Shown piece by piece: positions 1 through 64,000 of a DNA stretch of 64,000 nucleotides. Source of the DNA: Undaria pinnatifida (Eukaryota > Sar > Phaeophyceae > Laminariales > Alariaceae); the NCBI GenBank assembly GCA_012845835.1, contig JABAKD010000024.1:62699-126698 (forward strand), in the 5' to 3' direction. Under the pieces are notes generated by a model. It searched no databases, had not been told where the DNA came from, and saw only the letters and a list, made by a program, of their open reading frames with translations. A program made the position numbers and the translations under genes. Within the stretch, counting starts at the first letter, position 1; each line of letters starts with the position of its first letter.

Positions 1-25
1 TACTGACCTGCGGGGATACGCGTAT

Positions 26-454
26 ATGGCAAAATATACCGACCATCACAGCAAGAAAAAAAGAGGCTCCTTCGTCCAAGAGCCGCCTTCCGTTCGACCA
101 ACGGCAGACTCGGCCACTTCTCAAGTAAGAGCGCGTCAGCTTGCCCTACAACGTCAAGGATCTCCGAAACAGCAGTTCGATTCCGTTTCGCAGTACACCA
201 GCAGGGCTCTCGAAATGCACAAAATAAACCGTGCGGTATCTATTTCGGTACCCAGCACCTACGCGCAACCTATGGCCTCACCACAAGCGGGAGAATGCAA
301 ACCTTCAGCGACCTCTGCTCGAAGATTTACGACTTCAGCACGGAGACCTCCTTCTAAGCTCCAACACCCTGCAGTCGCACCTACAGCTCCGGCTCGCAAG
401 ACCACCTTTGACCATCGTGACTGCCTTGTAAATTATCTCAGGCAACCTCCATGA
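26..454 (+). CDS. Possible exon or small protein of unknown function
   Basis: An open frame of 142 codons starts at an ATG at 26 and ends in TGA before a more AT-rich stretch. The frame is also open upstream to the window edge, so this may be the last exon of a gene that begins outside the window. The predicted protein is rich in Ser, Thr, Pro, Lys and Arg, with no membrane segment or motif I recognise. Base composition is more balanced than in the AT-rich sequence that follows, which is the main reason for listing it. I see no clear splice acceptor. It could equally be a chance frame. Confidence 0.3.
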   Translation: MAKYTDHHSKKKRGSFVQEPPSVRPTADSATSQVRARQLALQRQGSPKQQFDSVSQYTSRALEMHKINRAVSISVPSTYAQPMASPQAGECKPSATSARRFTTSARRPPSKLQHPAVAPTAPARKTTFDHRDCLVNYLRQPP

Positions 455-2145
455 TCGAAAAAATCATTGCTTTATGGAGTTCCATACAAGATTGCAGCGT
501 TTCATAAGTGGGAACAAATTAAGCCAGATTTGTTTTTCTGGCGTGTACGGTGTACGACCGAATTCTACCGTGTGCTGTTGGACTTTTCAATCACCGACAA
601 GCCGCGATATACCGAGGACAGAGAAGCACGTTACGCACTGATCAATTAGGCAATGTGCCGACAAACGATTCGTCTATTACAATTCATCTACAATACTGCA
701 ATGGACCGGAGAAGAACATGGCCGACGTACACATCGCATCACAACCTTTCTCCCCGTCTCTGTTAAATCAAGCGCTTCTTCAGCCTTCTTTTACCTTCTA
801 TACAAATGAGCTCCATCAACAGCTACCCGAACGACACTCACGTCAACAATTGGGGTCAGGCGCTGGAAATGTGGGTGCGGTTGAAATTCATACTTAAGTA
901 GAGAATATTTCCAAGTGCAGCAGTTACTTTTCAACCATATAGTTACAACTGTTCGCCAGTTACGTATTATCAGTAAAGGTGGAACTATGGGTCGTATGAA
1001 CGTACGTCAACGATCGTACAGCAATAAGCCAAGTTCTACCGGAAAATGCGTACGAGTAAATATTCCAGCATTAAGAAGTAAAGGCTCACAAAGACTGCCT
1101 ATCTTATGCTCTTCAGCGTACAATTAGTACCAGACAGTTTATCATTATGTGCGTATCCTAGGATCATATTGGAATGGCGTGGTTAACTTACAGCAGCGAC
1201 CTTTGTTTCCTGTTTGTTTTTTCTTTTTCGGGATATAGCTCGATGATGGACTATGATTACACCCATCCTAATCTATTACAAACTATCAGTATTCGTAGTT
1301 CTACGAGTATTTGTGTCTTCATTTTATTTTTTTGCGGAAGTACGAAAATAAATTAAACAAACAATTGAGTAGTGAGAAAATGCATTATTTTGTCGTGATG
1401 GACACTGGTCCACAATTTTCTTTATTTGTCTAGTATTGTTTATCTATTCGGTACGTTTCAGGAAGCGTGTTTAAAGCTCAGTAGACGTACCTTTGCGTTT
1501 TATCTTATAGGGTATTTATCGCTGGTAATTACACCAAGCGTAATTTAATACGCATCTTTCCTTGTAAGGTTTTATTTTTTTGTAAATGTGTGAATAACAT
1601 GGATTCATCCATATTGCCGCGGTTGATACACTCGACTGAATATGAGCCCCATTTGTTTTTGATTATTTTACGATTTTATCTTCCAAGTATGAGGCTTCTA
1701 TAGCAATCTCATTTTGCATTATATGGAGGCGTGTTGAGAGTATGGACCTTGGATTGAAATCTCAGTTAATGCGCAGACCGTTCGCACGAATAAGATATGC
1801 AGCTGAATCTTGCGTTGAATCTTATGTTGGATCGTCAATGGGACCTAAATGCAAAAATAAATTTGAGTATGTGAAGGTTGTCCCGTTGTCCCAACATTCT
1901 ACCGGACTACGGGCATTGTTCCGTGATGATCAAGTGGCGATGCAACCCACAATGATCACTCTCCCAGCTCTCCCTTTTCTCCCTTCTTTCCCCTCTTCTT
2001 TATCTCTCTTTGGCCTCGAGCGCCCTTTCCAAACTATCCCTTTTCTTACTTATCACAAGTGATTTCGACAGACAATTTGGTGCCACCTCTGCATCTCCTC
2101 GCATAGAAGACAGAGCCTCCACATAACCATTGTTGTTCGCAGGCT
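455..2145. other. No supported gene
   Basis: Mostly AT-rich sequence with short open frames that show no motif, no recognisable protein and no consistent splice sites. Runs of T and short A tracts occur around 1200-1700. Nothing here supports a gene, RNA or named repeat. Confidence 0.5.
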
Positions 2146-2414
2146 ATTCACAATCCCCCCTCCCCCCTTCCGCCCTCCCCCCTCCGGCCATCCTTCCTCT
2201 CCCCCTCGCCCCCCCCCCCCCGTCCCCAGCTCGCCCCTCCCCCCCCCCCCCAGCTCGCCCCTCCCCCCCTCCCCCCTACCCCCTCCCGCCCTCCCCCCCT
2301 CCCCTCTACCCCATCCCCCCGCTCCCCCCCTCCCCCCCTCCCCCCTACCCCCTCCCCCCCTCCCCCCCTCCCCCCTACCCCATCCCCCCGCTCCCCCCCT
2401 CCCCCCCTCCCCCC
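2146..2414 (-). repeat. C-rich (minus-strand G-rich) simple repeat at the 3' end of the LINE
   Basis: The plus strand is almost pure C with interspersed T, built on units such as CCCCCCTCC and CCCCTACC. On the minus strand this becomes a GGGGGAGG-type tract that follows directly on the C-terminal codons of the LINE reverse transcriptase at about 2418. Many LINEs end in a simple repeat, so this is probably the element's 3' tail, expanded by slippage. The proline-rich open frame on the plus strand is a by-product of composition. Confidence 0.7.
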
Positions 2415-2417
2415 GGC

Positions 2418-4450
2418 CAGTTTGAGATGTCGACGGTGGATGGCGCTTTTACAGCCTTTGCGCGTCGCTCTGCGGCTTTGCGTCTCTCCGTTTCATGCCA
2501 ATTCCGCATGGACAACTCGGCTATCTCCTGTACTCGTCGATACCATCTGACGGCCTTCTGAGCAGCGCTTCGCCACCCTTGTTGTTTCATTCCAAAGCCT
2601 GACATATCATCCTTCAGATTATCCATCCAGCCCTTCTCTTGCCCCCCTGAGTAGCCCTTACCCCCACCAAGCTCTCCAAACATCACCCTCTGTGGCTGAC
2701 GCTCATCTTACGTACGTGATAGAAATCCTGCGAACAGTATCTTCCGTTTGCGCACTATTGCCTCTATGCTCTCGGAAGCTGTATAGGCAAGCGCGTCGGT
2801 GTACGATAGGGTGTGGTCGTCGCGTTTCTGTTTCCGACATCCGAGGCATCCGAGGAGCATGGAGTGGTGAACTCGTCGTGGTCTGTCATAGTCAGGCTTG
2901 CTTCGGCTCCACGTTATGTAACCGTAAAACAGTGTCTCAACCACCTCATTTTTCAGAAACCGCACCTGCAACCGTAAGCGCACAGCCGGGCGATAATAGA
3001 TCTCCATCTTGTACCGCTGGAAGCACGCCCAGGCCCTCTGAAGACGCCGCATTATTTCAATGCTAGGGTCTCTGTCTGCGGTGATAGCCCCGCTCGAGTA
3101 CACAAAATCGATTGTTTGTTTGTATACCTGGCGGGCTGCATTTATTGTAAACGATACCTGCCCTCCGCTTTGGTTTGCAGGCACATCATATCTGGTTTCG
3201 CCTCGGAGACCGTAAGCCCGAATGCTGAGCACGCAGTCACGATCACCGCCATCATCCTCTCATACTCTCTGATGATTGCGATACCATGCCCGCATCGTTT
3301 GCGTGCAGCATTTCCCACAATCTCCGCACCTCCTCCCCCTCCTTCACCCTCAGTCCGTCTATTTTTCATGTGCGTGAAGTGCCCTCCTTCTCGCCTTTCT
3401 CCATTCGTTGGAGCTGCACCATGTTGTCCGTGGTGGCTGCATCAGCAAGGAAGCGTTTCTCGGCCACCTGCAATACCGCCGGAAAAATCATGTTGAACAG
3501 CAGTGGCGCGAGCACGCATCTTTGCGTGAGACCTTGCCCCACGTCGAACTTATCCGAGAACTCTCCATCATCCAACCGCACGCATGCGTGCATCCCGTCG
3601 TGCAACTGGCGGATGACGGCGAGAATTCTCGGTTGCACGTCAAGCGAGCAAGGACATCACCTTGAAGGGTTCTGTCGACGGAGTCGTATGCTTTGGTGAG
3701 GTCGACAAAGCACAAGTACGAGAGGGTGTCCTTCTTCCGCGCCAGTCCCTGTAGTCGTCGTTCTACGAACATCATGTCATCTGTCGAGCGTTGGGGTCTG
3801 AACTAACACTGTTCTTCCGGCAGAATGTTCTCGCGTTCGCAATAGTCACTCAAGCGAGCCGCGATGACTTTAAGGAGTATTTTGCCGGCGTGAGCCACGA
3901 GGGAGATGCTACAACAATTGCCACATTCGGTCCGATCATTCTTCTTGTGCAGCACCTTAATCGTTGCATCTTTCCATTGCTGCAGCACTCCACCTCCCCT
4001 CCTCACAGCGACGACGATATCGCGGGACGTTCCGACAGTGTTCAATACTCCTTCGTCGGCCAAAACCTTCAAGAGCTCGGCTGGGAGACTATCGAGCCTT
4101 ACCGCCTTTCGGTTCGCCAACGCACGGCTTGCCTCCTCTACTTCGTACCTAGACGGGATATCGTCCAGTGGTCTGCACGGGGGCCACTGCTTAAGCTCAC
4201 CCGAAATGCTCGGGTCAAGGGTCATCGACTTGGTGGTAAGCAGTTTGTGAAACCACTTCACCCACCGCTCGCGGATGAGGGTATCATCCCGCAACAATCG
4301 ACCTTCCTCGTCTTTGATGTACTGCGAATTAAACGTCCTCTTCCCTTCCGCATCCATCCCCTTGAAGTGTTTGTAGAAGCTAAATTGAGCACCTTCTTGG
4401 ATACACCCTTCGAGTTGGCTGACGAAATATTCGAAGAACTTCGGTATCCC
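2418..4450 (-). pseudogene. Decayed LINE (non-LTR) reverse transcriptase
   Basis: Segments in several minus-strand frames give the successive parts of a non-LTR reverse transcriptase. From 4450 to 3803 lies the N-terminal RT region, with [17 protein letters not shown] and the [16 protein letters not shown] stretch. At 3775-3640 is [15 protein letters not shown], the first catalytic-aspartate motif. At 3640-3400 come the [18 protein letters not shown] region and the following helix. The YADD box position (3294-3305) reads HAND. From 3232 to 2418 is the C-terminal region (FVYSSGAITADRD; MLLGCLGCRKQKRDDHTLSY), interrupted by an in-frame TAA at 2708-2710. Frame changes separate most blocks, so the copy is dead. 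No endonuclease domain is visible upstream, so the copy is 5'-truncated. The C-terminal style matches LINE proteins I recall from brown algae. Confidence 0.88.
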
Positions 4451-4555
4451 GACGCAAACGGCTCGAGAAAAACGCCCGACACCAACGGCAGTTACCGTCG
4501 GTAGCCGACATGCGGAACAGGGTACTAGTGCAGGGGGAAGTGTACGTGACCACGA

Positions 4556-4763
4556 GTAATAGCCAGACACGCGGCGTTCTGGTGATCGCAGTTAATGGGC
4601 AAGGGTGTGCCGATCTCGGCAAACGAGTATCACACCCGGTGCATTCACCACGAAACGCCAGGTACCACAAACGGTAGCGCGCAAGGGTGTGCAGATTTCG
4701 GCCAACGAGCATTAAACCCGGTGAGAGCGGATCGAGAAAGTAGCCAGGCACCACAAACGGTCG
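4556..4763. repeat. Degenerate tandem repeat, about 84 bp period
   Basis: Two clear copies and part of a third. Landmarks are GCAAGGGTGTGC at 4600 and again at 4683, and ACCACAAACGGT at 4665 and 4751. The copies have diverged, and no protein is supported on either strand. It lies just beyond the truncated 5' end of the LINE. Confidence 0.6.
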
Positions 4764-4952
4764 TGATTGACCACGGGTCCGCGGTTAACACGCAGAGGTA
4801 TATAGGGGCCTCAGCGAGGCACCACCCACGATTTATGCGGCTACAAGAAACCGGCCAGACACTGAAACCATTGGTAATCGACGGCGAGGGTTTATGCACG
4901 GTAATACGTTGCAGCGGTGCGAAAAAAAATAACAAGTAACCAAAGGTATTAT

Positions 4953-5136
4953 CTTGTTTGTTTGTTTGTTTGTTTGTTTGTTTGTTTGTTTGTTTGTTTG
5001 TTTGTTTGTTTGTTTGTTTGTTTGTTTGTTTGTTTGTTTGTTTGTTTGTTTGTTTGTTTGTTTGTTTGTTTGTTTGTTTGTTTGTTTGTTTGTTTGTTTG
5101 TTTGTTTGTTTGTTTGTTTGTTTGTTTGTTTGTTTG
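4953..5136. repeat. (TTTG)n microsatellite, about 46 uninterrupted units
   Basis: A pure tetranucleotide array of about 184 bp. It creates long artificial frames with a repeated Cys-Leu-Phe-Val pattern, which are not genes. Perfect arrays this long are usually young and length-variable. Confidence 0.97.
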
Positions 5137-5280
5137 CTCGTTTGTTAGTTTGATTGTTTGTTTGTTCGTTCGTTTGTTCGTTCGTTTGCTTGTTTGTTTG
5201 CTTGCTTGTTTGTGGGTTTGTTTTGCTTTGTTTTGTTTTGTTTTGTTTTGTTTTGTTTTGTTTTGTTTTGTTTTGTATTC
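5137..5280. repeat. Interrupted TTTG array passing into (TTTTG)n
   Basis: The perfect tetranucleotide array decays through variants such as TTCG and TTGC to about 5216. It then becomes a pentanucleotide TTTTG array up to about 5275. The change of unit length without a break suggests stepwise slippage from one founder tract. Confidence 0.93.
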
Positions 5281-6596
5281 TGTTCTTTTTTGATTGGGGT
5301 CCTTTTAATGACCGCCGGTGTATGACTTAATTTTATGAACAGAACCCATGTGTGACGCAGGAAAATTCCAGGGATTTGCGGAATATTTACTATGATTCAG
5401 CAGGTACTGTCGGTGAAAAGGGACACGCGTCAGCTGCCGATGTCACGTTACTGACAGCCGAAACAATATTCTGCCAACACGAGGCTCGTAACGCATCACT
5501 GCTTGGGCGCAAGAACACTTGCGGTAAGAGCCAGGACACCAGCAACCCGGCATTTGCGGCAGACAGCAAAACAACACCGATTGGCCAAAGGGGCCGTAGG
5601 AGCGTCGAACTTAGGCAACGGCCCTCATCTACTATAAAATATGCTACCGACAACCGACATTTTGTAAGGTATAAATCCATGGTATGCGCCATGCATTATA
5701 ACTCATGTGGAGTTATCAAAGTGTTTGTTATACCGCGCCGGTATAAGTCGAGGAAAGCACCATGCCTCAGCGTGAGACTCCGGGGTTCTTGGGCAGCAGG
5801 TGATCGGCGGGGTCGCTGTCTACACAGGCAGACATTTGATTAGATGGGTCCGGCGGGCCACCCGTTGCGCGACACGACTTTGTCATTCTTAGTGAAGAGG
5901 GGTCAGCGTCTACATAACTTTCACCCACCCAATACGGTATATCGGTAGATAACCGGTCGAACCGAGATAGCTCCCCGAAAAGCCGAGATGCATTTTGAGG
6001 GAAAAGGACGAACCTTGAGCAAATATATATGCGCGAACCCACTCATGGTGCCCATCATGCGCGATATCTCGACGACCAGCGGCGCCCGCCAGCTTTTTAG
6101 TTGATGTGGAAAATCACATGGCCTAGCTGGGGCACCTGCGAGCGGCGAGGTGCCCGACCACGTTCATATGCTCTCCATTCTGTAGGAGGCTCTTGTGAGC
6201 AAGTCGTTGGGGCGTACGGCAGCAGCATTGACCCCAAAGAGCGGAGGGTGGAAGACGGAGACGTTAGCCGCGCGCCGCATCTGGTCGACCAAGTGCACAC
6301 AGCCCCCAACGGTGGAACAGACAACAGGGCTACACCTGCGCGACCGCAGGTGGGTTGCCACTGCCGTCGGCCGTTCAATTAGTTCCACCGCGGGCACGTC
6401 GAATTACATTTAAAATATACCAGCACAGAAGGACGTGTTGGGTGAGACAATGCCGCGCCATGGTATGTGGCAAACGACAGCCAAAAGAACACAAGGAAGT
6501 TTGGGGAGAACCACAGACCAGGGCAGGAGGTGTTATTCAACCCAGTACTTACATTGAATGGTCGGCGGCAACGTAAGAAAATGCTGTAGTAGTTCT
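5281..6596. other. No supported gene
   Basis: Mixed-composition sequence with short overlapping frames on both strands and no recognisable protein. I looked here for the missing 3' exons of the lipoxygenase (iron-ligand histidine motifs on the minus strand) and did not find them. Confidence 0.45.
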
Positions 6597-8000
6597 TCAA
6601 TTGTTGCTATTGTCTCCTCCTTCTTGATACGTGGTTTTACATTCCAGCCTTAAACTAGCCGCATCCAAGCTCCATCCCCAGTCCATCGTTGGGTCTGTCA
6701 TCTCCTCCCTCTGTGCGCTTTCTCGTTTCCTGGAGGTCTCCAAGCTGGAGTTAGAAAAACCCTTCCTCCAAATAGTGGTCCGTGCAGTCACAAAGTCGAC
6801 TTGCAGCCGACATCTTTCATCACCCCCTTCTACGCGACGGGCCCACCCCATGACACTATCTGAGAGCTGGTCGACAAATGTGCAGCCATATACCCCCAGA
6901 CGCAGAAATATTTCTTCCGCTAAAGCAGCAACTGTTTCACTCCATTCGTCAAAGGACACATATTTCGGATAAACGGAGTGTTGACTCTTGCGTGCTTTGG
7001 AGGAAGAGGCAACTGATGCATCATCAGCAGCATTTCTTCCTCGCAGACGTACCCGCACTTGAGAGTCAGCATGGGTAACGTCCAGCACGGTGGAAACGTC
7101 CGTATAGTCCTTTTTTGGAGGGCCTTTAGAACCTCCTCTCCTAACGACTCTGGCCATCCGCAGATTCCGGGCCGTAGTAGACGACTCGCCGCTCTCGAAC
7201 TCACGTGGAATTCCCAACCGTTGACCGGAGATCGCGTGGAAAAGCACTTAGTGAAGGTTTACGTACGCCCCTGCTCTGGGGCACGTGCATGTGTAGCTGG
7301 TGGCTATGTTGACTGCCTTTCAGCAGGGGTAATTAACTACCAAATTTCCTCGATCTCCACACAACGCCTCCCCAAGCCCGAAACCGCTTCTGCGAGTATC
7401 ACATCGAGTGAGTCCGTTCGGGTCGCTCGAAGACATGCCTCGGCTCCTGCCTCTTGTAGACTTCTATAGAGAGCCATAGAGAAGACTTTCGTCTCGCCCC
7501 TCCCCAGCGGATTATCAGGTCCAGGGGGGCGTGCCGCCTTCTGTAGCTCCTCCAGCAAAGACGTTTGTGCATGTTGACGGCTCTTGTTCGCCAGGCTGCC
7601 CAACGTTTGTTGAGGTTTCCGGGAATGGGTTTACAGCGTCCTACGGATCTTGACGTTTGGTGTCTGGAGGCCTCGGTGCCAGGTACCCCTCGGCACCCAG
7701 CCTCTCCTTCAACCAAGATTTCCGGGAAGGTGCCCGCCATTGCTTCCTTCGTCATCCCCCATGTACCTCTAAATTACCACAAACTGATCCCTAACTGAGC
7801 AATGATGCTCAATTCCGGAAGAACCCTCCACATTCTCCCTCTCGACGGGAGTGTGAAGTCTGCTACAGCTGCCGGCAACATCCCACCCGCGCCACCAATT
7901 GAGGCAAATATTGGCCTCGCCTCTGTCGACGGCAGCCGTAACCCTTTCACTCCCGCAGGAAATGGTGCTTGGGCCTGCTGGTAGGGATTAAGGGGAGGCT
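6597..8000 (-). pseudogene. Decayed protein-coding remnant, probably transposon-derived, unknown family
   Basis: Coding-like minus-strand blocks in different frames follow one another. The first (about 8000-7790) is rich in Pro, Gln and Ala, including NPYQQAQAPFPAGV. It runs in the same frame, past a TAA, into a second block that starts with Met at 7755. A third block (7603-7337) contains DNPLGRGETKVFSMALYRSL and a helical C-terminus. A fourth (7247-6597) is a 216-codon frame, charged and helical, with YPKYVSFDEWSETVAALAEE. The Pro/Gln-rich start followed by a helical region would suit a Gag-like protein, but I do not recognise the family. The order and strand fit one broken reading frame. 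It lies where the 3' half of the lipoxygenase should be, which suggests an insertion. Confidence 0.4.
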
Positions 8001-8155
8001 GACTATCCGGGTGCCCTTACTAAAACTACGACATTGTTTGCACCAATACTGCTACCTCCTACATCGAAGCACGCCTACACAAACGAAAATGCACTCTGTA
8101 TGAGCATCGGCAGATTTTCATCTATGCGGGAACGGTGGTTTGGCGTCTGGCTTAC

Positions 8156-11100
8156 CTCGAGCAGCTCATGGTCGACGACGAACAACTTGCCGGCAGCCAG
8201 GAGTGAGTCCACATTGGCTTTGAGTCCCTGAAAAAAAAGAGTATGTTCATGAAGGAAAAGGAAACGAACGGGCCGAACACGTTTACGGCAAAACATTCAC
8301 AAGTAGAGAACGGGGGGATCGGGACAGAGCGGAAATGCAAGTTTGCTTTACGATTGAAGCAACAAACCTATTGGGCAATCAGAACTTAATGCTTCCATGC
8401 GATGTATGTATAGTTTCGTACAGAGGCCATTAAAATCTGAGGTGGTCGCTGACAAGATTCAAAGTAGCACCTCACCTGGAACAAACACACACACCTCCCC
8501 ACACGACTAATGCCACTAGTTTTGCGTCGATATGCCGTTTTCAAATTGTCAACCACCAATAAATGTCGCATGGTAACATAGAGGTACCGAAGTTTTCTCT
8601 GATCGAAAGGTCTCCTCGACTGAAGAACTACCTAATATCGTTGGTCATACCAAACCTCGATGTACATATATGCCACGGATTGTTTCATTAGGGTGCACTC
8701 GCGTTTGCACCAAGTTGTGTTATGCGTTATAGTCTAGGTATAGAGCCCCTCAACCTGGGAGGATGACGAAAACATGGTATTGTGAATACTTTTGTAGTAC
8801 CGGATCATGTGTTCTAGAATCCGCACGAATTTCTTTCTGCTCGTCGAAATCCCTGCTGTTGACCACAACAATCGTTTGATGCACCACATCTTGGTAGTGG
8901 TACTTCTTCAGGTAAAGATTCGGTGGGAGAGCCCGTCTCTGCTTGAGATGGACCTGCTCTCTCACCTCGTAGGCAGGGTCAGCATCCAGCACCGTCAGCT
9001 TGGCGCGCGTGGCGGCTGATGCTTTCTTGATCACGACGCAGTTAGCACCTGCTTTTCAAACGTTCGTATACAACCATCAAACACCAACAATTCACTTACA
9101 TAATTCGCAAACATCAACGGACAGAGTAGGCTAAGCGGGAGATGGGTGCATAGAGGTTGTTTACCGTTGTTGTTGAGCGACTGTCGCTTTCATCACTGTG
9201 CAGTCGCACTCGAACGTAGCAATCGCGTAAGATAGGAATATAAATACAAAGACTACGACTTGGTTGTTTACTTTCCTGCCCATCGTTTTGTGACACTTCC
9301 AAGTAGATTAAGCCAAACCCTATGGGTGAAGTTCTGATGGAGTTGAGACAGACATGTCACAGGTGTATACAGCACGATGAAACGTCAACCTCCGTCCCGC
9401 CGTCGTACTCACCCTGTAGGCGGAGCCTTGCAAACGTGTCATCATCTTCCCAGTCGACTATTGCGTTGGGGGCCTTGATAGGGAAGGCGTGGAGGTCCTC
9501 GTAGGAATCGATGTCGGTGGCCTGGCAACCAGGCGGACATGCAATAAGAAGGCGCAAATCTTGAACCATAAAACGTATTTGATTGAGTGATTGTTGTCAT
9601 TAAAAAGCGAAGCAGCCGAACACACCGCACGCTGCAGTCGAGCAAGCACCATGGACGCCACTAACTTCCAAAAAAACGTCACAGGTGTCAATGGTGACAG
9701 CAAGCCCGAAGCGGTAGCCTAAACAACATCGCCACAAATAACCGCGAACAACTTGACCCACCAAAGAAAACTAGAAAATATATACTCCGATTCACCCAGT
9801 CACCAGTACCTACCCTCTCGAGGGCAACGTTCTCCTTGAAGAGGTCTTGTATGCCTAGGAAAAAGTTATTGGCGTTTTCGGGGCTGGACAAAGCCTCGAC
9901 GATCTCGCCAAAACCAATCGTCCCTCTGGGGTGTTTTTACGGCGGGAACAGCAGTAACGTAGCGATGCGAGGGAGGAAGTTAACGTATGACGCATACAGT
10001 TGTGACCAGTATCGAGGTATATTGTAACACTATGTATTATACTGCTGCATCTAGTATATTCCAGAAAGGCCACCCTAACCTTGTTCTATCACGGCACGCT
10101 AATCGACTTCCGACCAATCGGGTGAGGGAGTCACTCGATCGACGGCAATTAATGACTCATACTACAAGAGGAGTCGCTCGATATACCGGTGTGCACGAAA
10201 GGCAGGATGCCACCGCCAACCTTCTCCCTTCGCGCAACTGCCACTCTCTTAAAGAAAGGAGTTGTGCAAAGCATTATTCTCTATTGTCCGCATATGTCCA
10301 GACAGGGGACGCTGCATGACTTCTTGTTTGCGGCAGATATTCCGCAAACTAAAAAATAACTGTAGAAAATGGAATGTGTAATGTCTACCTAAGCTACACA
10401 CAGTCGGGTTCGATGCACGCCGGCTCCTTCCCCTTTCGCAGTGGGCGGAGAAATAGCAGCTTCAAGAGACGAATGCTGCGACAGAGATAGCACGTTAAGA
10501 CCAAGATTCTTCTGGCTGACAGCGCTACTGAACAAACATACTACAGTACCCAATATTGTTGGAATATCATGTACGAGGTTTTTCAGTGATAGTCGTTACA
10601 TGTGTAGGCCCTGGGATTGCTATCGGGTTACGCGTACACTTTTTAAGAACTCGTCTTTTTCGCAATAGAGAGCAGTAGATCCCCTCAGGCGAGGATCTCA
10701 GAAGAGCTCAAAAACATTGGGTATACCCCTACCGTTGTGTGTCTATAAACATTTAGAATACTACACTTGTTAGCGGGGGGTGGACAGTGGGCGACCTTGA
10801 AGACTTGTATACAGCGTGTATGTCAAAACCATACGGGAGTATGACGTTGGATCGAACAAGAAACGACGGAGCTCAATAATGCCGATAATATGTTGCTGCA
10901 TATCATGACACCTAACAAGCACAGCAATGGAGGAAGGCTGAGATTAGGAGGGCAATCCAAAATATAGGAACCTTTATACTCCATTTGTAGACCGCACCCA
11001 TATCTAGATAATTATTTTACCTGAGCCGGCATTCCTTTCCATATTTTGTGTCTCTAACCGTTCATGCTAACGCTGGGGCTGGAGGGACACACCTTACGGT

Positions 11101-12698
11101 TCCCAACAAGATTTGAAGGCTCGCTGCAGTGACTTGCAGGAACCACAGAACGTTGGGTGTTTCCTCCGTGGGAAGACCACTGTTTGGACTACCCTTCAGG
11201 TATGGTGTGCCCACGGGGATACCCTTTTCGTCACCGATAACAATGCAGTAAAACCGCAAGCGGCCGCATAAGGGTCAAGTCGAAAGTGCGGTAGAAACAC
11301 AAATCCAACGGCCGGCGTAGAGGAGAGGAGAACGACGAGGGGAAGAGGTGGAACGGTCCTGAGTTACAGTTGAAGCGCCTCATCGTGGTTGACCGTACAG
11401 CACACATTGCGAATACATGATGAGGCACAACGGCAAGTGCGGCACGAGATCGAGAGCGATGTATACCAGCAACCATAGGGTGACTATCTAGATCGGACTG
11501 TGCCTGGTGATGCCACAGTATCCCGTTCTACACGGCGAGTTGCGTATGAACAATACCGTAGCGCATAAATGTCCATCCTTAAATTAGTTCTTACCGTGGT
11601 GTCCCATTCGTATATCTTCCGCGCGTCTTCCAACTGGTCCTTGCGGCCACGGTTGTCGGCTTTCTCATGCTGCGGAATACAGGTTTCGGTTCCGCGTACA
11701 GCGGCTGCTTGCCGGGGGGGGAATACACAGTTGAATTGCAACGAAGCAAACAATGGTGTGAAATTTAAACACGCGCATGACCATATTTAAAAACAACATT
11801 AAGTTTAAGTACGTCAGCTGTGAGGTCGACCAATTCAAGAGTTAATACCCATCGTTGCAAGCCGCGTGGTACTCCGGTCGCACGTTAGTACAGCATGTAT
11901 CACGTATAATCTAATCGAACGTCGAACAAATAGCAGAGATCTTTCATATTATCGACAACACTAAAGCAACATTCTCCCTTGTGTTTCTCATGGCCGACAA
12001 CAAAAACAAAACAGTAAAACGCCTCGTCTGCGGCAGTAAGCGCGGCCCAAATGCTTGGGCGTGAACGGCTTAAGGGACACCGATCCTGCAAAAAAACTAC
12101 GAGCGCAGGAACTGGAAGATACGAGAGCGTTATCAGTGCACCGACTATCCGGTTGGTATGTGGAGGCACCGGAACGGGTTGTCTATGCACAAGGGGACAC
12201 AAACTACGATACACAGCTTACGGTTAGGGCAGTCGCAGCTTTATTTCAGATTTGGTGCGTGCCCCCGCATCTCGCCTGTAACCCCCCTCCGACCAAAACC
12301 GCCGCCACCAGGATTCTTCCTTCCGAGCGAATTTTCTTCATGTTTGTACGTATCATGTATGCATGGGTACGCTTTATCGTGTGTAGCACGGTGATTATCC
12401 ACCGAAGTCTTCCGGCGGAAGGCTCAACGGAGTTACCGTCGACACGCACGCAGGACGGTACCACTAAGCACGGACGTGGTTACTCACGGTTAAAAATGTC
12501 CAAGATATTCGGGAGTTCAAGTCCGGAAAGGGGAACCACGGCCTTTCCACGGCTCGAGGGTGCCCGCGGCGTCATTGGCGTCTTTGGTGCCGACGGGATA
12601 GCGACGCTCTTTCCGACGTGGGCTGGGGCGATAAAGCCCGAGGCTGCCGAACAGATGGCTATGGCAACCATCATCTTCATGACCTTGGGGCTGCTCAT
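8156..12698 (-). CDS. Plastid-targeted lipoxygenase, 5' part only (seven exons)
   Basis: Lipoxygenases are non-haem iron enzymes that add O2 to polyunsaturated fatty acids; in algae they lead to oxylipins. By eye the exons are 12698-12488, 11704-11595, 11223-11093, 9925-9814, 9521-9413, 9048-8966 and 8227-8156, all with GT/AG introns. The phases at successive junctions (1,0,2,0,1,0) keep one frame open for 276 codons. Exon 1 encodes a bipartite plastid-targeting peptide. Exon 3 has the E-x-P-x-x-x-W motif (TEETPNVLWFLQ). Exon 5 has YEDLHAFPI and then WEDDDTFARLRLQG, the family's W-x-x-D-x-x-F-x-x-x-R-x-x-G block. Exon 6 has VVIKKAS and VLDADP; exon 7 has SLLAAGKLFVVDHELLE, the GRLFxxDY-type block. 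The catalytic part, with the His, Asn and terminal Ile iron ligands, is absent downstream, where a transposon-like remnant lies. The gene is therefore probably truncated and non-functional, unless the remaining exons were too diverged for me to see. Confidence 0.78.
12488..12698 (-). other. Lipoxygenase exon 1: bipartite plastid-targeting presequence
   Basis: The start codon is at 12698 and the exon ends at a CC|GTGAGT donor in phase 1. After a short basic start comes a hydrophobic core (MMVAIAICSAASGF), with the expected cleavage site just before Phe. The Ser-Ala-Ser-Gly-Phe context is the ASAFAP-type motif that directs heterokont proteins through the outer plastid membranes. It is followed by a Pro-, Ser- and Arg-rich transit-like stretch. 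This is one of the best clues to a secondary red plastid in the host. Confidence 0.72.
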
Positions 12699-12724
12699 CT
12701 GCAGATATGACCGATGAGGTTGTC

Positions 12725-13730
12725 ATGTCATGAAGAAGAGGTTCAAACACGTGGGAGGAGGAGCGAGGGAAGCGCAGGCAGGGTTTAGCGTTAGGAGGAG
12801 GTGATGAATACCGAACGTGACATCGTTGGCGTTGTGCACCCCGTTCGAATCGTGTAGCGTGATTATCTTGTACGTATGGCGAGAAGTCGATTGTAGTCTT
12901 TTGGGAGAACAGACCACTAACCATCCATCTATTTTGTTATAGTCTACATATCCAATTAGTATGCACGAACGTTCAGCCCCTTACAACAGCATACGACCCA
13001 ATTTAAAGGGGAATACACCTTACGAGGGGCCGCAGTTATCGGGCATCGACATATTAGGGATTTTGTCTTCCCGACTCCCTTGAAGGGGGCGCTACTTCTT
13101 GTTCCAAACCAGCCAAGGGATGGCTCTTTCTGAAGCAATAGTGCCTTCGGGTTCGAGCTCCAGGCCAGTTACAGGCCTTCAAAAAATACAGTTTTGGGCA
13201 TTCACATTTTCAGACCCTACCCATTGTGAGGAGAGTGCCTGTTTAGCTCGATATCGCGAGGTGGAAGCACGCAAAGGACATTTTCTTACAAAAAAAACAG
13301 GGGGGGGTCGCCGCGATGGGCTGCCGCCCGCCTTCGCTCCGCGCATGCCCGTTGTGTTCGAGGATGCATGATAAGTATAATGAGTACCAGGTATAAGTTG
13401 ACGGGCAAATCAAGGCCGTACTTGCGACAGTACTGCCAAGGGGCACGGTACAAAAAACTTTGTTAATCACATGCAATAAACCACGGCTATACATTGCGTC
13501 ATTCTGCATACCATGAAGAGCAGCAGCAAGCAGCAGCACTGCAGCTGGATCAACAGCAGGATCGCAACACTGAGCAACCGCATCAGAAATACGTCACGGG
13601 CATGCAAATATATACTCGTACACGGTACAGCAGGGTATAGCAGTATACTCTTGACATTTCATGTCTAGATACCCTGTTGTGAACCACACATGGTGCCAAA
13701 CTTAAAGAGGAAAAAAAAAACGGTAGGCAC
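12725..13730. other. No supported gene; region upstream of the lipoxygenase
   Basis: This holds whatever promoter the lipoxygenase had. I see no convincing TATA box or other motif. A run of G at 13299-13305 and A runs near 13710 and 13728 are the only obvious low-complexity spots. Confidence 0.4.
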
Positions 13731-13734
13731 AAAA

Positions 13735-13812
13735 AAACGGAAGCGCTCGGGCGGGAATCAGCCCCCCGACGGCATACTCCAAGAGGATGCAAGCTAATTT
13801 CTAATCACACGT
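13735..13812 (-). repeat. tRNA-like repeat fragment, left copy
   Basis: Read on the minus strand, the segment ends in a CAGC-type A-box remnant and a degenerate T-arm/B-box (CTGATTCCCGCCC). It shares order and wording (TTTCTAATCA; CGGCATACT / CCGCATACT) with the segment at 15362-15450. The two copies bracket the GTACCGGTAC minisatellite block in the same orientation. A decayed tRNA-derived SINE is the likely source. Confidence 0.45.
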
Positions 13813-13844
13813 TATTTCCAGGGCATGTTCGGTACGGTACCGGT

Positions 13845-14125
13845 ATTCTCGGTACTGGTATGGATGGCGTACTGAACTTACCGACGTGTCCGGTACCGGT
13901 ATTGACGCCGCACCGCAGTTATCGAAGGGTCCGGTACCGGTATTGGAGGTGTACAGAACTTACCGAAGTGTCCGGCACCGGTACGAAAGTATGTACTGGT
14001 ACCGCTGGTACCGGTATTGATGTCGTGCGGAACTTACCGAAATGTCCTGTACCGGTATTGACGTCGTACCGAACTTACCGGAGCGTCCGGTACCGGTACG
14101 ACAGTCTGTACAGGTACCGGTACCG
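13845..14125. repeat. Minisatellite, about 42-bp unit with GTACCGGTAC core (left block)
   Basis: Repeated units contain GTCCGGTACCGGTATTG followed by CGTACCGAACTTACCGA-type sequence, roughly 42 bp apart. The core is palindromic, so both strands read alike and produce artificial Tyr/Arg-rich frames. A second block of the same unit occupies 14870-15320. Confidence 0.85.
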
Positions 14126-14427
14126 GTGCCGGCACACACGTGAATACATATACCGGCAGTACCGGCCATAAATACCGCGGCGAGGTACCGACCCACATTT
14201 GGCCTTAAGTACATGAACTGGACATAAACTGACGGCACATGTACAGAGAAAATCCGGCACTGGCCGGGGGTACCCGATGAGGTACAAAGTTGAAGTGAAT
14301 TGTAACTGTTTTTTTTATATATATATTTCTCGTATTTGGTCTTCGTCTTGATATATATCCTATTCAAAAGGTAATGTACACCCTTTGGATTATCAGCCGG
14401 GCGCCGTCTTCACGTCGGTCGTTTTGA

Positions 14428-14728
14428 TCAACACGCAAATCGAATAGGTAAACGAGGTTTCACGCGTCCTATCTTCCGAAAACCGGCCGGCACCGTGAAA
14501 CCATCGACGGCTTTCACCGTCTCCGCCGGCAAGTCCTGCATGTCTCCTGTCAGCGAGTTGTACACAGGGGCAGGCCAAATCACCGGCACGGCTTTCTTTC
14601 CGGCGTCCACGTTGATAACTTCTGCCGCCGGCGCTGGTGTGTGTGGGACCTGGCGAATATGACCCGCCACCGAAACCGGTGGCATCACTGTTGGAGGCCA
14701 TCTCATTGTAAAAGTTCGAGCTGTTGTT
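14428..14728 (-). CDS. Possible coding fragment of unknown function
   Basis: Between the two minisatellite blocks lies a GC-balanced minus-strand frame of about 92 codons. Its composition looks protein-like (PAPAAEVINVDAGKKAVPVI; AETVKAVDGFTVPAGFRK). No start context, splice site or family is clear. It may be a terminal exon of a broken gene or a piece of an element carried between the repeats. Confidence 0.22.
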
Positions 14729-14869
14729 CATGCGTGCTTAGAGTTTCTGTATACCAAGCGTTCTGGACGATGCTTGGGGACCGGGGTGTGTATGGCTTGG
14801 AGTGCTGCCTGGACGCAAAAATAAAAGGGATGACGTCACAATGTGGTGGAATCGGTTTGATATCGCGCC

Positions 14870-15320
14870 AAACGTACCGTAGAGTCCGGTACCGGGTTGA
14901 TGTTGTGCCAATCTTGCCGAAGTATCCGGTACCGGTATCGATGTTGTACCGATACCGGTACCAACTGCGGTACGTACGTGCATACCGGTACTGGCTGCGG
15001 TACATACGTGCATGCCGGTACCGCCGGTACCGGTATTGATGTCGTACCGAACTTACTAAAGTGTCCGGTACCGGTATTGAGGTCGTACCGAGCTTACCGA
15101 AGTGTCCGGTACCGGTACGAAAGTCTGTACCGGCACCGCCAGTATCGGTATTGATGTCGTACCGAGCTAACCGAAGTTTCCGGTACCGGTACTGATGTCG
15201 CACCGAACTTACCGGAGTTACCGGTACTGGTATTGATGCTGTTTCGAACTCACAGAAGTGTCCGGTACGGGTAATACCGGCGGTGAATATCGGCGGTACG
15301 CCTCGGTACGTACCATACCG
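14870..15320. repeat. Minisatellite, about 42-bp unit with GTACCGGTAC core (right block)
   Basis: Same unit as at 13845-14125, with many copies of TCCGGTACCGGTATTGA and CGTACCGAGCTTACCGA variants in direct orientation. The units decay towards 15320. The palindromic core could form cruciforms. Confidence 0.85.
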
Positions 15321-15361
15321 AACACACCTTTGAGTTATTTTTCACATGGTAACAAGTAAAA

Positions 15362-15450
15362 AAAGGGACGCACTCTGGTGGGCGTTGAACCCCAGACCGC
15401 ATACTTGTTACTCAAAAGGGGGCAGAGCTACTTTCTAATCATACTATATG
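15362..15450 (-). repeat. tRNA-like repeat fragment, right copy
   Basis: On the minus strand it carries a good B-box/T-arm (GGGGTTCAACGCCCACC), preceded by TAGCTCTGCCCCC as a possible A-box region. It is the partner of the more decayed copy at 13735-13812. The acceptor stem does not close well, so this is a repeat and not a functional tRNA gene. Confidence 0.5.
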
Positions 15451-18400
15451 ATGAACAGTACGCTGATTTTCATGACCACTAAAACGAATGCAAGCAAGTT
15501 TCCAGGACGCATGATACCTGGTACCAGGTATGTAATAGCAGTGTAGGATTACAGGTTGGCAATGATTATCGAACGTAAAATGTGAACAAGGCCGAAATAC
15601 CTTAAATGCGCCTTGGGCCCACACGGAAATATTATTCTTCGCAAATGGCTGATCCTACGATAGCCCCCCTCCAAAAAAACCCGGCGATTTATTTAACGAA
15701 CGTTTCATGGCTACTCGAGCAACGATGCTTCAAAAAAAAGTATCCATGTACTTTCTGGTTTGCAAAAGACGATCGAAAGATGACACCGGGGTGGCAAGGG
15801 GCACCGTATCTCAGAAGATTTGGCCGGGAGATGGTTCAAAACTGGTGATTTCGTTAAGGAAATGATGGGGAGCTATCGTGAAACGTCTGGAATGCCTACA
15901 AGATCTATGCCCTATCCCCTCTGCCATCCCCTGTTCGTGGCGCTCCCAGATTACGAAGCGTAATTCATGAATTTAGTGGAAGGATTGGCGGCAAATATTA
16001 GGGCACCAAACACCCCTCAAGGCTCTCGTTTTTGGGAAATGCAGATAAGGTGTAGCATGTACTTCTTTTAATATTAGTCGGGAATCTTGATTTTTCATGT
16101 CAGAATGTGCAACAAAAAAACAGTGATCATGGCATTTTTCTAGACTTTGTCAAAACGATTCATACTCACGATTTCTGACGAATGAATGTCGCACCTCTTC
16201 GAAACACAAAATCATATCCGACCGAGAGACACAAAAAACACTCTGCACCTCATCGCCACCGAGAGAGGATATCCAACGCCGGTGAGGACACATATGGGGC
16301 ATGCCAGACCCTGCCAAGCATGCCAATTGCGAGGAAAGACGAGGAATTGCGGACGATGAGCGACTGTCCACAGGAAACGCCGAAACCTCCGTGGCGTTTC
16401 GATTGTAAACGTCACGAAACGTGACATATCATCTGTTATGGTTAGGAATGAATTGTCAGGGTTTGTGATATTTTGTCACACCCAAAGGCCACGATTCCTG
16501 ACATTTTTTTCGTTCGTTTGGAACGGCCATATTCAGTACAATACCAGTATGGACGTGAACGGCATACGTACACTGACTCTCGACTGCGTATTCTGGTCAC
16601 GTGGCGTACGCTCGACTTGCTTGACCTCTGATCTACGCGTGCGCCAGTTAGGGTAGTCTTTTTTTTCCTAGAAGAGTTCTTGCTATCCATAAGGTGATTG
16701 GATCCTGTCCTGTTCTGTGAGCACTTACCACGTTTGAGTATGCGAGGTTTTGAGACAACAACAACTAACTGTAAACAATGACCGAATATTTGCCGATGGG
16801 TGACGTCGCTGATTGGTTATGTTCTTTATCATCTCCACGTTACGAGCGGTCCACCTGGTCCTAAAGCTCTATGAAAATCCATCTCACGCAATAACCTATA
16901 CACGGAGGCAGGTGACGGTCCCAGCACCTGACCCTCACCACGCTAAAAACAATCAGACAGAAACTTGAGCTACATTAAACAGATTAAATGTTCACCCAAA
17001 CCACGCCCCTTTTCTGTATTTTCATTCGTATTTCGCGCGCCTCGGGCACAAAATGTACTATTATATATACCACTGCCAAATGGTCCAATAGTCCAAAAAG
17101 TTGGAATTTACCTCTAAGAAACATTGCGAACAAACCTAGCAAGAAGCTGTAAAGGCAAAAAAGAGTAATAAACTCGTTCAAGTCAGGCCGTGCTGAAGCT
17201 CGTAATGACTATTGCATTGTTGTTGTTTTCAGAACATCGAAAAAAACGGCATCAACATCTCGTCTCAAGAAATGTAGCGACGACTACAACATTATAATAA
17301 CATCAGCAGTACTATTAATAGAGTAGGTAGCCAACGAGACAAACGTTACGGATGTATCAAGTGACTACAACCGGAGGGATCTAAATCTCCCGGGGACTGA
17401 AGGGTTCAAACACGTGCCAATGGCGTAGGCAGCTGGCCGCTATCGACACTTACATACATACTATAAATAATGTATGTATATATGATGATTCGTTTGTCAG
17501 GGATTTGGTCAGGACGATTTTTCGTCTCGGCCTCAGTATGGGATTCTCGCAACTCGAATTGAAAGCCAAATCGCTCCGTTCGAGCGCCGTCTTTGAGGGG
17601 GGGCTCCAATGCCCCTCGCCGTGCCCTATTCGTTCCGCACCTCGACGCGAACGCGGATGGATGCTGAGCGAGACAAGCGAAAAGCGCGCAAATACACTAT
17701 TTTGAACGGTCCTCTCCGTTTATTATTCAGATGTTGGTGTACATGTGCGCATGGAGAGGTTTATAAATAAAACTCGGCAAGACATTATTTCTAAATTAGC
17801 GTCATATTTTGTATCAAAACAAACAAATTTTTCTGTAAAAAAATCCCCATGGTACCGCGGCAGGTACGATATCATGGTAGTACGTCGTAGTGCATTTCAT
17901 TAATGAATTTTGGTAGGTGCGTGCGTACATGGATAGACATGTCAAGCGCACGCATGACTAAAACGAGGAGGTAGTGATTACGATTACTGCGCCAGAAACG
18001 CCACACAGCAGCATTACAAGTTCTGCGTCCCCGACCTCGAGGGTGTGATAATTCGGGCACGTCCACATAGGTTTTACTCGTGCAAGTAATATAGATACGA
18101 GTAAGAGCACACATCAACTGATGCGCCCCATCTATCACACACACGCTTTTTGTCTGACTTCTAGCACGGGGGAGAAATGTACCAGAGAGGGAATATCTTT
18201 TCGACATAGAAAACAAGGGGAAAATCGTTCCTGTTGTTAAGCTGCGCTTCGCGAAGGTCGTATATGGGCAGTATCTACGGAAGAAATCAGTGGCATGCAT
18301 TCGTCCCGGTATTGCATCGTTTGGTAGTTTTTTCCCCGAGAATACTCTATGGAGAAGTATAGTAGACGATGTGGCAGGCGTGCTTTGTCGTTGAACTGTG

Positions 18401-18555
18401 GTGCCTCTGCCTCCGTATCTGTTTTGGTCGTTTGCCCCGGTGCTCTGAAAAAAGAACGGTCGCGTTGGTACGTAAATGACAAATAACTTTTTTTTGCTTC
18501 CTACTTGACCAGCTTCTTGCTGCTGATTGGTGATTGATAATCTCTAGTGAGTTAT
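15451..18555. other. No supported gene
   Basis: AT-leaning sequence with frames under about 140 codons on both strands. None has a recognisable motif or consistent splice pattern. No clear repeat family is seen apart from isolated A and T runs. Confidence 0.4.
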
Positions 18556-18650
18556 ATAGAGCCGGTCGCCCCGGTGGTCTATATAATTGTCACCTTCGAA
18601 TACTACTAGCGTTGGTCCTTGAGTTTGATTCCCAACCGTTGTGATATATT
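18556..18650 (+). repeat. SINE-A, 5' tRNA-like head only
   Basis: Begins with GCCGGTCGCCCCGGTGGTCT, the same head found at 32147-32478 (minus) and 57925-58225 (plus). A B-box-like GAGTTTGATTCCC follows about 50 bases later. The body of the repeat is missing or too diverged to recognise. Confidence 0.55.
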
Positions 18651-19635
18651 TTTTTATTTGCAGAAGTGCAAAAAAAAAGAATCAACTAACAGCTACGAAC
18701 GCCTAGCAGCGTGGGTAAGTGCCATTCGACCTGAATCGACGACGGATACAAATGGAGTCATGTACCATAGTGGGGAGGGGCAGGAGGGCCCGCCATGTTA
18801 CCCCTGATCTGAGACATACTTCTACTAGGAGGGAGGGCGAGAGCAGTTCAAAAGGATAATAGATGGGATACGGAAAAAAACTGATACAATACGAGAACAC
18901 ATTTTAAGACAAAGCTGCACCAAAAAGTAATTCAGCAGCAGTTCACAGTCAGTGGGGGTATTCCAATGCAATGCCTCCCTGTGACAATCCGAAGCAGGCG
19001 TTCATTGCGGTGTTGCATGGCGAATGTTTGCCATACCCGAGTAGTATGCAAGAAAACTCGCGAAAATACATTAGCGAGCTTGAGCATTTTCTTTCGGTGT
19101 CGCATAAGCGACAAAGAGGTGATTATAGGATTCCATGACTATTCGACCATTATTACGCGGGTCAAATGTGGTTTGTTTTGGCCTCATTTCATGTTTTTTT
19201 TCACCTTTACTATGCTCGTGTTGTGCCAGTGTCAGTTATATTTATTATGTCATCTTTCCTCGAACACCCCGGTTTTTTGTGTTTGGAATTGTGTTTGGCA
19301 TTGAGTTTGGAAATGTGTCCATACCCGGGGGTCCCTCAATCCTGGACACAAATCGCTCCAATTCTTTCCTTTATATTTCGCGTTCGATGCTTGCTGTCGA
19401 AGTATTTCTCACCCTCATTTGAGCGTGCTTGCTCGGCACGCCAACCTGAGATGGGCTCAAACGCGCTAATTTGTGCGACCTATCACGCAAAATTGCTGGC
19501 CGAATAGCGCTCGCATTGCAAATGTTGGCCGTATACGGAAGTATGCGAGAAAACCGAGGTCGGTCGAAATGATTGTGAGCTTATTGAGCCGAAGCCTACC
19601 AGCAAATGACGAACAAGCCAGTGGCATCGAGGTTG
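18651..19635. other. No supported gene
   Basis: Short plus-strand frames around 18966-19507 are Phe/Cys-rich translations of T-rich DNA with no motif. Nothing else is supported. Confidence 0.4.
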
Positions 19636-20120
19636 ACACGCCGTGCGGGGAGGTATCGACCCGGGAGATCATCGTTGTAGTTCCCGCGTATTTAGAGATG
19701 TAAAGATTCGGAGAATTTCTGAACCAGGGATAGGGACCTATCTACCCCGTGTGCGACGGAACAAACAACTGCCCCCCATTTTGGTTGATAGCCTCTATCA
19801 TCCTCCTAGGGTGGGGCGGCGCTGTGGAACTCGAACCAATCTGCGATTTTAGCCACCGGAGTTAGGGCTTCCACCACTGTTAGGGGCGGTGACGACCGGA
19901 AAGATATCAGTTTTATTCCTCGGTTCGTCCGACGTCTTTATTTTATTATGACCTGTGGATCAGGGATGGTGCCCTGTCGTCCCCGGGTGGAACTGGCTCT
20001 TTAATATTCGACACCCGACCAATCAGAGATCGGCCGGTCGATGGGGTTGGGGATTTGTACACTGTGCGGGGAGATATCAACCTTGATGACATCCATCCGT
20101 GTTTGTTCCCGGTTTGTCGG
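19636..20120. repeat. Two diverged direct copies with a tRNA-like segment between
   Basis: The phrase GTGCGGGGAGGTATCGACC at about 19644 recurs as GTGCGGGGAGATATCAACC at about 20067, each followed by GAT, ATC and CCCG landmarks. Between them, at 19810-19860, the minus strand reads GATTGGTTCGAGTTCCAC, a B-box/T-arm. This fits a tandemly repeated element of about 420 bp with a tRNA-like part. Confidence 0.4.
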
Positions 20121-20315
20121 AGTTTTTTTGTATATGTGGATTGATTCTGATCCTGAGATAAGACCCTATAGTAGACGTATTTAAGCCTGACGATATGCCT
20201 ATATTTTTGGCTCTAAACCAAATTAAGCCCTATCGTGTTTTAAATGTAAAAAAAATAGGTCTATTTTATCGACCTAACGACCACGGCAGACCACGGTGAG
20301 ATGTGGATTTTCCCA

Positions 20316-20355
20316 AAATATGCACTTGGGCACATTTTGGCCCAAGTGCATATTT
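20316..20355. other. Perfect hairpin, 16-bp stem and 8-base loop
   Basis: AAATATGCACTTGGGC is followed after ACATTTTG by its exact reverse complement. No gene is adjacent, so a terminator role is not supported. It could be the centre of a small inverted-repeat element. Confidence 0.8.
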
Positions 20356-21690
<1,335 letters not shown>

Positions 21691-21710
21691 TGTGTGTGTG
21701 TTTTTTTGCT

Positions 21711-22740
21711 TTTATTTTGTCTATAACTCGAGCCTGAAATTTTCAACCGCCAAGTTCCTACTTCAGTGCTACCGTGTGCTACTAATAGTACTCTATATAC
21801 CAGATAGCAACAAGTAGCAGCGTTATTTTTTGAATTGCATTCGAAGAGCTGAATGACGAAGGCAGCGACACCCTCGTGATTCACGCCTAGAATACCGCCA
21901 GCAAGTAAGTATCTCCACGATCAGACTATACACAGACAGTCGGTCTGCGAGCCTCGGATCTAGATACTATCATGTATGGTTTAGCAGAAGCTGGCTCAGT
22001 GCGCGCCTCTCAGTGGCTACAGAGAGAACACGAAGCATACATGGCCACCCTCTTGCTGGCCCTGGGTGCTTGGTTGAGTCAAGCCATCAAGTGACGCACT
22101 CGAAACGTCTCTTCGTGGCCAGACTAGAGGGTCAGTCTACGTGGGCTCAGATTTATCCTCTCGAAATATTATGATGAAGTTCGGAATCGGATGCATGCAA
22201 GAAACGGCAGAAGTAGTCCATTGTTAGTCTATATCGATCTCCTGCAGTGCTTTACCTTCCACACGCGTACACTATGTGTTGCGTATAGTATCGTTTTTTA
22301 TTCCTTATCGGATATTGAATCGAACAAGTCGAAGTGCGCCCTACCGGGAGCATGGGTGCCGGCGAATGCCGGAGCCCTTGTACAACATATATATATATAT
22401 ATATATATCTATATGCATAATTGTGTTGTTTCTTTTTCTTCGGGAACATCTCTTCGTGCTCGCACCTTTGTCCGAAACGTCGGGTGGGGTGGGCACAATT
22501 CGACCGTCGGGATCACGTTGCCAGAGGTTTGGGCGCGATCCGTGCAGTGTTTCGTGCGTAGCAAGTCCTCTAAAGTTTTTTGGCCTTGGGCACTTACAAG
22601 GCATTTCCCCGGGTTTCCGCAACATCCCCGGGGATTGGGTTTCTGCATCCCCTATCCCCGCGTACGTACGTAATATTTGGATGCACACCGGACTTTTCTG
22701 CTCTTAGAGGGTACACGTTTCATTCCCTCTTTTTGCACAC
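21711..22740. other. No supported gene; short (AT)n at 22386-22408
   Basis: Includes a small TA microsatellite and mixed sequence with short frames. No protein, RNA or splice pattern is convincing. Confidence 0.4.
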
Positions 22741-23756
22741 AGGACCACGCTACGATCCTGCCGCCCAGCAGCAGTCAAGCCCCCTGGCAGCAGCAGCGTG
22801 CAACTCTATGCGCTTGTGGCTGCTGTTGTTGTAGTAGCTAATTCTTTGATCGGAGCGTGGCATTTGTCACCTCACCATACCCCATATTTCTGTGTGCTGC
22901 CGTTTCGGGCGCATCTCCATTGCATGTCCACAGATCGCGCCAATTTAGACGACAACATAAGAAACGTTCTGATACTAATTTATATAATAACCCGTTCTTA
23001 CATTTACGTCCAAGAAGGCAGTGTTTTTCGTACTACGTACCAGAGGGGTACTATTTTGTGTCGGAGATTTTTCTCACGCCCAGATGACAGGTACCAAACA
23101 TGAGGACGGCACAACGCTACGTGTACAACCCTACCGCACAGCAGCAGTAGTGGGATACATCATTCATATTCGCGTGGCGAGTCCTAGCTATGCTGAAGCG
23201 AGTTGTTTTCGTCTCCACGAGGGGACATCGATGCAGCCTAATTTTTATCGACTCTAAAAAGCAAACAGCAGTGGATATAGGCGCTGATGGCACCACGCTA
23301 CGATCCTGCCGCCCAGCAGCGGTCCAGCCCCCTAGCATTAGCAACCTGCAACTCTTTGCGTGTGTGGCTGCTGTTGTAGAAGCTGATTGTTTGATCGGAG
23401 CGTGCCATTTGTCACCCCACCATACCCCAAATTTCCTCTGTGCTGCCGATTCGGGCGCATCTCCATTGCATGTCCATAGGTCGCGTAGATTTGATCGATA
23501 ATATAGGAACCTTATGAATGGTTATTTATATACAAACCCATCTCTACACTTACGTACATTACAAAGGGGTCATGCTATGCGTCGTAGATTTAGCTCACAC
23601 CACAGATGACAGGGACCAGACAACATGACGACAGCACAACGCTACGTGCACAACTTTGCCGCGCAGCAGCAGCAGTAGGATACATCATGTACGTGCGCGT
23701 GGCGAGTCCTCGCAATGCTGAGGCGATTCGCTTTCGTCTCCAAGAGGGGACTATTT
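22741..23756 (+). repeat. Diverged tandem duplication, about 545 bp per copy
   Basis: The first copy (from 22741) and the second (from 23287) share ordered landmarks. These are CCACGCTACGATCCTGCCGC, GTGGCTGCTGTTG, TTTGATCGGAGCGTG, GGGCGCATCTCCATTGCATG, ACAGCACAACGCTACGTG (or GGCACAACG) and GTGGCGAGTCCT. The copies differ by many substitutions and small indels. Reading frames are not conserved, so this looks non-coding. Confidence 0.75.
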
Positions 23757-23905
23757 TGGATCGGACGACGATCAAAACAATCCGGCGCCCGGGAATCTGC
23801 CAACATTGGCAGGAAGGAGAAGCCTGCCAACACCAAAAACGCCTGTCTACCTACTCTACAGAACCAGATTTCAATTTGAAAAGACCACGAAGTACACCTG
23901 CCCGC
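23757..23905 (+). repeat. Dispersed repeat with internal hairpin (inverted copy at 31344-31460)
   Basis: The segment runs from ATCCGGCGCCCGGGAATCTG to AATTTGAAAAGACCACGAAG and recurs in reverse at 31344-31460. Inside is a hairpin: TTGGCAGG, nine bases, CCTGCCAA. It follows directly on the tandem duplication. Confidence 0.7.
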
Positions 23906-24303
23906 ACACTCTGCCCGCAGAGCTAACACACGTAGCAGCACGTAGCAGCACGTAGCGGCGGACCCGCAGTGGTTAACCCCAAGGCATCTACGGTGCTGAG
24001 AACCGCCAGCAGCATGGAGGCTGCTGCAAGTGCTGCTGCCAGTCTTGCGAGCTCGGCTTTTCCTTGCCGCCTTGCGAGTCGGACGAAAGTGATGCATCGG
24101 TTTCCTCCTCGCTAGGCACGGCGTGGAGTGCAGTCTCGGATGAAAGACATGCACCCACGACCTCGCTAGACTTGACGTGGATTAACGAGGAGCCTATGGT
24201 GGTAGATGACCAGGCAGCTCCTTACAACGACATCTCAGCAGCAAGACGCAGATTCCCCGGCGCCGCTTATCAGAGGGCCGGCGGCACGATACTCTTGAAG
24301 TAG

Positions 24304-25665
24304 TACAGGACGTGAAAATGGCAAGCTGATACTTCTAGAAAGACAAGAAACCCGGGAGCTCAAGGCAGTACAGATGACACCCTCCCAAATAAGAAACCCG
24401 CAGCCCCAGCCAGGATTCCTGTTTCTCGCTATCAAGTAAGTACCTGATACTTGTACAAGTAGGTGCAGTGCAGATAGATTATTCTAGGCACAATGCTGCT
24501 CCTACCGCAGTAGTAGCAGAAATTAAATATTAAGAAGAAAAAAAAGAAAAAACCGGAATAATTCTGGCCGAGGCTGAATTTCTTATTTGAGACGGGGTGA
24601 GTTCTACACACTATCTTCAGCACAGCGCCTCTCAATTATCTTCCTTTCCTGGTAAGGTACAAGTACTCGTATGAGCCTTGCTTTCCTATTCATATCCCTG
24701 GGTGTTTTTTTACATTTATGTCGTGCACTGTTGTGCACTACTACTACTACTACTACTACTACAAGTAGTGTAGTGCTGTATCCCATAATGTGTACAACGG
24801 CAAGCATCACCAACCAGCCGCCAGCCGCAACATATTGTTTTTTTCATGCGTTTGCGATACAAATGTTCACCTAAAGTATAAATACCAACACTTACCATTA
24901 TAGTGGACAAAAAATAGGACACTTCCCAATATAAAATCACCCATGGAGTATATTACGAGTACCAACAACGCAGCTTGCAAAGATGAGTATTGACCTGAAA
25001 TTCGTCGAACTCACGGCTGACGTCCTTGAAAATTAGTTATAAAATGTTGTCGTTGCTATACAACGCGTTTCTTTGTGCGTTGAACTCCTTGGTGTGTATC
25101 GAATGGATGAAGTAGGGCTTTCGGTGACAATATTCGACTGGGAAGCGATGCGGGTGGTTCCGCTAAAATAGACGACACGAACACCACAAATAACAGGACC
25201 GACGTAACTCTAGTTCAACCAAATGATTGGCGATGCTTCTGAAAAATTCTTCTTCCAATACAGACACTTTTGTGTGGTGTATGTCTTGGCACTGAATCGT
25301 TCTTGCCGCCCGGCGACATCCAGCACCCCCCATCATGCCAGGCGAAGGAAAAGAAATATCAGGGGGGTGGGGAATAGGTACGAGTAGGGACCAGGTAACC
25401 CCCCCCCCCCTTCTTCTTTCCCTCTCCCCAGGGATGGATAAAAAGGAAAACATGGGAAAGGGAAAACTAAACAAAAAGGGACCACAATTTTGTCGACAAC
25501 GGTGGTAGTATCGCTGTTGCCCCTCCCCCAGAGATGAAACAGACAATCAAACCCAGGGCCACACAAAACGAAACGGCCGGCTCGCAAGCGAAGCAAAAAC
25601 TTAAACTCGTACGATATTGATTCTTCGTGAATTAACAAAAGGCAAATTTGACCCGACACTGCAGA
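24304..25665. other. No supported gene; (CTA)n tract and dispersed repeat
   Basis: Contains a short trinucleotide run at about 24739-24763, an A-rich stretch at 24530-24555 and a C run at 25398-25409. One copy of the short peptide-bearing repeat lies at 24960-25036. A plus-strand frame ending at 24303 (acidic, Ser/Ala-rich) just upstream was considered but has no clear structure. Confidence 0.4.
24960..25036 (+). repeat. Peptide-bearing dispersed repeat R, subfamily 2
   Basis: AACGCAGCTTGCAAAG is followed by an ATG at 24983 and the short frame MSIDLKFVELTADVLEN before a TAG. The same segment occurs at 57180-57269 and, inverted, at 37375-37440. Confidence 0.7.
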
Positions 25666-25669
25666 CGCT

Positions 25670-26180
25670 AACCTACCACACCAAGATGGGCCCGAGTGCA
25701 CTTTTCACATTCACACCATGACCACCACCGCTTCCCGTCTGATCTAGTTTTTTCCCAGTTCTGCAGGCCTTGGGCCGGTGCTTTTCTGGCGGCACAGTGC
25801 GTTGGGGCCGCCCCTCCCTCCCACGCGGGGCAGGGTGAGCCTCCTGGTACGCGCCTTCTTGCCGACTGTGGCCGCGGTGAAAGAAAATCTGAGGGCCCCG
25901 GAATGGGCCCTTGGGCTTCTTGGGCGTCTGTTGGCGGCGCCAAACTACCCTGCCTCGTACCCGCCGCCGCCAAAATCGAACATCTTTGCAGCTGACGCCG
26001 ACACGCCTGCACCTGCCGCTGCGCCCCCCCCTTCGCTGCCGCCACGAACGCCAACAATACCTGCCCCATACCAACTCCGCGAAACAGCAGGGGAAACAGC
26101 GCTACCGACAACACCCGCAATCATCGCGCCCCCGTCAGCTTCCTGCAACCTAGCACGCAATGCAGTATGTCGTTGACAAA
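25670..26180 (-). pseudogene. GC-rich 3' part of the decayed 26-29 kb gene
   Basis: GC-rich sequence continuous with the gene to its right. Minus-strand frames read Gly/Ala-rich (GVRGGSEGGGAAAGAGVSA, then KMFDFGGGGYEAG) and then basic Pro/Arg-rich, with frame changes. It follows the GWVSALDVADTGE-type segment at about 26330, so it is most likely the low-complexity C-terminus. A Pro-rich plus-strand frame (25778-26176) overlaps and begins after a good acceptor (TTTTTTCCCAG), so a plus-strand exon cannot be excluded. Confidence 0.35.
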
Positions 26181-29050
26181 TAGAGATAATCGTATTCCTA
26201 ACGTTGGCGTGCCCTTTGATTTGATCATAGCGATTCTGAAGTTGTTGGGAGGTCGACAAGATCAACCGGCCCCTCACCCCGAGCATCAGGTCCCCACAAT
26301 CTCTGAGAAAGGTCGCTTCTTTCACCAGTGTCTGCCACGTCGAGAGCAGAGACCCACCCAGGAAACATCGGGCTATCCGGTGACCAGCTGGCCGTGTCGC
26401 TTTAGATAATCTCAAACTCAAACTGTTCGTAGCACGCTCCAATCTACTTCGGCAGTCCGCGGTTCTTCGCAGCCATCTAAATGTCCCAGCGATAATTGAA
26501 CTCCAGCAGATCGAGTGGGTCCAGCGCAGGAGAAGCGCAATAGTAGCCTGCGGAGGTAACGATGAAAACCCTTGAAAAAAGGACAAACAGTTACAGCAGG
26601 CGGAAAACATATTGGACAGGTGTACGTCAGGTCCATCATAACACGAATTACCTGGTTGACCACCAAGCCGAAGAAAAAACTCAACATGTTACAAACACTG
26701 CAACAAACGAGACCGTGCGGTATACTTGACGGCAAATACTATGAGCATCGGGTTACGCCGTGAGGCCAATGTTATGGGTGGAAATGGTTGCTGTACCTGC
26801 TAGTGAAAGGAAAGTCACGAGAAACACACACACCAAGCCCCTGTACTGCTGGAATCTCTGACACAGCGACGAGTGGTGATCCCCGCTTTACTTTTCCCTG
26901 TTGCGTAGTACAGCGGCACGCCGTCAGGCTTGCTTAGACAACCAGCTTCGATGTGCTTGCGGAGCAGCTTCACGACTTCCAGTGCTTTCGGGCGCAGGAG
27001 AATTTATCCCGATTTCGCATCGATCACGTCGCAGAACCGATCAATCACTGAATCAAAGCGAGTCAACAATCGTGTACGCTCGGGCGCCAACCGCCGACAA
27101 TTCCGCAAGAAACACAGTTCATCTCTATCTCTGTCTACTCTGCCACCTATTCCGACGGCATTTTTGCGCTTGAAGAGCACTTCTACCTGCAGTTGGAAGC
27201 AAGATCGGCAGGAGCGTAATGGTCACGACACATGACCCAGTACAGGCATTGTTTTCGACGACAGCTAAAGTCTCCCCATATCACTGATCCGAACAACGAC
27301 ACAAGTGACGTCAAAACCAATTGCCTCCTTGATGTCTTCCAGATTAACGATATAGCAAGAATCTCTCAACCAAGCCATGGAGGGCTTGAAGGCGCCGTGA
27401 CTCTTCTTCACCAGGCGCGAGATACGTGGAAGCGCGTGGAAGGTATCCAGGCGACCCTTGAGCATGTTTGGGCCACCCCCCTGATGCAGTTGGGTAACAA
27501 CCAACATGAATTGAGAACATTCGAACAGAAAAAAATCGTATACAAAGCGCACGTTGACGCCGAGCAGATTTCAAAAACAAACAACACATATCTGCCACCT
27601 CTGCAGCACTCACGTCGTCCTGGTAAACATTGCCACCGATCTCGTCTCCGCCTCTTAGGTCGCAAGCGCGGTCGTGACCAGCATCAAAGTCATACCCGTC
27701 GCCACCGTCCTTTTCGCCCTCGTCCGAGTCCGTATCATCTAGAAAAAAAAACAAAACGAAAAAGTTTGGTTTGTTGGGCGAATACAAACGTCAGCAAGAG
27801 AATGAGGAACGCCAATGCGGGCAGGGCGTCAGACAAATCAGCTCAATTTTTTCCAAGGACGGTGTAAGGCCTTACCTAGCGAGCCCACCACGTGGCAAGG
27901 TGCTTCGGTGGCGAACAAGTCGGGGTCATCGTTGTAAGCAGCACTTGCATTCGGGTTTGGCGACGGTGCTGGTGTCGCAGGGGGGGGTGTCCAATCGGCC
28001 GCAAGGCGAACATGGGTAACGTCCCACAGAACAAGCCTGTCACCGCCGCCGCCGCAGATTTCCTTCATCGTCACACGACCCACACCCGCGGAGGAAGGTG
28101 CCTCCTTGTGTGCTGCGTACGTAGCAGGCTTGACCGCGTCGCTCACTTTGACTACGACGTTCTTCTGGCCGCCAGGTTGACGTGATCGAGGACGCCACCG
28201 AAGCAAAGATCCAGCGGTAGTCTCATGGCCCTGTACGTTCCCAACGCCAACACAACTGGCATAGTTGTTGCTGTGGAGTCGCACATAGAGTTCCATCGCA
28301 AAATAGACCAGGTTTGGGGGGTGATAACAGGTTTAGTCGCTTGTGATGCGGATGTGCCGTGCATGTTGTTGGTTTAGATAATGCGAGAAATAAGGTCTCG
28401 ATGAATGTGGTACAGAACATCCCAATCGCATCTGTGTTCCCGGCGGCAAAATGGTCGGAACCGGGCCGCGCATGGGATCCTTCAATGCCTCGATCTCCTC
28501 GTAAACGAGAACGGACGCGTAATCATCCAAGCAGGCATACTCTACCCGTGACGGCACCGTAAGGATTTTAAAAGGCAGGCATCATTAACATTCCACATAC
28601 CAGCAGATTCAAGAGCATGGCGCCAACAATCCAGCTGGCAACAAGAAACGTTCGATAACCTACAACGAGCGTGAATAGGACGCGCGCACAGCTAACTAGA
28701 GTAGTATCACCAGTTGGGCGTTGAGGGGAGAACTCCAGCGAGACAAGGGGAAGATCGGGTCTGTGGGCACCTCTTTCCCAACCAAACTAGACACTATACC
28801 CGCCAGCGAAAGAGATGGCGTCTGCACCCAACAAGCTTTCGCGTGAGTCAGCGCGCCCACAGTGTTCGCGGCTTTGACCTCATCCAAATACGTCGCGTCT
28901 GACTTGGTGTTGACGCCAAGTCTACCATCATGTCCTGGTACCAAATCACGCTGGTTTTTCACCTTTGGAAACGCAAGCGAGAATTTTCGATTTGAATACG
29001 CCTTGTGCCAGCTGCGAACTGCCGAACCAAGAAAACACGACTGCCGCAAT
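26180..29050 (-). pseudogene. Decayed multi-exon gene of an uncharacterised, probably element-borne, family
   Basis: Coding blocks run right to left: 29049-28696 (LVPGHDGRLGVNTKSDATYL; SSLVGKEVPTDPIFPLSRWS); 28690-28560 (a hydrophobic segment); 28557-28380 (DDYASVLVYEEIEALKDPMR). An exon at about 28296-27876 follows, with VKVSDAVKPATYAAHKEAPS and GGGGDRLVLWDVTHVRLAAD. Exon 27738-27614 is acidic, between a TTTTTTTCTAG acceptor and a GTGAGT donor. Exon 27480-27325 has LDTFHALPRISRLVKKSHGA. An exon from 27186 has CFLRNCRRLAPERTRLL and KLLRKHIEAGCLSKPDGVPL. Junction phases agree. It is dead: TAA at 27004-27006, stops around EFNYRWDI at about 26470, and a GC donor after 27325. Similar predicted proteins are, from memory, repeated in brown algal genomes; the function is unknown to me. 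Confidence 0.6.
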
Positions 29051-29112
29051 TGTACCAGGTGCCAGTTATCATGTACCAGTCATCATATGCTCAGAGCTAT
29101 ACATCACGTGTA

Positions 29113-30022
29113 TGTTAAGGAATTAGTGGGGTATTAGTCCGTTTGACCACTTGCAAAAGGTTAACCAATAGCTTACCCAAACTAAGCCTTATAACACTCT
29201 CCCCCCCTGAAACGGCGGGATAGCAGGTCGGCCGGATATACGGCGGACCTCTGTCAATACTCAAGCCGTTTCATTTCCTGGGGATACCAGGAAGAGTATT
29301 TTTCAAGTGCGACATGGGGAAAATCTGAAAAGTTTATTGTGGACGGTGGGGATCGAACCCACGACCCAAAAAACCCATGGTCCTGCCGACGACGCCATTT
29401 GTTAAGAATTAGTGGGGTATTAGTCCGTTTGACCACTTGCAACTGGTTAACCAATAGCTTACCCAAACTAAGCCTTATAACACTCTCCCCCCCTGAAACG
29501 GCGGGATAGCAGGTCGGCCGGATATGCGGCGGACTTCTGTCAATATCCAAGCCGTTTCATTTCCTGGGGATACCAGGAAGAGTACTGGATAATTGACAGG
29601 TCCGCCCGTATATCCGGCCGACCTGCTATCCCGCCGTTTCAGGGGGGGAGAGTGTTATAAGGCTTAGTTTGGGTAAGCTATTGGTTAACCAGTTGCAAGT
29701 GGTCAAACGGACTAATACCCCACTAATTCCTTAACAAATGGCGTCGTCGACAGACCATGGGTTTTTGGGTCGTGGGTTCGATCCCCACATCCACCATAAT
29801 AAACTTTTTCAGATTTTCCCATGGCGAACTTGAAAAATACTCTCCCGGTATCCCCAGGAAATGAAACGGCTTGGATATATTGACAGGTCCGCCCGTGTAT
29901 CCGGCCGACCTGCTATCCCGCCGTTTCAGGGGGGAAAGTGTTATGAGGCTTAGTTTGGGTAAGCTATTGGTTAACCTTTTGCAAGTGGTCAAACGGACTA
30001 ATACCCCACTAATTCCTTAACA
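29113..30022. mobile_element. Foldback structure of a tRNA-headed ~285-bp repeat, with TGTA flanks
   Basis: The left arm (29113-29588) reads S-M-S and the right arm (29592-30022) is its inverse, S'-M'-S'. About 50 bp lie between them. S begins TGTTAAGGAATTAGTGGGG and is about 145 bp; M is about 135 bp. M contains, on the strand where S is reversed, an A-box-like TGGCGTCGTCGG and a B-box/T-arm (GTGGGTTCGATCCCCAC). The unit boundary repeats as CTTAACA|AATGGCG. Both outer ends are TG...CA, and the flanking bases are TGTA on both sides, consistent with a 4-bp target duplication. It could be a tRNA-derived SINE in inverted tandem, or a miniature LTR element in which the tRNA complement is a primer-binding site. 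Confidence 0.75.
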
Positions 30023-30129
30023 TGTACGAGTGTAGAAGCTACGACAGCAAACAAGCTTCAGCAGAAGTAATAGTTTCAAAATAGATGGCGTAATTAGCCA
30101 GGCTGTTATTTACACGAAAATAAGAAACT

Positions 30130-30870
30130 CGGGATACTTTGTACTGAAGTTAACGTACAATAAGGTAGAGTGCACCCTCTCCCAAATAAGAAAGCCAGCC
30201 TAGGTCGCTATTTTATGTGCCTGGTATCTTTTAGGTGTCCTGTACTACTGCATCTGGTATCTGGCATGCAATTAATCAGAGGCCAGGTATGGTATTTACT
30301 TCGTACCAGGTACCAGGTATCGCATGCTCAGAGCTATGATACCTGGTACCAGGTAGATTCGCGTACAACCAGCAGCGCACAAGCAGCAAGAGCAGTAGCC
30401 TACAATGACCTGGTACGACTCGTACCTCGTATCAAAATAACATTGCCGAAGACAAACTGCTGGTGTACAGCAGTACAGAAAACGAAAAAATAAACCTGGT
30501 AGTAAGAAAGCCAGGGTGATATTTAGCTACCGGAGTAAGAACCTCGGGAGTCAATATACCTTTATGTGACCACGGACTCTAGATTTTTGACAAGAGTTAA
30601 TGTGAGAAAAAAAAAAAACATACTGAAGTTACCTGTAAGAACAAACCCTCTGCCAAATACGAAAGCCAACCTACTGCTGTAGGTCAGTATTTCCGTGCCT
30701 TACGATATACAGCGGTACTACAGCAGTACAAGACACCTACCTGTAATATTAAAGGTGCAGTAATAAAAAAGCCAAGTTGATATTTTCAGGAAAAAAAGAA
30801 GCTCGGGAGCTGTTATACCCGAAGTCAGTGTAGAACGTACCCCCTCATAAATAAGAAAGCCAGCTTGCCG
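30130..30870 (+). repeat. Three diverged direct copies of a ~330-bp repeat
   Basis: Landmark sets recur at about 30140-30200, 30600-30680 and 30800-30860. Each has an ACTGAAGTTA-like phrase, then AACGTAC or equivalent, CCCTC and CAAATAAGAAAGCCAGCC, followed by a GGTACCAGGTA-type palindrome. A single CCCAAATAAGAAACCCGCAG at 24383 may be a further fragment. No coding potential is seen. Confidence 0.55.
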
Positions 30871-31343
30871 CAGGTACCAGGTAAGTATGTTTCTTATCTG
30901 GTGTCCTGTAGTCTACTGCTTCAGCTTTATTTACCATGGTACCAGATACTGCTGTGTAAGATTCGTCCGTACAGCAGCAGGTAACAAACAGAAGTCTACG
31001 AAAGAACCACTCACATCCGGCCTTGTGTAGCGTAGGTAGAGGGCTGTAAGGAAACACCCCCACCCGATTGCTTTTTTCTTGACGTGCTGGCTGTGACAGA
31101 ATAGTGCTCGTGATGTCGATGAGTGCCCTGCTGTCAAAGTAGATGAAGTTGCACCTTGTTGTGGTTCGCTCTCCCGAGCGGATCCATCACCGCTGCCTCC
31201 ACCGCTACTTCCATCGCTACCTCCACCGTCACGATCTCCGCCGGTGCTGCTTCCAATGCCCCCACCGCTGCCTCCGCCATCAATACCCACCTCGTCGCAT
31301 CGACAGATGGCAGGCTCCAAGAAACGAAACTAGTCACGTACTT
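30871..31343. other. No supported gene; Gly/Ser-rich minus-strand frame
   Basis: A minus-strand frame (31320-30931) encodes a Gly/Ser/Asp-rich stretch from a CCACCGCTGCC-type degenerate tandem at 31190-31290. I regard this as low-complexity sequence and not a gene, though a disordered exon is possible. Confidence 0.35.
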
Positions 31344-31522
31344 CGTGGTCTTTTTCAAATTGAAATCTGGGTCTATAGAGCAGGTACACAGGCGTTTTTG
31401 GTGTTGGCAGGCTTTTCCTTCCTGCCAATGTTGGCAGATTCCCGGGCGCCGAAAACAATCCAGCGTAATTTTTCTTGAATATAAAAAGCAAACAGCAGTG
31501 GATATAGGCGCTGATGCTCCAT
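31344..31522 (-). repeat. Inverted copy of the 23.8-kb dispersed repeat, joined to a 23.24-kb segment
   Basis: 31344-31460 is the reverse of 23764-23898, including the TTGGCAGG hairpin. It is followed in direct orientation by AAAAGCAAACAGCAGTGGAT and GGCGCTGATG, found at 23257-23290. The two parts occur in a different order at each locus. Confidence 0.65.
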
Positions 31523-32146
31523 GAGAAAGGGCTTCTCTGTCCCGGCGACAATAGAAGCCCTACAGTTCCTCGTTCCGCGCACTCTCTGCGACGAACTGGT
31601 AGTGAAGGGGGATGAATGCCCATTCTGCCGTGTATCACTCGTCGTGAAGTTCAATATCTGGCCCAACAAGACACGAAGGGTACCTGTTATGAAATAGCTG
31701 ATTTCCATACGAAACAGGAAAAACACAAAAACCCCATCAAAACCACGATAGAAAGACGGCGCACGGAAGAACACTGCTAATTTTATTATTTTTGCAGGTT
31801 GAACATCCACCTTTCGACATTTTATTTTTCACCACGCAAATTTTACTGCAGCATAGGAGTCGCCCTTATAAAAAGTTCACATCGTACGAGTACTGGGGCT
31901 GGACACGTACTCATGGGATTACCACTTATTTACGGTTCTCCACCACAACGGGGAAAGAGCGAACCGTACCCGGGAGGGCGCCTCCCCACACTCCGCTTCT
32001 TCTCGAGCTGCGTACAAGAACATATTTTTCACTCCGTCAGGTACATCTTATTTGCCCACAGATAGTCAGATGATGGATGCTTGGGTTTCGTTCTTGCGCC
32101 ACTCCCTTAGACACTTCCCGGAGGGGAACATTGTATGTATATATAC

Positions 32147-32478
32147 TTTCTTCACACACTTCTACTTTCAGCTTCTGGACAAGCCGTGGTCACAGGTGCC
32201 GGCCCTTATTAGGCCTGGTTCTTGCATTCAATTCTTATCGCTCATAGGGTTCAGCAATCCTACTGCTTGTCGATTTTTCATCGAGTATTGCTAACTTACG
32301 ATCTCGCGCTTTCCGCAAGTCAAATCGTGCACAAGAAATATTCCCTACCAATTTATACGAGTACGCACTCGGCGGGACTCAAACTCACGAAACTGTACTA
32401 CTATAATACCAGGCTCGAGGATAACCTGTTAGTCAACACCACCGGGGCGACAGGCGCATATATACCTGGCTGGGGTCC
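32147..32478 (-). mobile_element. SINE-A, full-length tRNA-derived retroposon
   Basis: On the minus strand it begins with TGTCGCCCCGGTGGTGTTGA, carries a B-box/T-arm (GAGTTTGAGTCCCGCC) and continues in a body ending near ACAAGCCGTGGTC reversed. It matches 57925-58225 (plus) over about 300 bp with scattered substitutions. The head resembles a tRNA D-arm and T-arm, so Pol III transcription of the parent family is likely. Confidence 0.72.
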
Positions 32479-32856
32479 GGTGTACATGCCCCTTGTCGCA
32501 TTTGGTTAATCCCTTTTACTCTCCAGCTCAACTTGTAACAGGTGTCATCCTCAAAGGCTTTCTTCTGAGCGAGCCGAGTTCCCAGATATGTCTTCCCTTC
32601 CCCCCGGACGGAACTTTTCTTTCATTTTGATCGCGCATAGATATAATAATACGATGTAGGTCTCAGCATTTATTCATATTTTTCAGCCTTTTATGTGCTC
32701 GTCGATTTCCATTGAATTGTGCAAATTCACTCTCTTCGTGATTTCCGGTCGTCAATTTTACCGCAAGAAAAGTCATGATACGATCACGATAATGAGTCGG
32801 TGAGACTTGATGAGCTCGTGGCCTTGACGTCATAGTGGGGACGAGATTCAACTACT

Positions 32857-32891
32857 AGACTATACTACTACAACTACTACTACTACTACAC

Positions 32892-32948
<57 letters not shown>

Positions 32949-32972
32949 GACTACTACTACCACTACAGTAAT
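32857..32972. repeat. (CTA)n trinucleotide microsatellite, interrupted
   Basis: About 115 bp of CTA/ACT units with occasional AAT and ACG variants. Confidence 0.95.
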
Positions 32973-35900
32973 AATACTGGGTAAGTACTATCCTCTGAGC
33001 TGCTCAGTTAAAACAAATGTATTGTATATCCCATCATACGGCACGACCACTTATTTGACCAACCTGTTTTCGACTAGTAACAACTTGCTGCGACGAAAAT
33101 TGAAAGCCAAGACCACCATATATATGCAGTCAGTCGTGATCAACTGGGGTGAGCGAAAAAGCACATTTTTGCCAGTTTTTTAGTTCTTTTTTGTTCGAGT
33201 ACTCAGCAATCACGTAAGTTACTTCGTACATACATGGCAAACATAAGCTACTTAATAATTATCCCAAAACCTTGCATATCACGCTAACTTAATTAGTTGT
33301 TCAGTGAAAAACCAAGCGCGCACAAGGAAAGTTACCCGGCACACCATGCCAGGATATTTGTGTTGCGAGAACGACTCAATAGGACATTTATTTGAGTTTC
33401 GTAGTCTATGGACAGGCGGTTTACGAGGATACGAAACAGTCAGTAAAGTTAAAGGTAGCTTCGACGCCTGTGCTGTGAGAGACGAAATCACCGTATTTTG
33501 CGGTAGTATGTACCCCAGCCTCTGCTCAGCGCTAGCTACTGCATGATCTACTGCTACAGCGCTGCCGAGTTTCTCGATAGGTCGTGAGCCAACGTGGTAG
33601 TGTTTAATTCAGAGTCAAACACGTTCGCCTCTGCAGCGTCACGAAACCAATCCTAGTTGGAGGAGATGGCGCGCGCTGCCATCCTACGCATTGCTGGCGG
33701 CGAATCTGCATTCGTTTTGGTGGTGGTGCAGACAAACTTTTTTCGCCCCCCGGTGCTCTGTTCCCTGACCATAACCCAGTGCAGTTTGTTGCTCAGGGTT
33801 GGGAGCTATGTTGAAGCCCTCCCCCTGAGCCAGCAGGTCCTGGGTTGCCTTCGCCGTCCACGCCTCAGTTGCGGCGAAACGTAGGAGGCCGAGCAACAAC
33901 ATCCCTGATCGTTTAATGTTTTCTTTTTTTATTTTCCGAAACTCGCTATTATTTCCCGGTATACGTTTTTCAATCGTATTCATTGCCTCAGGCATTGCAT
34001 GGCTGAACTACCTCTTTGGATCCTATTACATTGATGAACCATATCAACTAACAACCTAAATACGAGCGGCCGGTGTTATCACGCAAAATATTATTATCGA
34101 CAGTAACTCTATTCTATGTCGAACTCACAGCAGACGTCGCTGTAGTAAGCTTGTAAAATACATACCATAATAACCTCTTATATATGGGATGGGGCGTGGC
34201 GTGTATCAGCTATTAGCTGGTGTACGCTAGTGGGCTCGCTTCCGAATGTATGACCCGATGAAGACACAGCCTGTATCATTTGAGGCAAACGAAGGCCACG
34301 GCCATGTAAGCCTGTAAGAGAAGAGCTCTACGTACAGAAGAGAACATGATGATGTTGGTCGGCGACCCTAAGCCGATATGTTGATTATTCGACATGCTTT
34401 GCTCAGCAGATGAAAGCTGATGGTGAGCAAGGCTCAGATGTACATATCTGAGGTGTAGATGTGAAGTGACCAAGTGAATGGCGTGCGCGTGGTGCGCTGC
34501 TCATAGCTCAAAGACGTTGATACCGTCAGCATCCGGTACGAACACAAACAAAAACAAAGCTATGACCCCATGAAAGTAAAATACCCATAGTACGAGATCC
34601 TACAGCCTCGTATCTCAGGGTATGTGATTTTGACTCTACCTATAATAATAGCCCATCTTCTTACTTCAGCAACAGCTGGTACCTTAGACTATTAATAGAT
34701 ATCTTGCTACCGGTTCCAAAAGGATACCGAGGACTGTCCCTCTCAACGTGTACGAGTACGTATTACATGCTGTACCAGGTATACGATTTGCCTGAAAGCT
34801 GCTGTGTATCATGTATCAAAGATATTGCTGCTGAGACTTGTGGTCGCTACGTACTGCATCGATAAACGACAAGTATTAATACTAGACTGAAAACTGTCTG
34901 TCGTACTAGCAACTTGCCTTGTATACCAGATGCCATATCTAATACATACCACAAAGCAGTAGTAGCTGAAATGTGTACTTCCGTCTCGAAGGTTACGACC
35001 ACAGAGCTCATCTCTCTTGGAGGTTTCGGCACGGACACTGAGTTTGTGCCGGATGTGGACGGATGAAAAGAACAACACAACCACAAACACGGGGTGGGGT
35101 GGGGCGTCAGAGACCCGGATCATCGCTTACCCTCGGTATACGTACCTGGTATAGTCTAATAGGACAAATATTGACTACTCATATAGACTACCAGGTATGC
35201 CTGATAATACGCCGCAGAAAACGTTGGGTCTGCGTTTTGTCTGATCGTCGTAAGCTGTACCTTAACTAATCTCACGCTATGTCGAGCAGCGTTTATGTCG
35301 TCCGGATCTGGACATTATTTACCAGGTTGTTTGTCTCCGCTTCGCACCAAGCAGCAGAACGAGTGAGTTCGAATTCATTACCACACCTACCTCACGCGAA
35401 AGAAATTAAACCAAGCGACAGCAGCAGCAGTACCATGGCAGCAGCGACAAACATGTGATCAAGGCGCAGGCCGACTTCCAAGCGGGTAAGGTTTCTGTTT
35501 GGTGGCCAGTATACCGATTGCCGGTTGTTCGACTAAACGAGGGACCACCGGACAGAGAGAGGGCAAACACAAAGTACGACGCAGTACAGCAAAGAGGAAA
35601 CTATAACTAGGTTTACGGCAACAAATATGGGACCCCGTAGCTTCTATTCTAAATCCAAGTAATGCTCCGGAACGAGCCAGACAAGCCTCATACTTGCGGA
35701 TGGACTGGTATACGGTATGTATTGCGAAAAAAATACACGGCCCAGTATTAATTCATGATGGGTCTGTGAAGGCTCGCTCTACCGATTTTTGGTAGATTCA
35801 CAACCATATCACGGGTGTTTTCCACGGACTGTTCGCACGGTTTGTACTAAGCATAGTGTAGTCTAGCACATAAGAAACAAATAAATGAAGAAAGCTGTGA

Positions 35901-37368
35901 GATTGGGGACTTGATTTGTTCGAAACTTGTATTTGCAAGCTGTTTGTGTTTCCATCTCGCTTAGGGTTAGTCTCGGAGTGGCTCTTCTCGGTGGTAGCTG
36001 GTAACAGCGGTCAAATCGTGATTTCCTTTGAGACTCGCTCAACTCTGGTTTACGCTATGCAAAGCGACAGGCAAGCTCGGCCATATCAGCCTTCTATGTA
36101 CGGTAGGTAGTGTGTGCACACGAAGAGCATAGAAAAGAAAATGCGTAATCGCGCTGCGGGCTCGTCGTGTAAACCCTCTGATGCACTTCGGAAATGCTCC
36201 CTGCACCATCAGACACCGGATCCTACTCCACCAGACTGAGATTTGTTTCGTTCGGCCGATGCTGTAACCCTGTCATAATGCACTTTCGACGTTTCCCCCT
36301 CTGAAGTCGAAAAGGGGCTAACAATAACACTGTGGAGAAGACACACACACAAACGATACTCACTGTACCTCGACGGCAGGCGTGGCAACTCGCACCGCCC
36401 GGATGTACGTGCGCAGGATATTGGTGCGGTGACGGATATCTTCTGGGCTGGACCAAATGTTGCCTGTCCTTGTGCACTCGTCTACGTGGCTTGGGGTCGC
36501 ACAGTTTTGTGAATGACCAGATGGGGGTCGTTGGGTAGGTGTTGGGTAGGAGGGATAAACCAGATAGCTCTTCGCGTTTCCCGCCCCCGGATATCATCGA
36601 CAACAGAGAACGCCATTTTCGCAGTATTTTTTGCAGTGTGTGTTCTTGACGTTAACTGATGTTTTCACCCATCTTCATCCTGTACAAAACAATGTTTCTG
36701 CGTCTGCCGATGCCAAGCAGAATCAAAGGCATCCTAATGAAAGAATTCCGAGTCAAACAAATAAATGGCAATCGACATCACATCTTATATAGTATACAGG
36801 CGTAACCAATATGGGAATATCGGTGACCCTTGGTCCTGGTTATGCATGTACTTCGACATATGGTGCTAGTACTTTACTACGCCAGTCACTCGCGATATTG
36901 GAATTGCAACGCGACCGTGTTGGTAACATGGATAGGTTACGACACCAGACAGACGGTATATATTGCCCACTGTTAAGCCTCGTGACACGTGGCTACTGGA
37001 ATGATTTTCGGGATACGCGAGAGTGCACGGAGATCTGAACGCCAGACAACACACTACTAGTCTACCCCCTCCTCGTATACTGGAGGCAAAATAAAACGAA
37101 GTTATTTTTGTCGGCGTTTTTTTTGTTTGTATCACAGGCCTGCAGACGCTTCTCTAGTACGTACTACTACGTTTATCTATCGTCTGCTAAACAATATGCT
37201 GGTTGGCTTTCAACGTTCTGGTTTGTTTTTCGTATTTATGCGTAATGCCGAATAGAACACCAAGGCTACTGTAGGGGGGTACCGCCTTTTTTCGCCACCG
37301 ACTCGCACGAGTTACTCTGTACCTCACTGACGAAACGTCTTTCGACTTTATGCATGGTGCAGCGTGGC
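32973..37368. other. No supported gene
   Basis: AT-leaning sequence with only short frames. Small items are GGTACCAGGTA-type palindromes near 34770 and 35190, CAG runs near 35420 and a fragment of repeat R around 34118-34155 (FYVELTADV in frame). A minus-strand stretch ending in a GTGAGT donor at about 36362 looked exon-like but has no recognisable product. Confidence 0.4.
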
Positions 37369-37374
37369 GAATTT

Positions 37375-37440
37375 TATAAAACCAATTAAGGCCGTCAGCC
37401 GTGAGTTCGACGAATTTCGGGTCAATCAAGGGCGTACATT
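37375..37440 (-). repeat. Peptide-bearing dispersed repeat R, subfamily 2 (inverted)
   Basis: On the minus strand the frame IDPKFVELTAD is retained, and the start codon is lost. It is the reverse-orientation partner of the copies at 24960 and 57180. Confidence 0.65.
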
Positions 37441-38439
37441 TTTTTTTTTGGACACCTACGTTCCAAAACTTTTTTTCGCCCCGCCAGAGGAGGGAGGGGG
37501 GGTACGAAGATCCCATCCCCCCCCATTATGCCACATAATTTCGAACGCAAACAACCCCCATTCTAAATCCTATATACTAAAGGGTACTGAAGCACAGACA
37601 CGCACCCCCCTAGTCACGCAGCAGCAGCCTTCGTACCAGCTACGCACAGCGCAGAGCAACGGAGAAAAAGGGAGAGAGCAAGAGAGAGTGGTCACAATGA
37701 GCATAGCCTCCACGGTGAAGGGACCCCTGCTACAACCCTCCTTCGACAAGACCGCTTGGTTACAAAGCGTCTGAGGAAAGCCAGCCGATGGCGAGGACGT
37801 CATCTGCTGCTGCGGGGCCAACTTCGGTGACGGTTCAGGAATGGACGAGGGCCAGGCCATTGAGCATGAGTGCTCGGCACAGCACAGAGAGTGATTGGAA
37901 TGGCATGGGGGCTGTAGTGTGATATTGGAGCGTTTCGTGTACCTCGCAGCAGCAGCAGCGGCAAGCACTGGAAAGACAAAACTCTGGTTTATCATATGTA
38001 AAAGTGCTCACCATCGAGCAGTGTGTGTGTCGTGCTACCTCCTCCCCAATAACTGACAACATCAGCAGTAGCAGAAGCCTAGCCTTGGCAGCAGCAGCAG
38101 CAGCAGAGCAGCAATACCAGAAGCCGTATCCGCATGATCAAAATCGACAAAGAAAACGCGCGCGAAATGCAGACCAACCAAGTTACTCCGCCTCGCTGTT
38201 GGTCCCTGCACGCTTTTCGTATGCGAGCAGAGCACTTTTGCCTATCGGAAAAATCGCCGCGAAGACCAGCAGCGGCGACTGGGTGTGAAAAAAGTGCAAG
38301 CGCGATTTCGGACGCAATATAGAGCAACTGAGCCTGACCCACGTGGAGACTCACGAACAGTCGCTTCAACACAAGTGAGGACTTGTACGGATACTCGTAG
38401 CAGTTGTTGCATTCCCTAGCACAAGCAGTTTCGATAAAA

Positions 38440-38500
38440 ATTGAAAAACCTCAGCTGTGAGTACGACCGATTGAATGATTGAAACTCAACTTTGCAAGCT
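38440..38500 (-). repeat. Repeat R, decayed copy
   Basis: CTCAGCTGTGAG and CTTTGCAAGCTGCGTG are spaced as in other copies, but the peptide frame is lost. Confidence 0.5.
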
Positions 38501-38732
38501 GCGTGGTATATCAGATCTATATTTCATTTATTAAATGGTGTTTGTGAATTATACCTGATGTTGATACATTGCTTCAATTTTTTCACGGGAGGTCGTTCGC
38601 GCGTGTTCAGCAGTTTGGGAACTGCCACGCTGGACGTATTTTAGTCGTGCAAAGTGTGAGTCTGCAGGCCTTGTCGATGTGTGTATGCGAAAAGCAGGAG
38701 AAAATTCGTAATTTCTTTCCACGGCTGATCAA

Positions 38733-39395
38733 TTGCTATTGCTCATGTCGCAAGTTGCATGTCGATCAACGTGTGTCGACAGGGGTGCTGGTGCCGCGGC
38801 GGCGGTGGGGAGCGGGCGCACATTGCTGGGTTTTTTCAAACCGAAGAGCGCCACGGACGGCGCGAAGGAGTCGGCGGTGTTGATGGACAGTAGTAGCGAC
38901 GGGGGCGCAAGCGGTGACGCTTACGTGGTGGCGACGGGAGTTGTGAGCAGGGGTGAGGGTGGTGCGGGCGCGGGCAGTGACGCCGACGTGGTTGTGACCG
39001 GAGCTGTGAGCAAGGGTGAAGGGTGGTGCGGGCACGGGCAATGCTGTGGATGATGTCTTATCCGACGCTGCAGACGGGAGTAGTCCCGCCGATATGACGC
39101 TTGTCCACGCTCCCATCTACTGCGCGGGATTATGCTCGGCTGTCCGGGAACCTGTTCTCCAACACTACCCATCAACTCTCCATGGTATTGGCAACCAGGA
39201 GGTGTCGTGGGAGGTTCGGATAAACCTGTGTCGCGTGTCTCTTCACGCGGTGCCAACTGCCTCCCCCAGTATTCTGAGCCCAGGCTGTGCGGGAACGGTG
39301 GAACAACCAGGAGGCACGTGCGCGCCGTGTTTGGACATCAAGGGCACCAAGGCTTACAGGGTTTCGTGCCCAAGCGCGGCGCTTGCCCACCATTG
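38733..39395 (+). pseudogene. Remnant of an unknown protein with a Cys-rich segment
   Basis: A GC-rich island in AT-rich surroundings. The first frame (to about 39018) reads GRTLLGFFKPKSATDGAKES and then a Ser/Gly/Asp-rich linker. A one-base shift near 39020 continues into GGAGTGNAVDDVLSDAADG, then CAGLCSAVREPVLQHYP and a Cys-x-x-Cys pair (CAPC). A linker followed by a Cys-rich domain would suit the N-terminus of a transposase-like protein, but I cannot name the family. The frame change indicates decay. Confidence 0.4.
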
Positions 39396-39587
39396 ATTAT
39401 TTTTGACTACATTGACCACCTTGCATTGACGCAAAGATTTACATATCTAAACAACCTAAAGTACAGCTTGACATCCCTCGCTTTTTGTTGACGCAAAAGT
39501 GTGCACTAAACCATCCACAGGGGCACAGCCAAGGAACGAACCACCAAGCGAGGAAACAAAGAAAAAAAAAAATGAAAAATTGTTTTT

Positions 39588-39620
39588 CGGGCCTCGGGGG
39601 GGGGGGGGGGGGGGGGAGGG
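39588..39620. repeat. Poly-G tract
   Basis: A run of about 25 G with one interruption, following an A-rich run. No gene is attached. Confidence 0.9.
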
Positions 39621-39717
39621 GGTCGTACGTGTGCGGGATGACTTTCCTTGTGCGCCTCGGGTCAATGCTCAGCTTTGCAAGCAGCGTTGTTGGTACTTGT
39701 GATATACTACTATGTGA

Positions 39718-39884
39718 GTGAGTTATTTACATTTTAATGGGAGGAGTTCTTTTCTTTAGCTTTTTATAAAACATCCCGGTACCAGGTATATCATAAAAAT
39801 TAAAATACACTCCAGCTGTGAGATCGAATACTTTGTCGAAACTCATCCTTGCAAGCTGTGTGTGATACACCGATCGCGCGTATA
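39718..39884 (-). repeat. Repeat X-R, left flank of the LTR retrotransposon
   Basis: GAGTTATTTACATTTTAATG, a GGTACCAGGTATATC palindrome and then a reversed repeat R (CACTCCAGCTGTGAGATCG; GATCGCGCG). It ends exactly where the LTR begins. A related copy in the same orientation lies beyond the other LTR at 51358-51520. Confidence 0.7.
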
Positions 39885-40325
39885 TGTAACGAACGGATAA
39901 AGAGCTATTTTAGTCACACGTACCCAAGTCTCCAATCCCTTGTCCCAACTCTCTCACCGCTTCTAGCTCGTTTCCTCCGTGTCTACCTTCAGGCTGATCC
40001 CTCCTGTCTGCTTCTTGCAACACCTGCCTGCAAACACCAGTCTCGTGCCACGCAGTCCTCTTCCAAGCGCTCGTACAATATAACAGATCTCCGGATGAAA
40101 CCTCCAACAATGCCTCACGGTAACGATAGCTGTACTCAAGCTCGGTTCGCAGTCACTCACACTCGTTTCAGATCAAGTTCAGGTTCCTTTTTCCCTCGTT
40201 TGGTTTTGTGTGTTTTTGGACTGAGGCCGTGAGCAGCACGCTTTCTAGACTGATCGGCGTTATACAGACCTAGGAAGCATTCCGCCACGGGATTTCATGT
40301 GACGTCATGTCAATCCGCCGCAACA
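39885..40325 (-). repeat. 3' LTR (441 bp)
   Basis: Same length and ends as the copy at 50901-51341. Differences noted by eye cluster in the first 170 bases. The left flank is TATA, matching the right flank of the other LTR. Confidence 0.93.
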
Positions 40326-40340
40326 TCCCCCCAGCACGGC
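40326..40340 (-). other. Probable polypurine tract
   Basis: On the minus strand CTGGGGGGA lies immediately upstream of the 3' LTR, where plus-strand DNA synthesis starts in LTR elements. It is short but correctly placed. Confidence 0.5.
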
Positions 40341-40710
40341 TCCTCAGGAATACCGTGCTAACCGGGCTGCGGATACACTGGAGTAAGAGTGAGGGCCTTT
40401 TCCCACACTTAGTCGTGTTTCGATTACCCTAAGGCTCGAATGAGTGGCGTCTAACATTTTCATGGATAGGCGTCTCTCAGGGGGTAGGGACCCTGGGCCT
40501 CGCGCTTTTTTTTTCGCATTAGGTCCCAGATCGGTACTGCTGGACTTGCTAGTATTTCTCATCAAGCGCACCAGCTGAAAGCCTCTTATCCACCGCTTCC
40601 CGGCTTTTCCCAATAACCCGGGTAGGCCGAGGCCTTGATCCTCCTCGCTGGTCGATCTCCGGCCAACGTTTTCTCCCTTTCTCCATCAGCCTCCACTTCA
40701 CGTTCCACGT

Positions 40711-41500
40711 TTACGGGGAACCGGATTGTGAGTTTCCGTTCCTCCTACCTTTCAGGATTCCACGTTCGTTGAGCTCCTCCCAATCTCCGTCTGCATACCG
40801 AACTCGCCAGTACGGTGACTTGTAGTCGAAGACCTTTGAAAGGTGACGCTTCTTGTTTCCTTCAGCGTCCGCGAATTCCCTCCAGATCACGGTCCCCACG
40901 GGGTGTTGTTTCAACGCTTGTTCGCGGTCGATCCCATCTCTTTTCTTCCGCGTTAGCGTCGAAGTTGGTCTTGCCCGGCACTCCGCTCCGTGATACGTTT
41001 CCCGCAGCGCATGGAAAACGTCCAGCTGTAAAGGGTTAAAGCTGTCTCGTGCCTCCTCTTCGGACAGCCACTGCGACTCTGTGCCATCCACGAATCGTCC
41101 CTTGTGTCGCCACTTCCAAGCGTTGCTTTGACCCATCACAGCGTTTCTGTCTATTAGGGTATACATAGGCGACGCTACAATCGACGGCTCCGCCAGTCCG
41201 AAGTCAACTCCCCATGCCAGGTGAGCAAATTCGTTTCCGAAGTCGTGACGGAGGTCGTCCGGACGTAAGTGGAACATATTGATATTCGATGCTGACGCCC
41301 GTCGTCGGCGAATCCCTGGTCCATTCATCGTGACAATGTAGCTGAGTCCTGGCAAGACAACTTCAGTCACCTCCCAAGGTCCGGCCCAGTGCTCGTGGGG
41401 TAGTTTATGATGTATCCCTTCCCGTGCCATCACAGACTCCGCCTCCTTCACCAGCACCTTATCTCCGACAACAACACGGGTTCCTACCGAGGTCCGACCG
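40711..41500 (-). pseudogene. Integrase C-terminal region with a chromo/Tudor-like tail domain
   Basis: From GTRVVVGDKVLVKEAE the frame runs through GPWEVTEVVLPGLSYIV, a GPY/F-like module, then a linker (HLRPDDLRHDFGNEFAHLAW). It ends in a compact domain (GTVIWREF; VFDYKSPYWRVRYADGDWEE). That ending resembles chromo- or Tudor-type folds, which in Ty3-like elements can bind histone tails and guide integration. The segment is one frame off from the integrase core upstream. Its last 248 codons are intact. Confidence 0.7.
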
Positions 41501-41543
41501 ATTCAGCATTCCGACACTCACGACGTTTCTGCCTGTCTTCATG

Positions 41544-41894
41544 TTATTTCGATAGAGCCGTCCGTACATCCCGTACCTCCTTGTACGCTTGATATTTGTC
41601 GGCTACGTAACTGTGCATCCCGCCTCTGAAATCACCACCATCTATCTCAGGGTGCGTAGCATCAAGTTGCGTGCGTGCATCACGACCGAAGAACAGACGG
41701 AAGGGAGTTGGCTTCCCCGGCAGGCGCATGTCCGGCGTGGTGCGATGGATCCACAGTGCCGGTTGTACGTATTCGTCCCATCTGCGAGGCCAGGTCTTGC
41801 ACAGTTCTCCTAGTGCTTCGTGTAGCCACCCCCCACCGTCCCCTGTGCACGCGGATGATCGGCAGGCCCATAGGCGATGGTCACGTTCAACCAC
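41544..41894 (-). pseudogene. Integrase core, C-terminal part
   Basis: Reads GGWLHEALGELCKTWPRRWD, then ALWIHRTTPDMRLPGKPTPF and RLFFGRDARTQ, typical of the end of an rve-type core. It is in a different frame from the preceding core segment, joined near 41835. It ends at an in-frame TAA at 41544-41546, after which homology continues (HEDRQKRRE). Confidence 0.8.
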
Positions 41895-42388
41895 TTACAT
41901 AAGTGTTGCATCACCTCTGCCGTGAACTCGGATCCCGGATCACTGCGAACATACAGCGGTAACCAAAAAAAAAGCATCACTTCGAGCAGTTTCCTCGCTA
42001 CTCCGATTGCTTTTTTCGTAGGCAGTGGAAAGGCGAACAAGAACTTGCTGGCTTTGTCGACTGCTACCAGTAGAACTTTGTTGCCTGCGTCTGACTTCAC
42101 CTCCATGTCCTGGATGTCGACTTCGAGTAATTCCCCGGGTCGTAGAAACCTCGACGGTAGCATGGCAACCCGTTGACTCGCTGACCGCTTGCGACGTCTG
42201 CACCCACACGAGAGGGCGTAGTCTCTAACGTCCTTGATGAGGGTGGGCCAGCAGTACCGATGACTAATCAAGGCTGTAGTTCTCGCCGTCCCCGGATGCC
42301 CATAGATGCTGCGCGCCAGCGCTATAACCCCTGAACGAGAGATCGGGGAACTGCAAGTCGTGGGATCTTTCCCCGAGGTGCTACCCAC
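41810..42388 (-). pseudogene. Integrase: zinc-binding domain and catalytic core
   Basis: The His-His-Cys-Cys domain is visible (GHPG; SHRYCWPTL; SCGC). In the core, LLEVDIQDME carries the first catalytic Asp and YVRSDPGSEF the second. The third acidic residue should be in the HPRAQGTVER-type motif. Here ADHPRAQGTV runs straight into GGG, with a frame change, so the glutamate codon is gone. The enzyme joins element DNA to the host chromosome; this copy could not. Confidence 0.87.
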
Positions 42389-42846
42389 AAGAGGCCGTTA
42401 TCATCCATCCCATATTCGCCACCTCCTGATCCTCGGTTTCCCGCTTCCTGGAGTTCTTTCCCAATCTTGCCAAGTACCATATCTTCGCACTGCCTCTGTG
42501 TCAGCTGTGGCAAATCCTGGAGAATAGCTGTTACCCTTTCCAACATGGATGGCTCTGACCGCTGGGGTCCCTCGGCCTCTTTCCCTGATCCGCTTGAACG
42601 GCTGCTGGTGTCCTTTGGTGACTCCTCCAACGGATCACGTTGCCGTTTCGGTCTCGGGATGGGCTTTCTCTGTCCCCTGCGTTTGCGTGGGCGATCAACT
42701 TCCATTGGTAGTTCAGTAGTAGTAACCGTTTGCGCCGTTGCATTCTCCATCTCCTCCTCCTCAGGTAACGGCGGTTCTGCCTCCCATACAACCTCCGGTT
42801 CCTGGAAAGTGGCCTTTGCCTGCGATCTCGTGACCGCTCTTGTCAC
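42322..42846 (-). pseudogene. Linker between RNase H and integrase
   Basis: A 174-codon frame starting MTRAVTRSQAKATFQEPEVV, with a charged, Pro/Arg-rich linker (DRPRKRRGQRKPIPRPKRQ) and then LTQRQCEDMVLGKIGKEL. The final part, DNGLLWVAPRGKIPRLAVPR, leads into the integrase zinc domain, which continues one frame over after about 42340. The basic stretch could serve as a nuclear-localisation signal. The function of the long linker is otherwise unknown. Confidence 0.65.
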
Positions 42847-42942
42847 CTCATAGGCTTTTGATGGTGCGAGTTAATTTTCAAGCCTCCTGCAGGCGTCACC
42901 GACCACCACGTCTGGTTTCACCTCTCTCAACATGGTTAGGCA

Positions 42943-44256
42943 TTACGGCGACCCTGTTGTCACCCCAAGTAACTTCGCACCTTTGTCCAGTCCGTTTGCT
43001 CTGATGCATTCCAGTGCTCTCCAGTCCTTGTCTACTGCTCCTCTGACCGCCAGCAACCCCTCTGATGCAAGGATGCTGCCTCCCCCCCCACAGTCGAGCA
43101 TGACCACCACTGGAAGCTCCGGTGCGATGACAAGTTTGGCCTGTTGAGTATCTGCCTTTGATGGGTCTGCGGGTGTGAGTGCGACGGCTGCAAGTACTGT
43201 AAGACTTTGAGTACTAGATCCGTCCACATCTTCTACTCCTACGGTTTCGAGGTGTACGCCGTCGAGCACTGGCCCCTGTGGCCCTTTGTAAACGTTTGGC
43301 AACGACTCGTCTCCTGGAAAAGAGTCGTCGAAATCTTCGATCACGATGCTCTTGTTCGGTAACCGCGACATGACGTCTGGGAGCTGATGTTGTGTCCCCG
43401 GCCTCCACTTCAAGGTTATGTCGTGCTCCATCCACCACAGAGCCCAGCGGTGGTATTTCGGTGTGAGAGATTGGCTTTTGAAGAGCCAAGTCAACGCCGA
43501 ACAGTCCGTGATGAGCGTGAACGGTCGTCCCCAAAGATAGGGTTGGAATTTGCTTACTGCCCACATGACCGCCATGCATTCACGGTCCGTTGCTGACCTT
43601 TTGAAGTCTCCTCTCGACCACCTTTTGCTGCCATACGCGATCACCTTTTCCACTTCTTCGATGCATTGTGTTTGCACCGCTCCTGCTCCTATTTCACTGG
43701 CATCGATGGACAGCGAGAACGGTTCTGTCCACACCGGCAGGGCTAGGATTGGAGGTGACGTCAAAGCTTCGATAAGCGCATCAAAAGCTTCGTTCTGCTC
43801 TTTTCCCCATGGGACTTTATCTTTCTTCGCTCTCTTGGTTCTGAACCTTGGATCTCTCAGCAAGTAGGAAATGGGCGCCACCACTGTGCTATACTGAGGT
43901 ACGGATTGTCGTAAGTATCCTGTCATGCCCAGCATCACTCGCACTTCCTCCACCGTGTTCGGCCTGGAAAGCTGCGTGATAGCATCGATCTTGCTCGGGG
44001 CTGGCCTGGTACCAAGTCTATCTACGATCATGCCGACGAACTCCATGACCGACTGACAGAAATGCGATTTTTGAAGATTTACGGTTAATCGTCCTTGCCT
44101 TAGACACTCTAACGTTTCTCGCAGCAGTCCCCATTGACCTTCAAGGCTTTTCGACGGGATGGCGATGTTGTCCAACCAGTTCTTGATTCCCCTATCCTTG
44201 ACGGTCAACAGCCGCCCGCCATCGTAGGTGGCAAACGCCGAAGGCACTGTCTTCAA
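42943..44256 (-). pseudogene. Reverse transcriptase (C-terminal part) and RNase H
   Basis: A 437-codon open segment. It starts MKTVPSAFATY, and the catalytic RT box at 44167-44178 reads WLDN where Y/F-x-D-D is usual. The thumb-side sequence TVNLQKSHFCQSVMEFVG follows. RNase H begins at FSLSIDASEIGAGAVQTQ and continues with TDRECMAVMWA, LITDCSALTWL and HQLPDVMSRLP, giving the expected Asp-Glu-Asp-Asp set. A long tail rich in Val, Asp and Ser follows before the linker. RT copies the RNA genome to DNA, and RNase H removes the RNA. Upstream, the RT continues in another frame. Confidence 0.9.
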
Positions 44257-45015
44257 CCCGAAGCCGCAGCGAACGTGTTCGTACAGCTTTCCGTCAGCGT
44301 CTCGAAATGCCGTCAGGTGTCGATCATCCTCATGATCTCGAGCTGTAAGAATCCTGAAGCTAGATCGATGCTAGAGAAATACTTCGACCCTTCGATCTCA
44401 TCCATAATATGCTGCAAGTCTCCGAGTCCACCACTCTGTGATTTGAGAAGCGCGTTGATACCTCGAAAATCCTGTACAACCCGCACTGTCCCATCTTTCT
44501 TGCGAACCGTCGAACAATTAGCGGCCCACTCGGAAGTTCATTCCCGAATGGATCCATTCTTCAGGAGTTTCACCACCTCAGTCTGAATCATCTCGCGCTG
44601 TTCCGGGCTGTAGTGTCGAATGGGCGCCACGTATGGCTTGACGTTGGGATCTTTGAGCCCCAGTCGCATGGGCACTCTTGGGGTTGACCGAGAACACGTC
44701 GATGTACTCGTTGAGAATGCTCATCAATGTGTACTTTTCGCTCGGACTGAGCTGTCCGAAGTTGGCCTCTCCCAGGTCCACCTTGGGGGCTTCGCTCGTA
44801 ATCTCTGCGATTTCACCCCCTTTGTTGCATTGCTCCGGTGGTCTCCCTCTGTCTTTCTTTTTTATCCCGTCGTCCTGTTTGGGGCGTGTCGGTTCTTCCA
44901 ACACCGGGTTCATGAGTGACTTCATGCGTTCCCGATCGAAATTGTTAACAGCGTAAACAGTGGCAATCACCAGCCACCCCTGGATCTTCATACTATTCTG
45001 GGTAACATTCGACAA
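44257..45015 (-). pseudogene. Reverse transcriptase, N-terminal part, broken
   Basis: The frame continues from the protease past a TAG at 45016 into KYTLMSILNEYIDVFSVNPK. Near 44670 a one-base shift leads to LKDPNVKPYVAPIRHYSPEQ, then a TGA after LKNGSIRE. It continues through VRKKDGTVRVVQDFRGIN (RT block 2) and KYFSSIDLASGFLQLEI, which carries the first catalytic Asp. Another shift near 44325 joins RHLTAFRDADGKLYEHVRCG. At least three lesions lie in this stretch. Confidence 0.85.
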
Positions 45016-45796
45016 CTAACATTGAAGTGGTATACCTGGGAACCACCACTGTGCCACCCTTAGCACTCCTAGATCCACTCCTAGTTTAAGATCATAGCGG
45101 TTAGTTGGCTTTACCACTACGAGCTGCTGCACTTGAGGCTGAGGGCCTTTGACAAAAGTGTCTACCTGGATACTGGTACCACATGGAACCTCTACGTCTT
45201 TTGCAATGCGTAGTTTCCAGTGCAGAGTGCCTTCGTCCTCCCAAACAGAGTTTCCTAACTCCATAATCCCCGCCGGGATCTTCGGTCCCTCCAATTCTTC
45301 CGGTTCTTGCTCGTCCGTTGACGGTTTCACCGCGCAATAGTGGTCCCATTCGGCACACATCGCTCCTGCCGCGGCCTCTCCGACCTCCTTCGGGGCGAAT
45401 GGTACCCACGCTGAGGATGGTGTCGGACGGAAACCCTCCTCACCATCGAAGCTGATGATACTTCGATTGTCCTTCATGAACGCGGCTCCAAGCACCATCG
45501 CATACGGAAGTCCTTTCACCACCCTGAACTTCACACGGAAGATTTGGTCGACCGGTGCAAAGACTAGTGGTAGCATGCACGAGCCTACCACTTCCATCGG
45601 GGGTACGGCGCTGTTCTTTGGGTTCGCTGCGCGGAGTAGGCCGTCTCCCGTTGGGTTTATCAGCGACTTTCCCCTAACCAGATCACGTTTTTCAATGGGT
45701 TCGATGAACTGCCGTGACACGTAGTTTGCTCCACCCGCCCCACTATCCACCAGCACCGCGATCGGAAGTCGCCGGCTCGAGCTCGCTGCATGCTAC
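45016..45796 (-). pseudogene. Retropepsin-like aspartic protease
   Basis: The frame opens after a TAG at about 45797, and RRLPIAVLVDSGAGGANYVS carries the Asp-Ser-Gly catalytic triad. Later YAMVLGAAFMKDN fits the second hydrophobic-Gly element of the fold. The protein then runs through a long region (GNSVWEDEGTLHWKLRIAKD) to a TAG at 45016-45018, in frame with the RT. The protease cuts Gag-Pol into working parts. It follows gag after a frame change, so a frameshift or stop readthrough may have been used in the active parent. Confidence 0.85.
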
Positions 45797-45939
45797 AACG
45801 TTGCATGAACCCAAACCTGTGACGTTTTAGTTTGCAGTGCTCCCATGTTCGATTGGTGAGAGGAACTTTCTTTGACGTCAGTCACCTTCTCCCTATCTAC
45901 TGGTTTCCCCGGGCATGTTGGACTTCCCGGGGCGTGTCT

Positions 45940-47547
45940 TCATTTGGCTGTACCGTCTGTGTCGTCTGTCGGCGTTGGCGGCGGGATTGGCGGTCCTTTA
46001 CCAGCGAGATCATATGCAACAATCATGTCATACGACGTCTGGTTCGTGGGCTGTTTCGCATCCTTCTGCACCGTGTTTCTGTAAAAGCTGTAGGCAACAT
46101 CTCCCTCTTCGCGGGAGAAGCGACAAAGGAAAGGACAGTCCTGGCCTCGCGCGTGGAAGAAACAAATGTTGCGACTCCTCAGCGCTTCTTCAATTTCTGC
46201 TTTTGCGGCAGTGTTGAGCGGTAGAGGAAGATGGTGCTTCATTGTTCTCTGTTCGTCACCCTCTTTCTGCCACCGCCTTGATGCTGAGGTAGTCGTCTGG
46301 GGTGGCTTGGCTCCTTGCCGTCTCGACGACTTACTGGTGGGGACAAAGGGAGTTCCTCCCTTCACCGGCAACGATGCTGGTTGGGTAGAATACGCAGCCA
46401 ACCATTGCATAAGCTCATCCCTCATCTTGCTGTCGGCGACGTCCTCCTCATCCGACGGTTCCGATGCGAGTGCGGCAATGTCGAGCTTCGGTCGCTGTTC
46501 TCTCACCTCGTAACTTGACAAGGACCCATCACGTTTCCGGGAATTCTGCTTGTCTCTCCAGCTCGCTCCGCGCGTTTCAGGCCCTTGCAAGTTTTGGTTG
46601 TGTCCACCACGCATGTGCCCGACCCCGAAGATGTCCCCCATGCGGCTCTCATTCCTCGAGGACCGCCCGCCTGACGTGCCGCCAAACGCAGAAACCGAGG
46701 CTTGCGTGCCCCTGGCTTTCAACTTAGCAGGTACCTTCGGATCGCTGAAGTCGCTGCTTCGCATGTTAATTTTCTCAACAAATTTGTTGAAAATGTCACA
46801 CGCCTTTCTTCCCCTCAGCTCCATCGTGAGGTCGAGAAGCTGTCCCGTATTGACCGGATAGGCTCTGAGGCTCTCCCACTGTGCTTGTACGTCGTAGAGA
46901 GGCGCCTCGAACTTGTCGGTGTCGTGTGGGGCCACCATTCCGACGATTCGCCGACAAATCCCCATAGCATCCGTTTCCGACAGGACTTTCCAAAAGTAAT
47001 CCTCCTCTACCAAGAATGGTCGGTTCGGATCCACCATCGCTGCTCGCTTGTGTAACAGAACTACTCGCGCTGCCGCGGCCCAACCCTCCCCCGATTCCAC
47101 CTTCAGTCGTTCTAAGGTGTGCTGGGCTGCGACCTTCGATGTTTCTGAGATAGCCGTTTCCCTCAGAAAGACCCGCATCCACTCTGTGATGGTGAGATCC
47201 TTGGCCATCTTCACAACTTCGCGCCCATCGATCGTAGGTACGCGCGTACTGTGGTTGTTCGCGAAGGCCATCTTGACCATAGACGAGTCTGGTAGTAAGC
47301 GCATGAAAACCGCCACACGCAAGTCTGACAGTCCATCTCTCCGTGGGGATGCTGGAGCTGTACCATTCAGTTGGTCCTTGGGCATGGTCCAGTTTGGGTG
47401 TCTTGCGAATACCTTTGTTAACTCATCAAGAAATAACACGGGATCGTTCTTCATTGAGAGTCTTTTCACCGCTTCCGGCTGTAGCACCGACTCATAAGCG
47501 CTCTTCCGACCTTCCACCCCCATTTCCTTGACTAAGCGGTCGACCAT
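45940..47547 (-). CDS. gag: Gag-like protein of the LTR retrotransposon (intact C-terminal 535 codons)
   Basis: The longest open frame in the window. Its first Met at 47547 (MVDRLVKEMG) follows an in-frame TAA, and the original start lay upstream. The body is mostly helical (VKRLSMKNDPVLFLDELTKV; EAPLYDVQAQWESLRAYPVN), as in capsid proteins. A hydrophilic tail follows (EQRPKLDIAALASEPSDEED). Near the end, ICFFHARGQDCPFLCRFSR has Cys-x8-Cys-x3-Cys spacing, with Arg where a fourth zinc ligand (His) would be expected. Gag forms the particle around the RNA. It is followed by the protease in another frame. Confidence 0.85.
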   Translation of the reverse strand: MVDRLVKEMGVEGRKSAYESVLQPEAVKRLSMKNDPVLFLDELTKVFARHPNWTMPKDQLNGTAPASPRRDGLSDLRVAVFMRLLPDSSMVKMAFANNHSTRVPTIDGREVVKMAKDLTITEWMRVFLRETAISETSKVAAQHTLERLKVESGEGWAAAARVVLLHKRAAMVDPNRPFLVEEDYFWKVLSETDAMGICRRIVGMVAPHDTDKFEAPLYDVQAQWESLRAYPVNTGQLLDLTMELRGRKACDIFNKFVEKINMRSSDFSDPKVPAKLKARGTQASVSAFGGTSGGRSSRNESRMGDIFGVGHMRGGHNQNLQGPETRGASWRDKQNSRKRDGSLSSYEVREQRPKLDIAALASEPSDEEDVADSKMRDELMQWLAAYSTQPASLPVKGGTPFVPTSKSSRRQGAKPPQTTTSASRRWQKEGDEQRTMKHHLPLPLNTAAKAEIEEALRSRNICFFHARGQDCPFLCRFSREEGDVAYSFYRNTVQKDAKQPTNQTSYDMIVAYDLAGKGPPIPPPTPTDDTDGTAK

Positions 47548-47549
47548 GC

Positions 47550-48480
47550 GTTAAGCTTCTTTAGAGAATCCTCCTGTGATGTTGTATAACGGATTAAGTT
47601 GTGCGATCTGTAGTCCACCACTTCCTCGTGGGAAGGGAGGTTGTCCTCCCTAGGATCCCCACCCCTGCATCATGGGTTGACCACCCCACGGCACCTACCA
47701 TCCCTGAGCTCCAGCTGGTCCGATGAATCCTGATTGCTGTTGACCAGCAAACCCTGGCTGTTGTTGACTAGCAAACCCTGGCTGCTGTTGACCAGCAAAC
47801 CCTGGCTGATGTTGGCCAGCAAATCCTGGATGTTGTTGGCCAGCAACCCTTGCTGTTGTTGGCTAGCGTACCCTGGCTGTTGTTGCTGCGGCGGCCTTGG
47901 CGGCATCGGTGGCGCCATCGGAGGTCCTCCTCGCGATATAGGGTTCGGTGGTTGTTGGCTAGCATACCCTGGCTGTTGTTGCTGCGGCGGCCTTGGCGGC
48001 ATCAGTGGCGCTATCGGAGGTCCTCCTCGTGATATAGGGTTCGGTGGTGCTCCTCTTGGGGCTGCCTGTGGACCCCATCTTCCTCCGATTCCGAAGGGTG
48101 ACGGTAGGGAGGGAGGAGACATCTGATTGTACCCGCGTCCCGCTCCTACAGGATTTGCCGGTCCTGCTGCCCCTCGTCCTGCACCGCCCTGTGGGCCCCA
48201 TCCAACCTGGCCGTCCTGTGGTGAGCCTCCAGCCTGACCGGTCTGTGGCGGGCCACCCTGTGGTGAGCCTCCTCTCGGGTAAGGTGCACCAAAAGGTCCC
48301 CAAAAAGGTCCCCCTCTTCCTGCCACGTTATTTCCTCCAATCACTCCTCCCCCCCCATCCCCTCGGGTAGGGTGCACCAAAAGGTCCCCCTCTCCCTGCC
48401 ATGTTATTTCCTCCAATCACTCCTCCCCCCCTCCCCGGGACGCCGCCCGTTGCCCTCTGACGAAACCTCTCGCTTTGCTG
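47550..48480 (-). pseudogene. Gag N-terminal Pro/Gln/Gly-rich region, broken
   Basis: Repeats of GGVIGGNNMAGRGGPFGAPY-type and PQQQQPGYASQQ-type sequence, in two or three copies each, give a low-complexity disordered N-terminus. A one-base shift near 47850 moves the GFAGQQQP repeats into another frame. Going on to the intact Gag frame, three stops occur: TAG near 47695, TAG near 47650 and TAA near 47553. The first two could be Trp or Gln codons changed by single transitions. Confidence 0.75.
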
Positions 48481-49794
48481 TCGCGTAGAGTAAGATGACA
48501 CGACGGACTCGACGACGCTGTGTTGTATCCGACGAATGGAGCTGTGCAGTAGGAGCTGTGCAGTATGCGACGGACTCGATGAGGCTGCGTGGTACACGAT
48601 GTACTCGACGAAGCTGCGTCGTATAAGGTGAAGATGGTATCCAACGATGCAGTCTAGGGAGACGAGTGGAGTCCAGGGGATCGATGGAGTCTAGTAACAC
48701 CAAGTTGTCCGCACCAAACGGGTATAAACAGTGGCTTGGGACAAGGTGGGTGGGAAAGAGGGGTGGTGAAAGGTTTCGAGTACATGCATATTTACCTTCC
48801 TGGTTTGTTGAAAGTTGTCCCTTTATCATAATATACATGCAACCCTTCGAAAGCTCGAGCCTTCACTAACAGAGTAAGGTAAAGAATCCCTTAGGCATCT
48901 AAGACACAACACTGATTGATATTAATGTATTCTTTGCAAACCTCAAAATTCCAACGTACTTATCAAGCTTCCCCCTATTGATGCATTATTTACAATCCCC
49001 AAAATCCCAACGTACTTATCGAGCTTCCCCCCTTCCCATTCCAATATGATAATGTTCCTAAACCATGTTTCCAATTCCGGTAAGTTCTTAGCATGACAAA
49101 GAGCAGCTATAGAAAGGCTTACATTCCCCATACATAATTAAAAACCAGCCAGTTTGCAGTATCAGTACTCTTGAAACACCTGTGAGAAGGACCTTGCAGT
49201 GCCTATACAACCTGCGAAGACACAAAATCCCCATCACAAAGTTAAAGGCCAAAACCAAATGCCTGCAAAAAAAACCCTTGTCTTGAGGTCGTCTCACAGT
49301 ATGCAACAAGTGTAGATCAACAAACACACCCGAACTCATTTTCAACCCATATGATGAACGCAAGCACATCCCTACAGTGACTTATCACGTATGAACTTCC
49401 TCGTCATCGGCACTGATGATAATCCTTTCCCGATGTGCTATTGGTCTCGTATTATTTAATCTACTTCTTACATTTTATACAACTTAGTCAGCCCTTGCTA
49501 TATTTTTCCAAAATAACCCAGCCCGTAGATTACGATTTCGCGTAGTATAAATACCAACTTGTGTACTATTCTATACAAGGTATAATAAACAAGACCAACC
49601 TGTATACTATTCTTCCGTACAGCAATTGCTGATCCTCCAGACCAATCGATTTCTCATGCTTTACAAGGTGCAACAAACAAGTAACCCCAATAATAACGTC
49701 TACATATAATACTCTACTCACAACCGTACACTATTTTGACCATATAGTCTATACAGCAGTAGTAGGTGTATGTATGAGCAAAAATGATGTATAA

Positions 49795-50060
49795 TACGTA
49801 ATACGCGCGATCGGAGTATCACACACAGCTTGCAAAATAATTATATCTTTATTACTACCTGGTACATTTTTTTACTGGCTCAACAGTCCATGTTACTCCC
49901 TTCTCACCATCCTGCCTACATAAATACCCCCCCAACTTGCCTTTAGGCAAGGTTTACTAGCAGGCAGGGATGCATGTACCGGTATGTCTTTTCCAGTTCA
50001 AAATTTGAAAAATTTGGTTTACGGATATTGTCAAAATACACTCCAGTTGTGAGATCGCAT
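49795..50060. repeat. Nested pair of repeat R fragments, inverted relative to each other
   Basis: TACGCGCGATCGGAGTATCA and CACACAGCTTGCAAAA (plus) at 49798-49832 face ATACACTCCAGTTGTGAGAT (minus sense) at 50035-50056. Together they look like the two ends of one small inserted element. Confidence 0.55.
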
Positions 50061-50879
50061 TGTACCATCGCTGCTGTATGCATCCGTTATCGATTGAGTA
50101 TGTACTGGTACCCAAACAAACAAAAAATATTTTTTTCAGGCAAAATCAGGTATACCCGGTCAGTTTGGCGTCAAAACTGGTGCAGCACAAAAAAAACAAG
50201 AGCATATCACAAACGACATGCAGAACATATGATACGCACGTATACAGCACGATGACATAAATACCTGGTACAACAATGCAGAAGTACTCGTCGTAAGAGC
50301 AAGTACGAGCACGAAAGCAAAAATAATGCATGCTTTGCGGAACAATTTATACCATTGATGCATACGTACCAACGTTTCGTCTGCAGCGCATACAAAAAAA
50401 ACAGTGTGTCAGTCAAAGCGGGGAGAATCTCGTTTGCTCTCTGCATGTACTGCTGTGCGTAGCATGGACTGCGTGACTCCTCATCATGTATAAACTATCA
50501 AGCGTCTCATTCCTCGCCTCGACTATCTAGAGATCACGACCACCGATTCTCATCACTCATGCGGCCTGCTGTACTGCTGCTGCTTCTATTTCTGCGGTGT
50601 CTGCCTGTGGTTATCCTGCAGCGTGTGGGGTTCGTGATGCTGCTTCAAGCGAAATTTTGCTACACGAGCGAGATTTTCAACATGATAATATAAAGTTGAA
50701 CTGCCATGGAATTTTCTTCAACATCCTGTAAAATTCATTTATTTTCAGACTACTCCTTTTTTCCCATGCTAAATTCTATACATTATTTCAACCAAAATTG
50801 GCTCGGCATGCATCTGCACTTCTACCTGCGCATTTACGACCGTACTTCTACCTGCGTCAAGCGAGACCATCAACCCACA

Positions 50880-50900
50880 CTGATCCCAGCTGAAGCCCCA
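50880..50900 (-). other. Primer-binding site
   Basis: Reading the minus strand from the end of the 5' LTR, the next bases are TGGGGCTTCAGCTGGGATCA. The leading TGG pairs with a tRNA CCA end, and the rest matches a plausible acceptor stem and T-stem. I cannot name the tRNA without the host's tRNA set. Confidence 0.65.
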
Positions 50901-51341
50901 TGTAACGAACGCATAAAGAGCTACTATAGTCACACGTACCCAAGTCTCCAATCCCTTGTCCCAACTCTCTCACCGCTTCTAGTTCGTTTCCTCCGTGTCT
51001 ACCTTCAGGCTGATCCCTCCCGTCTGCTTGTTGCAACAGCTGCCTGCAAACACCAGTCTCGTGCCACGCAGTCCTCTTCCAAGCGCTCGTACAATATAAC
51101 AGATCTCCGGATGAAATCTCCAACAATGCCTCACGGTAACGATAGCTGTACTCAAGCTCGGTTCGCAGTCACTCACACTCGTTTCAGATCAAGTTCAGGT
51201 TCCTTTTTCCCTCGTTTGGTTTTGTGTGTTTTGGGACTGAGGCCGTAAGCAGCACGCTTTCTAGACTGATCGGCGTTATACAGACCTAGGAAGCATTCCG
51301 CCACGGGATTTCATGTGACGTCATGTCAATCCGCCGCAACA
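50901..51341 (-). repeat. 5' LTR (441 bp)
   Basis: Starts TGTAACGAACGCATAAAG and ends CCGCCGCAACA on the plus strand, followed by TATATATAC. The first four flanking bases repeat the TATA before the other LTR. Confidence 0.93.
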
Positions 51342-51357
51342 TATATATACACATCAT

Positions 51358-51790
51358 AGAGCTATTCACGTTTCAATGGGAGTTCTCTTCTTTTTCTTTT
51401 CAAAAACATATAGGTACCAGGTATATCGTGAAAATGAAAATGCACTCCAGCTGTGAGATCGAATATATTGTCGAACCTCATCTTTGCAGGCTGTGTTTAA
51501 TATTCCGATCGCGCGTCTTACGGTTTGTGTGTCCTCATTAAGGATATAGGTCGGCGACTCCCCTTGCAACTACAGTGTAGCTATCAGGGTCAACAGGGTG
51601 ATGTTAGTCAGTCTGTGCGCGGAAATTATAAAACTTGTTTCTGAGGCGGACCAAATCTGACAGCTGTGGAGGGAAATGTATCCGTTTATCAAGTGAATTC
51701 TGTTCTGTAAGTCGAATAACCGGTGAGGGGGGGGCGGAGTTTTGAAGGACGTGGGGGCCTGGTTTTGATCAAACGCAAGCGGGGTTGGAA

Positions 51791-51821
<31 letters not shown>

Positions 51822-54800
51822 GGGGGGAGGGGGGGGATTGGGGGTGGGGGGCGGACGGGTGGGCAATTTGTGCGTGGATGCTATAAATCCTCTAACGGGA
51901 TAAATCTGACGGTTTTGGGAACATAAAACAAATAAAAAAACGCACCAGTTTATTATAGATGGGGGGGTTGGGGCGGGTGGGGCAGCTCAATCTGTGCGTG
52001 GAAACTGTACATTATTTTGAGGGGGTAAATGTGACGGTTTAAGAAAGAATGCATTAGTTTATCATGTATATCCTGGGGTGAGTCGTACAATCAGTGAGTA
52101 GAGACAGGGCGGAGTGTTCGAGGGGGTGGGGGTGGGATGGGGTTGGGGGTTGGGGAGTTGGGGGGTTGGAGCGGGGGGGGGGGGGAGGGGGGGGAGGGGG
52201 GGTGGGGGGGGGGGGCGCAAGGGGAGGGTTTTAGGTCAGGGGTTTGTAATGCGTGTGGTGCTTGGTCTAGGCGATGATGCGGGTGGTGGGGAAGAAGGGG
52301 GCGTTCGGGGCTGGGGGGGGGGGGGAAGCAGCGGCATGGATGGCTCTAGAAATATAATGAGGTGATATCAAGTGCGTGAAGTGTTTATTGATCTGGCGGA
52401 TTTCGATATTTGGTGGGGCGTTTGAGCAAGGGAGAGTGAGAAGGGGAAGGGCGGGGGGGGGATTAAGGAGGTTTAGGTCACAAATAATATTCAAATACAC
52501 TCCGGCTGTGAGATCAAAGATATGTAGGGGCTTGTTATACGCGTGGTGCTAGGTGTAGAAGATCGTGCGGATGGTGGGAAAATAGGGGGCGTTGGAGGGG
52601 GGGGTTGAGGGGGGTGGGGGGAAAGAATGAAAACTACGTCATGGATGGTCAGAAAGATAATGCCGTGATATCAACTGCGTATAGGTGTTTATTACTCTGG
52701 CCGATTTCGATTGTGAGTAGGCCGTTTGGACAAACTAGGCGGAAAAAGGGGGGGGGGGAAGAGGGATCGGGGGATGGGGTGGAGGAAGGGGTGGGGTTGA
52801 TCTTACGAGAGGGATCGGGGGAGGGGGAGGGGAGGGGGGCGCGGCGGGGGGCGGGACATTTCAATATGTGCGAGGAAACTATAAATCCCTAAAGGGGACA
52901 AACCAGACGATTGTAGCAAGAAGACATCCCTTTATATCATCTGCCTGGTGATGTTTACGATTCGAGAAGGTTTGATGTTAGATGCAGTATGCAACCCAGT
53001 GTTCAAGTGTACCGTAGTAAATAACGTGTTCAATCTTCCTAGTTTGTTGTTGTACATGGATCGAAAGCTAGAATATTTTATAGGATATTTGTAGTTGCCA
53101 CTATTTTCTGACATCGCTAATTATAAGACAGGGAAAAGTTTTGACAAATGCAACAGGCGAGGTGATGTGGTCATGCACTGTTTGTCACCACCACCATATA
53201 GTTACCATTATATTGTGACATCGCTAATTATACGAAAGAGATACGTATTGCTAAATACAACATGCGAGGTGATGTGGCCATGCACTGTCTCCGCCATTGA
53301 GCACTAGCGAGAGAAATGCGAATCGTCAGTGTGTTTAAGGAACGCTTGGTATACACGCGCTCAATCACGTTACCTCGTTAGTCATACTTCGCTTGGCATA
53401 GGTTGGGAGGCGATCATGCAAACGGTATGTCTACGTAATGGGTTAGTAAGGTGGTTTACTGCAATTTTAACACATCTGCCTGTGCTTCCTTTCCAATTAC
53501 TATTGTCTCAAATGTACGATTTCACGCTCATGATTTTTACATTGCCGATGTGTTGCTCTGCCGTCGTCAAATTGAAGACAGAGACACATCGTACAAATAC
53601 ATCAGGCGAGGTGGGTATCCGATGTCATATGTATCCCCCCCCCCCCCCCTTCCCCCCCCCCTCCAACCCCGCTCGCATTTGATCAAAACCAGGCCCTCCT
53701 TCAAAACTCTGCCGCCTCCTCACCGGTTGTTCGACTTACAGAACAGAATTCACTTGATAAACGGATACATTTCCCTCCACAGCTGTCAGATTTGGCCCCC
53801 CTCAGAAACGGGTTTTATAGTTTGCGCCCACAGACTGACTAACATCACCCTGTTGACCCTGATAGCTACACTGTAGTAGTGAGGGGAGTCGCCGACCTAT
53901 ATCCTTAATGAGGACACACAACTCGGCATACGCGCGATCGGAGTATCACACACAGCTTGCAAAGATAAGTTTCGACGAAATCTTCGATCTCACAGCTGGA
54001 GTGTCTTTCCATTTCTTATAATTTATATGCGATGTCACCACTATTGAACTCGAGGGTGACTTCACTTCGTTAGGCATATGGTACTGTGTTCCGTAGAGGT
54101 CGTCTCAGGTGGGTATGCGATGGGTCGGCAGTGTGGTTTACCGCAATTTCAACAGATCTGCCTGTGCTTCCTTTTCAACTTATTATTGTCTCAAATGTAC
54201 GATTTCACGCCCATGATTTTTACCGTGCCGCTGTGGGCCTCTGAGGTCGCCCATTCTAAGACAGAGATACATCTTACAATTACAGCAGGCGAGGTGGGCA
54301 TGCGATGTCATATTTATGCAATGTCACTACTATTGAATACGAGGGTGACTTTACTTCGTTAGGAATATGCTACTGCGTTTCGTAGAGGTTGTTTCACGTG
54401 GGCATGCGATGTCACCACTATTAAACGCGAGGGTGACTTTACTTCGTTAGGCATATATATGCTACAGCGTTTGGTATGGTAGAGGTTGTCAGGCAATCGT
54501 GTAAACGGATGGAGGCACGAAATACCCTGCGTAATAGGTTGGTCGTGTGGTTTACAGCAGTGTGAACATACCTGTCTGCATTTACGTTTCACATTATTAA
54601 TTTAAACTATAGTGTACGATTATACGTCCTGTTTTCTTCCCACTGTCGTCGAAGATGTTGTGGTCCTGCAGATGTCGCGTCCATGTCTGGTGCTCTTGTT
54701 AGTGGTGCTCATGAAAACATGCCCTAACGTGTAGTAGATGATCTCTGAGTGATGTTCCTTTCCTTTTCATCAAGCCAGGGAGGATATGCCAACGCAACCG

Positions 54801-55130
54801 CTTGCTTGAAAAACGACAAAGAAATTCCTCACACACCTGACACAGAGAAGACGCGGCCCGAAGATTGTTCAGTATATTGACGCTCAGGAACAGGTTATCG
54901 AGGAGCGCACTTGATTTTTACTACCGCTCCTTACTCCACCTAAGACACTACGGGCATTCGTTGGACCCAGTTCGCTAATGCTCAAAACCGAATTAAGGGA
55001 GGTGATGTGGTGGGCGAATGCTATAATGATTTGCACAGCTGCGATTACCCCGTCTCTCGTTCTGTTTGTTCTTGCGTTCTTGATGAACCTGTCATTTGGC
55101 AACGAGCAGTTGTGACGCATTTTAAAAAAT
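51358..55130 (-). repeat. Left arm of a large inverted repeat
   Basis: Reading backwards, this arm matches 61440-63890 in order. Shared landmarks are the R repeat, GGTCGGCGACTCCCC, CTACAGTGTAGCTATC, GGGTCAACAGGGTGATGTTA, GCAACCCAGT-type sequence near 53000, GAGGTGATGTGGTCATGCA, GTGGTTTAC and AACGAGCAG near 55100. It is longer than the right arm because of a nested copy at 53630-54015 and local duplications at 54040-54480. Several poly-G runs (51788-51822, 52170-52215, 52311-52324) lie inside. No proteins are supported. Confidence 0.72.
53630..54015 (+). repeat. Nested inverted copy inside the left arm
   Basis: Runs from a C-rich tract through GATCAAAACCAGG, ACTTGATAAACGGATACATT, TGTTGACCCTGATAGCTACA and GGGGAGTCGCCGACCTATAT to repeat R (ATA in place of the ATG at 53965). 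It is the reverse of 51430-51830 and close to 63540-63890. Confidence 0.75.
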
Positions 55131-55229
55131 CTATTACATAGTTTTTCCATGTACTTTTTCGAACGCACACTCGTGAGGGTCCTTCCAACGCACACTGTGT
55201 CGGGCCCCTGCCAACGCGCACTGAAGGGC

Positions 55230-56095
55230 GTCCCGGGGGGGGGGGGTCGAGGGGGGGCGGGTCGCCCCCCCCCGACACTGCTACTTGCATCCAAGCACCG
55301 TTCGGCTGCTCTGCCAACCCAGCACATACACCAACACCAGCACACACTACACTGCCAGTACCACCCAAGCACCGTGCGGCTGCCATCCAAGCACAGTTCG
55401 GCTGCCCTGCCAACCCAGTGCTCGTGGTTCATTTTGGGACACACACACCAATACCAACACACACTACACTGCTAGTAGTAGCGTCCAAGCACCGTTCGGC
55501 TGCCCTGCCAACCCAGCGCTGGTGGTGCATGCGCTGGAACGTTTGCGCCTCTGCTGTTCGATCCTGCTCGTGCGGGGCATTTAGGACAACGAACACAACA
55601 CACACCAAAAACATTTCACTTCGTTGTGCCCTGGGCTGCGGAAAAAAAATCCCTTCCCAAAAAACCCTCCTCGTCCTTACAAAACCATAAAGTTCAAACG
55701 GCTGCGCTTCAAATCAAACGGCGCTACGCACTACACCCCTGGCACGCAAACAACCAGCTGGTGGTTCATTTTGGGACACACACACCAAAACCAACACACA
55801 CTACACTGCTAGTAGTAGCATCCAAGCACCGTTTGGCTACCCTGCCAACCCAGCGCTGGTGGTGCATGCGCTGGAACGTTTACGCCTCTGCCGTTCGATC
55901 CTGCTCGTGCGGGGCATTTGGGACAACGAACACAACACACACCAAAAACATTTCACTTCGTTGTGCCCTGGGCTGCCGAGTGAAAATCCCTTCCCAAAAA
56001 ACCCTCCTCGTCCTTACAAAACCATAAATTTCAGGGTCAAACGGCTGCGCTTTAAATCAAACGGCGCTACGAACTACACCCTGACACGCAAACAC
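55230..56095 (+). repeat. Tandem duplication, 337-bp unit, with CCAAGCACCGTTCGGCTG sub-repeats
   Basis: TGGTTCATTTTGGGACACAC occurs at 55425 and 55762. The units are nearly identical through GTGGTGCATGCGCTGGAACG and CTGCTCGTGCGGGGCATTT. Shorter sub-repeats (CCAAGCACCGTTCGGCTGC; CCTGCCAACCCAG) precede them from 55284. Open frames here follow the repeat and have no recognisable product. Confidence 0.8.
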
Positions 56096-56559
56096 CTTCG
56101 CAGCGCACAACGCACACCCTCTATTTCCATCCCTCGTCGGATCCACCGCGCTCCTCGGCGTTACGCTGGAACGTTTGCGCCTCTGCTGTTCGATCCTGCC
56201 CGTGCGGTCTGCCGTGTCTGCGTGCGGCGGCGACTGCATCCTCCACTTCGGTTCCTGCATACTTTCTCTCGCTGGTTCCCGTCGCAGCTCATCTCCGCCG
56301 CGTGCTGTGGGTGTCTGCTATGAGCCTCTTCGCTCGTTCTAGGCTCCTCCTTCTCTGCGGCTGCGTGTTCTTCGCCGTCTTCAAACCTTACGGCGTACCA
56401 CCTCCTCGTGCTGCGGCGGAATGTCTGCACACACACCATGCAGCGGAACGTCCCTACAGCATAGAGGTATCTTGACGACTGGGGAGACCAACTCTTTCGA
56501 TACACATTCACAGGGCTCTCTCTCTGTGGTACATATATGTGTAGCGCAGCAGTACTCCT

Positions 56560-57175
56560 GTGTGTTTGCGTGTGTAGGATACGCGTACGTGTTCGAACCT
56601 GCCACACTACCTCACCTTCGTCCAGCGCTCCTGCGGTACAAATCCCTTCCATCACATGTGGATCGTGGATATGTACGTGTTCGAACCTGCGATACATACT
56701 ACCCCATCTTTCTCCAGCGCTCCTGCGGTACAAATCCCTTCCATCACATGTGAATGCAAGTGTGTACACGGCATTGCTTATACGCTGCGCACTCAGCATG
56801 GTCACAGCAGTGAATGTACAGCGGTGTGCACACAGCTCTCGCCGTGTGTAGCACATACTCTACATGTGTACCGCAGCAGTACTCCTGTTTGTTAGCGTGT
56901 GTAGGATGCGCGTATGTGTTCGAACCTACCATACTACCTCACCTTCCTCCAGCGTTCCTGCGGTACAAATCCCTTCCATCACCTGTGTATGCAGGTGTGT
57001 ACAGCGGTGTGCACACAACTCTCGCTGTCTGTGTGTAGTACACCATACATGTTCATGACATGTGTAGAGCAGCAGTGCTCCTGTGTGTTTGCGTGTGTAG
57101 GATACGCGTACGTGTTCGAACTTGCCATACTACCTCACCTTCCTCCAGCGTTCCTGCGGTTCAAATCCCACATAG
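56560..57175 (+). repeat. Irregular tandem repeat with GTGTTCGAACC and GCGGTACAAATCCC landmarks
   Basis: At least four copies (56566, 56680, 56895, 57095) contain TGTGTAGGATACGCGTACGT or a variant, GTGTTCGAACCTGCC, TCTCCAGCGCTCCTGCGGTA or a variant, and CATCACATGTG. Spacing varies from about 110 to 215 bp. Confidence 0.75.
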
Positions 57176-57179
57176 TATA

Positions 57180-57269
57180 TTACAAGTACCAACAACGCAG
57201 CTTGCAAAGATGAGTATTGACCCGAAATTCGTCGAACTCACGGCTGACGTCCTTGAAATAATTTTATAA
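57180..57269 (+). repeat. Peptide-bearing dispersed repeat R, subfamily 2
   Basis: ATG at 57210 opens MSIDPKFVELTADVLEIIL before TAA at 57267-57269. The upstream AACAACGCAGCTTGCAAAG is the conserved leader. Confidence 0.75.
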
Positions 57270-57550
57270 AATCGCTTCCATCACATGTGTATGCATCATC
57301 TCCTATGTGTTTAGTCTAGACTATACGTCTCCAGCTACGGCTGTGCGTCCTGTAACAAGCGTTCGTGTCTTTCACCACGTTACATCCTACAACAGGTACC
57401 TGCGTACAACGTAACCCATGCGCACATTGTCATCACACCATGCGGCCTTCCTCGCCAAATTCTGCTGTTCCCTTAACAGGGGACTAAGTACGAGCATCCT
57501 ATCGGTGACATTCTCCGCCTCAAAGCAAAAGTCGCCGACTAAACACCCCG

Positions 57551-57845
57551 CCACTCCCGACGATCGCCAAGTGCCTTCTTGCCGCAGCCAAGTGTGACAA
57601 ACATTCAGCCACTCCCGACAATCGCCAAGTGCCTTCTCACGCAGTCCGGTCTAGAAAAAACATTCAGCCACTCCCGACGATCGCCAATATGCCTCCTCGC
57701 GCAGTCCAGTGTGACAAAACATTCCGCCACTCTCGACGATCGCCAAGTGACTTCTCGCGCAGTCAAATGTGATAAAACATTCCGCCACTCCCGACGATCG
57801 TCAAGTGCCTTCTCGCGCAGCGAACCACCAGTCAAGTGTGACAAA
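57551..57845 (+). repeat. Tandem array, about 59-bp unit, five copies
   Basis: CCACTCCCGACGATCGCCAA starts copies near 57551, 57609, 57668, 57727 and 57784, each followed by GTGCCTTCTCGCGCAGTC and GTGTGACAAAACATTC variants. Confidence 0.88.
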
Positions 57846-57924
57846 ACACTTCTCAAAAGCATTTGACTAGACTAAACATGTATTGTTCCCCAAAGTACCC
57901 TCGGAGGCGTTCGGGGGCCCATAC

Positions 57925-58225
57925 ATATATATACCGGTCGCCCCGGTGGTGTATCAGGTTATCCTCGAGGCTGGTATAGGTCAGTTTCGTAAGTTCGAGC
58001 CCCGCCGAGTGCATACTCGTATAAATTCGTTGGGACTTTTTCGTGTGGACAAATTGACTTGCGGAAAGCGCGAGAGCGTGAGTTAGCAACGTTCGATGAA
58101 AAATCGACGAGCAGTGGGATTGCTGAACCCTATGCGCGATAAAAATTGAAGACAAGAACCGGGGAGGAGAAGGGATGACACCTGTGACCACGGCTTGTCC
58201 AGAAGCTGGAAAGTAAAAGTGTGCA
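57925..58225 (+). mobile_element. SINE-A, full-length tRNA-derived retroposon
   Basis: ACCGGTCGCCCCGGTGGTGT opens the tRNA-like head, AAGTTCGAGCCCCGCC is the B-box/T-arm, and the body shares TTGCGGAAAGCGCGAGA, ATGAAAAATCGACGAGCAGT and CTGTGACCACGGCTTGTCC with the inverted copy at 32147-32478. An A-rich region follows. Confidence 0.75.
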
Positions 58226-58800
58226 AAATAAAATAAAAATAAAACAAAAAAAAATAATGTTGCCGGTCCCCAAATCTAGAGGAGTCCGGTGCCTCTCCGA
58301 GTCGAACGTATTTCGGCTGATATACGCGTTTTTCTTAGTAAACGAAACGTCGTCCAGAGTCACAGTTCCCCCGACGAAACAGGGGTCGTGTTCTGACAGC
58401 GCAAGGTCAGGGCCGACGCCAGAAGCTATCTCCAAAACTTCACGGTTTTTAGTCGGCCAACGCGTTTGAGAAATAGGTCGGAATCTGTGAAGGGGAACCT
58501 TTGCGAGCGCTGGCCGCTGGTAACGGCCCGGCCGCGGCGCGGACGAGATTTCATGATTCTTGCATTCGCAGGGCAGGTGCGGAACCGACTAGGGGAGGCC
58601 GGGTGCGCCGACCAGGTTTCACTGTCGCAAGTAGCTTCGCGAACGGCAGGAGGTGCCTCACTGAGCAAATTGTTACGTTTCTGGCAAGACTTTACGTAGA
58701 CTATGTGATGTTTCTGACTCGTAGGGGCCTCAATTTGGAACCCAGCGTATATGGGTTCCATCTTTTGACTGGTGTTGGTATGCGGACGTATATATGGTTT
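58226..58800. other. No supported gene; start of a nested inverted repeat
   Basis: A minus-strand frame (58761-58426) and overlapping plus-strand frames lack recognisable motifs. 58680-58800 is the inverse of 61310-61450 (AACCCAGCGTATATGGGTTC against GGAACCCATGTACGCTGG). Confidence 0.45.
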
Positions 58801-58809
58801 TAGTGTGTC

Positions 58810-59190
58810 GTGTGTCCGCGTGGTTTTTGCTAAACGTATGTTTTGGTTGATATTCTAGACTTCGTTATCGTATTGTTTCAAAGTGGTGCTTTCCGTGTGT
58901 TGTTGCTACACGTATATGTTTTGGTTTATGTTCTAGACTTCGTTATCGTGTTGTTTCGGAGTGGCGTTTTCGAATACATATTACTTTGAAACAGCGTGGT
59001 TTTTGCTACACGTGTACGCTTTTGTTGATGTTCTATCCTTCGTCATCACATTGTATCAGGGTGGTGTTTTTGAATACATATTATTTTGTAACCGCGTGGT
59101 TTTTGCTACAGGTGTATGTTTTGGTTGATGTTCTAGACTTCATTTTCGTATTGTATCTGAGTCGTGTTTTCGAACACATATTGGTTTACA
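58810..59190 (+). repeat. Tandem ~80-100-bp units (inverted partner at 61090-61310)
   Basis: Four copies of GTTTTGGTTGATGTTCTAGA variants with CGTGGTTTTTGCTACACGTG and ATACATATTACTTTG-type phrases. The same units run in reverse at 61090-61310. Confidence 0.78.
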
Positions 59191-59514
59191 GTGGTTGGGC
59201 GGGGGGGGGTGGGGGGTTGTATATATCTGCAAAACGTATTTATGTACGCCGACAAAACTGCTTCGGGGGGCTTGAAACGAATTTGCGAGGGACGTTTGGG
59301 AATTTAAACATTCCCCCTCCCAGATTTGTCAAGTATGGTTAAATGCATATTTATCCCTGAAAATAAACATGCAATAACCAGCCTTGACAACTATGGGTTG
59401 TAGCGGTATCATAATACACTTATAATACCGTTACTCTTCATAGTCTGACTATGTGTGTATTAATTGTTTTGCTACACGATGTGGGTTGAATCGAAATACG
59501 GAAGGCCAGGGTTT

Positions 59515-59945
59515 GAGAAAAAGGGGGGAGGGGGGGGGGGGGGGGGAGGGGGGGGGGGGGATTTTACAATAAAGTGTTTGTATGTATAGGGAGTCTGCTT
59601 ATTGAGTATCCCGTCATGTTGGCTGGTGACATGTGATGAGCTGTGGGAGGTTTTGGGAGGTTTCGGCGACTAAACTTGCAACTACAGTGTAGCTATCGGG
59701 GTCAACAGGGTGATGTTAGTGAGTCTGTGGACGGAAACTATGAAATTCGTGGAAGGGAATGCACCAGTTTGTCAAGTGAAGCCTGTAAGTCGAATATCTG
59801 GTGAGGGAAGGGTGGGAAAGGGGGGGGGGGAGGGTGAATTTCAGCAGCGGGATGTCCAGTGCGTGGAAGTGTTTATTACTTTATCGGATTTCGATGTGGG
59901 GCGTTTGTGGGAAAGCGAGGCACAAGAAAAACAAAAATAACATTA
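59515..59945 (-). repeat. Poly-G tract and inverted copy of the R-linked element
   Basis: A G-rich run of about 40 bases (59523-59560) is followed by GCAACTACAGTGTAGCTATC and GGGTCAACAGGGTGATGTTA, the reverse of the motif at 60930-60960 and 63720-63755. Confidence 0.72.
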
Positions 59946-59984
59946 TTAGCTAGCCATGCCGTAGCTCTAACTCATCTCCGCCTT

Positions 59985-61095
59985 CCCCCCCCCCCCCCCC
60001 CGTTTGTTACCCGCCCAGTTCGTTCAAACGGCCCACTTACAATGGAAATCGGCCAGAGTAATAAACACTTCTAAGCAATTGATATCAAGCCATTATCTTT
60101 CTAGCCATCCATGGCGTAGATTTCATTCATCCCTCCTCCCCCCCTCCAAAGCCCCCTACTTCCCCACACCCCGCACGATCGCCTAGACTCAGCACCGAGC
60201 GTATAGCAAGTCCCAACATATATGTATAATACGCGCGATCGGACGATCACACACAATGTTGCAAAGATCAGTGTCGACCGAGTCCTTGATCTTATAGCTG
60301 GAGTGTACTTCAATATTCATGTGACCAAACCTCTTCAAAACCCTTCCCGCCCCTCACCCCCCCCTTTTTCTTTCTTTCTTTTTCTCGCTTTCTCTTCCTT
60401 AAACGCCCCACCTGATATCGAAACCCACCAGAGGAATAAACACTTCCACGCCCTGGATACCGCCTCGTTATCGTTTTGGAGCCGTCCATGCCCCTGCTGC
60501 AATCCCCCCCCCCCCCCCCTTCCCCGACCCCAACGCTCCCTCCTTCCCCAACACCCGCACCGTCGCTTAGACCTAGCACCACGCGAATAGCAACCCCTAC
60601 ATATATGCGACCTAAAGCCCATCCCCCCGCCCCCCCCCCCCCCCGCGCCACATTCCCCCCCCCTCCCCCACAAGAAGGATTTATAGTTTCCACGCACGAA
60701 TTGACCTGCCCCCCCCGTCCCCTCCCCCCCCCTTCCCCCGCCTCCCGCCCCCCTTTTGATCAAAATCAGGCCCCCGCGTCCTTAAATACTCCGCCCTCCC
60801 CTCACCGGATATTCGACTTATAGGATTCACTTGATAAACTGACGCATTTCCTTCCACAGCTGTCAGATTTGGTCTCCCTTAAAAACGAGTTTTTTTAGTT
60901 TCCGCGCACAGACCGCCTAACATCACCCTGTTGACCCTGATATCTACACTGTAGATGCAAGGAGAGTCGCCGACCTACACCTTAATGAGGACACACAACC
61001 CGTAATACGAGCGATTGGAGTATCTCACAGAGCTTGCAAAGATGAGTTTCGACAAAACATTCGATCTCACTGCTGAAGAGTATTTTAATTTTTAT
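59985..61095 (+). repeat. Direct copies of the R-linked element with poly-C tracts
   Basis: Two successive copies. A partial one (59985-60320) ends in repeat R with ATC in place of ATG at about 60267. A fuller one (60340-61095) contains GAAACCCACCAGAGGAATAA, GAGCCGTCCATGCC, ACAAGAAGGATTTATAGTTT, TTGATCAAAATCAGGCCCCC, TGTTGACCCTGATATCTACA and repeat R with ATG at 61042. Pyrimidine tracts separate the blocks. Confidence 0.75.
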
Positions 61096-61439
61096 AATAT
61101 ATACATCAACCAAAACATATACGTGTAGAAACAAAATATATTTTTTCTTGAGAACACAATTCTGAAACAACATGATAATGAAGTCTAGAACATCAACCAA
61201 AACATACACGTGTAGCAACAACCACGCGGACACAAAATAATATGTACTTGAAAACACCACTCTGAAACAACACGATAACGAAGTCTAGAACATCAACCAA
61301 TAATGCCCACGCACTAAAACCACATACACCCGTCTACATACGAAACCCAGTCAAAAAATGGAACCCATGTACGCTGGATTCTAAATTGAAGTCACTACGA
61401 CTCAGAAACATCGCATAGTCTACATATAGTCTTTACACA
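61096..61439 (-). repeat. Inverted partner of 58680-59190
   Basis: AGAACATCAACCAAAACATA recurs with AACACGATAACGAAGTCTAG, the reverse of the tandem units at 58810-59190, followed by the reverse of 58680-58800. Confidence 0.75.
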
Positions 61440-63890
61440 CCTAAAATACGCCAAAACTGCTCGTTGCCAAATAACCGGTTCATCATGAACGCAAGAACAA
61501 ACAGAACAAGAGACGTGGTAATCGAGTTGCAGCGCTTATCACTACAGCATTCGCCCAGCACATTACCTCCTTTTCAGTTGGTTTTGGGCATCAGCGAACT
61601 GGGTCCAACGCATGCCCGTAGAGTCAAAGGTGGAGTGAGGAGCGGTAGTAAAAATCGAGTGCGCTGCTCGATAACCTGTCCCCTACCGTCGGTATACTGA
61701 ACAATCTTCGGGCCGCATCTCCTCTGTATCAGGTGTGTAAGGAATTTTATTTGTCTTTTTCAAGCAAGCGGTTGCGTTGACATATACTACCTGGCCTGAT
61801 GTAAACCACTCAGCGATCATCTGCTACACGCTAGGGCATGTTTTTTCAGCAACACCAACAAGAGCACCAGACAAAGACGCGACATCTACAGGACCACAAC
61901 ATCTTCGACGACAGTGGGGAGAAAACATGGCGTATAATCGTACGCTAGACAATAACAACGTGAAAAAGAAATAGAGACAAATATGTTAACACTGCGGTAG
62001 ACCACACTAACAACCTATTACGCAGGTTTTTTTGTGCCTCCGGCCGTTTGTATGATCGCCTGACAACTTCTACCAAATTCCGCAGCATATGCCTAACAAA
62101 TTGAAGTCACCCTCGCGTTCAATAGTGGTGACATCGCATGCCCACATCACCTCGCTTGATGCATTTGTAAGATGTATCTCTGTCTTAGAGTTGGCGGCCT
62201 CAGAACCCCACATCGGCACGGAAAAAATCATGGGCGTAAAATCGAGTATGTGAGACAATAATAATGTGAAAATCAGGTACAGACCGATATGTTAAAATTG
62301 CGGTAAACCGCACGACCAACTTATTACGTGGGGTATTCCGTACATACCGTCTGCATGATCGCCTCCCAACCTATGCCAACCGAAGTATGACTAACGAAGT
62401 AACGCATTTGAGCGCGTGTACACGAAGTGTTCCTTTCAAAGCACTAGCGATTCGCATATCTCCCTCTCGTTCTCAATGGCAGTGACACTGCATGACCACA
62501 TCACCTCGCCTGTTGTATTTGGCAATAATATGTATCACTTTCTTAATAGCGATGTCAGAAAATAATGGTATCTACATGATTGTACCTATCGATTGAAATA
62601 TTGTATCTTTCGGTCCATGTACAAAAACAAATTATGAAGCTTTTACACGATGTTTACTACACATATAAACTGGGTTGCATACTTCATGTAACATCAAACC
62701 TCTTAGAATAATACACATTACCAGGCGGGTGATATAAAGGGGTGTCTTCTTGCTACACCGTCAGATTCGTCCCCTTTAAGGGTTTATTGTTTTGCGCACA
62801 TATTAAAATCCCCCCCCCCCCCACCCCCCCCCCCCCCGATCCCTCTTGATCAAACGCTCCACTTAAAATCAAACTTTACCAGAGTAGTAAACACTTCCAG
62901 CCAACTGATCAAATCTCATCATCCTTTTAGACATCCATACCGTAGCTCCAACTCATCTCCGCCCTCCTCCCCCCCCCCGCCCTTTTTTTTTGTTTTTTTC
63001 CTCGCTCTTTCTTGCTCAAACGCCTCGCCCAATGTCGAAATCCGCCAGAGTAACAAATACTTCCACGCCCTGGATATCGCCTTATTATCGCTTTAGAGCC
63101 GTCCATGCCGCTGCGGCAATTCCCACCCCTCTCATCGCCCCCAACGCCCCCTCCTTCCCCACCACCCGCACCGTCGCCTAGACCTAACACCACGCGTATA
63201 GCAAACCCCTACATCTAGGCGACCTAACCCCCCCCCCGCCACCCCACCCTTCCCGCGCGCCACATCCCCCCCCCATCCCCCACAAGAAGGATTTATGGTG
63301 TCCACGCACAAATTGAGCTGCCCCACCTGTCCCTCCCCCCCTCCCCTCCTCCCCCCCCTCCACCCCTTCCCCCCCTCCCCTCCTCCCCCCCTCCACCCCT
63401 TCCCCCCCTCCCCGCCTCCCCCCCTCCCCCCCCTTCCCCCCCCTGCCCCCCTCCCCCCCTTCCCCCCCTGCCCCCCTTCCCCCCTTCCCCCCCTCCCCCC
63501 CCCCTCCCCTCCCCCCCTCCCCCCCCCTCCCCCTCCCCCCCTCCCGCCAACTTGTGATCAAAATCAGGCCCCCACGTCCTTCGAAACTCCGCCCTTTCCT
63601 CGCGGGTTATTCGACTTACGGTACTTACTTGATAAACGGATACATCTCCCTTCACAGCTGTCAGGTTTTGTCCCCCTCAGAAACGGGTGTTACAGTTTCC
63701 GCGCACAGACTGACTAACATCACCCTGTTGACCCTGATAGCTACACTGTAGTTGTAAGGGGAGTCCCCGACCTATATCCTTAACAAGGACGCACAACGCG
63801 TAGTACGCGCGATCGGAGTATCACACACAGCTTGCAAACATGAGTTTCGACAAAATCTTCGATCTCACAGCTGGAGTGTATTGTACTTTT
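61440..63890 (+). repeat. Right arm of the large inverted repeat
   Basis: Matches the left arm (51358-55130) in reverse order, from CTGCTCGTTGCCAAATAACC to repeat R with ATG at 63840 (MSFDKIFDLTAGV). A C-rich tract at 63325-63545 (CCCCCTCCC-type) and C runs near 62810-62840 lie inside. No protein is supported; the Pro- and Gly-rich frames are composition effects. Confidence 0.72.
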
Positions 63891-64000
63891 TATGATATAG
63901 TCAATGTGCTTTGTTTTTCCTCCACTAGAACTGTTGGTGTTGGTATTTTTACTTTAGGTGGCGAATTTTGAGCTAGATCTAACATCATATCTGTGTTATA

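Follow-up and report, generated by a model that had tools for sequence, protein, structure and literature searches.

Exons and other features of the window

Seven exons were located on the minus strand (12698-8156) of the window, which is the whole stretch of 64,000 nucleotides analyzed here (C31:62699-126698). AG/GT was found at every boundary, the phases matched, and the joined exons summed to 276 codons, the same count as that given in a preliminary description of this DNA. The gene to which they belong is referred to as copy A, and its paralogs as copies B to E. The features are displayed below in window coordinates.

12488..12698, minus strand: exon 1, with the ATG, a hydrophobic stretch and an ASGFIAP-type presequence
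11595..11704, minus strand: exon 2, with an aligned counterpart in copies B and C
11093..11223, minus strand: exon 3, with an aligned counterpart in copies B and C
9814..9925, minus strand: exon 4, with an aligned counterpart in copies B and C
9413..9521, minus strand: exon 5, whose product holds the start of PF00305 coverage (residue 206 on; W-D-D-F-L-G block)
8966..9048, minus strand: exon 6, GANCVVIKK block; donor GTGAGA from 8965
8156..8227, minus strand: exon 7, AGKLFVVDHELL block; donor GTAAGC from 8155
1..8155, minus strand: the portion of intron 7 inside the window; the intron has a total length of 17,063 bp and extends beyond the left edge of the window by about 8.9 kb, as far as C31:53791
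3494..3802, minus strand: decayed reverse transcriptase in intron 7 (RVT_1 at E=0.0011, short of the gathering cut-off), the one match among four scanned open stretches
40714..47550, minus strand: retrotransposon, five open frames scanned

The open frames bearing exons 1-7 were 70-101 codons long, so the earlier figure of about 75 codons at most was slightly off. At the six junctions aligned with those of exons 1-7 of copy A, copies B and C also carried AG and GT in the same phases, an agreement that was not wholly independent because the boundaries had been picked partly for being common to the three copies. The end of exon 6 at 8966 was preferred because the GT donor at 8965 is also present in copies B and C, where the aligned site reads GTAAGA and GTGAGA, respectively; the copies on C13 carried GTACGA (D) and GCAAGA (E). 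An extension of exon 6 to 8801, which would have given 331 codons, was rejected in view of this common donor. Over codons 1-276, copies A and B differed 50, 36 and 82 times at codon positions 1, 2 and 3, with significant enrichment of the third position (p=2.4e-5). A chance origin of the seven-exon pattern is very unlikely.

CAG stood directly before the lipoxygenase ATG (window 12699-12701) in all four copies examined (A, B, C and D). The ATG could adjoin the end of an intron in the 5'-UTR, or the CAG could merely have been inherited from a common ancestor. About 130 bases before C22:2908117, copy C carried a further stretch closely resembling the beginning of exon 1 (CAG, ATG and about 40 bases), which may have arisen by a small duplication. 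Upstream of the lipoxygenase ATG, at a distance of about 1.2-2.6 kb, lay two tandem arrays (window 13850-14119 and 14952-15273), made mostly of a 41-base repeat with CGGTACCGGTAT.

In the retrotransposon, which we take from its look to be Ty3/gypsy-like, the frame at 42946-44370 matched RT_RNaseH_2 (2.9e-27) and RT_RNaseH, and the frame at 41813-42397 matched the rve integrase (4.6e-11) and Integrase_H2C2; of the other three frames, two matched nothing and one had only a sub-threshold match. Within intron 7, the open stretches near the reverse transcriptase (2711-4591) were judged by eye to belong to the same element, and a TTGT array of about 77 copies lay at 4954-5273. A 216-codon open stretch of the same intron (6600-7247, minus strand) matched no Pfam family at E<=0.1. 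Phage records gave no match to the window, and neither the tRNA scan nor the Rfam scan at gathering threshold returned a hit in it.

The complete gene and its product

The seven exons constituted only the front part of a much longer gene. Copy A comprised 18 exons and 17 introns over 51,848 bp on the minus strand (C31:75396-23549), and its exons 8-18 (C31:53790-23549) lay to the left of the window. Exons of this part included the following.

C31:53790-53680, minus strand: exon 8
C31:51571-51415, minus strand: exon 10, the iron-ligand exon
C31:41730-41605, minus strand: exon 15, the HAAVN exon
C31:23663-23549, minus strand: exon 18 (last), ending ...NIPQSINI and a stop

All 18 exons were in phase and encoded a product of 670 residues with one terminal stop. 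Thus the exons of the preliminary gene model were real, but they were the first 7 of 18: the model ended at the GTAAGC donor, and the other 11 exons were outside the window. No catalytic exon was found inside the window by tblastn with the open stretches of copy B, by motif patterns or by reading of frames. For the choice of boundaries, the AG and GT sites near each aligned core were listed and those common to copies A, B and C were taken. For exons 8 and 11, no donor just after the first aligned core suited all three copies, and the donor was therefore placed within that core. A candidate donor for exon 11 beyond the SAIDR stretch was discarded, as copy B has a stop there. Weak donors were present at exons 8 (GTAATT), 11 (GTCAGT) and 13 (GTACCC), and besides intron 7, introns 12 (7,122 bp) and 15 (16,516 bp) were long. 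Exact exon boundaries are therewith available for a gene with introns of up to 17 kb, which automatic annotation could split in two.

The full product matched the lipoxygenase family PF00305 with 160.5 bits (E 8.1e-47, residues 206-659; gathering cut-off 23.6), which supported the family assignment previously made from motif order. The only other Pfam match at E<=1 was ERK-JNK_inhib at chance level (E 0.18, below cut-off). The search of solved structures gave 55 distinct sequences with E<=0.001, every one of which bears the name of a lipoxygenase or a lipoxygenase fusion; the best match was 'Arachidonate 15-lipoxygenase' (5.7e-58), and 8x8f and human ALOX15B led the list. On the other hand, the profile search that had been proposed for the joined exons gave nothing: at E<=1, the 276 codons alone had no Pfam match, since their overlap with the PF00305 region is limited to residues 206-276 and the model stops before the catalytic part. 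Taken literally, the proposed refutation by lack of a profile match would have misled. The 331-codon version likewise matched no Pfam family at E<=10 and nothing in NCBIfam, and its single match among solved structures was a T-cell receptor chain (E 2.1).

All five expected iron ligands were present and invariant in copies A, B and C, namely H347, H352, H534, N538 and the C-terminal I670, as assigned by alignment. The motif His-X4-His-X4-His-X17-His-X8-His started from residue 347 of copy A and was found in all three built copies. Alanine occupied residue 395 of copy A, presumably the Coffa position, and the same position in all three copies. Alanine at the Coffa site goes with S-type products, and Ala395 therefore suggests S-type oxygenation.

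Paralogs and selection

The PF00305 profile search of the genome (511,146,479 bp in 68 contigs) scored all 17 candidates and gave at least eight matches, all above the cut-off, while the control search over 14 well-known genomes gave none. All eight were matches to the iron-ligand exon (profile about 341-396), and two of them were located on C31, where they flanked the window on either side. Full models were made for three of the eight iron-ligand loci (A, B and C), and two further copies, D and E on C13, were read in part. Positions 22699-166698 of C31 and stretches of C13 and C22 were examined. Copy B was a complete tandem paralog (C31:151643-132684; 18,960 bp; 665 residues) starting 76 kb upstream of copy A, and copy C was located at C22:2908117-2931828 (23,712 bp; 685 residues). 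The protein identity to copy A was 79% for B and 63% for C. The three copies had the same 18 exons in the same phases, with equal lengths of exons 5-18, which was partly by construction because boundaries common to the three were taken. A complete, tandemly duplicated lipoxygenase pair is thereby added to a probable kelp genome.

Between copies A and B, dN/dS was 0.27 for the whole coding sequence; it reached 0.73 in the presequence (57 codons) and fell to 0.34 across codons 58-276 and to 0.19 in the remaining, catalytic half. The front half was thus under weaker constraint than the back half, since dN/dS was higher there. A search of prokaryote contigs based on the alignment of the three copies gave 76 pattern matches and no confirmed relative, a result that says little on prokaryote relatives because both patterns had been derived from segments that these copies conserve.

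Integrity of the gene

These results indicated, with a probability of about 0.92 for the gene and the enzyme family together, that exons 1-7 form the 5' portion of a lipoxygenase gene of 18 exons, which appears to be intact and probably belongs to a brown alga. Some features speak against this reading: the two introns near 17 kb exceed the largest LOX intron given for S. japonica, several donors are weak, those of exons 8 and 11 lie inside the aligned core, and the front half is under the weaker constraint. The seven exons might instead be an orphan 5' fragment or pseudogene cut by transposon insertion, with catalytic exons 17-47 kb downstream that are never joined to it. The 17-kb gap with its reverse-transcriptase remains fits such a fragment, as does the lack of a profile match for the seven exons alone, and two short LOX genes of S. 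japonica were taken as probable pseudogenes in PMC5712309. However, all 18 exons were open and in phase, and enrichment of differences at codon position 3 was found between the copies in both halves of the gene. Furthermore, in the stretch of C31 searched (22699-166698), each of the two genes had one N-half and one C-half on the same strand, in alternation. An orphan fragment is accordingly considered very improbable. Similarly little credit is given to the idea that the transposon-bearing 17-kb intron 7 splits the gene in expression, exons 1-7 being transcribed alone; in that case, a short plastid protein without the catalytic centre would exist beside the full enzyme.

Predicted location and function

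The most hydrophobic stretch of copy A was at residues 9-17 (best 9-residue Kyte-Doolittle mean 2.48) and was followed by ASGFIAP; the corresponding motif was ASGFVVP in copy B, AAAFVPP in copy C and AAGFIPR in copy D. This arrangement fits a stramenopile plastid presequence, and plastid targeting of the product is plausible and rather probable. A secreted or cytosolic lipoxygenase, an alternative concerning location only, is less likely, although published predictions speak for it: among the 18 brown algal LOXs in Table 1 of PMC5712309, six are listed with both a signal peptide and a plastid call, three with the signal peptide but no plastid call, and nine with neither. Yet the hydrophobic stretch is followed by ASGF in copies A and B, by AAAF in copy C and by AAGF in copy D, and both 666-residue LOXs of S. 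japonica are called plastid in the same table.

Most probably, the transcript would be spliced in vivo across all 17 introns. The N-terminal signal and the ASGFIAP-type transit sequence would then direct the product to the plastid via the ER-derived route, with loss of the presequence. There, the non-haem iron lipoxygenase would bind iron and oxygenate a polyunsaturated fatty acid to its hydroperoxide, with which oxylipin synthesis would start. The oxylipin pathways of brown algae are started by lipoxygenases, as established for the family.

Comparison with known lipoxygenases

The catalytic domain of copy A aligned with animal and bacterial lipoxygenases of solved structure (8x8f; human ALOX15B, 4nre/7laf; 4g32, which we take to be a Pseudomonas lipoxygenase) from residue ~189-205, and with 4g32 up to residue 670. 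HxxxxH and the H-A/S-A-V-N/S block were common to them, whereas about 190 N-terminal residues of copy A had little or no match.

The closest likeness by description was to the brown algal (prokaryote-like) LOX family, whose features are given here as described by Teng et al. (2017, PMC5712309). According to these authors, the N-terminal beta barrel that plant and animal LOXs carry is missing from brown algal LOXs. Seventeen introns are present in 10 of 18 brown algal LOX genes, which is the commonest published structure; the gene had been called hidden in the preliminary description, and this is true only for a bacterial-style search of open reading frames. The brown algal LOXs occur in tandem clusters and carry the His-X4-His-X4-His-X17-His-X8-His motif, and plastid predictions are recorded for three LOXs of S. 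japonica, one of E. siliculosus and two of C. okamuranus (PMC5712309). Copy A resembled this family, with members such as SJ21859 and SJ08276 of S. japonica, in its 17 introns and tandem clustering. It also shared with the LOXs of Teng et al. the similar exon lengths between copies, a comparable size (666-673 residues for members of that family) and the His-rich motif of 38 residues. A plastid location, plausible for copy A, is likewise predicted for some of those LOXs. The likeness was drawn from published descriptions, and the difference lay in the introns, those of copy A (17,063 and 16,516 bp) being longer than the largest LOX intron of S. japonica in that source (9,722 bp). No new kind of system is involved: copy A is an ordinary further copy of an already described brown algal LOX family, and its long introns are the sole unusual point.
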